Below are positions 1-64,000 of a DNA stretch of 64,000 nt, in pieces. Position 1 is the first letter of the stretch. Every line of letters starts with the position of its first letter. The notes under the pieces are model-generated. The model was given only the letters and a program-made list of their open reading frames with translations. It made no database searches and was not told the origin of the DNA. The DNA comes from Tolypothrix brevis GSE-NOS-MK-07-07A (GTDB taxonomy: Bacteria > Cyanobacteriota > Cyanobacteriia > Cyanobacteriales > Nostocaceae), in the NCBI GenBank assembly GCA_019358985.1, contig JAHHIJ010000006.1:62001-126000 (forward strand), in the 5' to 3' direction. A program made the translations under genes and the position numbers.

Positions 1-425
1 TTACGAACAGCAGGTCCAGCTTTAAGCTGATTGGCGAAACGATCGGCAGTTTGCTTACCAAGCCAAGTATTATCAGAAGTCAACACAATGAAGCAACGAA
101 ATTGATTAGCCTGAGCAAGTCCTAGTGTAGCAATGGTACTATTAGTCTTGCCGCTTTGGACTTTGCCGTAAATTAGTCCAGTAGTGCCATAAGGTATTTT
201 ATCATCCTTATTTTTACCCTTATAAAGCTTACTTACAATACCTGTACCTTCAGCACCAACATCACCCGATCCAAATGTTTCGGAGTAGACATCAACGCAA
301 TTTTGGACGATTTCAATCGCAGTTTGTTTTAATTGCTCTGCTGCTTTATCGTCAATTTTGCTTTTAATACTCTCAATAAACTTGTTAATGCAATATCCAT
401 CAGTTTTAATAGGAATTTGACTCAT
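1..425 (-). CDS. Z1-domain-like P-loop NTPase, N-terminal part (3' end outside window)
   Basis: The minus-strand frame opens with ATG at 425 and stays open past position 1, giving 141 residues of a longer protein. Residues 86-94 read YGKVQSGKT, a Walker A-like P-loop, followed by a hydrophobic strand (CFIVLTS) and a K/R-rich helix. The VQSGKT form of the P-loop is typical of Z1-domain (superfamily 2 helicase-like) proteins found in restriction and anti-phage loci; that assignment is an inference from this motif alone. The start overlaps the end of the upstream 163-residue gene by 20 bp, so the two are probably co-translated. The rest of the protein is not visible, so other DEAD-like ATPases remain possible. 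Confidence 0.6.
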   Translation of the reverse strand, partial: MSQIPIKTDGYCINKFIESIKSKIDDKAAEQLKQTAIEIVQNCVDVYSETFGSGDVGAEGTGIVSKLYKGKNKDDKIPYGTTGLIYGKVQSGKTNSTIATLGLAQANQFRCFIVLTSDNTWLGKQTADRFANQLKAGPAVR

Positions 426-897
426 AGCTGTTGTCTTTATTTGATAAAATTACGCGAGGAAAATCACTTTGAGGTACGGTCTGATCCATCCGTTGCCTAC
501 CAGGACCACTTATATGATAGCTACCATGTGTTTGCCGAGACACGGATATGTGCTGACCAGCAATACTAGTGTCTGTGTCTAAGACACTCCAAAGGCGCTG
601 TTTAGCAATGCAGCAGATGCCGTCTTTGTGACAGATGAGGGCTATGAATACTGAAACGCTAGGATACTTGCTATTGAGAGTATCTAAGGCTGACTCTTCT
701 TGGCTGCTTAAGGTGAAAGACCATGCAGATTTTGGTTTTTTGGAAATCTTGAAGAGAATAGCCGATTTAATGCTATCAGCTTCAATCAGATATACGGATG
801 TATGTACCCAAGAGGCATGAGTAACTGTAATACTTTTTCCATAGTTAATTAGCCGCAAAAATGCAGCACCATAAAGGAACTCCTGATCGTTGATCAT
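406..897 (-). CDS. Conserved-looking hypothetical protein, partner of the Z1-like gene
   Basis: 163 residues, ATG at 897, no signal peptide or membrane segment. The middle has the pattern WSFTLS...VFIALICHKDGICCIAKQRLWSVL, then ISVSRQTHGSYHISGPG. This reads as a compact alpha/beta fold: two buried strands, a helix, then a basic Ser/Arg-rich strand pair. I do not recognise a named family. It lies directly upstream of, and overlaps, the P-loop gene at 425, which suggests one transcription unit. By analogy with other Z1 loci it could be a small nuclease-like or specificity component, but no catalytic motif can be pointed to. Confidence 0.6.
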   Translation of the reverse strand: MINDQEFLYGAAFLRLINYGKSITVTHASWVHTSVYLIEADSIKSAILFKISKKPKSAWSFTLSSQEESALDTLNSKYPSVSVFIALICHKDGICCIAKQRLWSVLDTDTSIAGQHISVSRQTHGSYHISGPGRQRMDQTVPQSDFPRVILSNKDNSYESNSY

Positions 898-1187
898 CGT
901 GAAATCTGAACAAGGTTTGTGAGTAAATCTGTATGATTAACCATAGGTAACAAATATTGCACTGTTACTCATGCTAGCGAAGATTATAAAGAATTAAGTA
1001 ACCAGACAGAATTAATTACAATATAGATTCTTTGCCAGGTAAGGATTTCAGCCCATATTTTTTGTAATTAATTGTGTCCAACTACTTAAGGATATACAGA
1101 GGCAAATGGGATTGGAAGCGATCGCCTCCACCATCAATTAAAGCTGGCTAGAATGATGAAAAGAAAACTCACTTATTAGGTGATATT

Positions 1188-1358
1188 GTGGCAAAAATCA
1201 CTCTCGAAGTACCAGAAGAACTTTCGCAACAACAGCGACGGAATGAATTATTAAAAGAAATCGCCCAAGCAGAGAATGAATATTCTCAGGGTAATGTCCG
1301 ACGTGGTTCAGTGGCAGATTTAATGGCGGAGTTGGACAAAATTAAGTGCAATAATTAA
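1188..1358 (+). CDS. Small antitoxin-like protein (56 aa)
   Basis: A GTG-initiated frame of 56 codons ends 2 bp before the next gene. It begins [15 protein letters not shown], a beta-strand followed by a helix. It ends with the acidic helix [13 protein letters not shown], like the C-terminal tails of small cyanobacterial antitoxins of the RelB/Phd/RHH kind. No toxin gene follows; the next gene is a cysteine hydrolase. It is either an orphan antitoxin or a small regulator co-transcribed with that gene. The start rests on the reading frame; an upstream ribosome-binding site is weak. Confidence 0.5.
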
Positions 1359-1360
1359 TT

Positions 1361-2389
1361 ATGAATACCCAAATAATAAAACTCCCCATTCCCTCGCACT
1401 ATCACCCCGAAAAAGGGAGCGAAGTTTGGCGCGTACCTTATCAACAACGTGCAGCAGAAGCACAAACATGGGCAAAAGAACACAATATCAAACTCGCATC
1501 AACAGACAAAACCCGCATTTGTCTACTTTTAATTGATGTGCAAAATACCTTTTGTATTCCCGATTTTGAATTATTTGTAGGCGGAAAATCTGGTATTGGG
1601 GCAGTGGATGATAATCGGCGATTGTGTGAATTTATTTATCGCAACTTGGGCGTAATTACGACAATTATACCGACGATGGACACTCACACAGCCATGCAAA
1701 TTTTCCATCCTATTTTCTGGGTGAATGCCGCAGGTGAACATCCTACACCTGCGGCTTCTAGCATTACTCCAGCAGACATTGAAAAAGGAATTTGGAAAGT
1801 TAACCCCGCAGTTGCTTTTAGTCTAGGATATGATTATAAATTTTTAGAAAAACATGCTTACCATTATGTTAAACAATTAACTCAAAATGGCAAATATCCA
1901 CTAACAGTTTGGTTTTATCATTCTATGTTAGGTGGTATTGGTCATGCTTTGGTTTCATCTGTTGAGGAAGCGATATTTTTTCACTGCATTGCTCGTAATA
2001 GTCAAACGCAATTTGAAATAAAAGGGGATAATCCTTTAACAGAAAATTATTCTGTGCTGCGTCCAGAGGTTTTGGAAGGTGTTGATAAAAATCCAATTGC
2101 TCAGAAGAATACACGTTTAATTCAACAACTTTTAGGGTTTGATGCTGTTATCATTGCCGGACAAGCTAAAAGTCACTGCGTTGCTTGGACTATTGACGAT
2201 TTGTTAACAGAAATTCAGCAGATAGATGCCACGCTTGCGAGAAAAATCTATCTGCTGGAAGATTGTAGTTCGCCGGTTGTTGTACCAGGTGTGGTGGATT
2301 ATACAGAGCAGGCTGATGCGGCGTTTGAAAGGTTTGCTGAGGCAGGGATGCATGTAGTTAAATCTACGGAAGAGATTAACTTTTTTTAA
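1361..2389 (+). CDS. Cysteine hydrolase of the isochorismatase/nicotinamidase superfamily
   Basis: 342 residues. The catalytic Asp lies in LLIDVQNTF (about residue 59), and the nucleophile Cys in [12 protein letters not shown] (about residue 273). Between them there is a long insert (roughly 85-250) with [14 protein letters not shown]-type histidines, so the protein is much longer than typical 180-220 residue nicotinamidases. Enzymes of this fold hydrolyse amides such as nicotinamide, or vinyl ethers; the substrate cannot be told from the sequence. It starts 2 bp after the small antitoxin-like gene, so the two may be co-transcribed. Cytosolic: no signal peptide. Confidence 0.8.
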
Positions 2390-2453
2390 CGCAAAGGAAC
2401 GCGGAGGAATTCGCAGAGGAACGCGGAGAAAATTTTTGCCTTTAAAATAACCA

Positions 2454-3326
2454 TTAACGCTGGATGTACTGTTTTGGATCTTTGGCTACCCAACCTAAGT
2501 CTGAACTGGAGCGTATTTCAAAATGAAGGTGGGGTTGGGTGGAGGTAGGTTTTCCGGTTGTACCTACGGTTCCGATTTCGTCTTTTTGTTTTACTTGCTG
2601 ACCGACGGAGACTTTGATATCTTTCAGATGAGCGTAGCGGCTTTGGATTTTGCCGGCGTGATTAATTATTACCAAGTTGCCGTAAGTGCCTTGATTGCCA
2701 GCAAAGACTACGGTTCCTGGTGCGATCGCTTGCACTGAAGTTCCCACGGCTGCTAACAAATCGACACCACTGTGAAAGAAAACTTCATTTGTCGAAGGAT
2801 TAATCTGCCAACCATAAGCTAATGCCACTGTCGCAATTTGTTGCAAAGGGTATCCAGTGAATTTAACTGGAGTGCTAGCTGTGGTGGAATCACTTACTGG
2901 ACGATTCCGCGCTGAATTCCCCTGGGGTACAAACACGACTCTGGGATCTTTTTCACAACCATTAATCTCAAATAGCGCGTCAGCACGGATTTTATACTTT
3001 GCTGCGACTTCTCGCCAAGTTTGTCCGCGAGGCACTTCCACGACAATTCCATCGTAGGGAGGAATTAAAATTTCACTACCTACGGCTACTCTGCGGTTTC
3101 GCAAATCGGGATTCATAAGGGTAATGGTTGTTGGTGTGAGATTGTAGCGCTGGGCTATGCTTTCTAAAGTTTCGCCAGAAGCAACTTTATGGCGTTGGAA
3201 ACGTTCAAGAGCTGGAGTGGGACAACCTGGAACTGAAGCGATCGCGCTTTTTGATGGGATTATGGACACTAGCCCAAGGACGCTGACTAGGAAACACAGA
3301 AACTGTTGACGAAAGGGAAAAGTCAT
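2454..3326 (-). CDS. LysM-domain M23-family metalloendopeptidase
   Basis: 290 residues from ATG at 3326. An N-terminal hydrophobic segment (residues 8-30) is a signal peptide or anchor. LysM-type repeats cover about 45-92 and 94-134. The C-terminal half is a peptidase M23 domain with zinc ligands in HSGVD (H185, D189) and HLHFEI (H268), plus H232 in YAHL. It should cleave peptidoglycan cross-links in the periplasm. The frame stays open for 37 further codons upstream, but that extension is made of heptamer repeats and a palindromic repeat, so the internal ATG in front of the signal peptide is preferred. Convergent with the cysteine hydrolase. Confidence 0.88.
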   Translation of the reverse strand: MTFPFRQQFLCFLVSVLGLVSIIPSKSAIASVPGCPTPALERFQRHKVASGETLESIAQRYNLTPTTITLMNPDLRNRRVAVGSEILIPPYDGIVVEVPRGQTWREVAAKYKIRADALFEINGCEKDPRVVFVPQGNSARNRPVSDSTTASTPVKFTGYPLQQIATVALAYGWQINPSTNEVFFHSGVDLLAAVGTSVQAIAPGTVVFAGNQGTYGNLVIINHAGKIQSRYAHLKDIKVSVGQQVKQKDEIGTVGTTGKPTSTQPHLHFEIRSSSDLGWVAKDPKQYIQR

Positions 3327-3703
3327 GTAGAGACTGGGGACTGGGGACTGGGGATTGGGGACTGGGAAAATATCACTAACCCAACCACTAACTACTAACA
3401 TTGTAGAGACGCGATTAATCGCGTCTCTACTCCCCATAAAATCCGAAATTTTATGGGAAGGGAAAAGGTAAAAACCTCGCCCGACGTTAAGCGAAATAAT
3501 CCTTGTATCGTAAGGGAGGTAGAAACCCCACCCCTCCCTACGGGACGCTACCGCGAACGTGGGTGGCTTAGTTTAATTGCGAATTGCGAATTGCGAATTG
3601 CGAATTGGTTTCATTGTCCTTAGTGTCAAATTAGGCTGTCAAGTATCTGTTAACTAGCCTCTAGCTTAACTAAACTTATAAGTTAGCACCTGCATTGCTG
3701 TCT
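3327..3703. repeat. Repeat-filled intergenic region between M23 and HtrA genes
   Basis: No gene is seen. It holds a ggggact-type heptamer run (3334-3366), a 28-bp palindrome built on gacgcgattaatcgcgtc (3403-3430), a dispersed GC-rich repeat (about 3535-3560), and five tandem copies of the heptamer aattgcg (3575-3607). Short heptamer arrays of this kind are characteristic of heterocystous cyanobacteria. The region separates two divergent genes and must hold both promoters. Confidence 0.8.
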
Positions 3704-4924
3704 ATGAAAGTAAAAATTATGAAGTTAACCGTAAAAAAACTAGCCCTTTATCTCTCTTTATTGGCGATCGGTGGTGGTGTAGGATTGTTAGGCGGTCGCT
3801 TTATTTTGCCACAAAGTCGCCCATTTCAAGATTTAAAAGCTGTGACAGTGGCTTTGCCTCCACAAACTGTAGCACCTAATCCTGTTGGGGGAGCGATCGC
3901 TCCTATTGGCGGCGATAATGTAAATTTTATTGCCACTGCTGTACAAAAAACTGGTCCTGCGGTGGTAAGAATTAATGCAACTCGCAAAGTTGCCAATCCG
4001 ATTTCTGACGCTTTAAAAAATCCCCTTTTGCGGCGATTTTTTGGGGAGGATGAACAACCAGTTCCCCAAGAAAGGATTGAACGCGGTACGGGATCTGGGT
4101 TTATTTTGAGTCCAAATGGTGAATTGCTAACTAATGCTCATGTAGTCGCAGATACAGACACAGTATTAGTGACTCTCAAAGATGGTCGGACTTTTGAGGG
4201 TAAGGTGGCGGGAGTCGATCCGGTTACAGATGTGGCAGTAGTTAAAATTAATGCTGATAAGTTGCCAACTGTCAAGCTGGGTAATTCGCAAAACTTAATA
4301 CCGGGACAATGGGCGATCGCGATCGGCAATCCTCTCGGTTTAGATAATACTGTCACTATTGGCATCATTAGCGCAACCGATCGCACTAGTGTTCAAGTCG
4401 GTATCCCCGATAAGCGAGTCAGTTTTATCCAAACTGATGCAGCAATTAACCCCGGTAACTCCGGCGGACCTTTGTTAAACGCCCAAGGTGAGGTGATTGG
4501 CGTTAACACTGCCATCCGCGCCGATGCTCAAGGACTCGGTTTCGCGATTCCCATCGAAACCGCTGCCCGCATCGCGTCGGAACTGTTTACCAAAGGGCGT
4601 GCTGAACATCCTTTTTTGGGAATTGAAATGGTAGACCTTTCTCCTACCAAAAAACAGCAGATTAATCAAGAAAGTAATCTGAATATTAAGCAGGATAGCG
4701 GTGTTGTGATTAAAGGGGTTCTGGAAAAATCACCAGCACAAAAGGGAGGATTGTTTCCTGGAGACTTGATTCAAAAACTTAACCGCAAACCAGTCAAAAC
4801 AGCCGCTCAGGTACAGAAGGTGGTAGAATCCAGTTCAGTTGGAGACATCCTAGAAATGGAAGTCAATCGCAACCGGAAAATTCTAACCCTCAAAGTAGTC
4901 TGTGGGGCTTATCCTGAAAAATAG
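3704..4924 (+). CDS. HtrA/Deg-family serine protease with one PDZ domain
   Basis: About 406 residues. An N-terminal signal anchor (residues 10-32) is followed by a Pro-rich linker. The trypsin-like domain (about 75-290) has the triad H147 (TNAHVV), D176 (TDVAVV) and S253 (NPGNSGGPL). One PDZ domain covers about 300-395. Length and layout match cyanobacterial HhoA/HhoB/HtrA, which degrade misfolded proteins in the periplasm or thylakoid lumen under heat or light stress; which paralogue this is cannot be told. Starts at 3695 (TTG), 3704 and 3719 are in frame; 3704 is a compromise. It is transcribed away from the M23 endopeptidase gene. Confidence 0.9.
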   Translation: MKVKIMKLTVKKLALYLSLLAIGGGVGLLGGRFILPQSRPFQDLKAVTVALPPQTVAPNPVGGAIAPIGGDNVNFIATAVQKTGPAVVRINATRKVANPISDALKNPLLRRFFGEDEQPVPQERIERGTGSGFILSPNGELLTNAHVVADTDTVLVTLKDGRTFEGKVAGVDPVTDVAVVKINADKLPTVKLGNSQNLIPGQWAIAIGNPLGLDNTVTIGIISATDRTSVQVGIPDKRVSFIQTDAAINPGNSGGPLLNAQGEVIGVNTAIRADAQGLGFAIPIETAARIASELFTKGRAEHPFLGIEMVDLSPTKKQQINQESNLNIKQDSGVVIKGVLEKSPAQKGGLFPGDLIQKLNRKPVKTAAQVQKVVESSSVGDILEMEVNRNRKILTLKVVCGAYPEK

Positions 4925-5049
4925 TCTGTTGGATGTTGCTTGTTGGTTGTTGGTGGATAGTTGGAGGATTGGAGCGTTGGAGCGTTATTCTACTAACCAC
5001 TATCCACCATCCATCATCCACTATCGACTTAACCACCATCAAATTCCCA

Positions 5050-5397
5050 CTATTGATTATTACTTAAATTTTCTAACTGCATCCGCTGTTCCATCTGGCG
5101 CAAAAAATACCCCGTCATCATCGCTGATCCTAAAAGACCAGCTAGATTCTCTCGGTCTGTTGTAATTTGCACATGGAAGTTTTCCGCTGGGAGCATCCCC
5201 ACAAGCCCTTGAACGTTTTGGGAAATTATTTGTTTAATTTCCGGGCTGACGGACTGCGCGACACGGGCTAAAACTTCTGGAGACTGGTGCTGTAGATATT
5301 TGAGTAACTGATTGGGGTATTCGTCAGAATTGTCGGAAACAAGCTGATTAGGGTGTTCCTCAGAGTTGTCATTCAGAAAATTAGAATTAAACACCAT
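5050..5397 (-). CDS. DUF760-type small conserved protein
   Basis: 115 residues. The N-terminus (1-30) is Asn/Glu-rich and low in complexity. It is followed by LLKYLQHQSPEVLARVAQSVSPEIKQII and then a Gly/Met-rich segment (GLVGMLPAENF, LLGSAMMTGYFLRQMEQRMQLE) that matches the pattern of the cyanobacterial and plastid DUF760 family. The function of the family is unknown to me; members are soluble and mostly helical. It is convergent with the HtrA gene, with about 125 bp of repeat-like DNA between them. Confidence 0.7.
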   Translation of the reverse strand: MVFNSNFLNDNSEEHPNQLVSDNSDEYPNQLLKYLQHQSPEVLARVAQSVSPEIKQIISQNVQGLVGMLPAENFHVQITTDRENLAGLLGSAMMTGYFLRQMEQRMQLENLSNNQ

Positions 5398-5781
5398 TGG
5401 CAGTTATGCTAGCTGAGTTGCTATTTCTACTCTAAACCATTCAACTAGGGTAATGCATTCCCCACAAGTATTAGGTAAAAACTTATCCGAAAGACAACCT
5501 TTGATTTTATACATCAGTTCTGACTCCCTCCTGCTGATCTTTTGAGATTTCTTTTTGCAGTGCCATTAAGGAGTTAGAAGTTAACAGTCAATAGTCAAAG
5601 GTCAACAGTCAACAAACGGAGTATGTTGAGTATACAAAGTAATCAGTAATAAACTGTTTTTCAGGATATCTAGCTTTCTCTACCCGTCTTATATTTAGCT
5701 TTATCAAAAATAATTTACGTTTTTATTTGTTATTGTTAATAATATTAAACTTTTTCAGAAATTTTCCGGGAAAAGACCATT
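5398..5781. other. Intergenic region, no gene seen
   Basis: AT-rich spacer between the divergent DUF760 and adenosine-deaminase-like genes. A short run of agtcaat/ggtcaac heptamers lies near 5580-5612. No RNA gene, no convincing ORF and no clear operator was found. The promoters of both flanking genes must lie here. Confidence 0.6.
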
Positions 5782-6828
5782 ATGGCTTTATACGCTGAAT
5801 TGCATAGACATCTGGGCGGTTCGGTTGTACCCCGTGTTCTGTGGCGATACCTAGAACGCAATTCGTCAGATTTACTTTCGCAGTTTGCTGACTATTCGGC
5901 TTTTGAAGAGTTTTTTACGCGATCGCGTAGTACTTTAGATGAATACCTAGAATTGCACACTTTAGTTGAAAGCGTGCAGAATGCCGAAAGTTTGCCCTAC
6001 TTTATCTATCGTCTGATGCGGGGTGCTTATATTTTTGAGAATTTGGCTTATCTGGAACTACGCTATACTCCTTATCTCCGCACACCAAAGCATTTAAGTC
6101 AATCAAAGAGAATTGACCAGATGGCGGAAATTGTGGAAATTGTCGGACGTGCCAGTCAATTACAAGAATATCCCATTGTGACTAGCCAAATACTTTGTAT
6201 GCACTCGCGCTTGCCTTATGAGGTAAATAAGGCGATTGTGGATTTAGCAGCGCAAAATACCAAGTATATCTGTGGAATAGATGTTGCTGGTGGTGATAGT
6301 TATTATGCCCATCGCTTGGATGAGTGGATTAGCTTGTATAATTATGCGCGATCGCTTAACGTCAAAACCACCGGACACCTTTATGAAACCACGGCTGGCT
6401 GCTATCCAGAATTATTACCTTATCTGATGCGGATTGGTCACGGCATCCAAATTCCGCTATTGTATCCAGAATTACTTAAAGATGTAGCTAAACGCGGGCA
6501 GTGTTTGGAGGTTTGCCCGACAACATACTTAAAAACTGGTACTTTAGATGATATCCGTCAACTAAAGTTAGTTTTTGACCGATGTTTTGATGCGGGGGTA
6601 GATATCGCTATTTGTACTGATAATGCGGGTTTGCATAATGTCCGTCTACCCTTTGAGTATGAAAATCTCTTAACTTACGACATTATCAACTTCCAACAGC
6701 TACAAGCTTGTCAAGATGCAGCTTTCCGTCATGCTTTTGCTTGGCCCTACGCTCAACGTCCGGCATCATTGTTAAATGGGTTGCTCAAACCTGAACCGGT
6801 GAAAGCTTTATCGATGCGGGATAATTAA
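5782..6828 (+). CDS. Adenosine deaminase-like metal-dependent hydrolase
   Basis: 348 residues, amidohydrolase TIM-barrel of the adenosine deaminase family. Visible motifs: HxH at H8/H10 (ELHRHLGGS, replacing the usual HVHLDG), metal and catalytic region H199-x-x-E202 (TGHLYET, for HAGE), H220 (IGHGI), and D280 followed by N281 (CTDNAGL, where canonical enzymes have STDDP). Zinc ligands and the catalytic Glu are retained, but the second Asp of the DD pair, which contacts the purine, is Asn. It may therefore act on another purine or modified nucleoside, or be a slow adenosine deaminase. A strong hairpin follows the stop. Confidence 0.8.
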   Translation: MALYAELHRHLGGSVVPRVLWRYLERNSSDLLSQFADYSAFEEFFTRSRSTLDEYLELHTLVESVQNAESLPYFIYRLMRGAYIFENLAYLELRYTPYLRTPKHLSQSKRIDQMAEIVEIVGRASQLQEYPIVTSQILCMHSRLPYEVNKAIVDLAAQNTKYICGIDVAGGDSYYAHRLDEWISLYNYARSLNVKTTGHLYETTAGCYPELLPYLMRIGHGIQIPLLYPELLKDVAKRGQCLEVCPTTYLKTGTLDDIRQLKLVFDRCFDAGVDIAICTDNAGLHNVRLPFEYENLLTYDIINFQQLQACQDAAFRHAFAWPYAQRPASLLNGLLKPEPVKALSMRDN

Positions 6829-6832
6829 TTAA

Positions 6833-6880
6833 GTAGTAAGCGCTTCAGCGCTTTATAATAAGCGCTGAAGCGCTTACTAC
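6833..6880 (+). terminator. Long perfect hairpin after the deaminase-like gene
   Basis: A 21-bp perfect stem built on agcgcttcagcgctt with a 6-nt loop, beginning 5 bp after the stop at 6828 and followed by an A-rich run. It is a good bidirectional terminator candidate. The motif (gcgctgaagcgcttac) recurs at 28525-28560 and 28720-28750, so it is also a dispersed REP-like repeat. Confidence 0.7.
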
Positions 6881-7026
6881 GAAAAAAAATTCTTTACCTC
6901 AAGCAGCAGAAGGCTCACACTGAAACGGTACTCCGTTCAGTGTCGTGATGAATGCGCGTGAGTTGACGACAATCTGGTTCCTGATGTACGAAGTACGGAG
7001 GAACCAGATGTGGAGGAAACGAGCAA

Positions 7027-7182
7027 CTATTTAGTTGACTCAGCAGATGATTCCTTGTTTGGCAGGCTATCTATAAAATCTTCGATTATCTGAGTTAGCG
7101 TTTTATCTCTATCGGCAGCATACTGCCTGAACTTATTCATTCTCCTTATAGAAATCCTTAAACTTAGTCGATGTTCTTTCAT
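7027..7182 (-). CDS. Small ribbon-helix-helix-like protein (51 aa) inside the tnpB element
   Basis: Minus-strand ATG at 7182, stop at 7027. The protein starts MKEHRLSLRISIRRMNKFRQYA, a basic beta-strand plus helix, continues with RDKTLTQIIEDFIDSL, a second helix, and ends in a Ser/Glu-rich tail. This is the strand-helix-helix outline of CopG/Arc DNA-binding proteins. It is divergent from tnpB, with 58 bp between the two starts, a placement that would suit a repressor of the element. It is an inference from pattern only. Confidence 0.55.
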   Translation of the reverse strand: MKEHRLSLRISIRRMNKFRQYAADRDKTLTQIIEDFIDSLPNKESSAESTK

Positions 7183-7240
7183 TTATTCCACCCACTGGCT
7201 ATACATTTATGTTATCATATTTATCAGGAGGTAAACACAG

Positions 7241-8467
7241 ATGCGAATTTCATACCAATACAAACTAAAGCCAACAAAACTACAAGCAGTACAACTGAAT
7301 AGGTGGCTTGATATGCTCCGCGCTCAGTATAACTATTTGTTGAGTGATAAGTTTAATTGGTATGAATTCAATAGATGTCCTATTAATGCGTGTCCACTGA
7401 TTTGTCATTTACCAGATTTAAGAGAACAACCGAACGTTTACAATCAAGAGAAAAGACTACCTCAGCTTAAAATCACACATCCCTGGTACAAAGAGATATA
7501 TTCTCAAGTACTCCAAAACGTCGTCAAGCGAGTAGATAAAACGTTTGAACGTTTCCTTAAAGGTGATTGTAATGGGAAACGTAGTGGTAGACCTCGCTTT
7601 AAGGGTGAAGGTCAATATAAAACTTTCACTTATCCACAGGCTAAACCAGATTGCTTAGTAGGCAATAAAATCAAGTTGCCTAAGTTGGGTGATTTTAAAG
7701 TAGTCGTTCATCGCCCAATACCCGACGGCTTTAAAATAAAAACTGTCTCAGTCACCAAGAAAGCTGACGGATTCTATGTAACCTTAAGCCTGGATGATGC
7801 TACAGTTCCAACGGTCAAGCCCGACTTTAATTCAGACAAAATAATTGGGATAGATTTAGGTCTTAAAGACTTTTTGACAGATTCAAACGGTCAAGCCATA
7901 CCAATTCAGCAGCATTTCCGTGAGTCTCAGAAAAGATTAAAGCTACTTCAAAAACGTGTTTCTAGAAGAAAAAAAGGTAGTAACCGACGGAAAAAAGCGG
8001 TTAATCAAGTCGCTCGTCAACACAAAAAAGTGGCTGATACGCGTCGTGATTTTCACTTTAAAACTGCAAATAATCTATTAAAAAAATATGATGTTGTTGT
8101 AGTTGAAGACTTAAATATCAAAGGGCTTTCACGCTCAATGCTAGCAAAGTCTGTACATGATGCTGGTTGGGGTAATTTTCTATCGATACTAACTAATAAA
8201 GCCGAAAACGCTGGTTTGTTAGTCATCGCAGTAAATCCCAATAATACCAGTCAGAATTGTTCAGCCTGCGGCGTGAAAGTACCAAAAAAACTACATGAAC
8301 GGTGGCACAATTGTCAGTGTGGATGTAGTTTAGATCGCGATCATAACGCGGCGATAAATATAAAAAATAGAGCCGAGGGTCATCCGGTTCTTAAAGCCAA
8401 GAGCCTCCTAAGCGATAGCCGGATTGTCTTGGAAGCCTACACTGTACCTGTAATCAGGTCAGTGTAG
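7241..8467 (+). CDS. tnpB: TnpB, RNA-guided endonuclease of an IS200/IS605-type element
   Basis: 408 residues. N-terminal helix-turn-helix/oligonucleotide-binding part (1-190) with RPRFKG near 117. RuvC-like core: D205 in [10 protein letters not shown]289 in [10 protein letters not shown], Asp in LDRDHNAA (365-371). A four-Cys zinc ribbon lies between C340-x2-C343 and the C358/C360/C362 group. All catalytic residues are present, so it should be active. TnpB proteins use an RNA from the element's right end to cleave the donor site and keep the element. A good Shine-Dalgarno site (aggaggt) lies 7 bp before the ATG. Confidence 0.92.
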
Positions 8468-8811
8468 GAGATGTCACAAATCATAAAATTTCCTAACTGA
8501 TTGTAAAGAAATTTTTTTATCAGAGAAATGGGTTTAAAACCCCGTCGTAGAACGACGGCTTTATATTGTTGGTGTAATGTTGTATATTTAAGAAGTTGGG
8601 ACGATAACCAAGTCCAAAACACAAACATTTTTGTTGAATACCGCATGGCTTGCGGGAAGGCATAAGCCTAAAGTCTGTAGAGTGAACATAAGACCGAAAA
8701 ACTCTCTTTCAGGGTAGAGGCAGTTGCGAAACCCCAGAAATGGGAAGAAGCAGAAACCTAAATCGCTTCTGTTTGGGAATCTCCGCCTTTCTACGGCGGA
8801 GAGGATGTCAA
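8468..8811 (+). ncRNA. Probable omega RNA / right-end RNA of the tnpB element
   Basis: No ORF occupies this stretch, but it is rich in hairpins: ccgtcgt/acgacgg at 8542-8558, several short pairings from 8650 to 8760, and the terminal ctccgcc/ggcggag hairpin at 8781-8801 ending in GATGTCAA. TnpB guide RNAs normally span the 3' end of tnpB and end at the element boundary, with the guide taken from flanking DNA; here the guide would start near 8812. The start of the RNA is unknown and may lie within tnpB. Confidence 0.5.
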
Positions 8812-8849
8812 TCTATTCAGTGGTTGGCAACTCGCCTACACTGTAATTT

Positions 8850-10574
8850 ATGTCTTCTACGATTCAAGCTTTACCAACTGAGGTAGTATACCTCATTACA
8901 GCCGGAGAGGTAATTGACTCTCTAGCTTCTGTGGTGCGGGAATTGATAGAAAATTCCCTAGATGCAGGTGCAACGCGGATTGTAGTTTCTGTATGGGCGC
9001 AGCAGTGGCGGGTGCGCGTAGCAGATAATGGTTGTGGAATGAATTTGGATGACTTACAACAAGCAGCATTCGCCCACAGTACCAGTAAAATTCGCTCTTG
9101 TGCAGATTTGTGGCAAATTAATAGTTTAGGATTTCGGGGTGAAGCGTTACACAGTTTGACGACTTTGGCAGATTTAGAAATTTTAAGTCGTCCGGCAAAT
9201 TCTGCAAGTGGTGGATTCAGGGTTGTGTATGGCTATGGGGGGGAACCTGTCGCAGTGGAAGCAACAGCGATCGCACCTGGTACAATTGTCACAATATCCA
9301 ATTTATTCGGAAATTGCTCAACTCGTCGTCAAGGTTTGCCAACATCAGCTATTCAAATGAAAGCAGTGCAAGCCTCTATTCATCAAATTGCCTTATGTCA
9401 TCCTCATGTTACCTGGCAAGTGTGGCAAAATGACCGTGAATGGTTCACTCTTTCACCAGCTGCCACAACGGGAAAACTCTTACCACAAATTTTACATCAA
9501 GTTAAACAAGGCGATTTACAAGAACTAAAATTAGAATTACCTAACCCTCCTAATTCTTGTAAAGACGCGATTAATCGCGTCTCTACAAATGCGATTAATC
9601 GCGTCTCTACTAATTCGTCATTATCATTAGTTATAGGATTGCCCGATCGCTGTCATCGTCATCGTCCAGATTGGGTGCGTGTAGCGATCAACGGACGTAT
9701 GGTAAAATCGCCAGAATTAGAGCAAACGATTTTTGCAGGGTTTCATAGAACATTACCACGCGATCGCTATCCAATCTGTATTTTACATCTTGATATTTCC
9801 CCCGATCAAATTAACTGGAACCGCAACCCTGTAAAAACCGAAATTTACCTCAATGAATTAAGCTATTGGCAAGAACAAATATCCAAAGCCATTGAGCAAG
9901 CACTTCGCATCGATTCTGTCAATATCAAAGAAGCAGTTCACACAACACGAGTTAGTAAATTAATCAAAGCTGCGGAAGAAAAAGGCGGTTATCATGTAAA
10001 ACGTCCTAATTCTGAAGAGGAAAATAAGCCGCTTAATTCTCTCAAAGCTGTTGCTCAAGTTAGCAACACATATATAATTGTAGAACATCAAAATGGCATG
10101 TGGTTAGTAGAACAACATATTGCTCATGAGCGAGTTTTATATGAGCAATTATGCGATAATTGGCAACTTGTTACCGTGGAACCTGCAATTATTTTATATC
10201 AATTGTCGTCGGCGCAAGTTTCCCAACTACAACGCATCAATATCGAGATAGAACCTTTTGGTGAAGAACTTTGGGCAGTTCGTAACATACCTGCACTTTT
10301 ACAGCAAAGAGATGATTGTGCTGAAGCTATTTTAGAACTTAGTTGGGGTGGTGATTTACAAACAGCGCAAGTAGCCGTAGCTTGTCGCAGTGCAATTCGC
10401 AACGGTACACCCCTAACTTTGCCAGAAATGCAGACACTATTAGATGATTGGCAACGTACCCGCAATCCGCGCACCTGTCCCCACGGACGCCCGATTTATC
10501 TATCTTTGGAAGAATCAGACCTAGCGCGGTTTTTTCGACGTAATTGGGTGATTGGCAAGAGTCACGGGATTTGA
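8850..10574 (+). CDS. mutL: DNA mismatch repair protein MutL
   Basis: 574 residues. The GHKL ATPase domain (1-220) has ITAGEVID, RELIENSLDAGATRI, VADNGCGMN, STSKI and LGFRGEALHS. The S5-like transducer domain (about 262-355) ends in NRNPVKTEIYL, a divergent form of the usual DVNVHPxK. The C-terminal dimerisation domain (about 405-574) contains VEQHIAHERVLYE, corresponding to the endonuclease motif DQHAxxExxxxE with D changed to E, and the conserved CPHGRP. Between the first two domains, around residues 237-256, sits an in-frame repeat insertion giving DAINRVST-NAINRVST. The gene starts about 40 bp after the tnpB element's right end. Confidence 0.95.
   Translation: MSSTIQALPTEVVYLITAGEVIDSLASVVRELIENSLDAGATRIVVSVWAQQWRVRVADNGCGMNLDDLQQAAFAHSTSKIRSCADLWQINSLGFRGEALHSLTTLADLEILSRPANSASGGFRVVYGYGGEPVAVEATAIAPGTIVTISNLFGNCSTRRQGLPTSAIQMKAVQASIHQIALCHPHVTWQVWQNDREWFTLSPAATTGKLLPQILHQVKQGDLQELKLELPNPPNSCKDAINRVSTNAINRVSTNSSLSLVIGLPDRCHRHRPDWVRVAINGRMVKSPELEQTIFAGFHRTLPRDRYPICILHLDISPDQINWNRNPVKTEIYLNELSYWQEQISKAIEQALRIDSVNIKEAVHTTRVSKLIKAAEEKGGYHVKRPNSEEENKPLNSLKAVAQVSNTYIIVEHQNGMWLVEQHIAHERVLYEQLCDNWQLVTVEPAIILYQLSSAQVSQLQRINIEIEPFGEELWAVRNIPALLQQRDDCAEAILELSWGGDLQTAQVAVACRSAIRNGTPLTLPEMQTLLDDWQRTRNPRTCPHGRPIYLSLEESDLARFFRRNWVIGKSHGI
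9559..9610. repeat. Palindromic repeat (1.5 copies) inserted in frame in mutL
   Basis: One full copy of the palindrome gacgcgattaatcgcgtc with flanking ctctac is followed by a second copy lacking its left arm. Both are read in frame and give DAINRVST and NAINRVST. The same palindrome stands free at 3403-3430. It lies at the junction of the ATPase and transducer domains of MutL, where length variation would be tolerated. Confidence 0.85.
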
Positions 10575-10623
10575 TTGAATGTCCGTTTAATTAACAGTAA
10601 TAAAAACCTACCTACCGTCGTAG

Positions 10624-10739
10624 AGACGTTCCGGCGGAACGTCTTTACAATTAGACGTTCCGGCGGAACGTCTTTACAATTAGACGTTCCGGCGGAACGT
10701 CTTTACAATTAGACGTTCCGGCGGAACGTCTTTACAATT
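10624..10739. repeat. Four tandem 29-bp palindromic repeats
   Basis: Four almost identical 29-bp units, each made of the 19-bp palindrome gacgttccggcggaacgtc followed by tttacaatta, between mutL and the end of the cpc operon (the two are convergent). Each unit can form a stem of about 9 bp. The same core recurs at 15092-15110, 62552-62578 and 62644-62671. Spacers are identical and as short as the arms, so this is not a CRISPR array. Confidence 0.9.
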
Positions 10740-10806
10740 GTAAGTAATTTAGCGGACATGATATGAGCCAATTCCTGTTCGGCATTAACAGACTTATATA
10801 TAAAAC

Positions 10807-10836
10807 GGGCGTAGAAAATTGAACTTTTCCACGCCC
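10807..10836 (-). terminator. Terminator hairpin of the cpc operon
   Basis: Inverted repeat gggcgt...acgccc with a paired gaaaa/tttttc interior, lying 30 bp after the cpcD stop on the minus strand and followed in that direction by a T-rich run. This is the form expected of a factor-independent terminator for the operon. Confidence 0.6.
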
Positions 10837-10865
10837 ATAAATACAAATATCAGATATGATTGCGG

Positions 10866-11123
10866 TCAGTTTTCCGATGCAGCTTCCGTTGAATTTTCAC
10901 TTAACGGACGGATGCCAACAATTTTGCCACCTAATCGGGTAATGCGTCGCATCTCATCATTCATGCGGCTATAGGGGACTTGAATCAGAATTGTGCTGCT
11001 ATTACGAACCGGATAATTATTTTTTCCAGTTTGGTCGTTTTGCCGTAATCCTTCTACTTCATAGACAAAAAAGCGATTGTCTGAAGTTGAACTTGACGCT
11101 TTCATCCGTGGCTGTGCCAACAT
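10866..11123 (-). CDS. cpcD: Phycobilisome rod-capping small linker CpcD
   Basis: 85 residues, a stand-alone CpcD-like domain. Core: NRFFVYEVEGLRQND, NNYPVRNSSTILIQVPYSRMNDEMRRITRLGGKIVGIRPL, matching the family's small beta-sheet fold. CpcD caps the outer end of phycocyanin rods and sets rod length. It is the last gene of the operon, 14 bp after the preceding linker, with a good site (aggaga) before its ATG at 11123. Confidence 0.93.
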   Translation of the reverse strand: MLAQPRMKASSSTSDNRFFVYEVEGLRQNDQTGKNNYPVRNSSTILIQVPYSRMNDEMRRITRLGGKIVGIRPLSENSTEAASEN

Positions 11124-11137
11124 AATGATTCTATCTC

Positions 11138-12010
11138 CTATTGTGCGAAGGTGATGCTGGCAACCTTACCGCCCAGCTTATTAATTTGCTGCAAAGTACT
11201 GGATAGCTGTTCGTAGGGGACGATGAACTCTTTATTGCTACGACGAACTTTCGGATATCTTGGCAAACTGATACCCGTAACTTCAATTCGGTAGAGACGC
11301 GGGGTAGAGCCTTGGGAGGATCTACCAAAGGTGCGGCTGGGAGCAGTCCCTTGGAGTGAGGGTTGGTATGCCCAACCTTCACTGCCACCGGAAGGAGGGA
11401 TGATTGCAGTGGCACTATTTTTAGCTAAGTCAGCTGCCAGACGAGAGCTCGTACCTGCTAGCTGGGAGCGATCGCTATTGGCATAGCCGCGATAAAGGCG
11501 GAACATACGAGTGAAACCAACTGTTCTCTGACCGATTCCTGTGGTTACAAGATCACGGTAGAAGGGGACGATGGCATCCCCAAAGTTGGCATCATATTCA
11601 GCAGAGTCGATATAGGAATCGATGTCTGCCTCGAATCCTTTATTTTGGTAGAGATCGAGATGGGAAATCACTTCCGACTCATCGTAGGGAGCGCGTCCCA
11701 ACAAATGTTTAAAGTTCAATTCTATTACCCGAGTTTGAAAATGCGGGTAAAAGAACTTGGTTTTGTATAAGTCAGATTTGGCAACGGCTCTGACGAAATC
11801 CCGAACACTGAGTTTACCATTGGTCAGCAACGACTCCAAGCTGGTGAGACGTTCTGACTGCATCAGGTAATCGTTGCCTAATACCTGACGATAAACTGCC
11901 TGGATGACAATTTTACCATCTTCTGGTGTCCAGTTTGGACGCAGTTCAGTCGGGCGTGTTTGGTCAAAAGCCGTAGTTCCCAAACGAGATGCTGCGGTTG
12001 TAATTGCCAC
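11138..12010 (-). CDS. cpcC: Phycobilisome rod linker, phycocyanin-associated (CpcC/CpcI type)
   Basis: 290 residues. N-terminal Pfam00427-type linker domain (about 20-180: [103 protein letters not shown]). A flexible segment follows, then a C-terminal CpcD-like domain (about 235-290). It joins phycocyanin hexamers within rods. Translation begins at a GTG at 12010 with the site AAGGAGAATATTC in front, which decides the start. In the cpc2 naming of chromatically acclimating strains this position would be cpcI2. Confidence 0.92.
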
Positions 12011-12053
12011 GAATATTCTCCTTATACACTTATATGTTGCAAAATTGATCGGT

Positions 12054-12863
12054 TTAGGCAGGAGAAATATTTACTACCCGGCTACCCCGCTGATTTAGTC
12101 TTTGCAGAGTGGGTGAGAGTTGATCGTAGGTGACTAAATACTCACTCATACTGCGCCGAATTTGGGGAGTTCGTCCTCTATTTGCTTGCATAAATCGCAC
12201 TCGGTAAAGCTGCCCGCGATCGCCTGCCACAGTGCCAGTAAGTCCCTTTCCGAAGCTAGGAGTCTGAACGGGAGTAGCCATATTCAGAGCGAGATCCTGG
12301 GTTAACCAAGCAGATTTATTTTTACCTTGGGCGCGATCGCTATTAGCATACCCCCGGTATATTTGAAACATCCGGCTGAAGCCTACTGTTTTTTGTCCCC
12401 GTTGAGTTGCAAATCCTCGATAATAGGGAACGATTGATTCTCCAAAGTTTTCTTGATATTCCAGTGAATCAATATAGGAATTGATTTCTGCCTCGTATCC
12501 TTTTTCTGTATATATATTGACGTGGTAAGCAATTTCTGCTTCATCGTAGGTAGCACGACCAAGCAGGTGCTTGTAGTTCAATTCGATGAAGCGGACTTGA
12601 GGTGTAGAGTAAAAGAACTTTTGTCGATATAGCTCAGATTGTGCTAACGATCGCACAAAATCCCGAACGGTAATGTTACCCTGCTGCAATAGCGATTCTG
12701 CACTGGTGAGACGTTCACTTTGCATCAAGTGGTCATTGCCAAACACCTGTCGATAGGCAGCAAGAATCACCGCTTTTAAATCTTCATTTCCCCGCAATTC
12801 TGTGGGAGATGTGCTGACAAACGGCTCAAATCCTAGCTGACTGGCTGCCATAGTACTAGTCAT
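12054..12863 (-). CDS. cpcC: Phycobilisome rod linker, phycocyanin-associated (CpcC/CpcH type)
   Basis: 269 residues from the ATG at 12863, preceded by AAGGAGATCAGTT; a longer frame from 12944 is open but lacks such a site and adds 27 unrelated residues. Domain order is as in its neighbour: Pfam00427-type linker domain (about 20-180), then a CpcD-like domain (about 215-269). It is a paralogue of the next gene, sharing [34 protein letters not shown] and [17 protein letters not shown], but diverged in the linker between domains. Two different rod linkers in a row after cpcA are typical of cpc2-type operons (cpcH2, cpcI2). Confidence 0.92.
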
Positions 12864-12976
12864 AACTGATCTCCTTAATTTCAAGCACGAAAAAACATAC
12901 CCAGAACCCCCAAAAACTGCCCATGCTATCAAATTAGCATTCACAGCCTTTAGTTGTTCTGGGCAAAAGGAAACTC

Positions 12977-13465
12977 CTAGCTTAAGGCGTTAATGGCATA
13001 GTCAATGTAGGAATTTGCTTCTACAGCCGGATCGCCACTCAATCCGTGATTTCCTTTGATGTACTTGAGAGCTTCAACGTACCAGCTGGGAGACAAATCA
13101 AAGGTGCGGTTGATTTCAGCCAAACCACCAATTAAGTAGTCATCCAAAGGACCTGTACCACCTGCTATTAGACAGTAAGTGATAATACGAATGTAGTAAC
13201 CAATGTCCCGCGCACACTTTGCTTTCCCTGCGGGAGTTGAAGCAAAGTTGTTACCCTGCATTTGGGTTGTGTAGGGAAATTTTTGATACACTGCGTTGGC
13301 TGCGCCATCAGCTAGGCTTTGAGCTTTAGAGCTCAACCCTTTGGCTGCATCAAGGCTAACATTTGCTTGACGGAAGCGTCCAAATGCCACTTGAATTTCT
13401 GTGGAGCTGAGAAACCGTCCTTGAGAATCTGCGGTAGCGACGGCTTCTGTTAAAGGTGTTTTCAT
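12977..13465 (-). CDS. cpcA: Phycocyanin alpha subunit
   Basis: 162 residues, full length for the family. C84 in [15 protein letters not shown] is the phycocyanobilin attachment site. The N-terminus [25 protein letters not shown] and C-terminus [14 protein letters not shown] are typical of CpcA. With CpcB it forms the alpha-beta monomer of phycocyanin, the red-absorbing rod pigment of the phycobilisome. The site gagg precedes ATG 13465. It follows cpcB after an unusually long spacer of 529 bp. Confidence 0.97.
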
Positions 13466-13994
13466 AAAACCTCGTAGTATGTGGTAAATTCAGTCACTTT
13501 CAGTGCTGAGAGGGAAACAGCAAATCGCGATTTTAATCGCTTTGAATATTTGAAACCATTATCGCCTTGGGGTTACTTAATTTGGTCTGCTATTGTGCTG
13601 CACTTTCAACGGGACAATTACCGTTTCAAACTTTTCGCCCTGTACGCATAATGTTTTGCACACGATGTGCCTCCCTTGCGGGGTGATGTTAGCCTCGACC
13701 TGTTATAAGAGCTTGTTAGACTTGCAGCACTAATTCAGTGACCTTAAATTTGTTTAACTGCAAATGACAGAGCGGGGAACTGGCTTGTCTGGCGACACGC
13801 TTACGCGAACGCATTCCAGGGTGTCGTGACTCGAATAACGCTTACCTATTGCTAGGTGGTCTGGTCAGTATGGCTTGTTTGATTGCTCTTACAAGCCCAG
13901 TCCCTTTCGGTCGGTGGGTTACTGACGTTATAATCCTTTCAACAAATATGTAAAGTTGTGCGTCAGAAAGTTGAAATAATGAAGTGGCGATTTA
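13466..13994 (-). other. Unusually long cpcB-cpcA intercistronic spacer
   Basis: 529 bp lie between the cpcB stop and the cpcA start; in most cpc operons this is of the order of 50-150 bp. It has no ORF of note. It contains a dispersed GC-rich repeat with acgcttacgcgaacgc (about 13787-13816) and several short inverted pairs, including cccagtccc/ggtcggtggg near 13900 and gcacacgatgtgc near 13658. It could hold an internal promoter, a processing site or a partial terminator that sets the ratio of cpcB to downstream products, or just an inserted repeat. Confidence 0.6.
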
Positions 13995-14513
13995 CTAACC
14001 TACTGCGGCAGCAGCGCGATCAAAGTAACTACCCAATTCAGCCATTAAGGAGCTACAATCACCACGGGTAACACCGTTGGGGTCGTTAGCGATGGCGATC
14101 GCCGCTTCTTTCATTTTGTTCACCCCAGTCGCTACGGAAGGTCCAGGAACACCCAGCGCTTGGTATGTTTCACGCAAACCGTTCAAACAGCGATCGTCTA
14201 AAACGCTAGCATCACCTGCAAACACAGCGTAGGTAACATAGCGTAGGATAATTTCCATATCACGCAAGCAAGCAGCCATGCGACGGTTGGTGTAAGCATT
14301 ACCACCTGGTGCAATCAACTGGGGTTGGTCTGCAAACAATGCCCGTGCTGCATTGGCAACGATGGTAGATCCATTGCCGGTAATACGGTTAACAACATCC
14401 ATCCGCTTGGTACCGGCAGCCACCATAGCCTTCAATGCATCGATTTCTGCATCGCTGACGTATGTGCCTCGGGTATCAGCCTGGGAAACTACTTTGGTAA
14501 AAGCGTCAAGCAT
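13995..14513 (-). CDS. cpcB: Phycocyanin beta subunit
   Basis: 172 residues. The two chromophore cysteines are C82 (RRMAACLRD) and C153 (GDCSSLM), and the N72 that is methylated in this family is present (GNAYTN). First gene of a minus-strand operon cpcB-cpcA-linker-linker-cpcD. There is no cpcE/cpcF lyase or cpcG gene after it, unlike constitutive cpc1 operons, and the order equals the cpc2 operon of Fremyella-type strains. Ribosome-binding site taggaga is 8 bp before the ATG. An L box lies 364 bp upstream. Confidence 0.97.
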
Positions 14514-14876
14514 TCCAGCGTCTCCTAATAATTTTTACTATGCTGTTGATTCAAATTCGGTTCAAAGTTGATTTGGATAAGCATATTGAAAGATGGCTCC
14601 GCTATCATTAGTAAACAGGCAAACAGTCACTCATCGAGTTAAACTTGCTTGAAAAACAAGGCAAATTCATCCGTGAACTGTTAGCTAGTTTCAATGCACC
14701 AACGGTACAGCTATAAATCAATACTGCCAATATCCTAGGGCAACCATTTCCCTCAGACTGACAAGCCCAGATAATGAAATGGCTGTTCATCAATTTTTCA
14801 GAAACTGAATCTTCTCCATCAAGGGCAAAGAGTTCAGTTGTTTTTTGAACCTATAATTTGATTAAAGCAATCTGTT

Positions 14877-14894
14877 TGTGCAAATTTTGTGCAA
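14877..14894 (-). promoter_or_regulatory. L box, direct repeat TTGCACA-N4-TTGCACA
   Basis: On the minus strand, reading toward cpcB, the sequence is TTGCACA-AAAT-TTGCACA. This is exactly the L-box consensus described as the RcaC binding site in cpc2 and related light-colour-regulated genes. A possible -10 (ttatag near 14850-14856) lies about 20 bp downstream, so the second half-site would overlap the -35 position and give a leader of about 330 nt. Family knowledge: phosphorylated RcaC activates cpc2 in red light. The match is seen directly; the regulation is inferred. Confidence 0.85.
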
Positions 14895-15058
14895 TTTTAA
14901 AAGTGTCGCCGGAAAATTGGTTAAAAAATATTAAGGAAACGCTGAAACCTTTGTGATTCAAAGGATTAATTGTATTTTAGTTTTGTCTTTAGACTTAACT
15001 TATTGTTACATTTGGTTTTGGACTTTGAAACCGCTTCCGTCTCTGTGGACTAACTCCT

Positions 15059-15141
15059 ACAGCAGATTGGGTTGTGATTAAATACACGTAGAGACGTTCC
15101 GACGGAACGTCTTTACAGGGTTTTGGGTTTTACCCATTGCT
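15059..15141 (-). repeat. MITE-like repeat, family B, degenerate copy
   Basis: It starts with acagcagatt and matches, in reverse orientation, the 3' two-thirds of the element at 39681-39788: attaaatacacgtagagacg, then a palindrome (here gacgttccgacggaacgtc), then ggttttgggttttac. The distal terminal repeat is missing. The palindrome core differs from that of the other family-B copies. Confidence 0.65.
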
Positions 15142-15245
15142 AACCCCCATAAATTCATTTATGGGGCTAGGGCGCCGTTGTATTATTGGTCTAAAGCCGA
15201 AACTCAAAACAAAAGCCAGATATTTGGCAAAACTGCAAATTAAAG

Positions 15246-17015
15246 ATGAACGCTACACAAGAACAACTTAAAGTAAAACTTAAACAAGCGATGGGAGCAG
15301 CTTTTGGGGCAGAATACGCCGAAACTGACCCAATTTTGGTATCTACAAGCAATCCTAAGTTTGGTGATTATCAAGCGAATGTATCTTTATCCTTGGGGAA
15401 AAAGTTAGGACAGCAACCAAGAGCGATCGCTTCTGCTATCCTTGAAAAATTACATGTCAGCGATATCTGTGAACCTCCTGAAATTGCCGGTCCTGGCTTT
15501 ATTAATCTCAAACTGAAAACAGTATACCTGGAAGCACAACTAAACGCGATTCAGACCGATTCTCGTTTGGGGATAACACCCACCAAAAACCCAAAGCGGG
15601 TAATTGTGGATTATCCTAGTCCGAACATAGCCAAAGAAATGCATGTAGGACATTTGCGTCCAGCAGTGATTGGAGATTGCATTTCCCGAATTTTAGAATT
15701 TATCGGTGATGACGTACTGCGGGTTAGTCATATAGGAGACTGGGGAACACCTTTTGGGATGCTTATAGCCTACTTGCAAACCGAATACCCAGAAGCACTG
15801 ACAACGGATGAGACACTAGATTTAGGAGATTTGTCTTCATTTTATCGTCAGGCAAAAAAACGCTTTGATACCGATGACGAGTTTAAGGAAGTTGCTCGAC
15901 AGGCTGTGGTAAATTTACAGGCGGGTGATGAAGAAACTCTGCTATCATGGAAGATTGTCTGTCAACTATCTAGTAGAGCATACGAAGTAATTTACAATTT
16001 AATGGGGATTGCTCCCTTTATTGAGCGCGGTGAATCCTTCTATAATGCGTTGTTACCTGAAATAGTAGAGGAATTGGACAAACTGGGGCTGTTGGTAGAA
16101 AATCAAGGAGCCAAATGCGTTTTTCTCGAAGGTTTTACAAATAGGGATGGTGAACCTCTACCTTTAATTGTGCAGAAGTCGGATGGGGGTTATAATTATG
16201 CAGCTACAGATTTAGCCGCAATTCGTTATCGGGTTAAAGTAGATAAAGCTCAACGGGTGATTTATCCAGTTGGTGCAGAACAAACTAATCATTTTGCCCA
16301 GATTTTTCAAGTGGGACGGCGAAGTGGTTGGATTACAGATAATATAGAGTTTCTTCATGCACCCTTTGGCTTAGTGTTGGATGAAGATGGTCAGAAGTTG
16401 AAAACTCGGTCTGGGGATGCGGTACGATTGCAGGATTTGTTGGATGGTGCGATCGCTAAAGTCCGTACTGACCTAGAAAGAAGATTACAACAAGAAGAGC
16501 GCCAAGAAACTGAAGAATTTATTAACAAAGTTGCTCAGGTAGTCGGTATCAGTGCAGTTAAATATGCTGACTTGAGTCAAAACCGCACCAGCAGCTACAT
16601 TTTTAGTTATGATAAAATGCTGGCTCTCCAAGGTAATACGGCACCTTATATGTTATATGCTTATGCGCGGATTCAGGGAATTAGCCGCAAGGGTGATATT
16701 AATTTTGAACAGTTAGGAGACAATGCGAAAGTCCTATTGCAGCATGAAACAGAAATAACCTTAGCGAAGCATATATTACAGTTGGATGAAGTTATTACTG
16801 CCATCGAGCAAGATTTGCTACCCAATCGTCTGTGTGAATATTTGTTTCAACTTAGCCAGAAGTTTAACCTATTTTACGATCGCGATCGCGGGGTTAGAGT
16901 CTTGGATGCAGAAGAACCCTTGCGGACATCTCGATTAGTCCTATGTGATTTAACTGCTAAAACCCTGAAACTGGGACTTTCTTTGTTAGGAATTGAGGTA
17001 TTGGAAAGGATGTAG
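15246..17015 (+). CDS. argS: Arginyl-tRNA synthetase
   Basis: 589 residues, class I synthetase. The N-terminal additional domain (about 1-95) has [12 protein letters not shown]. The HIGH motif appears as HVGH at residues 133-136 in [18 protein letters not shown]. The tRNA synthetase core includes [14 protein letters not shown] and [11 protein letters not shown], and ArgRS normally has a degenerate KMSKS. The C-terminal DALR anticodon-binding domain has [27 protein letters not shown]. It charges tRNA-Arg in the cytosol. It is monocistronic as far as can be seen and divergent from the cpc operon. Confidence 0.97.
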
Positions 17016-17183
17016 ATGTTCCCAGGGAAATTTATTTGCTGCTGGGCAAGATATAGGGAAAATTGTCAGTGGTAAATAAAGAGTTGTTTAAATCCAAAAG
17101 GGAATATTTTTCAAACCCTTTCCCCCCTTAGATATATGTCAAAGAAGTGTTGCGTTTTAACCGTGTCTGGTTGTTTCCTTAAG

Positions 17184-17290
17184 ATACAGCAGATTTCAGG
17201 TAAATGAAGTACATATATAAAACCCCTCTCCTTGTAGAGACGTAGCACTGCTACGTCTCTTGTATTCGATAAAAGCGGAATCTGCTGTAT
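17184..17290 (+). repeat. MITE-like repeat, family B, intact copy
   Basis: 107 bp bounded by 13-bp inverted ends atacagcagattt and gaatctgctgtat, holding the palindromic module gtagagacgtagcac/gctacgtctct in the middle. It lies in the argS to ATP-grasp gap (17016-17335), which is otherwise without recognisable content. Related copies are at 39681-39788 and 15059-15141. Confidence 0.75.
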
Positions 17291-17335
17291 ACCAGAGAAA
17301 TAACCCAGTATTGGGATTAATATAGGATAAGGATT

Positions 17336-18931
17336 ATGGTAACGGTGAATATTCCTGAGTTAGATCAAGCCGATCGCTTTCGGGATTTACAATTAACTTT
17401 ACGCGATCGTTGGAAAACTATCGAGCTATTTGACAATAGTGATGCTGATATTTTAGTTGTTCCCTCTATCAGTCTCGACCAGCAAGAACTTCAAAAAATT
17501 GAAGGTTGCGAACATTATGAAGAAAGATTGCTATTTTCTTTGATGCGCTTGTGGAATCCCCGCACCAGGCTGATTTATATCACATCAATGCCGCTACATC
17601 CCAGCATTATTGATTATTATTTACAATTATTGCCGGGAATTCCCTTTTCACATGCTCGCAATCGCTTGCTGCTACTTTCCACTTACGATTCTTCCCTCAA
17701 ACCCCTCAGTCAAAAGATTTTAGAACGTCCTCGCTTACTAGAGCGAATTCGCCAAGCTTTGAGGCTAGAAAAGTCATTCATGGTATGTTATAATTCTACA
17801 TGGTGGGAAGGTAAATTATCTCTCAAATTGAATGTACCCCTGTACGCAGCGGCACCTAATTTGCAGATTTGGGGAACTAAAAGCGGCAGTCGAGAAATCT
17901 TCGCTGAAAGTAAAGTCCCTCTTCCCGATGGTAGCGCTCTTGTTTGGAATAGCAGCGATTTAGCTTTATCAGCAGCGGATTTGTGGGAACGTCAGCCAAG
18001 TTTAGAAAGAATGGTGGTGAAACTGAATGAGGGTATTTCCGGAGAAGGCAATGCCTTATTAGATTTAAGACCAATCGCCAAATTAGCACCACCAGAAAGT
18101 TCCCATGATGATAGAGTAGCAGCAATAAGCGATCGCTTCAATTCTCTGCGCTTTCAAGCAAAAAAAGAAACTTGGGAGAACTTTAATCCCAGAATCAGCG
18201 AGTTAGGAGCAATCGTTGAAGCATTTGTGGAAGGAGAAATCAAGCGATCGCCTAGTGTTCAAGGACGCATCACACCTAACGGTGAAGTAGAAATTGTCTC
18301 AACCCACGACCAAATTCTCGGAGGTTTAGACGGTCAAATTTATCTTGGTTGTCGATTTCCCGCTGACGAAGCTTATCGACTGCAACTGCAACAATTAGGA
18401 ATAAAAGTTGGCAAAAAGTTAGCGGAAAAAGGCGCACTAGAGAGATTTGGGGTAGATTTTATCGCCGTTGATAAAGGAAATAATGATTGGGATATTCAAG
18501 CGATCGAAATCAACTTGCGTAAGGGTGGCACTACCCATCCCTTCATGACTTTAAAGTTATTAACCAACGGACGCTATGACCTATCCACAGGATTATTCTA
18601 CAGCCAACAGGGACGACCAAAATATTATATTGCCACCGACAATCTGCAAAAAGACCGCTATCGAGGATTGTTACCCAACGATTTGATGGATATTATCGCC
18701 CATCACAGACTGCACTTTGATAGCGGAACCGAGATAGGCACTGTATTTCATTTGATGGGATGTCTTTCTCAATTTGGCAAATTGGGATTAACCTGTATCG
18801 GAGATTCTCCCCAACAAGCAGAAGAAATTTACAACAAAATCGTCAAAGTCCTTGACGAAGAAACCCGCACCAACAAAAGTGATTTTTCCTCATTCTCAGA
18901 TTACGCTTTCAGTTATAATTTCGTAGGATAA
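17336..18931 (+). CDS. ATP-grasp peptide ligase of the PGM1-related type
   Basis: 531 residues, no signal peptide. The N-terminal third is Rossmann-like (DILVVPSISL, RTRLIYITSMPL). An ATP-grasp domain follows, with MVVKLNEGISGEGNALL (lysine strand and glycine-rich loop, about 223-239), GAIVEAFVEGEI (adenine-binding strand, about 290-301), and the metal site DIQAIEINLRKGGTTHPF (about 383-400). The C-terminus resembles the PGM1_C extension. Family knowledge: PGM1 of Streptomyces joins peptides through an amidino-amino acid; cyanobacterial homologues are uncharacterised as far as I know. A tnpB gene is inserted 24 bp after its stop. Confidence 0.78.
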   Translation: MVTVNIPELDQADRFRDLQLTLRDRWKTIELFDNSDADILVVPSISLDQQELQKIEGCEHYEERLLFSLMRLWNPRTRLIYITSMPLHPSIIDYYLQLLPGIPFSHARNRLLLLSTYDSSLKPLSQKILERPRLLERIRQALRLEKSFMVCYNSTWWEGKLSLKLNVPLYAAAPNLQIWGTKSGSREIFAESKVPLPDGSALVWNSSDLALSAADLWERQPSLERMVVKLNEGISGEGNALLDLRPIAKLAPPESSHDDRVAAISDRFNSLRFQAKKETWENFNPRISELGAIVEAFVEGEIKRSPSVQGRITPNGEVEIVSTHDQILGGLDGQIYLGCRFPADEAYRLQLQQLGIKVGKKLAEKGALERFGVDFIAVDKGNNDWDIQAIEINLRKGGTTHPFMTLKLLTNGRYDLSTGLFYSQQGRPKYYIATDNLQKDRYRGLLPNDLMDIIAHHRLHFDSGTEIGTVFHLMGCLSQFGKLGLTCIGDSPQQAEEIYNKIVKVLDEETRTNKSDFSSFSDYAFSYNFVG

Positions 18932-18955
18932 ACCCGGACAAACCATGTCATCCTC

Positions 18956-20143
18956 TTACTTTTTTATCGTTTCAACGGGTGATGTCGGCATCTTTAACCC
19001 TCCACGACCAGAACCGGGTAACTCTCCGGTTATTCCTGAAGGAAATAATTTATTCCAACCATACAAACACAAATTGTATGCAGCGTTTTCATCCCTATCT
19101 CTTTCGTAACCACAACTTCCACAGGTGTAAGTGCGAATATTTAACGGCATTTTCTGCTTTGCACCGCACTGGGGACATAATTGAGATGAAGGATAAAAAG
19201 TATCAACCTGTATTAATTGACTAGCAAATTTCTGTGTTTTGTATTTGAACTGTCGTTCTATTTCACCAAACCCACAATCTGCAACAGCAGCAGCTAGTTT
19301 ATGGTTTTGCAGCATTCCATTAACGTTAAGATTCTCAATCACTACAACTGCGTGGTTTTTGCATATTGATGTAGTCATCTGATGAATGGTGTTACTGCGT
19401 GTATCTGCAATCTGCTTGTGATATTTAGCTAATCTATTTTTAGCTTTGGTATGTCGTTTACTGCCCTTTGTTTTACCTTGTAATTGTCTTTGTAACCTCG
19501 CTAACTGTTTTTTCGATTTTCGGTATTTTTTCGGATTATCAAATGTTTTAGCTGTATTTAAACTAATGGCTACAGCTAAACTATTGATGCCGGAATCGAC
19601 ACCAACAATATCATCCACATCCCCAATATTACTGGGTGATATATCAGGAATTTCGTAATTAAAAGAAATATACCAACTATCTGCGGTACGGGATACAGTA
19701 ACTTTTTTTATATCTACTGATGGCAATTTTTCAAAAGTCGAAACTGTTCCCAATGGTGCTGGTAACTTGATCCGATTACCAACTATGCGTTTGACTTTGC
19801 CGTTCCAATCAACAGTAAAAGAATCCGTTGATTTTCCTTTCTTTTTAAAAGTTGGCTTTTTGGAAATACCGCTCCATAAGCGTCTATATCCTTCATGCAA
19901 ATGCTCGAAGGCATAGACATAAACCCTAGATGACATTTGATTCATCCAAGGATATTCTGGCTTGACTGTGTTTGTATAGAACTTACGAGCATCACGATAA
20001 CTAAGTTTGACACCAGACTTATAAAAATCTTCGATTGTAGCAAGTGCCCAATTATAAACCCAACGACTGTAACCTGCATGTTGGGCAAATAATTGTTGCT
20101 GAATCGGATTTATTTTTAGTTTGGTTTTAAAACCTAGTTGCAT
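18956..20143 (-). CDS. tnpB: TnpB-family RNA-guided endonuclease (second copy, different subfamily)
   Basis: 395 residues. N-terminal helix-turn-helix part begins with QLGFKTKLKINPIQQQLFAQHAGYSRWVYNWAL. RuvC-like residues: Asp in VGVDSGINSLA, Glu in VVIENLNVNGML, Asp in RDRDENAAYNL. Zinc ribbon CPQCGAKQKMPLNIRTYTCGSCG has all four Cys. It appears intact. The 3' end (GSGRGGLKMPTSPVETIKK) overlaps a hairpin with the arms aactctccggtt/aaccgg, consistent with a right-end guide RNA that overlaps the gene, and gaggatgac at 18939-18950 is the probable right boundary. A left end near 20204 (TTAT on the minus strand followed by a small hairpin) is tentative. There is no tnpA. Confidence 0.9.
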   Translation of the reverse strand: MQLGFKTKLKINPIQQQLFAQHAGYSRWVYNWALATIEDFYKSGVKLSYRDARKFYTNTVKPEYPWMNQMSSRVYVYAFEHLHEGYRRLWSGISKKPTFKKKGKSTDSFTVDWNGKVKRIVGNRIKLPAPLGTVSTFEKLPSVDIKKVTVSRTADSWYISFNYEIPDISPSNIGDVDDIVGVDSGINSLAVAISLNTAKTFDNPKKYRKSKKQLARLQRQLQGKTKGSKRHTKAKNRLAKYHKQIADTRSNTIHQMTTSICKNHAVVVIENLNVNGMLQNHKLAAAVADCGFGEIERQFKYKTQKFASQLIQVDTFYPSSQLCPQCGAKQKMPLNIRTYTCGSCGYERDRDENAAYNLCLYGWNKLFPSGITGELPGSGRGGLKMPTSPVETIKK

Positions 20144-20302
20144 ACCTGGCGTGGGAGATATCGGTATTTTAGTACTTTAGCATGGGCAATGTTTATGAAC
20201 ATAACTGCCTGAGATGTCCAGCTTTATCCGGTAATTTTATTATTTAGTAATCCACCACCACCTGGGAGGGATATAGTTTTTAGAGAATTGGGCATCGCTA
20301 AT

Positions 20303-20394
20303 TAAACATCTCCATAAATTAATTATGCGTTGCCTGAAACCTTTGATTAGACGTAGCATTGCTACGTCTCTACGTATGACTCTGGAGATGTCTA
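20303..20394. repeat. MITE-like repeat, family A
   Basis: 92 bp running from TAAACATCTCC to GGAGATGTCTA, flanked by TA. The interior reads aattaattatgcgttg, then ctttgattagacgtagc and the palindrome gacgtagcattgctacgtc followed by ctctacg. It ends 4 bp from the stop codon of the cytochrome b-like gene. Other copies: 31303-31385, 31387-31479, 62456-62546 and 62598-62692, with decayed ones at 24157-24230, 29437-29477, 44935-45023 and 51330-51405. Confidence 0.75.
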
Positions 20395-20398
20395 ATGA

Positions 20399-21034
20399 CT
20401 ACTGACTGGTTGCTGTGTTGACACTCCATTCAGAGTTCAGCATTTTTTGATGTGCTTGCTTTTCTTGCCACAATACACTAACTAAATGCACCACGGCAAG
20501 AAGTATGGCAGCAACGGAAACTATATAACTGTGTAGAGTGTAAAGATGTTCAATAGTTACGGTGCTGATGGCTCCACCGCCTGTTAGAATATCTCGTAAT
20601 TCATTCCCGATGAAAGGAATTGCTTTAATTGTTCCTAGCTCGATACTAAAACGCCAGTATCCTAGTTGATCCCAGTTTAGGCTCATTGCTGTCCAATCAA
20701 GACCGATCGCACTCAAGGTAAACAAAATTCCACTAATCCAAGCAGTCAACCAACTCTTGCGAAATTGTCTGCTTAAAAACATTACCACAATTTGAATCAA
20801 GGCAACAATAATTACTACGTTACCTGCAATATTATGGGCTTTATGAAATAACCAGCCATAAGTCACTTGCCCATCAATCATTTTTAATGACTCGTAAGCG
20901 CCCCCTGCTGCTGGTTGATAATAAAAAGAGAGTAAAATTCCCGTAGTTGCGCTAATCAAGGTCAGAGTCAGAATAACTACGGATAATATCGTCGATATTC
21001 GTCGCCCAATTATATTAAACCGGTTGCTTTCCAT
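20399..21034 (-). CDS. Cytochrome b N-terminal-domain protein (PetB-like paralogue)
   Basis: 211 residues, four hydrophobic spans at about 15-38, 68-90, 95-115 and 170-195. Histidines in FHKAHNIAGN (about 64 and 67) and in HLYTLHSYIVSVAAILLAVVH (about 163-182) lie on two helices at the spacing used to hold two b hemes. It resembles cytochrome b6 but diverges from it and has no neighbouring petD, so it is a paralogue and not the b6f subunit itself. It may form a membrane heme protein in an alternative electron transfer chain. Divergence from typical PetB includes an extended N-terminus without the usual KVYDWFEERL sequence. Confidence 0.75.
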   Translation of the reverse strand: MESNRFNIIGRRISTILSVVILTLTLISATTGILLSFYYQPAAGGAYESLKMIDGQVTYGWLFHKAHNIAGNVVIIVALIQIVVMFLSRQFRKSWLTAWISGILFTLSAIGLDWTAMSLNWDQLGYWRFSIELGTIKAIPFIGNELRDILTGGGAISTVTIEHLYTLHSYIVSVAAILLAVVHLVSVLWQEKQAHQKMLNSEWSVNTATSQ

Positions 21035-21136
21035 AGCGATCGCTTTTTCCTTAGTTTTATTATATGTACTTTTATTACAGTTTAACTAATAATTATTAAC
21101 AAACGATAAATCTTAAGGCGTAGATGTAAATATTAT

Positions 21137-21832
21137 TTAAGCTAAATATTGCATCCAAGCTTTTAATGGTTCTTCAGAGCCATACCAAATTCCCCGACTT
21201 CTGGGGGAATGGTTGACCCCTTCAATGACAATATTTTCGGCTCCATCAAGATGAGCTGCTTCAATGGGTGTGATACCATCACCCCAAGTATTACCTTTGC
21301 CGCAAGTTAATTGGTAGCTACTATAAGCTAACCAGCTACCTATTCGTCTTACCCCAAAGATTGTTTTTCCCGCTACACAAACATAACGAACGTTTTTGTA
21401 AAATGCTCCTGGGTAGTTATTTTTGACAAAATCCAGATTCCAGCGTGTCCAACGTTCTTGACTAATATGAGGTGTGCCTAAGGTAACGAGAGTATTAACT
21501 ACATCGTGAGCGCAATAAGTAGACGGTTGCACCTCCCCACGTCCGAAGTAAGGCTTTTCTCCCAAGTAAATGCGGGATATCCAACCTCCGGCTGAATGAC
21601 CAATTAAGTTGATTTGAGAAGCGTTATATTGTTGCAATATCTGCTTTACGGTGCGATGGAGTTGCTGCAAAATAGGCGTTATGGGTCTGCCGCCGAGAGT
21701 CGGTATCCAGTCGCGCCGTCGCAGTGGTACTGTGATTGTGGGAAAACCTGACTGTTGTAAAGATTGTTCGAGTTGACGGTAAGCGATCGCACTTTCTAAA
21801 TATCCTGGCAAAATAACTGTCGGTAATGGCAT
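21137..21832 (-). CDS. Lipase-like alpha/beta hydrolase
   Basis: 231 residues, start at ATG 21832 (MPLPTVILPGYLES). Nucleophile elbow GHSAGG (about residues 79-84) after INLI, oxyanion-type HG replaced by PGYLES, and LVTLGTPH (about 119-126), a signature of PGAP1/lipase class 2 hydrolases. The catalytic His is probably in EGVNHSPRS near the C-terminus. No signal peptide. The substrate is unknown; plastid and cyanobacterial relatives act on membrane lipids or acyl esters. Confidence 0.78.
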   Translation of the reverse strand: MPLPTVILPGYLESAIAYRQLEQSLQQSGFPTITVPLRRRDWIPTLGGRPITPILQQLHRTVKQILQQYNASQINLIGHSAGGWISRIYLGEKPYFGRGEVQPSTYCAHDVVNTLVTLGTPHISQERWTRWNLDFVKNNYPGAFYKNVRYVCVAGKTIFGVRRIGSWLAYSSYQLTCGKGNTWGDGITPIEAAHLDGAENIVIEGVNHSPRSRGIWYGSEEPLKAWMQYLA

Positions 21833-22498
21833 TTGATAATTTAGGTGAAAGTAAGGATTTTTGGATGAAAAGCCAAATGTCTAACTTATACGTAAGTGAG
21901 TGGGAATTGTTAGTATTGTTTATGGCGACAATAGCAGTCTTCAGTCCGGTCATTAATTAATATTAAAGAATTGCGCCGACTGTAAACCTTGTCAATAGTG
22001 GCTTTTACTACTTTTTCATCCAAAGGAAACCAGGAATGACAGAACAAATTGTGAAATACTAGCTATCTGAAAAAAACTGTTTGAAAATGTTAATGTCAAG
22101 TCAAATTAGTGTATAATGCACATAATGTTATTGTAGCTACGTGGGTGAGTGAAAAATAGTTGGGCAATGGGAAAATCGAATTGACTAGTACTGGTTGTAT
22201 CTTAAGTGAAAGCGATCGCCCAAAACTGACAGTTTTTTAGCTTGAATTGTCGGCGGTCATCAAAAATCAGTGCTAAAAATTAACAAATTTTCCGCAAAAT
22301 TGCCAAAAAACGCAACTATATACAGATTTTCGCGTCGATGCTAAGGATAACTAACTGGCAAAAAATGGAAACGCTTTTGTTTTTAGGAACTCAATAGAAA
22401 GTTATTATTTTTAGTGGGACGCATCTACATCTATATGCAGCATCTGTAAAGATAAAATTACAAGTCAACGCAACCGAGCCGAGTGAACGAGAATAGCT
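21833..22498. other. Long intergenic region before the TonB-like gene
   Basis: 666 bp between divergent genes with no credible ORF. A good promoter candidate for the downstream gene is ttgaaa near 22080 with tataat near 22112, followed by more than 380 bp of leader. A GCGATCGC octamer occurs at 22212. No RNA family was recognised. Confidence 0.45.
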
Positions 22499-24139
22499 AT
22501 GTCTTACGTCTCCCTGCTGAAAAACATCCCAGATATCTTAAGCCAGCCTGCTGGAATTGCAGCCATAGCCTCCGTGGGCATTCATGGTGCGATCGCTTTT
22601 ATTTTGCCCTTGATGCCTGTAGATTCGATTAAATCCACCAAACAAGTATCATCAACTAAACCCGTCGGACTCGTTCAATTAAGTCAAGCCGATCAAAACC
22701 GTCTGCCACAAATTCCTGGCACCTCTCAGGTTGCGCTGAAACCGCAAGTTCCCTTACCGAACTTTACCACCCAGCCAACTCAATTAGCAGCTTTGCCACC
22801 AATTTTATCTACCCCAAACCAGGGGATATTGCCCCCCATCCCGCAAGCATCTAATAATTATCCCATCGCCTCCGTACCTAAAGGTCAATCCTTGCGGATA
22901 GTTCCTCAGACAAAGGGAAATTTTAAAATCGATACCTCTGGCTTTAATGCCAGCAAAACAACCGCGCAATCATTTCCGCGTTTTGATAATAATGACCTCA
23001 AAATTGCCCGCTCTTCAGAACCGCTGTCAGTAAACAGGTTGCCGGAATTACAAGGCGATAATAAAATCCCTGAGGGACAACCTAATACCCCTCCAGAGGT
23101 AAGTTCTTCTGATGTGGCTTCTAAACTGACTGATGATGCAAGCAGCACCCCACAAAGTATGTCGGGGGGAAATGATGTAGCAACAACTACTGCTCCAAAT
23201 CAAGATTTAATAACTCCTGTGGGAGAAACTCCAAAACCTGGAGAGAATTTCACTTTAGCAGCGGCAAACCTACCGCAATGGCAACACTCAAGCTCCAACA
23301 TACCTGAGTTGCCAGACTCTGCTCAGAAAACCTATATATCAGCAGCTACACAAGAGTTAACTAACAAAACTACTACTTTGGCAGAACAGTTTGTTAAAGT
23401 TAGACAGCAATACCCCAACATAGAAACAAAACAACCGATTTCCTTAGCCATTGATAAAGTAGGGTTGGATCGTCGAGTTGAGGTAGGTTTGGTAGTTAAT
23501 CCAGATGGCAAAACCGTTGAATCTGTAGAATTTTTGGATAACTCAGTTTCATCTGAAAGCAAAACAGCTATTAGAGAATATTTGCGAGACTATTTCCAAA
23601 AAAATCCGGGTCAGGCTAATGGTAAGCCCAAATATTATACATTTAGTGTGTCGCCTAATTTGACACCCAAAAATGATACCGTTAATAGTTCTCAAACAAC
23701 TCCACAAGTTTTGCCCCCATCCCCAATAAATGAAACATCATTAAAAACACCCGACGAAGCAACTGTCAAACCAGTTTCGGGATTAAGAGTCAACAGCAAA
23801 CAGCCTTTGCTGCTACCGCAATTTAATAAACCACAATCCTCAGCACAAGTCAGAAAAAATCAGACTTTGCCTGTATTGGAACCTAATCAACAACAATTCT
23901 CAGAGGTTCAAGTCCGTAACCAGCCTTTACCCATAGCGCAAGTCAATAAACAACAATTATTAGGAGCGCGAATTAGGAATACTCAACCTTTGCCCACGGC
24001 TATACCAGAAGCAACTGCAAAACCCTCATTTGCTTCGGAAATTAGCAGCAATCAGACTTCCTCCACTGCTAAACCGAGTCAAAAACTCTTACAGCAGTTG
24101 CGTGAATTGAGGGAAAAAAGAGAAACTTCTAATCAATAG
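22499..24139 (+). CDS. TonB-like cell-envelope protein
   Basis: 546 residues. A cytoplasmic N-terminus is followed by one hydrophobic helix (about 18-40). A long Pro/Gln/Thr-rich periplasmic stretch (41-280) leads to a folded domain (about 285-385: VGLDRRVEVGLVVNPDGKTVESVEFLDNSVSSESKTAIREYL) that has the strand-helix-strand outline of a TonB C-terminal domain. A second disordered tail repeats QPLPxAQVNKQQ-type units. TonB couples the inner-membrane proton gradient to outer-membrane receptors. No exbB/exbD gene is nearby. The extra C-terminal tail after the TonB-like domain is unusual. A TonB role is inferred from layout. Confidence 0.65.
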   Translation: MSYVSLLKNIPDILSQPAGIAAIASVGIHGAIAFILPLMPVDSIKSTKQVSSTKPVGLVQLSQADQNRLPQIPGTSQVALKPQVPLPNFTTQPTQLAALPPILSTPNQGILPPIPQASNNYPIASVPKGQSLRIVPQTKGNFKIDTSGFNASKTTAQSFPRFDNNDLKIARSSEPLSVNRLPELQGDNKIPEGQPNTPPEVSSSDVASKLTDDASSTPQSMSGGNDVATTTAPNQDLITPVGETPKPGENFTLAAANLPQWQHSSSNIPELPDSAQKTYISAATQELTNKTTTLAEQFVKVRQQYPNIETKQPISLAIDKVGLDRRVEVGLVVNPDGKTVESVEFLDNSVSSESKTAIREYLRDYFQKNPGQANGKPKYYTFSVSPNLTPKNDTVNSSQTTPQVLPPSPINETSLKTPDEATVKPVSGLRVNSKQPLLLPQFNKPQSSAQVRKNQTLPVLEPNQQQFSEVQVRNQPLPIAQVNKQQLLGARIRNTQPLPTAIPEATAKPSFASEISSNQTSSTAKPSQKLLQQLRELREKRETSNQ

Positions 24140-24300
24140 CTGGTAGCCTGATTACCTAGAGACTACCAAGTGCTACGTCTAATCAAGGGTTTCGGGCAAC
24201 GCATAATTAGTTTCTACACCTATGTCTAATAAAAATAAAGTTTGCTACCTTTGAGATTGGGGATTGGGCATTAGGAAGAACCGAAGCACCCCAATCCCTT

Positions 24301-24654
24301 CTAATCTCGACTTAACCAGCCTTGTTCGGCTTGTTGGAAAACGTAAGCGGCTACTTCCATAATCTCTTCAGGAGTTAACTTATCTTTAAAAGCAGGCATG
24401 GCATTTTTACCATTTTGAAGCTGGTGAGTAATTGCGATAATAGAGTCAACATCATAATTTTCCAGGTACTTTGACAAAGCTTCCTTTTTCAGAGTTTTCT
24501 CCTCGATGAGAATGTTACCACCACCGATGTGACAAGAGGCGCAGTTAGCATTGAAGATTTTGGCACCGTTGGATTTATCGACAGCTAGTGCTGGATGAAT
24601 GAATGTGAATTCGAGAGCGATCGCTAATAGTAAAATTAATAAAAATATTCTCAA
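24301..24654 (-). CDS. petJ: Cytochrome c6 precursor
   Basis: 117 residues. Signal peptide 1-24 (IHPALA cleavage). Heme c motif C38-x-x-C41-H42 (NCASCH) near the mature N-terminus, methionine ligand in KNAMPAF, and the C-terminal helix EEIMEVAAYVFQQAEQGW. It is a soluble lumenal carrier of electrons from cytochrome b6f to photosystem I, the copper-free alternative to plastocyanin, whose gene lies next to it in the same orientation. Between them is a 348-bp repeat-containing gap, so they probably have separate promoters, as would fit opposite responses to copper. Confidence 0.92.
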   Translation of the reverse strand: MRIFLLILLLAIALEFTFIHPALAVDKSNGAKIFNANCASCHIGGGNILIEEKTLKKEALSKYLENYDVDSIIAITHQLQNGKNAMPAFKDKLTPEEIMEVAAYVFQQAEQGWLSRD

Positions 24655-25002
24655 GTAATTCTCCTTGCAAACAGGCTCGATGCAACTTAAAAAACCGTTT
24701 TTTGCATACCCTCCAGTCTAGAAGCCTGTGGTTATACGAATAAAGCCCGCCTTCGCGGGCTAGAATATCATAGCCCGTGTTCGTGTAGCGTGTCGTAGAC
24801 AAGGCGGACTTAGTTTGTATAGCAATATTCTTCATAGTACATATAATTGACGGTTCCGAAGCTTACCCTCTCAATCGCTACGTCGCGTTTAGCATCTGAT
24901 GAGGATAGGACTCGGAACCGTATCTGACAAAATCTAGCCAAACGATACGTTTTGTTAACTTTGTCCAGGAGCAAGAAAAATCATCTTGCATCCACAGCAT
25001 TC
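24655..25002. other. petE-petJ intergenic region with hairpin repeat
   Basis: No gene seen. A strong hairpin agcccgccttcgcgggct (24744-24761) could terminate petE transcripts; it is part of a dispersed GC-rich repeat also seen near 34461. The petJ promoter must lie between about 24655 and 24740. Confidence 0.55.
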
Positions 25003-25422
25003 TTAGCCTTGAACTGTCAGTTTACCAATCATACCTGCGCCACGGTGAGGTTCGCAGTAGAATGTGTATTCACCAGCAGGAGCGTCTGCGGGGATGATGG
25101 TTGTTTGCTTTTGACCAGGACTCATCAGCAGTTTCTTGTGAGATAGTCCTTTAGCTAAAACAGCGCTTTTAGTCGGATTTTTGGCAGCATCAAAGACAAC
25201 ATTATGGGGAGGAACCTTGTTGTTCACCCATTCAATTGTATCACCTGGTTTAACAGTCAACTTTTTCGGTTCAAATGCCAACATTCCTTTATCACTGCCT
25301 AGTTTAACTGTGTAGGTTTCAGCCGCAGCGCTGGGAGCGAAAACCGCAAAGCTGCTCACAACTAAACAAATTGTTAAAACAGCTAAACCCAAACGTCGCA
25401 AACTAGCTGCAATCAATTTCAT
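25003..25422 (-). CDS. petE: Plastocyanin precursor
   Basis: 139 residues. Signal peptide 1-34 (SAAA cleavage). The four copper ligands are H73 (PPHNVVF), C123 (FYCEPH), H126 and M131 (GAGM). It is a lumenal blue copper protein that donates electrons to photosystem I or cytochrome oxidase. It is of the basic type common in Nostocales. It is followed by petJ and preceded by psbV, all on the minus strand. Confidence 0.97.
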   Translation of the reverse strand: MKLIAASLRRLGLAVLTICLVVSSFAVFAPSAAAETYTVKLGSDKGMLAFEPKKLTVKPGDTIEWVNNKVPPHNVVFDAAKNPTKSAVLAKGLSHKKLLMSPGQKQTTIIPADAPAGEYTFYCEPHRGAGMIGKLTVQG

Positions 25423-25879
25423 GACTCTCTCCTAAACATTCACTTTTATCTTGCCTTTCTCATTTTAGATATAAATGAACGCTAAATATGACAATCTGTC
25501 ATAGATAAGATTTTTTTTAAATTTTGAGCAATAGTACTGGTGTAAAAGCCGAATGATGCTTCCAAATTTAGATCTGGGTTTAGTTGGCAAAAACTATTGA
25601 GAAAGCATGTTTCTGTCTAAGTATTGATTTATAAGTTTTTAACGCAAAGTCACGCACCAGGTAGCGCAGAGGTACGCAGAGTTTTTGAGACAGTTATTAC
25701 TAAGTCTAGGGATGAGGGATGAGGAATTGATAAGAAATATGAAGTAAGGTCAATTTTCGTCTTCATCTTTGAAATTGCCCCAGTCTCTCAACCCTTGACT
25801 TAACAATTTTTTGTGAAAGCGATCGCTATCTTTTGACATTGATCGCCTAAAACCGATAACTTAGCATCCAGAGAAGAGT
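25423..25879. other. psbV-petE intergenic region, no gene seen
   Basis: 457 bp without a credible ORF. It contains a degenerate repeat (aacgcaaagtcacgcac, about 25640-25680, also seen near 2390-2430) and must carry the petE promoter just above 25423. No copper-box or RNA element was recognised. Confidence 0.5.
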
Positions 25880-26371
25880 TTAGTAATAGATTTTACCACC
25901 ACCCCACTGGCTGCCAACAACTTTAGGTTGCAGGAGAATATGACCAGCGATCGCTTTTAAATTATCGTCAGTCAAATTTCTCATTTGTGGGAAAACATCT
26001 GAACTCTTAATACTGGGATGTATTTCCGAAATCTCCACTTCACCGTCGTAAGTGGTGGGATTTTTCATGTAGTCTACCAAGCCGGCAATGTTATCACGCT
26101 TTGGTGTCGCTAATGCTAAATCTTCCGGTGCAAGTCCTACGTTTTGGTTAGTCTTGGTAACACCACCAGCGTGACATTGGGCACAAGCAAAGTTAAATAA
26201 ACGTTTGCCTTCTTTAACTTGTTTCAAGCTAAGGACAATGGTTTCACCGCTGTCATTTAATGGTACCGTCAGTTTTTCTTTGCTTAGTTCCACCGCTGTT
26301 GCGCTACCGACAACAAACTGAAACGTAAGTAAAACAGTAACCAAAATAATGCCAATTAATCTTTTTAACAT
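25880..26371 (-). CDS. psbV: Cytochrome c550, photosystem II extrinsic subunit
   Basis: 163 residues. Signal peptide 1-26 (mature start VELSKE). Heme motif C63-x-x-C66-H67 (FACAQCH). H118 (SEIHPSI) corresponds to the second axial His92 of the mature protein. C-terminus QWGGGKIYY is diagnostic. It stabilises the oxygen-evolving cluster on the lumenal side of photosystem II. It is followed in the same direction by petE and petJ, although gaps of 350-450 bp make a single operon unlikely. Confidence 0.97.
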   Translation of the reverse strand: MLKRLIGIILVTVLLTFQFVVGSATAVELSKEKLTVPLNDSGETIVLSLKQVKEGKRLFNFACAQCHAGGVTKTNQNVGLAPEDLALATPKRDNIAGLVDYMKNPTTYDGEVEISEIHPSIKSSDVFPQMRNLTDDNLKAIAGHILLQPKVVGSQWGGGKIYY

Positions 26372-26680
26372 GTTTCCCCTTAAATGTTTTGACGCTCAAC
26401 ACAGCACTTGACAGCCATACTCAATCTCAAAAATGCTAATTGCTCTTAGCCGCTAACAGTTTGCTTTTATAAAGACAGCACCTGTTCTGAAGCAATGCTG
26501 TAATCTGTTGCTATCTAACGAATTGCACGATTGAGTTGCTGTTATACCAATATCACGTTAAGAGTCCAATTTGTTCCCCAAAATACTGAGTGGGGATCGA
26601 GAGGGGGAAATGGGGAGGGGGGGGAGGGGAGGAGGGGAGGAGGGGAGGAGTAATAATTCCCAACTCCCAACTCCCAACTC
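26372..26680. repeat. Intergenic region with purine-rich tandem repeats
   Basis: 26612-26650 is a run of ggggagga-type units, followed by three copies of the heptamer aactccc near 26659-26682, right at the stop codon of the permease gene. No gene is seen. Such runs are prone to length change. Confidence 0.7.
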
Positions 26681-27517
26681 CTAACCCTTCCCACCTGTAA
26701 AAGTTACGCTTTGGATGAAATACCTGTTGAAAAAGGCATAAATACTTAAGGCTGGCAGAGTGAAAACCATAGAGGCTGCCATAATGTAGTTCCAATAGCT
26801 GATATATTGCCCTTTAAAGGAGTTCAGTCCCAAGGGTAGGGTAAACATTTCTGGGTCAAACAAAATCACCACAGGCAATAAGAAGTTATTCCAACTACCC
26901 ATGAAGACAAAAACTGCTTGTGCTGCTAGTGCGGGTTTTGCTAAAGGCAGAACTATATAACGGAAAATTCCCAAGGGTGTTAAACCATCTAATTGAGCAG
27001 CTTCTTCTAATTCTTTAGGAAAATTAATGAAAAACTGCCGCATCATGAAGATGAAAGTAGCATTAACCATGCTGGGGACAATCATGCCTTGGTAGGAATT
27101 CAACCAGCCGATCGCTTTTAAAATCAAAAATGTGGGAATTAGCGTGACTTGTGCCGGCACTGCTAGCACAGCCAAAATCAAAAAGAACCAGAACTGCTTC
27201 CCACCAAAGCTTAACCGCGCTAAAGCATAACCTGCCATCGAGTTAAATAGTAAGTTTAAAATCGTGACGCACAGGGCAATAAAAACACTATTAAATAGCC
27301 ACCGCAAAAATAACGGTTCTTGAAGAAAGATTTCTTTATAGTTGTCAAGAGTGAAATTGTGTGGTAGAAAATTAGATTCACCGCTGACGATTTCTGATAG
27401 GGGCTTGAATGAAGCAGAAAGCGCCCACATAAAAGGGATTAAGGTGATGACAGCATACAGCGTCAGCACGAGGTATAGCAGTCCTTTTAACCAAGGAATG
27501 CGAGAAATACGAGTCAA
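26681..27517 (-). CDS. Sugar-type ABC transporter permease (MalG/UgpE family)
   Basis: 278 residues with six hydrophobic spans. The cytoplasmic EAA loop reads EEAAQLDGLTPLGIFRYIVLPLAKPALA (about 186-213), the contact site for the ATPase. It starts inside the last codons of the other permease gene (4-bp overlap), so the two are translationally coupled. Imports a carbohydrate or related solute; the substrate is not evident. There is no ATPase gene nearby; as with many CUT1 transporters a shared ATPase elsewhere may serve it. Confidence 0.88.
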   Translation of the reverse strand: MTRISRIPWLKGLLYLVLTLYAVITLIPFMWALSASFKPLSEIVSGESNFLPHNFTLDNYKEIFLQEPLFLRWLFNSVFIALCVTILNLLFNSMAGYALARLSFGGKQFWFFLILAVLAVPAQVTLIPTFLILKAIGWLNSYQGMIVPSMVNATFIFMMRQFFINFPKELEEAAQLDGLTPLGIFRYIVLPLAKPALAAQAVFVFMGSWNNFLLPVVILFDPEMFTLPLGLNSFKGQYISYWNYIMAASMVFTLPALSIYAFFNRYFIQSVTFTGGKG

Positions 27518-28422
27518 AGTTTTTCACCTCCAAAGAAGCGCCGCTGTATTAAAGTAGTAGTGATGATGAGAGCTGCTAACAAAAAAGCGATCGCTGCTGC
27601 ATATCCCATCTGCAAGTTGCGAAAAACAGCTTGGTATATTAACAAAACTATCGTCAGAGTGGCGTTATTTGGTCCACCATTGCCATTAGAGAAGATATAA
27701 GATTGGTCAAACAGTTGAAATGTGCCAATCACCCCTACAGCCATCACAAAGAAGGTCACAGGCTTAAGCAAGGGTACAGTAATCCGGATAAACTTCTGCC
27801 ATTCATTCGCTCCATCTAACTCTGCGGCTTCGTAAAGAGTTTGCGGTATATCTTGCAACGCTGCCAGATAAATTACCATGTAAAACGGCGCGGTTGACCA
27901 AATATTCATCACCATAATACCTTTGAGTGCTACTGCTGGATCGCCCAACCAGTTATAAGTTGGCAGTCCGACAAAAGCGAGAAAGTCATTGAGTAGCCCA
28001 TCGGTATTATAAATCCACATAAAAATCAGCGTCAAAACTGCTGAAGATGTGACAGTGGGCAAAAAGTAAATAATTCGCCACCAGTTTTTCCCACGAATGC
28101 CAGAATTAAGTGTTACTGCCAAAATTAAAGCGAGAATTGTTTGAGATGGTACTACAATAACTACGTATTGCAATGTATTAGACAAAGCAATCCAAACTCG
28201 TTCATCATGAACTAGTTGCGAAAAGTTGCTTCCTCCAATGAACTGATACTTTATCTCCCCTAACAGTTGGACTTTGTGTAGAGAAAGAAACACAGCGTAA
28301 AGGATGGGTAAGACAACAAAAGTCCCCATTACCAAAATCGTTGGTGTGATAAACAGGTATCCAGACAGGTTTTCTCTGATGTTTAACCTGGGGTTTCTTC
28401 GTCGTCTTCTAATTTGCAACAT
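27514..28422 (-). CDS. Sugar-type ABC transporter permease (MalF/UgpA family)
   Basis: 302 residues with a basic N-terminus and six hydrophobic spans. EAA loop YEAAELDGANEWQKFIRITVPLLKPV (about 199-224). A large periplasmic loop between the first two spans (FIGGSNFSQLVHDERVW) is usual for CUT1 permeases. Partner of the downstream permease. The binding-protein gene lies 1.2 kb upstream in the same direction, now separated by a GST gene on the other strand. Confidence 0.88.
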   Translation of the reverse strand: MLQIRRRRRNPRLNIRENLSGYLFITPTILVMGTFVVLPILYAVFLSLHKVQLLGEIKYQFIGGSNFSQLVHDERVWIALSNTLQYVVIVVPSQTILALILAVTLNSGIRGKNWWRIIYFLPTVTSSAVLTLIFMWIYNTDGLLNDFLAFVGLPTYNWLGDPAVALKGIMVMNIWSTAPFYMVIYLAALQDIPQTLYEAAELDGANEWQKFIRITVPLLKPVTFFVMAVGVIGTFQLFDQSYIFSNGNGGPNNATLTIVLLIYQAVFRNLQMGYAAAIAFLLAALIITTTLIQRRFFGGEKL

Positions 28423-28465
28423 AGCTGAACCTCTGCTTTATTCAGCATCAAAGCAAGCTGTAGCT

Positions 28466-28660
28466 GATGATGCATGATTATTCATCGTACTCCTGCAGGA
28501 AGGTAGTACGCACTTCAGTGCGTTAATATAAGCGCTGAAACGCTTACTACAAGGAAGGTTTTATGATCGTTGTCTATCATCTCAACAATTCGCGATCGCA
28601 GTAATTTTACACGGTGGTGACAAAAACTTCTCCTGTAGTCACGACAACTTCTGCTAAGGA
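28466..28660 (+). pseudogene. Remnant of a second GST gene copy (promoter plus 13 codons)
   Basis: 28466-28600 repeats 28671-28798 almost base for base: the same upstream hairpin repeat, the same aaggaaggtttt leader and the same first 12 codons (ATG at 28563). After the codons for SRSQ it reaches a stop (28602-28604), and the sequence continues as taattttacacggtgg, which is the sequence found after the intact GST gene at 29475-29490. So the whole gene cassette was duplicated and one copy lost its body by deletion. Confidence 0.8.
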
Positions 28661-28760
28661 AACTGTAGCGGATGATGCATAATTATCGTACTCCTGCGCG
28701 AACGTAGTACGCACTTCAGTGCGTTAATATAAGCGCTGAAGCGCTTACAAGGAAGGTTTT

Positions 28761-29396
28761 ATGATCGTTGTCCATCATCTCAACAATTCGCGATCGCAAC
28801 GTGTACTATGGCTGCTTGAAGAATTAGGTATCGAGTACGAGATCAAGTACTACGAACGCGACACGCAAACGATGTTAGCACCAGAGTCGCTGCTGAATGT
28901 CCATCCCCTCGGCAAGTCACCAGTAATCACAGATGGAGACCTGACGATTGCTGAGTCGGGCGCTATTATCGAATATGTAGTGGAGCGCTACGGCAATAAT
29001 CGCCTAGTCCCGGCATCGGGTACACCGGAGCGTCTGCGCTATACGTATTGGCTGCACTACGCCGAAGGCTCTGCAATGCCACCCCTGGTGATGAAGCTCA
29101 TCTTCAACAATTTCGGAATAGGGGACAGCAAGGTGATGGACGCATTCATCATGCCCCAGATTAAGCTTCACTTTAACTACATCGAAGGCGAACTCGGTAA
29201 AAGTACGTGGTTCGCGGGCGAGGAATTTACCGCAGCCGATATCCAAATGAGCTTTCCCCTCGAAATCGTCGCTGGGGTTCCCCAACAGGTCGAGAGCCAA
29301 CCAAAAATCAAGGAATTTATCGATCGCATTCATGGACGACCTGCTTACAAACGTGCGCTTGATCGTGGAGGCAAATACGACGTATCCTTTAATTAG
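28761..29396 (+). CDS. Glutathione S-transferase family protein
   Basis: 211 residues. The N-terminal thioredoxin-like domain (1-80) starts MIVVHHLNNSRSQRVLWLLEELGIEYEIKYY and has the cis-Pro/Glu-Ser glutathione site SPVITDGDLTIAESGAI. The C-terminal all-helical domain (about 88-205) ends in GRPAYKRALDRGG. A Ser at position 10 or 12 is the likely activating residue. It conjugates or reduces with glutathione in the cytosol. It lies on the plus strand within a minus-strand ABC transporter cluster, and its GC-rich codon use (ctcatc, gaaggc, gcgggc) stands out against its neighbours, suggesting later arrival. Confidence 0.9.
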   Translation: MIVVHHLNNSRSQRVLWLLEELGIEYEIKYYERDTQTMLAPESLLNVHPLGKSPVITDGDLTIAESGAIIEYVVERYGNNRLVPASGTPERLRYTYWLHYAEGSAMPPLVMKLIFNNFGIGDSKVMDAFIMPQIKLHFNYIEGELGKSTWFAGEEFTAADIQMSFPLEIVAGVPQQVESQPKIKEFIDRIHGRPAYKRALDRGGKYDVSFN

Positions 29397-29471
29397 ACAC
29401 AAGAAGTCGAGACGTTCCACATCTTGCTTTCTACAAGGGTTTCGGGCAATGAATTAAATTCTGGAGATGTC

Positions 29472-29582
29472 TATTAATTTTACACGGTGGTCACGACAAC
29501 TTCTATTGTGGTAACAAAAACTTCTGCTGTAGTCACGGCAACTTCTGCTGTAGTCACGAAAACTTCTGATTTTGTGACGATA
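29472..29582. repeat. Tandem 22-24 bp repeats after the GST gene
   Basis: After taattttacacggtgg come four imperfect copies of a unit like gtagtcacgacaacttctgct. Two further copies lie at 28618-28658, after the GST remnant. This arrangement marks the ends of the duplicated cassette. Confidence 0.75.
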
Positions 29583-29629
29583 ATAAAATTTGTTTGCCCT
29601 AAGTCTTGATTAAAAAAGACGCCCATTCC

Positions 29630-30910
29630 TCATTCCATTGCTTTAATTTGCTTGTTGGCTTCTGATTGCGATCGCACTATTGCCTGTTTTAATGGTTGTT
29701 GTCCCAGGATTGCGCTGACAAATTGGTTGTCAAAGTTGTTAATAATCACTGCCGGATATTTACCTACTTGCCAGGGTATGGCATAATTAACACCAGTCAC
29801 AAAAGCCGATCGCATCAAGTCTTTTTCATAATCTAATTTTTCTGCGACTGATTTACGCGTCGGTAGCGCAAACCCGCTTGCTGTCCACTTCTGCATTCCT
29901 TCAAAGCCTGTCAGATAAGACATCAACTCCCAAGCTTCTGCTTTGTGCAATGCTTGTTTATTCATCACATAAGCAACTGTAAATACCATTGTCACTTTTT
30001 TATTATTTATGCTTGGTACTTCTGCTGTAGCAAATTCCAGCCTGGGAAAGGTTTCTCTTAAATAAGGAATTGCCCAATTACCCTCAATCACCATCGCTGC
30101 CTTACCTTGACCGAACATTTCACTCCCAGAGTTTGTCCCCACATCAGATTTTTGTGCGGAGGTACGGTCTTTTTGATACTGATCTACAGCTAACTTCAAT
30201 CCTTGTAAACCTGCTTTACTCGCAAAAGCAGCATAACCCTTTTCTGTCACAAGTCGTCCGCCAAAGGCTTTAATTTTATAAGCTTGACGCGCTAATTCGG
30301 GAGTTTCCCCAAAGCCGTATTGATCGATTCTGCCGTCTTGATTGCGATCCAGTGTCAACAGCTTCGAGTAGCTGCGGAGTTCATCCCAAGTTGTCGGAGG
30401 ACTGCTCAAATTAGCTGCGGCGAAAGCTTGTTTATTATAAAACAGTGCCAGTGTAGAATAATCTTTAGGCAAACCATAAATATGATTTTGGTATTTGAAG
30501 CTGTCGAGTAGCGTTTCTTGAAAGTCAGCTAAATCAAATTCTGGTTTGATGTAACCCTCAAGAGGCTCTAAAACATCCTGACTCATCAAAAAAGGAGCCT
30601 CTAACGCATCCAGATAAAACACATCTGGTGCAGCTTCGCCGATCAAGCGAGTTTTAATCACATCCATGTATTGGTCATTGATGACTTCATGCTTGACTTT
30701 TATGCCTGGATGCTGTATGTGGAAGTCCTTTAATACCTGTTTTAACAATTTTTGTTCAGCCGAATTAGCAGCCCAGCTGCTGAGTTTAACAATAACTGGT
30801 GTTGGTGCAGTAGGTGCGATCGCGTTGGGTAGTTTTTGGCAACCGATAACGTTCAAGGCAATAGCGATCGCTACTACTACTCGCAAAAATTTCCACACGT
30901 TGCTTATCAT
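29630..30910 (-). CDS. ABC transporter solute-binding lipoprotein (family 1)
   Basis: 426 residues. Lipoprotein signal peptide ending in NVIGC at residue 24, the lipidated Cys. The two-lobed binding fold is recognised by VIVKLSSWAANSAEQKLLKQVLKDFHIQHPGIKVKHEVI, DVFYLDALEAPFLMSQDVLEPLEGYI, YGLPKDYSTLALFYNKQAF, GKAAMVIEGNWAIPYLRE. It binds a sugar-like solute in the periplasm for the two permeases downstream. The operon is interrupted by the GST gene and its remnant, which may have separated transcription of the binding protein and the permeases. Confidence 0.92.
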   Translation of the reverse strand: MISNVWKFLRVVVAIAIALNVIGCQKLPNAIAPTAPTPVIVKLSSWAANSAEQKLLKQVLKDFHIQHPGIKVKHEVINDQYMDVIKTRLIGEAAPDVFYLDALEAPFLMSQDVLEPLEGYIKPEFDLADFQETLLDSFKYQNHIYGLPKDYSTLALFYNKQAFAAANLSSPPTTWDELRSYSKLLTLDRNQDGRIDQYGFGETPELARQAYKIKAFGGRLVTEKGYAAFASKAGLQGLKLAVDQYQKDRTSAQKSDVGTNSGSEMFGQGKAAMVIEGNWAIPYLRETFPRLEFATAEVPSINNKKVTMVFTVAYVMNKQALHKAEAWELMSYLTGFEGMQKWTASGFALPTRKSVAEKLDYEKDLMRSAFVTGVNYAIPWQVGKYPAVIINNFDNQFVSAILGQQPLKQAIVRSQSEANKQIKAME

Positions 30911-31511
30911 TACTTCCGAAGGATATTTCTTTTCATTCTCTTATAACTTCTCTAACTAAGGATTGATATATTTGTTGAAAAATATAAGTTAAGATAGTAA
31001 ATAACTATTAGCAAGGGACTTCGCCACAGGCAAGGGCGTAACGGGCAGGATTGTAGTTCAGTCTGTTACTCGATTAGAAATCAGAATAAATGGTAAGCGT
31101 ACTGGTGGAAAAATCTCAGAGTTTACAAAATTTCATTCTATGGATGCGTATAGCTACAGTTGACTACGAAAAACTACAAAATAATGAGATTAGATTGCAA
31201 GGCTTAATTAAGATATATAAGTTCGTAGTCAGCGCTTAAGCTCTGTTAAATTTTGGTAATAAAATACTCAACTTTCCTCTGAGAATTAATGCAGTTATAG
31301 ATTATAAATCTCCAGAAAAGACGTAGCAATGCTAGGTCTCTACAAGAATTGTGGACTACGCATAGTTCATTTTCGGAGATGTCTATTAGACATAAGAAGT
31401 GAAAAACAATGTAGAGACGTAGCAGTGCCACGTCTCTAGGACTTTTAGATAACACATATTTAAATTCTGTCCATGTCTATTAAAAAGCTATAATAACCAG
31501 CGAGATAGTGA
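30911..31511. repeat. Intergenic region with two adjacent family-A MITE-like repeats
   Basis: No gene is recognised in 600 bp between divergent genes. 31303-31385 and 31387-31479 are family-A elements, each ending in atgtcta and holding a gacgtagca...ctctac palindrome, placed end to end with a shared TA. An open but unrecognised plus-strand stretch without a start codon runs from about 31007 to 31165; I do not call it a gene. Confidence 0.6.
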
Positions 31512-32945
31512 ATGGATTCTGTTGAGTTTAATATAGGTACTTCTTTAGTACCAAAAATTACTCAGATTACAGCACCACAAACGGCAATTTCTCCTATCGC
31601 TAAACCCGGAACACCAGTTACTAAGAATGCTATTCGCACTTCCTTGCGAGCTTCAACTATAGATAGTGCTTTCGCTGCCCTTTACACAATTACCACCAGC
31701 GGCATTTTACTTAGTAATTTTCTGGTGGATTTACATGCTAGTCCTGTGGCTATTGGGATGCTTGCCTCAATCCCAATGTTGATAAATCTGATTCAGCCAG
31801 TAGGTGCATATCTTTCAGAGCGCGTCACAAGTCGCTTCGGCTATTCTATGAGGACTGCTAGTCCCGGTCGCCTAGCGTGGATAATTCTATTGCTTGGTAT
31901 TGTAGCTTTTAGCTGGGGACTAGTTAATTCTCACCAGATGGTTGTCTTGACATTGGGGATTGTTTTAATTAGCCATCTGTCTGGTAGCTTGGGATCTGCA
32001 TCTTGGCTAAGTTGGATGGCTCAGTTAGTTCCCCACAAATTGCGCGGACGCTTTTTTGGCTTACGCAACAGTGTAGCTAGCCTGACTAATTTAATTTGTG
32101 TACCTTTAGCAGGTCTAGTTATATCAAAATGGTATGGCGGCGCAATCCAAGGTTATGGCGTGGTTGTATTTATTGGCATTTTGTCGGGAATGCTCAGTTT
32201 GGGGTGTCAGTACTTTCAGCTTGATATTAATCCGCAGCAGCAAAATGCTTTACCCGATGGAATTAGTGAAAACAAGGCTCTTTTAATTGAAGCGATTGAT
32301 AGGGATTTGCCGAATACAGAGAATACAGCAATAAAGAGTGATTCTAATAATAGTGGCAAAAGCATCTTCAAGGACTTTAACTTTTTGATGTTTATGTTGT
32401 ATTTGGGCTTATGGACATTTGCCGTTAATCTCAGCGCTCCATTTTTTAACTATTACTTGTTGGACATACTGGATATAGATGTCACTTGGGTAACAACTTA
32501 CGGGAGCTTGCGGGCAGGGGCAACTTTAGTGATGCTTATTCTCTGGGGCAAGTTGTCCGACAAAATCGGCAATCGTCCAATCTTATTTTTCGTTGGGATT
32601 GTCCTAGCAGTTACATCGCTGCTGTGGCTGTTAGTTGGTAACAGTCAGCTTGATATCTGGCTATGGCTGCCATTGTTACACATCCTTCTTGGCGTAACTT
32701 GGGCGGGTATTGATTTGTGTAATAACAACATCCAACTAGGAGTAGCACCAGTTAGACATCAAGCAATTTATTTTGCTTACGCTGCTGCCGTGGCTGGAGT
32801 TAGTGGTGCTTTAGGTACAACTATAGGCGGCTTCGTCACCCAATTTTCTATTTATGGCGGCTTACTCGGATTATTCGCGATCTCTTTTATATTCCGGCTA
32901 GTAGCTTTGATTCCGCTCATCTTTGTGCGAGAAGCGAAACACTAA
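31512..32945 (+). CDS. Major facilitator superfamily transporter
   Basis: 477 residues with about 12 hydrophobic spans, arranged as two six-helix halves joined by a hydrophilic loop (about 245-290). The cytoplasmic loop motif between helices is present as WMAQLVPHKLRGRFFGLRN in the first half and GKLSDKIGNRPILFF in the second. The N-terminal 45 residues are soluble and Pro/Thr-rich. The substrate cannot be inferred. Monocistronic; convergent with accD. Confidence 0.85.
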   Translation: MDSVEFNIGTSLVPKITQITAPQTAISPIAKPGTPVTKNAIRTSLRASTIDSAFAALYTITTSGILLSNFLVDLHASPVAIGMLASIPMLINLIQPVGAYLSERVTSRFGYSMRTASPGRLAWIILLLGIVAFSWGLVNSHQMVVLTLGIVLISHLSGSLGSASWLSWMAQLVPHKLRGRFFGLRNSVASLTNLICVPLAGLVISKWYGGAIQGYGVVVFIGILSGMLSLGCQYFQLDINPQQQNALPDGISENKALLIEAIDRDLPNTENTAIKSDSNNSGKSIFKDFNFLMFMLYLGLWTFAVNLSAPFFNYYLLDILDIDVTWVTTYGSLRAGATLVMLILWGKLSDKIGNRPILFFVGIVLAVTSLLWLLVGNSQLDIWLWLPLLHILLGVTWAGIDLCNNNIQLGVAPVRHQAIYFAYAAAVAGVSGALGTTIGGFVTQFSIYGGLLGLFAISFIFRLVALIPLIFVREAKH

Positions 32946-33055
32946 TTAGGGGATGGGGCATAGGGCATGGGGCATGGGGCATGGTATGAGTGAAATACGT
33001 CTAGCTTCTTTTTATTCCCATTGCCCATTAAACAATTGTCCTATGCCCCATCTTC
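32946..33055. repeat. Heptamer-type repeat between MFS and accD genes
   Basis: 32948-32985 is a run of ggggcat units, and 33018-33053 contains its inverse (attgcccatt, atgcccca). The two can pair and may act as a shared terminator for the convergent genes. Confidence 0.55.
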
Positions 33056-34006
33056 TTACTCAACAGCGGTAGAACTTAACGGTCTACTTTCCCACAAGAG
33101 CATATTAGGGGTGATTGGTGCTGGCTGGTGTAAAGCAATCAGCTGCGCTAAGGTATTTTTTAACTCGGTACGGGGTATGATATCATCCACAAAACCGTGT
33201 TTCAACAAGTCTTCAGCAGTTTGAAAATCATCGGGCAGTTTTTCGCGTAGGGTTTGCTCAATCACTCGCCGACCTGCAAAACCGATCATTGCCTTTGGTT
33301 CTGCCAAAATCATATCACCTAACATGGCAAAACTAGCAGTGACGCCGCCTGTGGTAGGATTGGTTAAAACGGGAATGTACAATAGTCGTGCATCCCGATG
33401 GCGTTGTAGGGCTGCGGAGATTTTCGCCATCTGCATCAAAGAAAGCATTCCTTCTTGCATTCTGGCACCACCAGAGGTGCAGATAATAACTACAGGATAT
33501 CGCCGTTGAGTCGCCGTCTCTATTAAGCGGGTGAGTTTTTCGCCGACGACAGAACCCATGCTACCACCCATAAATCGGAAATCCATGACTCCAAGAGCGA
33601 TGGGTAATTTATTGATTTCACCTAAACCAGTTCTTACAGCATCGATTAAGCCAAGTTTTTCTTGAGTTTCTCGTAGGCGATCGCTATAAGGTTTGCGATC
33701 GCGAAATTGCAGAGGATCGGCTGGACGCAAATTTTCATCCATCGGTTTCCACGTATTCGCATCTATCAATTGGCGGATGCGCTCGTCGCTATCTACTCGA
33801 TTATGATGTCCACATTCAACGCAAACCATTTGATTCGCCTTCAGGTCTTTGGTATATGTCAATACACCACATTTCGGACATTTATTCCACAATCCATCAG
33901 CAATTTCCCGTTCTTGGCGTTCAACACTGATAGAGCCTGATTTACGTCGATTTGCAAACCAATCTAACAAAGACTTTAAACCGCGTGATTCTTCGTTGTT
34001 TGCCAT
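33056..34006 (-). CDS. accD: Acetyl-CoA carboxylase carboxyltransferase subunit beta
   Basis: 316 residues from ATG 34006 ([17 protein letters not shown]). An upstream extension to 34132 is open but has no family resemblance. N-terminal C4 zinc ribbon (CPKCG...CVECG, about 41-63), then the carboxyltransferase core with [49 protein letters not shown] and [11 protein letters not shown]. With AccA it transfers carboxylate from biotin to acetyl-CoA, giving malonyl-CoA for fatty acids. Length is usual for cyanobacteria. Confidence 0.96.
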
Positions 34007-34786
34007 TTTTATCTTATGCAAGTGTGTACTAAGTTCAAAACAGGTCAAGCAAGTTTTGCGTGGTCTTTTATATAATTGCCCTTTGTGAATAAATATACGA
34101 CGAATCACGATTGACAAATAACTTATGACCACTTGTTGCTATTTGTCTTCTAAGCACTAATCGACTTTCCCCATGTGCCTTTGGTGCCAGCAAACCCGAA
34201 AATACATAAACCAATTCAAGTCTATTATTCCTTTTAAAGGGAATTTTTCAGCAGTTTTGCATTTCTTTGATAGACGCGATCGCTCTTGAAAAAGGAGTTG
34301 TAGTCCCAGCCTCCAAATTAATAATTTTTGTTACTTTCTTTTTGAGAGTCAGCATCTACCGATCAAGTGTAGACTCACTAATCGATAATTTAGTTGGGCT
34401 ACTTATACCAATTCTATGTGAGGCTGCACATAACGCCCTTAGGCGCTTTAGCCGCTGGCTATAGGAATTTAGCCCGCCTACGCGGGCACTCATTAGGCGC
34501 ATCTTCATACAGAAATGGTATTAACAGAGTTATTCTAAGTAGATGGGCATAAATAAACGCTCCTTAACGTAGTAACCTGATTAGCCGTTCAAATCACGAC
34601 TCGACGAGCGGTAAACCGCTCACTACGACGAGCAAAGAGTATTTTACGTTTAATTTCGCCCACTTACTTAATCACTACTTGATATTACCAAAAGCTAAAA
34701 GACAGATGGCGTAATGGTGGTTACAGTCGGGGAGATGGGGAGGCATTTTAGAATCCATTGCCCATTGCCCAATGCCCAATTTCCCA
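34007..34786. other. Long intergenic region with a family-C repeat
   Basis: 780 bp upstream of accD with no credible gene. 34406-34520 is an inverted-end element (see separate entry). 34600-34625 contains a gagcggtaaaccgctc hairpin. 34755-34783 has cccattg/cccaatg units next to the prepilin peptidase stop. Confidence 0.55.
34406..34520. repeat. MITE-like repeat, family C
   Basis: About 115 bp with imperfect inverted ends (taccaattctatg near 34406, and its counterpart catacagaaatggta ending 34520), and an internal cccgcctacgcggg hairpin. The right end shares gcgcatcttcatacagaaatg with the element at 41131-41189, which also has cgcctaatgagtgcc in its loop; here cactcattaggcg is the reverse complement of that. 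Confidence 0.6.
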
Positions 34787-35608
34787 TCAAGTAACAGGGA
34801 AAAATAACCTGATATAGCTAGATAAAATTGCTTCACCACCAAAAAGAGCGATGGCAGCTCCTAAAGCGAGAAAGGGACCAAAAGGCATCTTTTGTCCCCA
34901 CTTCTTTTTTGATAATATAATCGCACCGCTACCTGCTAAAGCTCCGAGGGTACAAGCGAGAAAACCAGCTAAAAGCAAAAGCTTCCAACCTAACCAAGCT
35001 CCCATCATCGCTGCTAGTTTAGCATCACCTCCACCCATCGCTGTTTTCCCAAAAGCGATAGAACCAAATATAGCGATCGCATCAAATAACCATAAACCTA
35101 ATACTGCTCCTACTATCCCCCGCATCAAATGATAAACTAGTCCACTCCAGCTAGCTTCTGGTAGAAAACCAACAATCATTTGAAACACAATCCCCAAGAC
35201 TAACCCAGACTGTGTTAATTGATTGGGTAAAATCATAGTATCAAAGTCGATCAGCGATAGCGCTAATAACCAACTACAAAAAGCCCAATAGCCAATTGTT
35301 AAAATTGAGACTTTAAATACAAATAAAACTAGTAAAAATACTATGCCCGTTATCGCTTCTACCACAGGATAACGGACGGAAATCTTACTTTTACAATAAC
35401 GGCAACGTCCTTTTAGCCACAACCAACCTAGCACAGGAACGTTATCGTATGCTTTTAGCTGTCTCAAGCAATGGGGACAGCGAGAAGGAGGAAAAAGAAT
35501 CGACAACTTACCAGGTAGCCGATAAACTACAACATTGATAAAGCTACCGATAGATGTACCCAAAGCGAAGACAATTACACTCGTTGGTACGAGTATCAAT
35601 AAGTCCAT
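34787..35608 (-). CDS. pilD: Prepilin peptidase (leader peptidase / N-methyltransferase)
   Basis: 273 residues from ATG 35608 (MDLLILVPTSVIVF); ATG 35623 is also possible. Eight hydrophobic spans. The cytoplasmic zinc-binding loop has CPHC (about 49-52) and CRYC (about 72-75). The two aspartates of the type 4 prepilin peptidase site are in LIDFDTMILP and GGGDAKL. It cleaves and N-methylates type IV pilins needed for motility and DNA uptake. The gene stands alone, as in many cyanobacteria. Confidence 0.93.
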   Translation of the reverse strand: MDLLILVPTSVIVFALGTSIGSFINVVVYRLPGKLSILFPPSRCPHCLRQLKAYDNVPVLGWLWLKGRCRYCKSKISVRYPVVEAITGIVFLLVLFVFKVSILTIGYWAFCSWLLALSLIDFDTMILPNQLTQSGLVLGIVFQMIVGFLPEASWSGLVYHLMRGIVGAVLGLWLFDAIAIFGSIAFGKTAMGGGDAKLAAMMGAWLGWKLLLLAGFLACTLGALAGSGAIILSKKKWGQKMPFGPFLALGAAIALFGGEAILSSYIRLFFPVT

Positions 35609-35718
35609 ATAGTCATTTGTCATTTGTCCTTTGTCATTATGTGCTTTATTTTTTGTCGTTTGTCGAGAGAAAGTCAATATTTACTCTTGACCAATGACCA
35701 ATGACCAATGACTAATGA

Positions 35719-35982
35719 CTAATACATATAGGATTCAATCTGATTTAAAGGCACAAAACATTCTTGCGGTAAAAGGACTGGATGAGTAGTAAAAATTACT
35801 TTACCGCGAAGAGTAACTCGATTAATTGCTACTCCTGAAGCTTGTCCAACTATTTCCGGATGTACCTCACAGTAAGTGTAGTAAATTTGTCCAGCCGATC
35901 TGATCACAGAGGGATCGATTAAGGGTGGCTGGTTTTGTGAGTTGCTAAAATTTGCTTGTTGCCCTTGTCGTAAAGCGTACAC
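35719..35982 (-). CDS. Conserved-looking hypothetical protein (87 aa)
   Basis: 87 residues, soluble, start ATG 35982. The first 20 residues are Gln/Asn-rich. The body (LIDPSVIRSAGQIYYTYCEVHPEIVGQASGVAINRVTLRGKVIFTTHPVLLPQECFVPLNQIESYMY) has alternating hydrophobic strands like a small beta-barrel or OB-type fold. Not recognised by name. It lies about 40 bp after a run of gaccaat heptamers, upstream of pilD and in the same direction, but the 110-bp gap leaves co-transcription uncertain. Confidence 0.6.
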   Translation of the reverse strand: MYALRQGQQANFSNSQNQPPLIDPSVIRSAGQIYYTYCEVHPEIVGQASGVAINRVTLRGKVIFTTHPVLLPQECFVPLNQIESYMY

Positions 35983-36116
35983 TAGTTGTTTTATTTGCTT
36001 TCTAAGTTTGTATATAGTCTATATGAAAGTTTGAAAAAACAGTTGCCAAATTGTCCAACTTTCAAGGACAGGGGGACAGGGGGACAAGGGGATAATTTTT
36101 CTTTACCCTCCTCTAC

Positions 36117-37214
36117 CTAATCCCTAGTGCCTGATTCCAGAGCTTGAATGAGTGCCTTGCCCATAGAATGACAACCCAAAAGGTTCATTCCCGGAGACAT
36201 TATATCTCCAGTGCGATCGCATGACTCTAAAACTTGTGATACTGCATTTTCGATTTTGTCAGCCGCAGCAGCTTGATTTAAGCCGTAGCGTAACATCATC
36301 GCTGCACTCAAAACCTGCGCTAGGGGATTTGCTTTATCTTGTCCTGCGATATCTGGGGCTGAACCGTGGACTGGTTCAAATACTCCAGGACCGGAAGCGC
36401 CTAAACTAGCAGATGGTAACATACCGATACTACCAGTTAACATCGCCGCTGCATCCGAGAGAATATCGCCGAATAAGTTGCCCGTAACTATAGTATCAAA
36501 TTGCTTGGGAGCGCGAACTAATTGCATTGCTGCTGCATCTACATACATGTGAGATAATTCGACGTCGGGATATTCTTGAGAAAGTGAAGTAATGCGATCG
36601 CGCCATAACTGCGATACTTCTAATACATTGGATTTATCTACCGAACATAGTTTACCCCCACGTTTTCGCGCTGCTTCAAAAGCGACTCTGCCGATGCGTT
36701 CAATTTCCGATTCGCTGTAAACCATCGTATTTACACCGCGCTTCTCACCAGTTTCGGTTTCAAAAATTCCCTTGGGTTTACCAAAGTAAATTCCGCCTGT
36801 GAGTTCGCGCACCACCATAATATCCACGCCTTCCACAACTTCTTTTTTCAACGTAGAGGCGTCAATTAACTGCGGTATAATCTTCGCAGGGCGCAAATTG
36901 GCAAAAAGCCCCAAACCTGCACGCAATCCCAGTAAACCCGCTTCTGGGCGCAAATGAGAAGGCAAAGAATCCCACTTATAACCACCAACAGCGGCGAGTA
37001 AGATAGCATCACTATTGCGACATATTTCTAAGGTATCAGCAGGGAGAGGTTCCCCTGTAGCGTCAATTGCTGCACCACCCATGAGGGCTTGTTGAAATTC
37101 AAATTGTAAATCAAATTGCTTGCCGACGACTTTTAGCACGTCTACCGCAACGTTGATGATTTCGGGTCCAATGCCATCGCCGGGAAGTAAGGTAATGCGG
37201 TAGTTTTGAGTCAT
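36117..37214 (-). CDS. leuB: 3-isopropylmalate dehydrogenase
   Basis: 365 residues. NAD-dependent decarboxylating dehydrogenase with [11 protein letters not shown] at the N-terminus, [12 protein letters not shown], the substrate loop [33 protein letters not shown], the metal site DAAAMQLV...[27 protein letters not shown], and the NAD-binding [32 protein letters not shown]. Third step of leucine synthesis. leuA is 12 kb away on the other strand, so the pathway genes are dispersed here. Confidence 0.97.
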
Positions 37215-37286
37215 AGTTAGTTTTTACTGGGTAGATGTGCAGAAAAGCGATCGCAGATTAAACATCATACCGAGTAAAATGTCCCA

Positions 37287-37745
37287 ATGGAGCTTTTAAT
37301 TTATTTAGATGTATGTTGCTTGAATCGTCCTTTCGATGACCAGACACAAGAACGCATTCGTTTAGAAGCTGAGGCTGTAATGCTGATTTTAAATCGTTGT
37401 CAAAACAGTCAATGGCATTTAATAGGTAGCGAAGCCATTGATGTTGAACTCAGACGCACCCCAGATGGAGAGAGAAAACGGCAAATGTCGGCATGGGCTG
37501 CTTTAGCCTTAACTAAAATTAACGTCACCGAACTAATCAAGTCTCGTACTATCGAACTCACAAATCTAGGATTTAAAGCCTTTGATGCATCCCATATTGG
37601 TTGTGCAGAAGTTGCGAATGCCGATGTCTTTTTAACAACTGATGACAGGATGTTGCGTTTAGCAGCAAGACATAGTGGGATGCTACAAGTAAGAGTAGAG
37701 AACCCGTTGCGGTGGGTACTGGAGGTAATAAATGATAGACGTTAG
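37287..37745 (+). CDS. PIN-domain protein, probable toxin ribonuclease
   Basis: 152 residues. Acidic residues of the PIN active site: D8 (IYLDVCCLNRPFDD), a middle Glu (AIDVELRR, about 49-56), and FDASHIGCAEVANADVFLTTDDRMLR (about 95-120), with Asp at the DAxH and TTDD positions. The start codon is ATG 37287. The following gene overlaps it by 14 bp. A PIN protein paired with a small partner suggests a type II toxin-antitoxin module, with the toxin gene first. Confidence 0.8.
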   Translation: MELLIYLDVCCLNRPFDDQTQERIRLEAEAVMLILNRCQNSQWHLIGSEAIDVELRRTPDGERKRQMSAWAALALTKINVTELIKSRTIELTNLGFKAFDASHIGCAEVANADVFLTTDDRMLRLAARHSGMLQVRVENPLRWVLEVINDRR

Positions 37746-37977
37746 CAAACTGACTCAAGCCCAGATAAGGCAACTGGGAATAGAAGCACTGACTAAAGCG
37801 CTTGGTCCTATTGGCATGGCGCGATTTATGCAGCAATTTGAGATGGGCAGTGGGGACTATACACGAGATAGGGATCAAATCTTGGGAGATCCCACTGTTG
37901 AGGAAATCTTTACCGAGATTGAACAGATGCGGCAAGAACAGCAGAAAAGGCTTGAAAACAAGAGTGAGGACAGATGA
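37732..37977 (+). CDS. Small partner of the PIN protein, probable antitoxin
   Basis: 81 residues, entirely helical in outline: MIDVSKLTQAQIRQLGIEALTKALGPIGMARFMQQFEMGSGDYTRDRDQ, then a charged C-terminal helix VEEIFTEIEQMRQEQQKRL. It overlaps the PIN gene by 14 bp and is surely co-translated. The pattern of a hydrophobic N-terminal part plus a charged tail fits an antitoxin, but no DNA-binding fold is obvious. Confidence 0.65.
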   Translation: MIDVSKLTQAQIRQLGIEALTKALGPIGMARFMQQFEMGSGDYTRDRDQILGDPTVEEIFTEIEQMRQEQQKRLENKSEDR

Positions 37978-38039
37978 CAGCAACCTAAAAACACTTTGTA
38001 ATATATTAAAAATATAGCACTTACGCTTTTAGGATCAAA

Positions 38040-38145
38040 AAACGAACCGCCTTCGCGTAGCGTCTCCGAAAGGAGAAGAAGTCAAGGAAGCCTTCTCTTC
38101 GAGAGGCTTCGCCAACGCGAAGTGTGTCCGTAAGGAGAAGGAATA
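38040..38145. repeat. Dispersed GC-rich repeat after the PIN module
   Basis: Composed of tcgcgtagcgtctccgaaaggag and its inverse (cttctcttcgagaggcttcgcc, aacgcgaag), giving a large imperfect stem. Similar pieces are at 3535-3560, 13787-13816 and 24780-24800. No gene in 37978-38255. Confidence 0.6.
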
Positions 38146-38255
38146 AGAGTTTAAGAGAGTTTTTGCCTAAGTCCTAAAATAAAAAAAGTATCTGCATCCA
38201 TTTATGCTTTAATTCCCTATATGTTTGTTATGAATTCACAAATAGGGGAAAATTT

Positions 38256-39092
38256 ATGGATTTTAATCAGATAGGTCAGGTTGCGATCGCACTGTTAACT
38301 CAGTTTGGCTTTAAGATTATAGGTGCGATCCTTTTGTGGGTCGTTGGTCAAAAGTTAATAGAGTTTGGCTTAAAGCTGGTAAAACGTGGTTTTAGAACTC
38401 AACAGATTGATCCCACAATCGTTAACTATCTTCTCAACATCATTTCCATTACTCTGCGAATTGTTTTAGTTGTAGCACTTCTCGGCTTTTTTGGAATTGA
38501 AACAACCTCCTTTGCCGCACTTCTGGCAGCAGCTGGTATTGCTATTGGTGCCGCATGGGGTGGACTGTTGGCAAACTTTGCAGCGGGTGCTTTTTTAATT
38601 GTTTTTCGACCCTTTAAAGTTGGTGACTTCATCACTGCTGGGGGTGTCACAGGTACTGTTGTAGAACTGGGAATTTTTGCAACTACTATCAATACACCTG
38701 ATAACGTGATGACAATTGTGGGAAATAACAAAATATCTTCTGATAATATCCAGAATTTCTCTGCGAATGCTTACCGTCGCGTTGACTTAGTTGCTCAGTT
38801 GCATCATGATGTTGACCATAATGAAGCGATCGCACTTTTAAAAGCGAGAATTAGCGACATTCCTAACGTTCTCAAAGCTCCAGCACTAGATGTAGAAATT
38901 CTCACCTTTGCCTTGGCAGGACCAGTCTTAGCAGTCCGTCCTTATTGCAGTAATGACAACTACTGGCAAGTTTATTTCGACACCAACAAAGCTATACGTG
39001 AAGTCTTTCGTGAGGCAGGTTATCCAGCACCTGAAGAACCTTTTTCCTTTAGTGGAGCATCTCAGAATATAACTGATTCTCTCATGTCATAA
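38256..39092 (+). CDS. mscS: Small-conductance mechanosensitive channel, MscS family
   Basis: 278 residues. Three hydrophobic spans at about 10-32, 55-80 and 85-115. The pore helix has the Ala/Gly pattern AALLAAAGIAIGAAWGGLLANFAAGAFLIVFRPFKVGDFI, the MscS signature. A beta-domain (VTGTVVELGIFATTINTPDNVMTIVGNNKI) and an alpha/beta C-terminus follow. It releases solutes on hypo-osmotic shock at the plasma membrane. Length equals E. coli MscS. Monocistronic. Confidence 0.93.
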   Translation: MDFNQIGQVAIALLTQFGFKIIGAILLWVVGQKLIEFGLKLVKRGFRTQQIDPTIVNYLLNIISITLRIVLVVALLGFFGIETTSFAALLAAAGIAIGAAWGGLLANFAAGAFLIVFRPFKVGDFITAGGVTGTVVELGIFATTINTPDNVMTIVGNNKISSDNIQNFSANAYRRVDLVAQLHHDVDHNEAIALLKARISDIPNVLKAPALDVEILTFALAGPVLAVRPYCSNDNYWQVYFDTNKAIREVFREAGYPAPEEPFSFSGASQNITDSLMS

Positions 39093-39193
39093 GTTGATTA
39101 AGAGTTTAAACCGCAGATGAACGCGGATAGACGCAGATGAAGCTAATACAATGATCTGCGTTCATCTGCGGTTAAATACTTTCCTACTTAATT

Positions 39194-39589
39194 TTAAAGA
39201 CGAGGAGCGTTGAAGGCTTCCCAAGCGGCTTTGGTGGCATCTTGAAAGCGATCGCCTAATTGTGATACTTCTTTTAATAGGGTCTGCCAGTTTTTGTCAG
39301 CTTCTTCTTGAATTATCGCCGCATAGCGCTCAATGCGATCGCGTTCAATTACTCTTTCACCTTCCACTGCTTCCCGTGCGCGACGTATGGCATTTAAATA
39401 TGTCTCGCGGGTTAGAGTACCTGCTGATTCTGCTTCGGCTTGAGCGCGTCTTTTCAACGCTTCAATTAACTCTTTTGTTTCGTGCTTCAAATCATCTGTT
39501 TCGCCAATCATTTCTCTTTCTACCATTTCATTGGTTTGCGGACTGACTTCAATGATTACTTCCATATTCTTGTTTGCATCAGAATTCAT
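39194..39589 (-). CDS. Hypothetical coiled-coil protein (131 aa)
   Basis: Highly charged, helical. It runs from an acidic N-terminus (MEVIIEVSPQTNEMVEREM) through long heptad-like stretches (KELIEALKRRAQAEAESAG, YLNAIRRAREAVEGERVIERDRIERYAAIIQEEADKNWQTLLKEVSQLGDRF) to a short end. Lys/Arg and Glu alternate in the way expected of coiled coils. No name is recognised. It is convergent with mscS and stands alone. Confidence 0.65.
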   Translation of the reverse strand: MNSDANKNMEVIIEVSPQTNEMVEREMIGETDDLKHETKELIEALKRRAQAEAESAGTLTRETYLNAIRRAREAVEGERVIERDRIERYAAIIQEEADKNWQTLLKEVSQLGDRFQDATKAAWEAFNAPRL

Positions 39590-39680
39590 GACTTTTACTC
39601 CTTTTCAAACTTCAAATATTCGCTTTTGATTTCTCATATTTCTACTTCCTTGAAGTGTGCTGTATTGATTTTTAAACTTT

Positions 39681-39788
39681 ACAGCAGATTTCACTCCTTA
39701 GGAGGTACATGCGTAAAACCCAAAACCCCGTAGAGACGTAGCAGTGCTACGTCTCTACGTGTATTTAATAACAATGCAATCTGCTTTA
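39681..39788 (+). repeat. MITE-like repeat, family B
   Basis: Begins acagcagatttc and ends gcaatctgctt, imperfect 10-bp inverted ends. The middle is gtagagacgtagcagtgctacgtctctac, here split by the reading as gtagagacgtagc / agtgctacgtctctac. It sits in the 39590-40006 gap before crcB, which otherwise shows no gene. Confidence 0.75.
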
Positions 39789-40006
39789 TCTAGACAACAG
39801 CATCACTTAAGTCCTAGTTTAATTGTATCCACCTCAACTCAGATTTATGGTGGAGAAAACCTATCAAAAAAGTACGGTTCTCATCCAAATTGTTAGCGAA
39901 TCATCATCTAAAGTAAACTAATACTTTATTTAAGACATCAATAATTTAAGACGGCATCTATCTAGAGAATGAATTTAAAATATGATGATTTGATGATAAA
40001 GTAAAG

Positions 40007-40405
40007 ATGATACAACAGACAGAAATTCGCAATTGCATCGCCATTAGTTTAGGAGCGATAGCTGGTGCTTTAAGTAGATATTATCTAACTTTGTGGTTTA
40101 GCGATCGCTTTGGAGTCAGTTTTCCCTATGGTACTTTTTTTATCAATATCAGCGGCTGTTTTGCGATGGGTTTCTTCGCCACTTCTGCCCTAAATAATAT
40201 GACAAGAATCTCTCCAGAAGTGCGTTTGTTAGTCGCTACAGGATTTTTAGGTGCTTACACAACTTTCTCAACCTACGGTTTGGATACAGTCGGTTTATTG
40301 CGTAATAGCACAATGTTAACAGCAACTTTGTATTGGGCTGGCAGTGCAGTACTAGGAATTATCAGCGTTCAGTTAGGCGTGATTTTAGCTCGATTCTGGA
40401 GATAA
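40007..40405 (+). CDS. crcB: Fluoride channel CrcB/Fluc
   Basis: 132 residues, four hydrophobic spans. Family motifs: [12 protein letters not shown] (about 16-27), [17 protein letters not shown] (Asn-containing pore segment), and [15 protein letters not shown] (about 84-98, the Phe/Thr/Ser track). It exports fluoride as a dual-topology dimer in the plasma membrane. Only one copy is seen here. No fluoride riboswitch could be recognised in the 200 bp before the start. Confidence 0.92.
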
Positions 40406-40492
40406 AATTCAGGATTTTGGCTATTTTTGATAATTTGTTATTCAAGCCATCTCAAACACTGAAAGCTGCAAAAAATATAGCTTTTTAGATAG

Positions 40493-40963
40493 TTACTTAT
40501 ATTCATTGACTTTATCATCTACACGAATGACTCCGCCAGATATGATTTTCGCTCGTAAACCCCCTCTATGCATAAGACTAGGGACTATTTCCTCTCCTAT
40601 CAATTTTTCCAAATGCTTACATGGCTCACAAAGCCTTATACCTTTAAGTGTAGTATCTCCAACGAAAAAGCATTTATCTACAAGTTCGTTGAGACGAACT
40701 CCTTCAGTAACCAAGTTTCTTCGTAAATCGCCTAAGTTAATATTTAAACTAGTAGATTCATTCAATCGTTCTATCTCTTCTACCTCTACTAGAGTAATTT
40801 CTTTATCAGGAAGACCAGCTAATTTTTTCGAGAATGTTCCTAAGCTAGAATGGTATCGATCTCCAACTATTCCTCGATCTATTTCCAATTTAGCTTCTTT
40901 AACAGAAATCATAGGTGTCATTGCACGAGGAGAAATAAATATACCAACAATTTTTCCCAACAT
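40493..40963 (-). CDS. MOSC-domain protein
   Basis: 156 residues, single MOSC domain. Motifs: GIVGDRYH (about 31-38), DLRRNLVTEGV (about 79-89), and LCEPCKHLEKL with the conserved Cys (about 111-121). MOSC domains carry molybdenum-cofactor sulfur chemistry or related sulfur transfer. The target enzyme is not visible nearby. Convergent with crcB. Confidence 0.85.
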   Translation of the reverse strand: MLGKIVGIFISPRAMTPMISVKEAKLEIDRGIVGDRYHSSLGTFSKKLAGLPDKEITLVEVEEIERLNESTSLNINLGDLRRNLVTEGVRLNELVDKCFFVGDTTLKGIRLCEPCKHLEKLIGEEIVPSLMHRGGLRAKIISGGVIRVDDKVNEYK

Positions 40964-41130
40964 AATTTTGTTTAATTATCTATTTAAAGTCTAAATACTA
41001 ATCTAATTAATATTTTTTATTATAGCGGTTCTCGGTTGAGTCAGGTACAAGAACCCCACCCCCAACTCCGTCCCCGCAAGCGAGGGAGGAGGGGGCTATG
41101 ATGTACCTCATGTGATTAGGAAAAGTTATA

Positions 41131-41189
41131 ATAGCATTTCTGCATGAAGATGCGCCTAATGAGTGCCCATCTTCATACAGAAATGCTAT
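41131..41189. repeat. 22-bp inverted repeat element, family C
   Basis: Arms built on atagcatttctg...tgaagatg and its complement, 22 bp with one mismatch, with the 15-nt loop cgcctaatgagtgcc. It lies between the MOSC gene and the beta-barrel gene. Loop and right arm match parts of the 115-bp repeat at 34406-34520, so this is a short member of the same family. Confidence 0.8.
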
Positions 41190-41211
41190 GACCCTTGACT
41201 ATTGACTATTT

Positions 41212-42723
41212 TCAAAATTTACCCAATTCAAAATTGTAATTGAGGCTAAAAAACCAGCCATTAAAATTGATATTTTGGTCGGTAGAACCACCTAAGCTGA
41301 CACCACCTTGGACGCTGAGATTAGTGGAGTCAGATATTCCATAAGTGAAGCTAGTGTATAACCGATGATATAGGTCTTCTCGTTGGCGCAGCGTAAAGTC
41401 TGACAAATTAAACTGGTAGTTAAAACCAACTTGCAGCGATTTTAACCAGTAGTAGCTCAAAGAAAGTAACAAAGAATTGTTTATCCGGTTACGACTGTCT
41501 GGATCGGCTAAATTCAGACGCAATTCATAGAAGCTGTCTAGCACCAACCTTTCAGTTAGGGGATCTCGTCGTCCTAGAGACAAATGCACAGAATTTTCAT
41601 TTAAAAAGCGATCGCCTGCCGAAAAGAAATCGCCGTTTTTAGCATAAAACAATTGTTGATTGCTCCAACCAAGTTCACCATACATCCGCCGTGATAGCTG
41701 TTGATAAATACTTACGTAGAATCTTATCTGGTTGTAATTAAATTGTGATTGATCTATGTAAAAAATCAAGTTGCCATCAATTCCCGCACTTAAATAAGTC
41801 TTAGGTCCCAAGGCTAAAGGTGCAGAAGCTAGCGTCAGTCCAGTAAAAACCAAGCCATCTTGTATCTGATCAATTTCTGACGAAAAAATATTATTCGTTC
41901 CAAAAAATCCCACATAACCCCGCAGGGAACCTATGGGCTTAAAATTAGTTACGGGTTTTGCTATGGGTGGTAGTGGCAGTTGTTCTACTGGTGGTGGCAC
42001 ATCAGGTATCGGCTTCGCTATTATGTCAATTTCCTCAGCGCTATCTGACTGAGGTGGTGTCTCTTTGCGCTCTTGCAGCCGACGTATGAGGGCGTCTAGC
42101 CTTTCGGAATTAGTTAAAGGGGGTTTCTCCAACAATTCCTCTATTGGTGTTGGGGAAGTTTGGGGAAAATCGTTTGGCTGTCCTTCTAATTGTGGTGGTT
42201 CATTGCGCTGCTGAGGAGTGGTAGGAATGTTTCTTGGTTGTTCCCTTGGCGCGGGATTTGGTGGCGGTGGGGGTGGATTTGGTGGCGCGGGATTTGGTGG
42301 GGGTGGATTTGGTGCTTCAGGTGGTGGTGTTGTCTCAGGTGGTGGTTGCTGTGAGTATAAAATTGGCGAATTGCAGGAATTGAAAATATTAAAGACTGAG
42401 GAGCCAACGCCGTACAAAGAAGAGTTATGGCGACTGGCATTGCCCAGATCAAGCCCATAATTCAAGTTAGCGGTTTCAGACGTTGTACTGAGTTGAAAGT
42501 ACTTGGAAGCGATCGCTTTCAAGTTAGTATTTTTAGAACATGGCTGATGTGTTTCTTCTTTAATAGCCATAGATGATATGATTGATACTGGCTGCCTGTT
42601 AAGCTCTTGTGTATCTGAATTTCCAGCGATCGCCGCATCTACTTGGGTGATGCAACACCAGTTTGCACCACTCCACGCTAACAAAGTCGAAAATAAGAGA
42701 TTTTTCTGTAACTTGGGTTGCAT
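41212..42723 (-). CDS. Proline-rich protein with C-terminal outer-membrane beta-barrel
   Basis: 503 residues. An N-terminal hydrophobic segment (about 9-30) is a signal peptide. Residues 125-265 are Pro/Asn/Glu-rich, with runs of PP, as a spacer. From about 268 to the end there are repeated amphipathic strands (GYVGFFGTNNIF, LVFTGLTLASAPLAL, TYLSAGIDGNLIFYI, IRFYVSIYQQL, MYGELGWSNQQLFYA, VHLSLGRRD...) and the last residue is Phe, as in outer-membrane beta-barrels. Function is not recognised. It is divergent from the FecR-domain gene and shares its promoter region. Confidence 0.7.
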   Translation of the reverse strand: MQPKLQKNLLFSTLLAWSGANWCCITQVDAAIAGNSDTQELNRQPVSIISSMAIKEETHQPCSKNTNLKAIASKYFQLSTTSETANLNYGLDLGNASRHNSSLYGVGSSVFNIFNSCNSPILYSQQPPPETTPPPEAPNPPPPNPAPPNPPPPPPNPAPREQPRNIPTTPQQRNEPPQLEGQPNDFPQTSPTPIEELLEKPPLTNSERLDALIRRLQERKETPPQSDSAEEIDIIAKPIPDVPPPVEQLPLPPIAKPVTNFKPIGSLRGYVGFFGTNNIFSSEIDQIQDGLVFTGLTLASAPLALGPKTYLSAGIDGNLIFYIDQSQFNYNQIRFYVSIYQQLSRRMYGELGWSNQQLFYAKNGDFFSAGDRFLNENSVHLSLGRRDPLTERLVLDSFYELRLNLADPDSRNRINNSLLLSLSYYWLKSLQVGFNYQFNLSDFTLRQREDLYHRLYTSFTYGISDSTNLSVQGGVSLGGSTDQNINFNGWFFSLNYNFELGKF

Positions 42724-42920
42724 CTTTAATCGGGTTTGTCAAATTTAGACCCATCAGCTTACTTAGTAGTTCCAGCTAAGAATGTTAAATTTTTGAGCTG
42801 GTTTCATTACGGTACAAGACTTTCTCCTAATTCATAAGAAAAAGTCATAATTACTACACTTACGTATTCAAGTAAATTATGATTTATCTGAATAAGTCAA
42901 GCGAAGTATGTAGTATAGTA

Positions 42921-42977
42921 CATTTGCGTATTTTACCTTTAAATTTTAAATAAAGTTAAAGGTAAAATACGTAAATG
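42921..42977. promoter_or_regulatory. 21-bp inverted repeat in the divergent promoter region
   Basis: Arms catttgcgtattttacc.. and ..ggtaaaatacgtaaatg pair over 21 bp with one mismatch and a 15-nt AT-rich loop. It lies in the middle of the 348-bp gap shared by the beta-barrel gene (minus) and the FecR-domain gene (plus). It may be an operator for a dimeric regulator, a structured leader, or a repeat. No copy is seen elsewhere in the window. Confidence 0.6.
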
Positions 42978-43071
42978 AACTGGTTATAACAATTAACAAG
43001 CTTAAATCTTTAACATCAGAATTTGTGTTGAACTGGCTTGGTATCAATTAAAGATTTTGAGGTTCCAAACT

Positions 43072-44733
43072 ATGTTGCGAAAATTATTACCACTTTTAGT
43101 TGTTGGTCTATGGGGAGTTACGGTAGTACTTTTGCCTCAAGAGGCAAGTGCTACAACTCCTCTAATTCGTGCGGAGATTGAAAAAATCCGCAACTTAGTG
43201 CAACTGAAGCCAAAAAATAGACAGCAGCGTCCAGCACGCTCATCAGATGCAATGTTTCCTGGGGATGGAGTGTCCACAGGTAGAGCTTCTCTAGCAGAGT
43301 TACGTTTCAACGATCGCTCTTTAGCACGAGTTGGAGAACAAGCAGTATTTCAATTTTTGCCGAGGACACGAAATTTTAAATTGTCCAGCGGGACTGTATT
43401 GCTAGTGATACCACCTAAGCAAGGACGAACACGTATACAAACGCCAAATGCAGCAGCAGCAATTCGCGGTTCCGCATTATTCGTGCGCTATGACGAACAA
43501 ACAGATACTACAATAGTTGGCTCACTGACAAATAGCGGTATTGAAGTTTCTAATAAAGATGCTTCCCAAAGTCGGGTACTAGAAGCCGGACAGATGCTGG
43601 TTATAGTTAAAGACAGAATTAAGGGATTATACGAGTTCGATCTGAGAAATTTTTATGAGAGGAGCGATTTAGTTAGGGGACTTGATTTGTCTAGAAAAAC
43701 CGGTGTGCCAAGTGCAGATCCGGCGATCGCTCAAGTTCAAGAAGAAACCACCGCAGCTCTAGCAGCACAGAAGCCAATCATCGGCGCGGGAGTTATGACG
43801 AACCCATCTTTTCTAAAGCTTACAGGAAGTTCGCCTACTTCGCCAACTGCTGCCGATAACAGCATTATTATTAATAATTCCCCTGTAGATACCTTCGGTG
43901 AAATAGGAGAAATCCTGTCAAATAACGCTAAGAAAAGAGACAATTCTACCGAATCTACACCCGTTATAACTCCACCGGTTATAAGTCCACCAGTTACAAT
44001 TACACCACCAGAGTCACAGTCACCTACAGATCCACCAGTTCCAAAACCACCAGTTCCAACTCCAGAGCCAGAGTCACCTCCAGATCGACCGGTTACACCT
44101 TCACCAGAGCCAGAGTCACCTCCAGATCGACCGGTTACACCTTCACCAAAGCCAGAGTCACCTCCAGATCGACCGGTTACACCTTCACCAAAGCCAGAGT
44201 CACCTCCAGATCGACCGGTTACACCTTCACCAAAGCCAGAGTCACCTCCAGATAGACCGGTTACACCTTCACCAAAGCCAGAGTCACCTCCAGATAGACC
44301 AGTTACACCTTCACCAAAGCCAGAGTCACCTCCAGATAGACCAGTTACACCTTCACCAAAGCCAGAGTCACCTCCAGATAGACCAGTTACACCACCAGTT
44401 ACACCACCAGTTACACCACCAGTTACACCACCAGTTACACCACCAGTTACACCGCCGGTTACACCGCCAGTTACACCACCAGTTACACCGCCGGTTACAC
44501 CGCCAGTTACACCACCAGTTATAAGTCCGCCGGTTACACCACCAGTTATAAGTCCGCCGGTTACACCACCAGTTACACCACCAGTTATAAGTCCGCCGGT
44601 TACACCACCAGTTACACCGCCGGTTATAAGTCCGCCGGTTACACCACCAGTTACACCGCCGGTTATAAGTCCGCCAGTTACACCACCAGTTATAAGTCCG
44701 CCGGTTACACCACCAGTCAAACCAAGCACATGA
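43072..44733 (+). CDS. FecR-domain protein with long Pro-rich repeat tail
   Basis: 553 residues from ATG 43072; an earlier in-frame TTG is less likely. Signal peptide 1-27 (EASA). The FecR-like domain (about 40-195) has GDGVSTGRASLAELRFNDRSLARVGEQAVFQF, LSSGTVLLVIPP, RIQTPNAAAAIRGSALFVRYDE and VLEAGQMLVI. Residues about 300-553 are repeats: about eight 14-residue units like PESPPDRPVTPSPK, then a PPVTPPVT/PPVIS array. It is probably secreted and anchored or extended in the envelope. FecR-domain proteins in cyanobacteria are often next to CHASE2 proteins, as here. Confidence 0.75.
   Translation: MLRKLLPLLVVGLWGVTVVLLPQEASATTPLIRAEIEKIRNLVQLKPKNRQQRPARSSDAMFPGDGVSTGRASLAELRFNDRSLARVGEQAVFQFLPRTRNFKLSSGTVLLVIPPKQGRTRIQTPNAAAAIRGSALFVRYDEQTDTTIVGSLTNSGIEVSNKDASQSRVLEAGQMLVIVKDRIKGLYEFDLRNFYERSDLVRGLDLSRKTGVPSADPAIAQVQEETTAALAAQKPIIGAGVMTNPSFLKLTGSSPTSPTAADNSIIINNSPVDTFGEIGEILSNNAKKRDNSTESTPVITPPVISPPVTITPPESQSPTDPPVPKPPVPTPEPESPPDRPVTPSPEPESPPDRPVTPSPKPESPPDRPVTPSPKPESPPDRPVTPSPKPESPPDRPVTPSPKPESPPDRPVTPSPKPESPPDRPVTPSPKPESPPDRPVTPPVTPPVTPPVTPPVTPPVTPPVTPPVTPPVTPPVTPPVTPPVISPPVTPPVISPPVTPPVTPPVISPPVTPPVTPPVISPPVTPPVTPPVISPPVTPPVISPPVTPPVKPST
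44070..44722 (+). repeat. Intragenic 42-bp and 12-bp tandem repeats
   Basis: 44070-44390 contains about eight 42-bp units (14 codons) starting ccagagtcacctcc. 44391-44722 contains 12-bp units of the type ccaccagttaca, some interspersed with ccagttataagtccgccgg. Repeats are nearly identical at DNA level, so the array is young and likely to vary in length. It produces a long open frame on the other strand that is a shadow. Confidence 0.9.
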
Positions 44734-45173
44734 AATTATCCGACTGAATGTTTGATTCAGTCGGGGAATCGCCGTCTTTACAATAATCAGTCCTTTGTAG
44801 AGATGGCGATTTATCGCGTCTTTGTGGATCTATAATTTTCATCAAAAAACCTTATCCGAACCTTATTGGGACGAGTGTAGAGACACAAAATTTCGCGTCT
44901 CTACATGCCGAAATCAATACCAAAAATCCTTAACACCAAGCGTATTTAATTATGCTTTGCCCGAAACCCTTGATTAGACGTAGCATTGCTACGTCTCTAC
45001 GTTTTTTCTACTCCTATGTCTTTTGTAGAGACTAATTTTTACTGATACTTTTAACCGAGACATTCTCCGACATTTGAGATATCTTGAACGTCCAGTACAA
45101 CATCACCAACTGAGTTAGTGAAGGTGGTATCCCACATTGCCAGTCGTGAAAATCCCCACGGCTCCATTAAAGT
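44734..45173. repeat. Intergenic region with palindromic and family-A repeats
   Basis: Gap between convergent genes. It holds degenerate palindromes (about 44796-44820 and 44877-44905) and a decayed family-A MITE-like repeat (44935-45023) with the core gacgtagcattgctacgtc. No gene seen. Confidence 0.6.
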
Positions 45174-47726
45174 CTATATTTTGTCAAATGGTCGTGGAAC
45201 AATAGATGTAGAAGATGGTAGTTGTGGAGTGTCTTCAGAAACTTCTACCCAAGGTACGGTGGGAGTGTCTTCAGAAACTTCTACCCAAGGTACGGTGGGA
45301 GTGTCTTCAGAAACTTCTACCCAAGGTATGGTGGGAGTGTCTTCAGAAAATTCTACCCAAGGTATGGTGGGAGTGTCTTCAGAAAATTCTACCCAAGGTA
45401 TGGTGGAAGTGTCTTCAGAAAATTTTACCCAAGGTACGGTGGAAGTGTCTGTATCTTCTAAAGATAAACTATTCGCCAAGTTACTGTATTTAGAACTTCT
45501 CAACTCATCAAGCGCTTCCAGAACTAGGGATGCAGATTGATAGCGTTGTTTAAAGTCATCCAGCACCATTTTATTAAGAATCTCTGCTAAGGCGTGACTG
45601 ACGTTTGCTTTGTCGATCCATTTCAACTCTCCATCAGCATCTCTATCTAATTCATGGGGATGTTTGCCAGTCAAGGCTTTAATACCAATCATGCCAACTG
45701 CATAGATGTCACTACTATATTGCGGACGTCCAAAACATTGTTCGCTTGGTGCATAACCTTTAGTACCAATGCCAATGGTAAAGGCTGTTTGCTCTGGATT
45801 CTCAAGCAGTTGTGTGGTGACTTCTTTAACGGCACCAAAGTCAATTAGTACCAGTTTGTTGTCATCTCGTCGCATGATGTTGCTGGGTTTAATATCTCGG
45901 TGAATTACGCCGTTGTCATGAACAAATGTTAATGTTTGTAATAAGTCCCGCAACATCTCGATAACTGCGGTTTCGGGTATAAGTCTACCAGATGGAAGTT
46001 CCTTATTGAGAGGATGACCGATTATGTATTCTTGAATTAAGTAAAATTCTTCGTCCTCTTCAAAATAAGCCAATAACTGAGGAATTTGGTTATGTGTTCC
46101 TAGTTTTTCTAAAGTTTGCGCTTCTGATTTAAACAAACGTCTGGCAATTTCTAGGCTTTCTGATTTGGTATTGCCTGGTTTTAATTGCTTAACAACACAT
46201 AGCGGGTTTTGCGGACGTCTGGTATCTTCAGCAATGTAAGTTTCGCTGAATCCTCCTGAACCAAGAACTTTGACAATTTTGTAGCGTCCGTCAAGTATTT
46301 TACCCGCTATTGCCTTTTCTCTTTGCTGAAGGAGGTCTTGCAGATCATCTTCCATGCTGATAATTTCTTGGGCAAGATGATTAGATGAATGTTTTTGAAG
46401 AATATTGACTAATTGGTTTTTTCTTAACTTATCTTTAACTACTTCGGTTCCGAGATAAGAAAGTCCGATCGCACCCATCGCCATCATTGGCACTGTAGTT
46501 GGTAAAATTAACTGATTATATATAAAAATAGAATAACTAATTATGCCCCAAATGCTTGCTAGGGCAATCATCGCGAAAAATCTAATTATACCTCGCTTGC
46601 TGCGAGTAACTATTAATACACATCCACCAACTAACCCCAGCACAAACAATCCTTGCAGAAATGGATTTTTAATTCCTTGAGCGATCGCTTTTCCTTGCAT
46701 TAAAGTGGCGATCGCATTTGCATGAATTTCTACCCCTGCCATTTGTTCATAATTTGAGGCAGCAGCTACTGAATGATAATCATTACTTAACTTGTCGGTT
46801 GCCCCAATCAAAACTATTTTATCTTTGAAAATTTTTCCTTGCTGCAAATAAGAATTCCAATTTTCTGGATCAAGTACGTACCAGAAAGGAATATGCTCAA
46901 ATGTTCCCCCAGAACCGTAAAAATAAATGCGATCGCCTTTTGGTCGCGGATATTTCACGTTTGCGGCTCTAAGTACCGCTTCCCCAAAAGATGGTATTTT
47001 ATCTGCTGGGTCAAAACCTTCGTTTTCTGCTAACAACTTGGGAAATTCACTTGCCAAACGGTGAATCTTGCCATCTACCTCTAGGGGGAAATTAACTGAG
47101 CCAATGGACACCGATCCTGTGCGAAACTGTGCGGATGGCTGCGACAACTGCCAAACTTTGCCTTGATGCGTCTCAAAATTCTCGTAAACCGCCCCTAAAG
47201 TAACTTTATCACCATAAAGTCCCAATGACTGTTGCAACTTTTGATCGTCGGCAGTATCCTCAAGGTTAGGTCGATCAAATATTACATCTAATGCAACCGA
47301 GCGTGCCCCCGCTTTCACCAACTTATCAATTACCTGAGCATATGCCTCACGTTTATAAGGAAATTTTTGCAGCGGTTCCAAATAGGCATACTGCTTCGGA
47401 TCTGCTTGATAATATTGCCCCGGAGTTGATGTTGACTGATCGTCAATTGCTAATATCACGATATCTTCTGGCGGTATCACAGAGCCGCGCAGTTGATAAA
47501 AACTAGAAAGTGCTTGATTTTCCATCAACTGGGTTAAACCTAAACCAGAAGCACTCAGCAATGCCGCTCCTAATGCGGAAGTACCAGCAAGTAGATGACC
47601 TAAACGAGTCATCTGCTTTGAGAAACCTCTCTTAGCCATCGCTGTGGTTTTTGTAGATTTCCTTGACAGTGTATTGCCAGCAGGGACATAGTTTTTAGGT
47701 AAGCTAGATTTAGTTTCTTCTGCCAT
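45174..47726 (-). CDS. CHASE2-domain serine/threonine protein kinase
   Basis: 850 residues. TM helix at about 45-67; extracytoplasmic CHASE2 sensor (about 70-345: SSFYQLRGSVIPPEDIVILAIDD, AGARSVALDVIFDRPN, IFKDKIVLIGATDKL); three TM helices at about 355-425; protein kinase domain (about 470-740) with GSGGFSETY, VVKQLKP, HRDIKPSNIMRR, DFGAV and APSEQCFGRPQYSSDIYAVG, all catalytic residues present. A C-terminal tail of about 75 residues contains six tandem 12-residue units like SEDTPTVPWVEV. It should sense an external cue and phosphorylate cytosolic targets. Convergent with the FecR-domain gene. Confidence 0.92.
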   Translation of the reverse strand: MAEETKSSLPKNYVPAGNTLSRKSTKTTAMAKRGFSKQMTRLGHLLAGTSALGAALLSASGLGLTQLMENQALSSFYQLRGSVIPPEDIVILAIDDQSTSTPGQYYQADPKQYAYLEPLQKFPYKREAYAQVIDKLVKAGARSVALDVIFDRPNLEDTADDQKLQQSLGLYGDKVTLGAVYENFETHQGKVWQLSQPSAQFRTGSVSIGSVNFPLEVDGKIHRLASEFPKLLAENEGFDPADKIPSFGEAVLRAANVKYPRPKGDRIYFYGSGGTFEHIPFWYVLDPENWNSYLQQGKIFKDKIVLIGATDKLSNDYHSVAAASNYEQMAGVEIHANAIATLMQGKAIAQGIKNPFLQGLFVLGLVGGCVLIVTRSKRGIIRFFAMIALASIWGIISYSIFIYNQLILPTTVPMMAMGAIGLSYLGTEVVKDKLRKNQLVNILQKHSSNHLAQEIISMEDDLQDLLQQREKAIAGKILDGRYKIVKVLGSGGFSETYIAEDTRRPQNPLCVVKQLKPGNTKSESLEIARRLFKSEAQTLEKLGTHNQIPQLLAYFEEDEEFYLIQEYIIGHPLNKELPSGRLIPETAVIEMLRDLLQTLTFVHDNGVIHRDIKPSNIMRRDDNKLVLIDFGAVKEVTTQLLENPEQTAFTIGIGTKGYAPSEQCFGRPQYSSDIYAVGMIGIKALTGKHPHELDRDADGELKWIDKANVSHALAEILNKMVLDDFKQRYQSASLVLEALDELRSSKYSNLANSLSLEDTDTSTVPWVKFSEDTSTIPWVEFSEDTPTIPWVEFSEDTPTIPWVEVSEDTPTVPWVEVSEDTPTVPWVEVSEDTPQLPSSTSIVPRPFDKI
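45229..45444 (-). repeat. Six tandem 36-bp repeats in the kinase C-terminal tail
   Basis: Each 36-bp unit encodes 12 residues, consensus SEDTPTVPWVEV. The units differ at few positions (T/I, V/F, A/C in the ttct codon), so the expansion is recent. The Thr/Ser-rich units flanked by acidic residues and Trp could be phosphorylation or protein-binding sites, but that is speculative. Confidence 0.9.
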
Positions 47727-48594
47727 ATCCTGTTATTCATAGATTTACGTACAATGATTTTATTTACACCCTGTTATAGTCCCACTATTTTGACATAATA
47801 CTTAAATGAAAAACTTATACATTTGTAACTTATTCTTTATTTTTTACCAAATCGGAAGTAAATATCTTATGTAAAGTCAGAAACGAAACATAGCTTCATA
47901 TATTTTAATAACGCAAGTGAGTATATATGATTTTTCCACAGAGTGAAGCTAGTGCAGATTGCAACTCACGCCTTCGTTACTCAATTCTATAATATCTCTC
48001 ACGCTCTTTGATGAGTGGCGGTGCTGGGCGTTCTGACAATATCTCACGTACTCAAAGAGATAGATACGAGCATTTGCGATCGCAAATCCGTTAATCTAGC
48101 TAGGAAGTAGCTTTAAAGGAATGTTGTAAATTGCTTTAAAGACAAAATCTATAGATAAGGATAATTATGTTCTACCCCCCAGTCTACGCATAGCTCTTTA
48201 GGAGTAAACTTAACTGTTAAGTAGTTACGCAAAGCTGCCCCACAAGTCAATTTTATTGGTAGATTTTGATTAGAAGGTATTTCTTGTAGAGGTGTTCCAT
48301 AAAAATAAAGCGTTTTTTCCGTGTGTTAGAGAGTGTTGGCGGGGTATTGAAGAGCTAGTATGAACATTACGCATTTATTTCTTGGCATTATACTACCTGG
48401 AGTAAAAAAGCCTGACTCGCCCAATTGAAAGCCCAGTCCAATGTTTCAGCCGATTTTATCATTTGAAAGAGGTAAGCTCAAAGCTATAAATGACGATATA
48501 GTTTATAGATATTAGCAAATTTGTCATTTTATTATTGCTATAATCTATTGTTCAATCTAAATGCTTTTCTATATATATTAGGTGTAACTTTACT
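47727..48594. other. Longest gene-free region (868 bp) between kinase and NYN genes
   Basis: No complete gene recognised. On the minus strand, from about 48342 down to 48166, there is an open frame without a usual start: residues TLYFYGTPLQEIPSNQNL, then a stretch with CGAALRNYLTVKF and CVDWGVEHNYPYL and a stop. It has a protein-like composition and may be the end of a decayed gene. The rest (47727-48160, 48345-48594) shows no repeats of the kinds found elsewhere. Confidence 0.4.
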
Positions 48595-49116
48595 ATGGGT
48601 TCTCCAATGAATCGTCTATCTATTTTTGTAGATGGAAACAATATGTTCTATGCTCAACAAAAAAATGGCTGGTTTTTTGATCCACGACGTGTCTTAGAAT
48701 ATTTTAGAAACGAGCATCAAGAAACAGCACTAATCAATGCCTTTTGGTACACTGGCTTAAAAGACCCACAAGATCAGCGAGGGTTTAGGGATGCTCTAAT
48801 CAGTTTGGGATATACAGTCAGAACTAAAATTCTTAAAGAATATTATGATGATTCCTCCGGTCGTTATTCACAAAAAGCAAATTTAGATATAGAAATTGTT
48901 GTAGATATGTTTAATACAGTAGAACAATATGATCGAGTAGTTTTATTTAGTGGAGATGGAGATTTTGAAAGAGCAATAGAATTATTAAGAGGAAAAAATA
49001 CTTATATAACAGTCGTATCCACAGAAGGAATGATAGCGAGAGAATTGCGTAATGCTACTGACAGATATATAGATTTGAACGATATCCGAGATAAAATAGA
49101 AAAAACTGAAGGTTGA
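48595..49116 (+). CDS. NYN-domain (LabA/DUF88-like) protein, putative nuclease
   Basis: 173 residues. RLSIFVDGNNMFYAQQ (about 7-22) has the first catalytic Asp. QKANLDIEIVVDMF (about 96-109) and LFSGDGDFERAIELLRGKNTYITVVS (about 119-144) contain the remaining acidic residues of the NYN/PIN-like fold. Cyanobacterial LabA regulates circadian output and is of this family, but many paralogues exist and the identity here is not certain. It starts 88 bp before leuA's start region, in the same direction. Confidence 0.85.
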   Translation: MGSPMNRLSIFVDGNNMFYAQQKNGWFFDPRRVLEYFRNEHQETALINAFWYTGLKDPQDQRGFRDALISLGYTVRTKILKEYYDDSSGRYSQKANLDIEIVVDMFNTVEQYDRVVLFSGDGDFERAIELLRGKNTYITVVSTEGMIARELRNATDRYIDLNDIRDKIEKTEG

Positions 49117-49203
49117 TATTCTTAGCAATTATTTACAAATCAGGAGTAACGAAAATTAATATTAAAGATATTTCTCCGAAAAAGTAGAAATGCCAATAAC
49201 CAG

Positions 49204-50805
49204 ATGAAAATGAACAACAACGAAGAGAAAATTATCATTTTTGATACGACCCTGCGAGATGGTGAGCAGTGTCCGGGTGCGACTTTAAATATAGACGAAA
49301 AGCTGGCGATCGCCAAGCAGCTAGCACGTCTTGGGGTAGATGTCATCGAAGCGGGTTTCGCTTTTGCCAGTCCTGGAGATTTTCAAGCCGTGAGCAAAAT
49401 CGCGGAAATTGTCGGGACAGAAAATGGTCCGATAATTTGTAGTTTGGCAAGAGCCATTAAAGGAGATATTGAAGCTGCGGCATCCGCATTAAAACCAGCC
49501 GTAAAAGGCAGAATTCACACGTTTATTTCCACGTCTGATATTCATTTGGAGTATCAGCTGCGGAAGTCACGCTCAGAAGTGTTGGCTATAGCCGAAGAAA
49601 TGGTAGCTTATGCCAAAAGTTTCATGGCAGATGTAGAATTTTCGCCGATGGATGCTGTCCGTTCCGATCCAGAATTTCTTTACCAAGTATTAGAGCGAGC
49701 GATCGCATCTGGCGCAACAACAGTTAACATTCCCGACACAGTGGGTTATACTACCCCTAGCGAATTTGGAGCGCTAATTAAGGGAATTAAAGAAAATGTC
49801 CCCAACATCGACAGCGCGATTATTTCCGTTCACGGACATAATGATTTAGGCTTGGCAGTTGCTAACTTCCTAGAAGCGGTGAAAAATGGCGCAAGGCAGT
49901 TAGAATGTACCATCAACGGAATTGGTGAACGTGCAGGAAATGCCGCATTAGAAGAATTAGTTATGGCTCTGCACGTCCGACGACAATATTTTAATCCGTT
50001 CTTAGGAAGACCAGCAGAATCCGAAGAATCACTGACAAATATCGACACTCGTCAAATTTACAAAACATCGCGCTTAGTTTCCAATTTGACGGGAATGTTA
50101 GTGCAACCAAATAAAGCAATAGTCGGAGCAAATGCCTTTGCTCATGAGTCTGGGATTCATCAAGATGGTGTGCTAAAAAACAAGCTCACCTATGAAATTA
50201 TGGATGCCAAATTGATTGGATTGTCAGACAATCAAATCGTTTTGGGTAAACATTCAGGCAGAAATGCTTTCCGTACTCGATTGAAAGAATTGGGCTTTGA
50301 ACTTTCAGAAAGCGAGTTAAATAAAGCATTTGTTAGGTTCAAAGAAGTAGCCGATAAAAAGAAAGAAATTTCGGATTGGGATTTGGAAGCGATCGTTAAC
50401 GATGAAATTCAACAAGCACCTGATTTGTTTAGATTAGAGTTGGTGCAAGTTTCTAGTGGCGATCGCGCTCGTCCCACCGCAACTGTCACCCTCCGCACCC
50501 CAGAAGGTGAAGAATTAACTGACGCAGCGATCGGTACAGGACCGGTAGATGCAGTTTATAAAGCAATTAACCGCGTAGTTAACGTCCCAAATCAGTTAAT
50601 TGAATTTTCCGTACAGTCGGTAACAGAAGGCATTGATGCACTTGGGGAAGTAACCATCCGCTTACGGTATGAATCTCAAGTATTTGCAGGACATGCAGCG
50701 AATACAGACATCATCGTCGCCTCCGCTCAAGCTTACGTAAATGCACTGAATCGGTTGTACGCTTATTTGCAACATTCTCAAAAGCAAGAACAGGTAACAG
50801 CATAG
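49204..50805 (+). CDS. leuA: 2-isopropylmalate synthase
   Basis: 533 residues from ATG 49204; ATG 49210 is an alternative. DRE-TIM catalytic domain (about 1-280) with [18 protein letters not shown], the metal-binding [12 protein letters not shown] and [17 protein letters not shown] subdomain and the C-terminal LeuA allosteric dimer domain (about 395-525, [24 protein letters not shown]) are present, so it should be inhibited by leucine. First committed step of leucine synthesis. The terminator candidate follows at 50820. Confidence 0.97.
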
Positions 50806-50819
50806 CAAATTTGATGCAA

Positions 50820-50843
50820 TAGGAGCGGCAAACCCCGCTCCTA
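50820..50843 (+). terminator. Terminator hairpin after leuA
   Basis: Arms taggagcgg and ccgctccta with a 6-nt loop, followed by ctttccc. It begins 15 bp after the leuA stop. T-run is short, so it is a moderate candidate. Confidence 0.55.
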
Positions 50844-50899
50844 CTTTCCCACGTTGTAGAGCCGATGTAAAGTCCAGAAAAGAAGCCAGAGGAGAGTTG

Positions 50900-51229
50900 A
50901 TGAACACAAGAAACTGCGTTGTTCGCAGGGCACAACTTGAAGATTTGACAACTGTTGATGATGTAATTATTGGCTCTGCGAATTGTCAAATATTTGCGGG
51001 TTTATACCCAAATATTTTTCAACCAGAATACCGCAAAACCGGATACATTTGGGGTGTTTACGTCGAACCATCTTACCGCAGACAAGGCATAGCCAAACAA
51101 TTAACTAGCATAGCAGTTAAGTATTTAAAAGCGATCACCTGCACGCAAGTAGTTCTCAACGCTTCACCAGCAGGTAAACCAGTTTACTCGAATCTTGGTT
51201 TCTCTGAAGGCAATCAAATGGTTCTGTAG
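50900..51229 (+). CDS. GNAT-family acetyltransferase, internally shortened
   Basis: 109 residues from ATG 50900. The N-terminus NCVVRRAQLEDLTTVDDVI and C-terminal half VYVEPSYRRQGIAKQLTSIAVKYLKAITCTQVVLNASPAGKPVYSNLGF (acetyl-CoA site R-R-Q-G-I-A) are those of a GNAT enzyme. About 40 residues expected between the first helix and the central strand are missing, replaced by a short IGSANCQIFAGLYPN segment. It is either a minimal GNAT or a product of an internal deletion, and may be inactive. Confidence 0.65.
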   Translation: MNTRNCVVRRAQLEDLTTVDDVIIGSANCQIFAGLYPNIFQPEYRKTGYIWGVYVEPSYRRQGIAKQLTSIAVKYLKAITCTQVVLNASPAGKPVYSNLGFSEGNQMVL

Positions 51230-51329
51230 TCATATTTGGTACAGCAAAGGTAGTACAAAATATCGAATAAAAGCTATAGGCTCTACGAGCTTTCACTACA
51301 TTCGCGTGCATGTAAAATAAAATATACGT

Positions 51330-51405
51330 AGGTGTGAAAATTAGTTATGCGTGACCCAAAACCCCTATAGACGTAGCATTGCTAGGTCTATAGGGGTTTT
51401 CCACA
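51330..51405. repeat. Degenerate family-A repeat acting as a hairpin between convergent genes
   Basis: The interior reads ttagttatgcgtgac and then a palindrome, with arms aaaacccctatagac and its complement (51358-51400), enclosing gtagcattgct. It may serve as a two-way terminator for the GNAT and peptidoglycan-binding genes. Confidence 0.6.
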
Positions 51406-51422
51406 CTGACTTACTTAATGCA

Positions 51423-51998
51423 TCAATTATGCCAATTAACGTAAGAAAAACTTCCGTCCCAATGCTCGTGCTTTTCATTACAGGTGTCAATCATATTAAC
51501 GTAACAATATTTACCATGAGCATCTAACTTAATTAACGCATTCCAGGTTTGAGGATTAATCACACCATCAGCGGTCATTTGGCAGGATATCTGAAAATGT
51601 TTGACAGCAGCAGCAGTTTTTTGTTGAAAGACACCATCGACTGCACCAAAGTAGTAACCAGCGTATCTTAGTGCCTCTTGAACAGCTTTAACCACTGAAC
51701 TACCAGTGCCAACATGCAAGCGTGGCAAGCTAGCAGGTCCCTCACACAAGAAAGCCCAAGTTTTTGGTCCGACAATACCATCTATCGGCAAAAAAGTCAG
51801 GCATTGCAGGTATTTAACCGCAATTAAAGTGTTTTGATTAAAGTAGCCAGTTTCTGCCACATTTTGGGTAAACGACGATGCGGTATCAAATTCCCTTAGC
51901 CGCTGATTGAGAACATTTTGCATTTGTTTGACCTCTTCACGACTTGCACCTAATTCTAGGGTCGGTCTGTTGAGAAGACATGGAATTACCTTCACCAT
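51423..51998 (-). CDS. Protein with two peptidoglycan-binding domains
   Basis: 191 residues without a clear signal peptide. Two PG_binding_1-type repeats: about 18-82 (VKQMQNVLNQRLREF...TGYFNQNTLIAVKYLQCLTFLPIDGIVGPKTWAFL) and about 95-155 (VVKAVQEALRYAGYYFGAVDGVFQQKTAAAVKHFQISCQMTADGVINPQTWNAL). A Cys/His/Trp-rich tail follows. Domains of this kind bind cell-wall polymer; no catalytic domain is attached. Its neighbours give no further clue. Confidence 0.82.
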   Translation of the reverse strand: MVKVIPCLLNRPTLELGASREEVKQMQNVLNQRLREFDTASSFTQNVAETGYFNQNTLIAVKYLQCLTFLPIDGIVGPKTWAFLCEGPASLPRLHVGTGSSVVKAVQEALRYAGYYFGAVDGVFQQKTAAAVKHFQISCQMTADGVINPQTWNALIKLDAHGKYCYVNMIDTCNEKHEHWDGSFSYVNWHN

Positions 51999-52136
51999 AA
52001 TCTAGATATCTCCTTGATGCTTTTTAGCTGATAAAAAAATATCCATATGGTTTATGGTTGTTCCGGAGAGTCTTTAGGGTAATTTCTTTGGGTATAGTTT
52101 GTATGGTTGTGTGTCGGTCTTTTGGCGAATTGGTAT

Positions 52137-52273
52137 AACCATATCAAACCTACGGTTTGATATGGTTAGAGGCAGCTTTGCAGGGGAATCTTCCCCCGCA
52201 AAGCTGCCTTGTCAATTCATCATCCCCCGGTCATTCCTCCCAACACCGATTCGAGTAGGAATACGGTGTTGGG
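52137..52273. other. Cluster of three strong stem-loops
   Basis: Hairpin 1 at 52137-52167: 14-bp perfect stem on aaccatatcaaacc with a 3-nt loop. Hairpin 2 at 52170-52209: 12-bp stem aggcagctttgc extended by ggggaa/ttcccc. Hairpin 3 at 52239-52273: 10-bp stem cccaacaccg with a 15-nt loop. All lie within 140 bp, in the gap between the genes ending at 52300 (minus) and starting at 51998. They could form the end of the mRNA for the 408-residue protein, or a structured RNA. Confidence 0.7.
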
Positions 52274-52299
52274 CTTCTGCCCGATTAAGGAAATCGCTT

Positions 52300-53526
52300 C
52301 TAATTTCCAATTGGTGCTGCTAAAGGTTGGCGTGGTGTACCACCTCCACCAATGCTGTTCGGTTCGTTGTTATCCACAACTTTCACCGCAGCAATGATTT
52401 TCGCAAAGTCAGCTTGGAGCGCTGCATCTCCATGAACTTGATTTCCGGTGACTTGCTCGTACTCTTGCTCGGCACTTTGCTCAAAGCAGAGGTAATTGTA
52501 ATCCCAGCCCGAATCGTCAACGACGTAAGCACCGTAGTCTTGCATCGCTTCAAAGATTTTCTTGCCTGCTTTGCTAGTCAGTCCCAAACTCTCTGCTGTG
52601 ACATTGGGCGGAATTGCTAGCAACGAACCCATAACCAGCGACGGATTGGAGCCTTGGTATTGGTTTGGTGCATTAAAATCAGCGAGACGGGCAGGCCACC
52701 GGCGACCAGGATTTGACGATGCAGAATTATAGTGCAGCCATTTGCCCCACACAACAATCTTGAGTGCGTGACGGATAGGGTCGTCGTTCAACAACTCACC
52801 TTTGCGAATGCTACCGCCAATACTCGACATCCCTGAGCCACCATGTCCACCGTCAATGCCATCGCCGTAGATGTCCTGCTGTCCAAACCAAACCCCGTAA
52901 AGCGGGGCATCCTTCTCACAACGGGTGGTCACGTTATAAGATACCAGGGTTCTGCCATCCGGCATCAAGAAGGCTGAGGAGTTGTTTGGAGTAGAACCTG
53001 GCTTTGCATCCTCAATGACGAGATCGTAAGGAAGCTTCAACGGCTCACCCGCTTCGGGATGCCATTGCGCCTGCTGCTGCGGCGTAGAGCCGGTGCAGCG
53101 ACCTTGACCCCAAGCACCAGGCATATAGGTTGGTACAGCTGGGTCGCTTTCCTTGGTTATGATGAACCAGTCGGTGTCAACTCCAACGCTCTTTGAGCCG
53201 ATATAGGCATCAACGTATTGCGCGTTTGATCCAATGGGCATATTCCAGATGCTGTCGCAGGCAAACGGCTGTGTGTACTTATCGCGTGGTTGACTTTGAC
53301 TGCATTTGCTAGTATCCGAACTGAATGTTGGAGTGCTCGCTTCGGCTATGAAAGTAGGAGTAGTAGGAGTTGGGTGTGAAAGCCTTTTTGAGCTATTTGC
53401 TCGGTGTAAATTCGTTTCTTTACTCAGACTCAAGCTTGATTGATTTTGAATGCTAGCGCTGATTAGGGAAGCAGCATTGAGAGCATGGCTAATAGTACTC
53501 AAGGTACTCAAATCAGAAGTTATCAT
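52300..53526 (-). CDS. Hypothetical protein, probably extracytoplasmic (408 aa)
   Basis: Residues 1-90 are Ser/Thr/Asn-rich and without order. From about 85 a folded domain follows: QPFACDSIWNMPIGSNAQYVDAYIG, DTDWFIITKESDPAVPTYMPGAWGQGRCTG, KLPYDLVIEDAKPGSTPNNSSAFLMPDGRTLVSYN, then the Gly/His motif GIDGGHGGSGMSSIGGSIRKGELLNDDPIRHALKIVVWGK and NPGRRWPARLADFNAP. The Gly-His motif and several Trp and Cys residues suggest a secreted enzyme or sugar-binding domain. I do not recognise a family. The C-terminal end is Gly/Pro-rich. Confidence 0.6.
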   Translation of the reverse strand: MITSDLSTLSTISHALNAASLISASIQNQSSLSLSKETNLHRANSSKRLSHPTPTTPTFIAEASTPTFSSDTSKCSQSQPRDKYTQPFACDSIWNMPIGSNAQYVDAYIGSKSVGVDTDWFIITKESDPAVPTYMPGAWGQGRCTGSTPQQQAQWHPEAGEPLKLPYDLVIEDAKPGSTPNNSSAFLMPDGRTLVSYNVTTRCEKDAPLYGVWFGQQDIYGDGIDGGHGGSGMSSIGGSIRKGELLNDDPIRHALKIVVWGKWLHYNSASSNPGRRWPARLADFNAPNQYQGSNPSLVMGSLLAIPPNVTAESLGLTSKAGKKIFEAMQDYGAYVVDDSGWDYNYLCFEQSAEQEYEQVTGNQVHGDAALQADFAKIIAAVKVVDNNEPNSIGGGGTPRQPLAAPIGN

Positions 53527-54148
53527 TTGCCTCTTCTTTTTTGATCAAGGTTGCCTGAAGCTCACACTTAGTGAGTTTTATTGCTCCAAGTTGGTAGAGG
53601 CAAAACCCTGAAAAACTCTTTCTTTAACTCCAAGAGACTTCGCGCCCTCATTGGATTTGAGCTTATATAAACCTGAAGTGAAGTAAAGCGTGCTTACTTA
53701 CGTAAGGGCTGAAACTTTTCCCAAAGTTGTCTACTTTACACAAACTTTTTAAGAATATGTCAAAACCTTTAAGTATGTCAATGTCTAAGTTCTGATCAAG
53801 CGAAACGATAGTATTTTGCCTTCATTTTTATCGCTTTAACTCATATCTGTATTATCTTGTCAATCCGTAAATATTACCTAACTAACCCTTTCAAGGTGAT
53901 AAAAATATTGGTCAAAAATCCCCTTTTTAACTTCTTTCCTCTGTGTTCTCTGCGTTTAGAGTGGTTAGATAAATTGCTTTTAAACCGCAGAGGCAGAAAT
54001 TTTGAGTAGTCAAAATGAAATTAAAAAACTTTATACATTAATGTGGAGAAAATACTGAACCATGAACTTGATACCCAAGCTATATTAATAACTCACGTCA
54101 TGTAAATGAAGTGTGCAAGGAGAAGGGTGCATTTACCTACCATCAATT
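53527..54148. other. Intergenic region before recQ, no gene seen
   Basis: 622 bp between divergent genes. No ORF, RNA or strong hairpin was found. A degenerate repeat (cctctgtgttctctgcgtt near 53940-53965) resembles pieces near 2390 and 25650. Confidence 0.5.
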
Positions 54149-55594
54149 ATGAATCAACATCAACCCCCGGCTTGGAAAGATGTCCGTGCTGCGTTTCAAA
54201 AAATTTGGGGTTATGATGATTTTCGTCCGCCACAAGGAGAAATCATCCGCTGTTTGTTGGCAGAAAAAGACGCATTAATTATTATGCCCACAGGTGGCGG
54301 AAAGTCTATTTGCTTTCAGTTGCCGGCACTGCTACAAACAGGATTAACCCTAGTAATTTCGCCATTGGTGGCGTTAATGGAAAATCAAGTGCAGGAACTA
54401 CGCGATCGCAACTTGAGTGCAGCGCTTTTGCATAGTGAATTGCCTTCTAGCCAGCGACGTGCGGTTTTGCAAGCTTTGGAACGACAACAGCTAAGATTGC
54501 TGTATTTATCACCAGAAACTTTACTGAGTCCGCCAGTTTGGGAAAGATTGTGTCAGCCGCAATTAAAAATCAACGGATTAATATTAGATGAGGCACATTG
54601 TCTGGTACAATGGGGCGACACATTTCGACCAGCTTATCGAAGATTGGAGGCGGTGCGACCAGCGCTGCTAAAATTCAAACCACAGGGAACACACATCAGC
54701 GTAGCCGCTTTCACCGCCACCGCCGATCCTCTAGCTCAAAAAACTATTAAAGAAGTCTTAAGATTAGAGCAACCAGCGTTTTTTCGTGTTAATCCGTACC
54801 GTTCTAATCTTAACCCCAGTGTTCGCATTGCTTGGACACCAAGAGGCAGAAAGCAACATTTATTAAAGTTTATTCAAGAACGGAAACAAGAACCGGGATT
54901 AGTTTATGTACGGACTCGGCGAGATAGCGAGAATTTAGCTGAGTGGTTGAGAGAAAAAGGTTATTCTACAACTTCTTATCATGCTGGATTGGGTGCAGAA
55001 GAACGTCGTGCAGTAGAAGCGAGTTGGCTAAGTGGAAAAACCATGTTTGTTGTCTGTACTTGTGCGTTTGGGATGGGGATAAATAAGCCAGATGTGCGTT
55101 GGGTGATTCACTTCCACTCACCGCATTTGCTTTCGGAGTATGTGCAAGAAATTGGACGCGCTGGAAGAGATGGGAAACCAGCCCAAGCGTTAATGTTGAT
55201 TAGTGAACCTACGGGATGGTTAGATCCAGAGGATAAGCAAAGACAAAGGTTTTTTGAGGATCAGATGCGATCGCAACAACTTTCCGCACAACAATTAATC
55301 AAAAAACTGCCGAAAAAGGGAGAAGTAAATGCAATAGCCAAACAATTTCCCGATGGTGCGATCGCTCTTTCTCTTCTCCACAGCAGCGGTCAGTTAAACT
55401 GGCTTGACCCTTTCAATTACAGTATTGGAGAAAGCAAACCAAAGCAGTTAACGACGCAATTACATGCTGCAAAGCAAATGAATCAATATCTGACAACAAA
55501 ACAATGCCGCTGGCAATTTTTGTTAAATGCCTTTGGTTTTGAGAAAGAAGCGGCAAACTTGCGTTGTGGACATTGCGATAATTGCCGCCGCTAG
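54149..55594 (+). CDS. recQ: ATP-dependent DNA helicase RecQ
   Basis: 481 residues from ATG 54149 (MNQHQPPAWKDVRAAFQKIWG); an earlier in-frame ATG at 54113 is less likely. Helicase motifs: FRPPQ motif 0 (about 25-29), PTGGGKS Walker A (47-53), DEAH (147-150), SVAAFTATAD, VYVRTRRDSE, and QEIGRAGRDGKPA. The C-terminus RCGHCDNC is the zinc-binding site. The HRDC and winged-helix regions of E. coli RecQ are missing, so it is a short-type RecQ. It unwinds DNA in recombination and repair. Confidence 0.93.
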   Translation: MNQHQPPAWKDVRAAFQKIWGYDDFRPPQGEIIRCLLAEKDALIIMPTGGGKSICFQLPALLQTGLTLVISPLVALMENQVQELRDRNLSAALLHSELPSSQRRAVLQALERQQLRLLYLSPETLLSPPVWERLCQPQLKINGLILDEAHCLVQWGDTFRPAYRRLEAVRPALLKFKPQGTHISVAAFTATADPLAQKTIKEVLRLEQPAFFRVNPYRSNLNPSVRIAWTPRGRKQHLLKFIQERKQEPGLVYVRTRRDSENLAEWLREKGYSTTSYHAGLGAEERRAVEASWLSGKTMFVVCTCAFGMGINKPDVRWVIHFHSPHLLSEYVQEIGRAGRDGKPAQALMLISEPTGWLDPEDKQRQRFFEDQMRSQQLSAQQLIKKLPKKGEVNAIAKQFPDGAIALSLLHSSGQLNWLDPFNYSIGESKPKQLTTQLHAAKQMNQYLTTKQCRWQFLLNAFGFEKEAANLRCGHCDNCRR

Positions 55595-55749
55595 GAGTGA
55601 GGTTTTTGCTTGAAAAGGGGGGTTGGGGGGATCAAAAGCTTAGGCAGCAACTTTAAAATACTTGTGTATACACCGTAGCCTTGTAGGGGAGGGTTAGGGA
55701 GAGGTGGGGGAGTCTTGCTGAAATAAATTAGCTGTGGCAAGGAAAGATT

Positions 55750-56634
55750 ATGGCTCTAGAATCAATTCCTCCCGTACTTGCAAACACCACTGTTCGTCCC
55801 GGCTACCAACCGCAAGCCGCCGACACAAATATTGATGCGGATATTTACCTGTTCGCCAGGTTGCGCCAACTCGCACTTAAGCAACGAATCGAGATTGCGA
55901 TCGCCCACAACCGGGGGGTACGAAAACTCTGTTTGGCGGGAATTAAATCTCGACATCGCGGTGCGTCGTTGAAGGAAATCCGTCTGCAATTTGCCCGTGC
56001 GGTGCTGTCCGAAAAATTTTCCCCTGGCTTCCAACCCCAAGGAGGTGATGAAACAATGTGGATTCAAGACTCAATAACCCTTGCTAGCGAACTCCACCAA
56101 ATTTTGGAGTCGGTAAATATTCCCTACTACGTTAGCGGGGGTGTGGCTAGTTCAATTCACGGAGAACCGCGATCGACCCGCGATTTGGATTTAGTTATCG
56201 AAATCCAACGCGACCAAATCAATTTGTTGGTGACAACCCTGGAAGCGGCGGGTTACTACTGTCCTGCTGGTGCGGTTGAGGATTTGCAACAGGGGCGCGA
56301 TCGGATGCTTAATATTACCCACACGGAAACCATCGCCAATGCTGACCTGTATGTTACGGATACTTCAGCCTTTGCGGCATCGCAAATGACGCGACGGAGG
56401 TTGCTTGATGTGGAGGGAATGCCTAATTTTTGGTTGATCTCCCCCGAAGACCTGTTATTGCAAAAACTTGTTTGGGGTAGGGGAAGCCAATCTGAGAAGC
56501 AATGGCGCGATGTACTGGGGATACTCAAATTGCAAGCAGATTTTCTTGACTATGGATATCTGACTGAATGGGCGGAAAATTTGGGGCTGGTTGATTTAAT
56601 TAGCCAAGCTTTTACAGAAGCTGGTATTTTGTAA
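55750..56634 (+). CDS. Fused or overlapping pair: unknown domain plus MNT-like nucleotidyltransferase
   Basis: 294 residues in one frame. Residues 1-102 (MALESIPPVLANTTVRPG...RKLCLAGIKSRHRG...FARAVLSEKFSPGF) are a small basic domain I do not recognise. Residues 103-294 start MWIQDSITLASELHQILESVNIPYYVSGGVASSIHGEPRSTRDLDLVIEI, a minimal nucleotidyltransferase with GG and the DLDL acidic pair, as in the AbiEii/MNT family. An ideal ribosome-binding site lies just before codon 103. It may be one fusion or two genes with overlapping expression. The pair could be a toxin-antitoxin-like module. Confidence 0.75.
   Translation: MALESIPPVLANTTVRPGYQPQAADTNIDADIYLFARLRQLALKQRIEIAIAHNRGVRKLCLAGIKSRHRGASLKEIRLQFARAVLSEKFSPGFQPQGGDETMWIQDSITLASELHQILESVNIPYYVSGGVASSIHGEPRSTRDLDLVIEIQRDQINLLVTTLEAAGYYCPAGAVEDLQQGRDRMLNITHTETIANADLYVTDTSAFAASQMTRRRLLDVEGMPNFWLISPEDLLLQKLVWGRGSQSEKQWRDVLGILKLQADFLDYGYLTEWAENLGLVDLISQAFTEAGIL
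56039..56049 (+). promoter_or_regulatory. Internal ideal Shine-Dalgarno site for MWIQDS start
   Basis: AAGGAGGTGAT is an 11-nt perfect complement of the 16S rRNA 3' end. It ends 6 nt before ATG 56056, the codon for residue 103 of the larger frame. Such strong sites inside genes are rare by chance. The start at 56056 would give a 192-residue nucleotidyltransferase, ending at 56634. Confidence 0.85.
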
Positions 56635-56717
56635 CTGTACTTCCCGAAAGGGAAAGAGCCCCAATAATTTTTTATATAGCAGATTAGGTATCGACTATCC
56701 ACTAACCACCAAGCAGC

Positions 56718-57719
56718 CTAAAACTGCTGCAAAAAGCGCAAATCGCTATTGTATAAGCGGCGAATATCATCCATTTGGTGTAAAACCATCGCAAAGCGTT
56801 CGACACCAAAACCGGCGGCAAATCCAGTGTAAACTTCTGGGTCGTAGCCCACAGCTTTCAGCACATTCGGATCGACCATACCACAGCCCATAACTTCCAG
56901 CCAGCGTCCATTCCACTGCAAATCCACTTCCGCAGAAGGTTCTGTAAACGGGAAATAACTGGCACGGAAGCGAATTGGTACCTCGCCAAACATTGCTTCT
57001 AAAAACAGCTTAATAGTCCCTTTGAGGTCTGTAAAAGTTAGTCCCTCGTCAATTGCTAAAAGTTCTATTTGATGAAAAACTGCCGAGTGGGTAGCGTCTA
57101 CATTATCTCGTCGATAAACTCGTCCTGGGGCGATAATCCGAATTGGTGGTTCTTCGGTTTCCATGTAACGAATTTGTACACACGAGGTTTGAGTTCGCAG
57201 AAGATTTCCGTCCGGTAGGTAGAAAGTATCCTGCATATCACGGGCAGGGTGGTCGGGGGGGGTATTCAGAGCCTCGAAATTGTAATAATCTGTTTCCATC
57301 TCTGGACCTTGAGCCACAGTGTAGCCCATACCGACAAAGATATCCAGCGTTTGGTCGATAATGCCATTGAGGGGATGAATACGTCCTTGAGGGCTGTAAA
57401 TTCCCGGCATTGTCACATCTAGAGTTTCTGCTTCTAGCTGTGCCTGAATTTGAGCAGCTTCTAATAAGGCGCGTTGTTTGTCTAAACTAGTTTGAAGGCT
57501 TTCTTTGACTGTATTGCCGATCGCCCCAATTAAGGGTCGTTCTTCGGCACTTAATTGTCCCATACTCCGCAACAGTGTGGACAATTCCCCTTTTTTACCA
57601 AGGTAGCCGACTCTTAGTTCTTCTAGGCGTTCTAAGCTATCGGCAGATGCGATCGCTTTTTCTCCTTCAATTCGCAGTGCTAAAAGTTGAACCTCTAAAT
57701 TGCTGGGCTGATTCGTCAT
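56718..57719 (-). CDS. pheS: Phenylalanyl-tRNA synthetase alpha subunit
   Basis: 333 residues. The N-terminal coiled-coil (about 1-90) is followed by the class II core: motif 1-like [28 protein letters not shown], motif 2 [45 protein letters not shown], motif 3 [24 protein letters not shown]. It works with the beta subunit, whose gene is not in the window. Usual length. Confidence 0.97.
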
Positions 57720-57952
57720 TTCTTACAGTTGTGAATTAGTCAATTGTCAAGAGTCAGCAGTCAAAAGACTAATGACCTTACTAATATGCCATGAATGATA
57801 AGCAGGTAAGGGTTAAAGGAAACCTCTTTTTACTAGTTTAAAGGCGATTGGCTGTGTAAGTATGTTTTTTTGCTTGATACATGTGACGACGGACATTGAC
57901 AATTGTCTCTTAACTATTAACTATTGACTATTGACTGTTGACTCTTAAAATT

Positions 57953-58750
57953 ATGAAATTACTAATTAGCAATGATGACGGGGTTGCGGCTTTAGGGATT
58001 CGGACTTTAGCCAATTGTTTGGCACAAGCCGGTCATGACGTGACTGTAGTGTGTCCGGATCGTGAGCGATCGGCAACTGGACATGGATTAACTTTACACC
58101 AACCGATTCGCGCCGAAATCATTGATTCGGTGTTTCATCCTGCTGTCAATGCCTGGGCTTGCGATGGTACTCCTTCCGATTGTGTTAAATTAGCGCTGTG
58201 GGCTTTGCTTGAGTCTCCCCCCGATTTGGTTGTTTCTGGCATTAATCAAGGGGCTAATTTGGGAACCGAAATTCTTTATTCCGGAACTGTTTCCGCCGCA
58301 ATGGAGGGTATAATCGAAGGTATTCCCAGTGTGGCATTGAGTCTGACGAGTCACACTTGCAAAGATTTTCAACCTGCTGCTGACTTTGCGAAAATTTTAG
58401 TAGACCAAATATCGGTAAACCCCTTACCAGAGTTGATGTTGCTTAACGTCAACGTTCCTGCCGTCAAGTGGTCAGAAATTGCTGGAGTCACTATTACCCG
58501 TCAGGGAGTGCGACGGTATGTAGATGTTTTTGACAAGCGCATCGATCCGCGTGGAAAAACATATTACTGGTTAACCGGAGAAGTTCTAGAAGATGTGGAA
58601 CCGCCATCGGATTTAAACTTACCACAAAATGTACCTACTGACGTGCATGTCATCCGTAATAACTATATCAGTATAACACCATTGCAATATAATCTCACTT
58701 ATGCAGGTGGCGTTAATCAATTGTCTCAGTGGGAATTTAAGTTGAGTTGA
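57953..58750 (+). CDS. surE: 5'/3'-nucleotidase SurE
   Basis: 265 residues from ATG 57953 ([19 protein letters not shown]). The metal site is N7-D8-D9-G, then [17 protein letters not shown] (Ser and Asn ligands), and [25 protein letters not shown]. SurE removes phosphate from nucleoside monophosphates and polyphosphate and is linked to stationary-phase survival. An earlier in-frame start at 57938 lies inside heptamer repeats and is not preferred. Heptamer units ctattga lie at 57909-57945. Confidence 0.95.
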
Positions 58751-58781
58751 ATAAGTTTATCCACAAGTGAGCTAGTAAACC

Positions 58782-59066
58782 TTGTTAAATGCATTACAAA
58801 AAAAATTAGGCTATAAAGTAGGAACACTCTTGAAAACAACTTATACATATACGCCGGGAAAAGTCAAGGAATTTTCCTTGGCATCTCTAATAAAAAGCAA
58901 GAGCAAGATAACCAAATTAAGCAAAACCTTGAAAAGGGTATGCTGTTTGACCAAGAAATTCCCCGTCTATCAAAGGGCGGAGATACAGCATAAACTAGAC
59001 AAAATAAGTAACAGTCTCTTTTATTATCGCCCGCTAAGTATGCAGCAAGGCAACACCCATGTCTAG
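58782..59066 (+). CDS. Possible small basic protein (94 aa)
   Basis: TTG-initiated frame of 94 codons ending 7 bp inside the next gene. It is Lys/Ser/Tyr-rich and amphipathic (LNALQKKLGYKVGTLLKTTYTYTPGKVKEFSLASLI, KITKLSKTLKRVCCLTKKF). No family is recognised and the start codon is weak. The 8-bp overlap with the MBL gene suits a real, co-translated gene, but the composition could also be chance. Confidence 0.35.
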   Translation: MLNALQKKLGYKVGTLLKTTYTYTPGKVKEFSLASLIKSKSKITKLSKTLKRVCCLTKKFPVYQRAEIQHKLDKISNSLFYYRPLSMQQGNTHV

Positions 59067-59955
59067 AATAGAGAATCAATTTACAGTACAATTTTGGGGC
59101 GTTCGCGGCAGCATCCCCAGTCCAGGACTACATACCGTTCGTTATGGCGGTAATACCCCTTGCATTGAGATGCAAGCGGGCGGTAAACGCTTAATTTTCG
59201 ATGGTGGTACGGGACTACATGTTTTGGGGCAATCATTATTGCGCCAAATGCCGATAGAAGCTCATATATTTTTCACGCACTCCCACTGGGATCATGTGCA
59301 GGGATTTCCCTTTTTTACCCCAGGTTTTGTCAGGGGAAATGACTTTCATATTTATGGTGCGATCGCTCCTGATGGTTCCACCGTCGAACAGCGGCTAAAT
59401 GACCAAATGCTCCATCCAAATTTTCCCGTACCTTTGCAAATCATGCAAGCAAATTTGGATTTTCACAATGTCAAAGCCGGAGAACCAATCAAAATTAATG
59501 ATATTCTCGTGGAAACGGCACCTCTGAACCATCCGGGTGAAGCGGTAGGATATCGAGTTAATTGGCGGGATGGTGCGGCTGTTTATATTACTGATACTGA
59601 GCATTTTCCCGACAAGTTGGATGAAAATGTGATCTGGCTAGCTCGTAACGCCGACATCCTGATTTATGATTCCACTTATACTGACGAGGAATATCATTCG
59701 CCAAAGTCGCCGAGAATCGGTTGGGGACATTCCACATGGCAAGAAGCGGTGAAAATAGCCAAAGCAGCTAACGTCAAAAGTTTGGTAATTTTCCACCATG
59801 ATCCTGCACACGACGATGAATTTTTGGATCGTGTAGGGCAAGAAGCCGCAGTGCAATTTCCTGGTGCGGTCATGGCACGAGAAGGAATGGTACTTCAAGT
59901 TCCCATATCCATGCCCTTATCAGAATCTATTCCTATTAGTGAGTTTTCTGCTTAA
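59059..59955 (+). CDS. Metallo-beta-lactamase-fold hydrolase
   Basis: 298 residues. N-terminal FWGVRGSIPSPGLHTVRYGGNTPCIE is typical of the ribonuclease Z/PhnP-like MBL branch. Metal motif THSHWDHVQGFPFF (about 73-86), then APLNHPGEAVGYRV, VYITDTEH, ILIYDSTYTDEEY and GHSTWQEAVKIA, VIFHHDPAHDD. Two-metal hydrolase of unknown substrate, perhaps a cyclic phosphate or RNA. Overlaps the preceding small frame by 8 bp. Confidence 0.87.
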   Translation: MSRIENQFTVQFWGVRGSIPSPGLHTVRYGGNTPCIEMQAGGKRLIFDGGTGLHVLGQSLLRQMPIEAHIFFTHSHWDHVQGFPFFTPGFVRGNDFHIYGAIAPDGSTVEQRLNDQMLHPNFPVPLQIMQANLDFHNVKAGEPIKINDILVETAPLNHPGEAVGYRVNWRDGAAVYITDTEHFPDKLDENVIWLARNADILIYDSTYTDEEYHSPKSPRIGWGHSTWQEAVKIAKAANVKSLVIFHHDPAHDDEFLDRVGQEAAVQFPGAVMAREGMVLQVPISMPLSESIPISEFSA

Positions 59956-60341
59956 AGGTTGTAATCGAAGCAATGGGAGATTTTAGTTTAGATTGGTGAT
60001 AAACAGCTTTGTCGCCATATACCCCAACTATGAGCTGCAAAACCGTCAAAGACTGGTGTAGAAACTCTTTGCTCCAAGTTGAACTACGGGAGTGCTGATT
60101 TTTCCGCACCAGCGTTCGCTCCTCGGATAAATGGCAGATGAACTGAACGGCAGGAGGGAAAAGTTAGTTGAAGATGAATTTATTCTCCCGAAAACTAGTA
60201 GACCTTAATCGTCGATCACCGGATAGACGTTTTCAATGATTAATGGCAAAATTTATCCGGCAATCGTCAAGGATGCTCTACTAGCCTAGAAAAATGAATT
60301 TTTTCTCGACTGCTTCACAAACCTAAAATCCCTGAATCGAC
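59956..60341. other. Intergenic region with a long imperfect inverted repeat
   Basis: No gene seen in 386 bp. 60195-60284 has the nested arms ctagtag/ctactag at the ends and ccggata/tatccgg inside, with further partial pairing between them (cctt/aagg, cgat/atcg). It may be a repeat or a structured RNA before ribF. Similar copies are not seen elsewhere in the window. Confidence 0.45.
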
Positions 60342-61358
60342 GTGGTAAATCTCTCTCAAAATGGGTGTGCTGTGTGGGTAGCCTCTTCCACCAAAGGGCT
60401 GCTAACGCCTACTGCTGTTGCGCTGGGCAAATTTGATGGTGTCCATCGCGGGCATCAAAGAGTAATTGCACCAATTTTGCAACAAGCCAACAGAGATAAA
60501 GAAAGTAATGCTAATTACATTTACTCAACAGTTGTCACCTTTTATCCCCATCCACAAGAATTTTTTACAGGGATACCTCATGCTTTGTTGACACCAGTGG
60601 ATGAAAAAGCGCAACAGTTGCGATCGCTTGGCATCGAACAACTGGTACTATTACCCTTTGGCAAAGAATTAGCAGCTTTGACTCCCGAAGAATTCGTAGA
60701 ACAAATTCTCGTGCAACAATTGCAATGTCAGCAAATTAGTGTCGGAGAAGATTTTTGTTTTGGGAAAAAGCGCAGTGGTACCGCCAAGCATTTACAATTT
60801 CTCGCCGCCAAGTATAACATTCCCGTTACCATCGTTCCCATCCAAACTCATACAGGCGAGGAAAGTGTCACTTCCACACTAGAGGAGGCTCGTATTAGCA
60901 CTTCACTGATTCGTCAACATTTGGCAAACGGCAACATCGAACTAGCAAACCAACTTTTAGGACGTCCCTACACCCTAATTGGTTTTGTCGTCCAAGGTCA
61001 ACAAATTGGCAGAACTATTAACTTTCCCACCGCCAACTTACAATTACCTAAAGAAAAATTTTTGCCCCGTCAAGGTGTTTACGCAGTTCGCGTTTGTATT
61101 GAAGAAAACCAAACTGACACAATCGAAGGCGTAATGAATATAGGCGATCGCCCAACTGTAAACGGCACTCATCCCACCGTAGAAGTGCATCTGTTAGACT
61201 GGGTTGGCGATTTGTACGGCAAAAATCTGACAGTGCAACTTGCCAAATTTTTACGCTCAGAACAAAAATTTTCTTCTCTAGAAGAACTGAAAACACAAAT
61301 TAAACTTGACTGCATTGCAGCAAAAGAAGTCCTGAGTGGGAATACTAATGAGAGTTAG
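60342..61358 (+). CDS. ribF: Bifunctional riboflavin kinase / FAD synthetase
   Basis: 338 residues from GTG 60342. FAD synthetase nucleotidyltransferase domain (about 15-190) with ALGKFDGVHRGHQRVI, TFYPHPQEFF, VGEDFCFGKKRSGT, STSLIR. Riboflavin kinase domain (about 200-330) with GRPYTLIGFVVQGQQIGRTINFPTANLQLP, QGVYAVRV, GVMNIGDRPTV and the end DLYGKNLTVQLAKFLRSEQKFSSLEELKTQI. It makes FMN and FAD from riboflavin. Usual length. It is 62 bp before moxR, same direction. Confidence 0.95.
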   Translation: MVNLSQNGCAVWVASSTKGLLTPTAVALGKFDGVHRGHQRVIAPILQQANRDKESNANYIYSTVVTFYPHPQEFFTGIPHALLTPVDEKAQQLRSLGIEQLVLLPFGKELAALTPEEFVEQILVQQLQCQQISVGEDFCFGKKRSGTAKHLQFLAAKYNIPVTIVPIQTHTGEESVTSTLEEARISTSLIRQHLANGNIELANQLLGRPYTLIGFVVQGQQIGRTINFPTANLQLPKEKFLPRQGVYAVRVCIEENQTDTIEGVMNIGDRPTVNGTHPTVEVHLLDWVGDLYGKNLTVQLAKFLRSEQKFSSLEELKTQIKLDCIAAKEVLSGNTNES

Positions 61359-61420
61359 TGGTTAGTGGTTAGAAGTTGACTATTGACTATTGACTATTAA
61401 CCAACCATTCCCCACAGTAC

Positions 61421-62329
61421 ATGAGAGTAAAAATTGACGCCCTAACACAAAATCTGGCTCTGACCATCGTTGGCAAAAGTGAGGCAATACGCTTAGTGCT
61501 AGTTGCTTTACTCGGTGGTGGTCATGCTTTACTAGAAGATGTCCCCGGAGTCGGTAAAACCCTGCTTGCCAAGTCTCTAGCTCGTTCTATTGATGGCAAA
61601 TTTCAACGGCTACAATGTACTCCAGATGTACTTCCTACTGACATTACTGGTACTAATATTTGGAACCCAAAAAGCGGCGAATTTAGCTTTCTCCCTGGTC
61701 CAATATTTGCGAATGTGCTGCTAGCTGATGAAATCAACCGTGCTACACCACGCACTCAGTCAGCTTTGCTGGAAGTTATGGAAGAACAACAAGTCACGGT
61801 AGATGGTGTTTCTCGCGCTGTTCCTACACCCTTTTTTGTGATTGCGACTCAAAATCCCATCGAATACCAAGGTACTTTTCCCTTGCCAGAAGCGCAGATG
61901 GATCGGTTTATGCTTTCCTTAAGTTTGGGCTATCCTTCTGAAGCTGAAGAATTACAGATGCTACAAAGGGTCGATAAGAATATCAAAGTTGGTGATTTAC
62001 AACCTTGTATTACTTTGGCAGAAGTGCAAGAATTGCGGCAAATTTGCGCTCAAGTAAGAGTGGAAAGCTCATTGCAACAGTATATTTTAGAATTGGTGCG
62101 GGCGACACGCCAAGATGAGGAAATTTCTCTTGGTGTCAGTCCTCGTGGTACAATGGCTCTGCAACGAGCTACTCAGGCGATCGCTTTTCTGTTAGGACGT
62201 GATTACGCGATTCCCGATGATGTGAAGTTTCTTGCTCCTTATGTTCTTTGTCATCGTCTGATTCCAGCGGGAGGACGCAAAGCAAGAACTGTGATGGAGC
62301 GGTTATTACGGGCTGTGCCGATTCCATAA
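61421..62329 (+). CDS. MoxR-family AAA+ ATPase
   Basis: 302 residues. Walker A in LLEDVPGVGKTLLAKSLA (about 38-55), Walker B in LLADEINRATPRTQSALLEVMEEQQVTVDG, sensor 1 FFVIATQNPIEYQGTFPLPEAQMDRFM, and a C-terminal lid with VSPRGTMALQRATQAIAFLLGRDYAIPDDV. MoxR ATPases are chaperones for von Willebrand-factor-domain proteins and metal cofactor insertion. The usual DUF58/VWA partner genes do not follow; a repeat cluster does. Confidence 0.92.
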   Translation: MRVKIDALTQNLALTIVGKSEAIRLVLVALLGGGHALLEDVPGVGKTLLAKSLARSIDGKFQRLQCTPDVLPTDITGTNIWNPKSGEFSFLPGPIFANVLLADEINRATPRTQSALLEVMEEQQVTVDGVSRAVPTPFFVIATQNPIEYQGTFPLPEAQMDRFMLSLSLGYPSEAEELQMLQRVDKNIKVGDLQPCITLAEVQELRQICAQVRVESSLQQYILELVRATRQDEEISLGVSPRGTMALQRATQAIAFLLGRDYAIPDDVKFLAPYVLCHRLIPAGGRKARTVMERLLRAVPIP

Positions 62330-62455
62330 CTCTGGTTCTAAGCCCTCAGGCTATAAGCCGAATGGCATTAAGAAGAGCGATCGCATGATGTTAAAATAAA
62401 TGCACATAACCACGCTTTATGTCTGATTATTTTATATCAGGTTTATTACTTACAA

Positions 62456-62692
62456 TAGACATCTCCAGAAATTAATTATGCGTTATTCAGAACCCTTGAT
62501 TAGACGTAGCAGTGCTACGTCTCTACATCTTTTCCGGAGATGTCTAATGTAAAGACGTTCCGGCGGAACGTCTCTACGACGGTTGCGACGTTTTTATTAG
62601 ACATCGACCGCGATGCTTATTATGCGTTGTCCGAAACCCTTGATTAGACGTTCCGCCGGAACGTCTCTACGTCTTTTCCACGCCTATGTCTA
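62456..62692. repeat. Two family-A MITE-like repeats and a free palindrome
   Basis: Copy 1 at 62456-62546 (91 bp): TAGACATCTCC ... GGAGATGTCTA, core gacgtagcagtgctacgtc. A free palindrome gacgttccggcggaacgtc (62552-62578) follows. Copy 2 at 62598-62692 (95 bp): TAGACATC ... TATGTCTA, but with core gacgttccgccggaacgtc. The same family thus carries two different cores. No gene in 62330-62714. Confidence 0.8.
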
Positions 62693-62714
62693 AAACCCTT
62701 AATCAACAACGCGA

Positions 62715-64000
62715 TTAAGTCAGTTCTACAAACACACCGCTGCGGGAAAACTCTTCTTCTTCAGGAGTGAAATAGGGAGTTTTATCAACAAGATTAGGAT
62801 CAAAACAGTATGTTTCTTGTAAAAATTGTCCGCTCTCGACAGCCGACTCCAAATCATTGATGTAATCTTGTGCAACCACGCACGCTTCCTTGATGCCTTC
62901 CCAATCACCCTTTTGCAACAGTTTTTGCAATGTGGTTCTCGCTCCGGCGAGCCGCGATGCTGGTTTGAGCATACCATAAAGGCGGTAGATGCGATCGCTT
63001 GCAATACTGATATGTTTAAGTGCTTTAGCTCGTGCCAGCTCAGTATCAAGGCTAGGCCAATAGCGGGTAGTGTAGAAGGCTTTCTCATCTTTATGATACC
63101 ACTCCTCTGAGCGAGCGATGGAAGAGGAGACGGTGTTGTGCAGCTTCCAAAAGAATAAGCGCAGGGAGGAGCCATCGACTACAGTGGAGAGTTTTGCCTC
63201 CATTGACACCTCAAAGTTAGTCAATTCTGCGTCACGTCCGAGCAAAAGGTACTCCATCGGGTACATTTCTACCTCTTTATTCTGCACCACATACATATTT
63301 AGGTGATGGCGGCAATAGGGGCAGGGGTACATAGTTGCAAATAGTTGGAAGAAATCCTTAAAAGCTGCCACCAGAGCTTTCTGCTGTACGTCGGTCTTGG
63401 TAGATATAATTTCCGCAGAGGTGTGGAAAAAGCGCCATACTCCAGGTCCAATATAGTATGGGAAGCTCACCCGCATTTGCGAATCTTTGACATCACTCCG
63501 ATCTACATATATGTCAATAAATGCTACATACTGGGAAAGTGCGCCCGATTCCCGTCCAAATTCCTGACGTTCGCGCCGTTTCTGCACTCCATTCAAATAA
63601 TGGAGTGTGAGACGCCATGATTGCTTGAGCATCAGCTTTTGTTTTGGGGTGCATTTGGGAAAGTTCTCTGCAACATCTGCCCCATAAACGCTAAATTCCC
63701 CAGAAGCCTTAGTTGTCTCGTACCACTTGTCCAAAGCTGCTTCGTCAGGTACTGTGTTGCTCTGTATGTCTGCGGCAGTGCTGACGCTGAATGCAGCTAG
63801 TAGCTTCGGCATGAAATCTTCATACCAATAGCTAACTGGCATCATCGCACCATCCACTTCCTCTGATGCTTGGGAGAGGATAACACGGTTCCACTTCTTC
63901 AGGTACTCTTTGGGATGTTCCTCTGATTTAGCTGGTGGTGGAGCCATTTCTTGATTCAGCTCCATCTTCCGCAGTCGGTTGAGTTCGTTGATGGCAAGGA
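62715..64000 (-). CDS. Protein with ERV/ALR-like sulfhydryl oxidase domain (5' end uncertain)
   Basis: The frame stays open from the stop at 62715 to the window edge; ATG 63965 gives 416 residues, but the frame continues upstream as LAINELNRLRK and a longer protein is likely. Numbering from 63965: GVWRFFHTSAE (W177, H181) is followed by QQKALVAAFKDFFQLFATMYPCPYCRHHL (C215-x-x-C218) and LRLFFWKLHNTV (H276, N277). This order (W-x-x-x-H, about 30 residues, YPCxxC, then LHN-x-V) is that of FAD-binding Erv1/ALR thiol oxidases. Residues 1-165 and after 300 are not recognised. ERV-like domains are mostly eukaryotic or viral. No signal peptide is visible in this part. Confidence 0.65.
   Translation of the reverse strand, partial: LAINELNRLRKMELNQEMAPPPAKSEEHPKEYLKKWNRVILSQASEEVDGAMMPVSYWYEDFMPKLLAAFSVSTAADIQSNTVPDEAALDKWYETTKASGEFSVYGADVAENFPKCTPKQKLMLKQSWRLTLHYLNGVQKRRERQEFGRESGALSQYVAFIDIYVDRSDVKDSQMRVSFPYYIGPGVWRFFHTSAEIISTKTDVQQKALVAAFKDFFQLFATMYPCPYCRHHLNMYVVQNKEVEMYPMEYLLLGRDAELTNFEVSMEAKLSTVVDGSSLRLFFWKLHNTVSSSIARSEEWYHKDEKAFYTTRYWPSLDTELARAKALKHISIASDRIYRLYGMLKPASRLAGARTTLQKLLQKGDWEGIKEACVVAQDYINDLESAVESGQFLQETYCFDPNLVDKTPYFTPEEEEFSRSGVFVELT

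Follow-up and report, generated by a model that had tools for sequence, protein, structure and literature searches.

The exact L box upstream of cpcB is very probably the binding site of RcaC in a red-light-induced cpc2 promoter, which would make this phycocyanin operon a target of type 3 chromatic acclimation (CA3). Here RcaC binding, the direction of the phosphorelay and the response to light are modelled on the CA3 strains that have been studied. The genome has the site, the genes of the signalling pathway and a conserved promoter arrangement, and across cyanobacterial genomes the site and RcaC occur together. The cpc2 L box belongs to a known system, of which it is an ordinary and well-supported example; what is unusual is the mobile RNA within the operon. 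The sighting of a motif becomes a testable prediction of the colour response of this strain.

The cpc2 operon and its promoter

The features of the operon are listed in Table 1, with positions counted in the window, the whole stretch of 64,000 nucleotides that was analysed. The L box, TTGCACAAAATTTGCACA, consists of two TTGCACA repeats separated by AAAT, 18 bases in all, and lies at 14877-14894 on the minus strand, which is the strand of cpcB, as the earlier note had said. Its first base is 381 nt upstream of the cpcB ATG. A second exact match occurs neither in the window nor elsewhere in the 6.52-Mb genome, and 100 dinucleotide shuffles of the window gave none at all. Three other genome sites have a single mismatch; all are within long open frames, one of them in a TnpB-like gene, and they were dropped as targets.

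Table 1. Features of the cpc2 operon and its promoter, in the order of transcription (positions in the window)
Feature	Position	Strand	Basis or remark
L box TTGCACAAAATTTGCACA	14877..14894	-	Direct repeat, 11-bp period; proposed RcaC site
-10 hexamer TTTAAT	14861..14866	-	Exactly 10 nt downstream of the L box; same spacing in 41/41 L-box loci
Predicted 5' leader, ~340 nt	14514..14854	-	Start placed ~7 nt past the -10 from promoter anatomy
cpcB, cpc2-type phycocyanin beta, 172 aa	13995..14513	-	ORF and TIGR01339, 313.7 bits
Mobile element with HEARO RNA, 461 nt	13466..13926	-	Absent from the L050-L054 spacers; repeated in the genome
HEARO RNA (RF02033), an IscB/IsrB omega-RNA	13683..13926	-	On the operon's strand; 116.4 bits against a gathering score of 83
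cpcA, 162 aa	12977..13465	-	TIGR01338, 302.5 bits
Rod linker 1, presumably CpcH-like	12054..12863	-	PBS_linker_poly match; internal ATG chosen as start
Rod linker 2, presumably CpcI-like	11138..12010	-	C-terminal CpcD-like stretch
cpcD rod-capping linker	10866..11123	-	NF058509, 117.5 bits
Terminator-like hairpin past cpcD	10805..10838	-	14-pair stem, then TTTATATATA; likely operon end (the hairpin scan gave 6 sites of this kind, shuffled versions of the region 4.9)

Since the -10 hexamer follows the L box at a distance of 10 nt, the box occupies the -35 region. The overlap with the -35 position, which the earlier note had proposed to look for, is thus borne out on sequence grounds, the box apparently taking the place of that element. 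Replacement of the -35 element by the binding site is the arrangement of PhoB-type activators. A scan for consensus -35/-10 pairs reports none at the cpc2 promoter, as would be expected if an activator is required. We take the likeness to the PhoB/pho box class to extend to the OmpR/PhoB-type DNA-binding domain of the regulator, the two 7-bp direct repeats with an 11-bp period and a box that replaces the -35 some 10 bp ahead of the -10; the signal and the sequence are different.

The leader between the predicted start and cpcB was considered as a conserved RNA structure and rejected as unproven, because covariation support is lacking (in none of the five RNAalifold pairs have both sides changed) and six single folds reach z values no lower than -2.2. 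An A/T-rich block upstream of the L box, CTTAATATTTTTTAACC (about 14919-14940), is conserved in the window and in the relatives L050-L054, and so is GGTTCAAAA downstream of the -10.

The gene order cpcB-cpcA-linker-linker-cpcD, without cpcE, cpcF or cpcG, is as the earlier note described it, and all five genes are open; the note made no mention of the long spacer of 529 nt between cpcB and cpcA. Two TnpB-like (OrfB_IS605) genes flank the operon, one on each side (7241-8467 and 18956-20143). Palindromic-unit repeats around GACGTTCCGGCGGAACGTCTTTACAATT are located behind it (10620-10740), and a variant is found upstream, at about 15090-15120.

RcaE, RcaF and RcaC

The three regulators that the earlier note proposed to search for, RcaE, RcaF and RcaC, are all encoded on contig C45. 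RcaE is a PAS-GAF-kinase of 718 aa, whose GAF domain is closest to PDB entries 8k9o and 7ckv, the latter named RcaE. It has Cys248, Leu249, Lys261 and Glu217, which we take to be the chromophore Cys and the positions of the green/red triad. RcaF is a receiver of 123 aa. Its relatives adjoin rcaE or rcaC in 12 fetched loci, with identities of 61-90% (84-90% in seven of the 12). RcaC, with 660 aa, has two receivers, a Trans_reg_C DNA-binding domain and an Hpt domain, and its receiver Asp51 motif is in place. Other genes separate rcaC, rcaF and rcaE on C45, and neither cpc2 nor pcyA is on this contig, so that what forms a cluster in relatives is dispersed in this genome.

The proposal of the earlier note that light colour controls this operon through an RcaC-like regulator is supported as far as the genome sequence can test it, since rcaC, rcaE and a second cpc operon are all present.

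The L box in other genomes

With the CpcB of the window as query, at least 552 candidate cpcB loci were confirmed in public cyanobacterial genomes, and the best 79 were compared. Being the best of a longer list, these 79 loci represent the nearest relatives and are not a random sample. Within this set, 41 of the 79 loci have an L box on the coding strand (0-1 mismatch, at most 1000 nt upstream), and in every one of the 41 a hexamer T[TA][TAC]AAT lies exactly 10 nt past the box. The L box with a -10 at exactly 10 nt is a consistent signature of such phycocyanin operons.

The same division is seen in the gene content of the operons. The names cpcE and cpcF stand here for relatives of the two PBS-lyase-like proteins with HEAT repeats that are encoded behind cpc1. 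They share the operon in none of 39 L-box loci and in 30 of the 38 that have no box (Fisher p 2e-14, kinship ignored). Two of the 41 L-box loci, L055 and L078, were dropped from this count as their contigs end early, and L058, which ends soon past the first linker, was kept; some contigs among the 38 loci without the box also end early, and L115 has just 115 nt upstream.

An RcaC ortholog is found in 36 of 41 L-box genomes, against 4 of 33 whose fetched cpcB locus has no box (p 2.5e-11, phylogeny ignored), by a rule that was set post hoc from the lists: an identity of at least 54% across 280 residues, or of 75% across 225. This count was compiled by hand and leaves out five of the 79 loci (L085, L103, L105, L110 and L120), whose genomes, going by the record names, were already represented. 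Five of the 41 L-box genomes are without an RcaC ortholog by the rule; three of them (L089, L116 and L118) have an rcaC-like gene with 40-53% identity adjoining the operon. Support of another kind for the association of the box with RcaC comes from gene neighbourhoods. In six of the 79 loci (L057, L066, L068, L069, L071 and L108), rcaE, rcaF, rcaC, pcyA and cpc2 are consecutive and share a strand, and in 13 loci, from a scan of 50 genomes, an exact L box lies upstream of pcyA. These 50 genomes, most of which were picked for carrying the box or RcaC, have 60 exact L boxes, compared with none for a reversed-pattern control.

In L177 and L178 an identical exact L-box-like sequence, TTGCACAACTGTTGCACA, lies in a similar reading frame; both genomes are without an RcaC ortholog by the rule, and the sequence is probably a coding coincidence. 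The RcaC of L107, L108, L122 and L127 (Pseudanabaena, Phormidium) is about 530 aa long and is without the middle region, approximately residues 380-525 of the 660-aa form. The L boxes of the same four loci carry one mismatch.

Other candidate targets and comparison with known CA3 systems

The second cpcBA operon (cpc1), for which the earlier note had also called, is on contig C69, where two PBS-lyase-like genes come after cpcBA. No L box occurs in the 694 nt of upstream sequence on the contig; a site with three mismatches overlaps the start of the operon. The cpe genes, likewise sought in the light of the earlier note, are found on two contigs: cpeB, cpeA and cpeY on C43, and pebA, pebB, cpeS, cpeT and three linkers of the cpeC/D/E kind on C10. 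CpeB, CpeA, CpeY, PebA and PebB exceed their NCBIfam cut-offs, while CpeS and CpeT were recognised by Pfam. The names CpeC, CpeZ and CpeR are our presumed assignments in this genome.

An inverted L-box-like site with two mismatches is located at -278, upstream of the cpeC-like linker gene on C10. Among 20 relative loci, ten have an inverted site with one mismatch at -265 to -281 of cpeC, one has an inverted site at -448, and nine have no inverted L-box-like site within 600 nt; a CpeC match was absent in 11 of 30 genomes searched. The palindrome CAAGATTTAYAAATCTTG, or a sequence near it, is conserved between the inverted L box and cpeC (L044 at about 18200-18220, L206-L209 and L212) and is possibly the site of another regulator or a hairpin. 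At pcyA, where the earlier note proposed to look for another L box, none turned up: no match with up to four mismatches occurs in the 500 nt upstream of the pcyA match, so the regulon is smaller here than in the model strains. A standard target of RcaC, pcyA belongs to the regulon and does not enter into what defines a cpc2 operon.

The comparison with CA3 uses the generally known operon orders of Fremyella. The systems of Fremyella diplosiphon / Tolypothrix PCC 7601 and Synechococcus PCC 7335 share with this genome RcaE, RcaF and RcaC, an exact L box in the cpc2 promoter, a further cpcBA operon that has no L box and includes two PBS-lyase-like genes (cpcE/F), and pebAB with the cpe genes. The inverted L-box-like site upstream of cpeC is a candidate counterpart of their site of opposite orientation at a phycoerythrin linker operon. 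The T. brevis genome differs from these models in three respects, having no L box at pcyA, other genes between rcaC, rcaF and rcaE, and a HEARO element that interrupts cpc2 at the cpcA start codon. The L box of Fremyella follows PMC8256508 and what is generally known of CA3. For Synechococcus PCC 7335, PMC8256508 describes an L box of opposite orientation and at greater distance at the pebAB operon, which is repressed.

Proposed mechanism

On exposure to red light, the green/red cyanobacteriochrome kinase RcaE would pass phosphate to RcaF and from there to RcaC. Phosphorylated RcaC would bind both 7-bp direct repeats as a PhoB-type dimer, substitute for the absent -35 element and recruit RNA polymerase to the TTTAAT hexamer ten nucleotides downstream. 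In green light cpc2 would be off, and phycocyanin would be supplied by the L-box-free cpcBA operon on C69. Through the L-box-like site that lies far upstream of cpeC, which is inverted and weaker, phosphorylated RcaC may also repress the operon of phycoerythrin linkers in red light.

The CcaS/CcaR-like locus and alternative explanations

Contig C10 also has a locus (L044:7821-12789) at which a CcaS-like kinase, a CcaR-like regulator and a CpcL linker with a hydrophobic C-terminus are encoded together. The kinase was named from its Cys-Leu motif and its neighbours; compared with the GAF domain of the C45 protein, its own resembles the RcaE structures less closely. A G-box-like sequence, CTTTCCGATTTCTTTACCGTTT, upstream of cpcL is identical in 20 of 22 bases to the published G box of CcaR, given as CTTTCCGATTTCTTTACGATTT in PMC8256508. 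A HEARO copy lies between cpcL and ccaR at this locus. This genome thus seems to combine two green/red systems, RcaEFC with a CcaSR-like pair. The pairing is uncommon yet known, as PMC9415938 reports CcaS together with RcaE in 3 of 65 genomes. The CcaS-like and CcaR-like proteins, CpcL and the G-box-like site correspond to those of the CcaS/CcaR systems of chromatic acclimation types 1 and 2; they differ in being placed on C10, separate from the cpc2 operon of the window.

With such a pair in the genome, the L box might be bound by CcaR or another regulator of the PhoB type, cpc2 then belonging to a CcaS/CcaR-like system. In favour of this, RcaC and the CcaR-like protein share 55% identity across 222 aa, both kinds of site are 11-bp direct repeats, and kinase, regulator and cpcL stand together on C10. 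The G box differs from the L box in sequence, however, and has its own near match in front of cpcL, while the presence of the L box tracks RcaC, which makes assignment of cpc2 to CcaR very improbable. A chance occurrence of the 14-base motif would be consistent with the 15 of the 60 exact L boxes (14 loci) that are away from pcyA and phycocyanin genes, exact copies evidently arising outside such a context. Two of the 15 lie in a reading frame common to genomes without RcaC. The absence of exact matches from 100 shuffles and of reversed-pattern matches from 50 genomes reduces this explanation to a negligible probability, and the conservation of position in 41 loci refutes a chance origin.

The dispersal of the pathway bears on a different question, whether the box is a relic and control of cpc2 by RcaC is now weak or lost in this strain. 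Such decay could account for the scattering of rcaEFC, pcyA and cpc2, with pcyA on another contig and devoid of an L box, as well as for a cpeC site weaker than in relatives and for a HEARO element that splits cpcB from cpcA. The box is exact, though, and its -10 is at the conserved distance of 10 nt; rcaE, rcaF and rcaC are open, as are all five genes of the operon, and the four RcaE residues and the RcaC Asp51 motif are intact. Weakening or loss of control is accordingly judged unlikely, and an active RcaC site remains the favoured reading.

The HEARO element between cpcB and cpcA

The cpcB-cpcA spacer is 529 nt long here, compared with 71-146 nt in the five nearest relatives (L050-L054), because a mobile HEARO element sits within it. 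The element lies exactly between the native spacer, which contains the ribosome-binding site, and the cpcA start ATGA. Like HEARO elements of the IscB/IsrB (OMEGA) systems, it has the RF02033 RNA and an insertion site adjoining ATGA; it differs from them in having no IscB/IsrB gene and in lying inside a probably light-regulated operon. No long frame was found in the 461 nt of the window element, while another copy in the genome (L242) has HEARO followed by an IscB-like frame, recognised by eye. The ATGA insertion site is compatible with the target-adjacent motif NTGA that PMC9581776 gives for IsrB. Matches to mir-722, mir-34 and Teg23 were far below their gathering scores and were ignored.

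The HEARO family has 39 matches in the genome, 26 of them above the cut-off. Nine of 17 short copies directly precede an ATG that opens a frame of 60 codons or more, against a baseline of 278 of 1650 ATGA sites (16.8%; p 0.0007), a comparison in which adjacency to ATGA is partly built in, as right ends were set at the first ATGA past the conserved end. These 17 come from 20 loci, L244 (a duplicate), L242 (with the IscB-like frame) and L227 (the apcE copy, which ends 20 nt before the start) being omitted. The genes right after the nine copies include cpcA, ccaR, and those for rubredoxin and the variable chain of ferredoxin-thioredoxin reductase. One type of end has AAGGAG at ribosome-binding distance from the ATG (L230, L232, L236 and L243); two of these four, L236 and L243, precede frames of only 8 and 7 codons, which argues against an end tied to genes.

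These arrangements suggest, tentatively, that a mobile omega-RNA has captured the colour switch, a proposal we consider possible and rather doubtful. With HEARO inserted between the ribosome-binding site and the start of cpcA in an RcaC-controlled operon, red light would also yield an OMEGA guide RNA, its guide being the cpcB-cpcA junction, and an IscB-type protein of another copy could use it. In this lineage HEARO elements would tend to settle before ATGA starts, one end type bringing its own AAGGAG. If so, these two properties would let HEARO elements enter important operons with the gene surviving. The insertion in cpc2 may serve as a natural test of the life of a mobile guide RNA inside a light-harvesting operon.

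The copies L226-L245 of this genome and L250 and L269 of the same genus often end directly before a gene-opening ATGA. Three light-harvesting loci of this genome have a copy, before cpcA, before ccaR and near apcE, and the copy shortly upstream of apcE is also found in one genome of the same genus. L250 and L238, from two genomes, have the same gene downstream, that for the variable chain of ferredoxin-thioredoxin reductase, and different end types.
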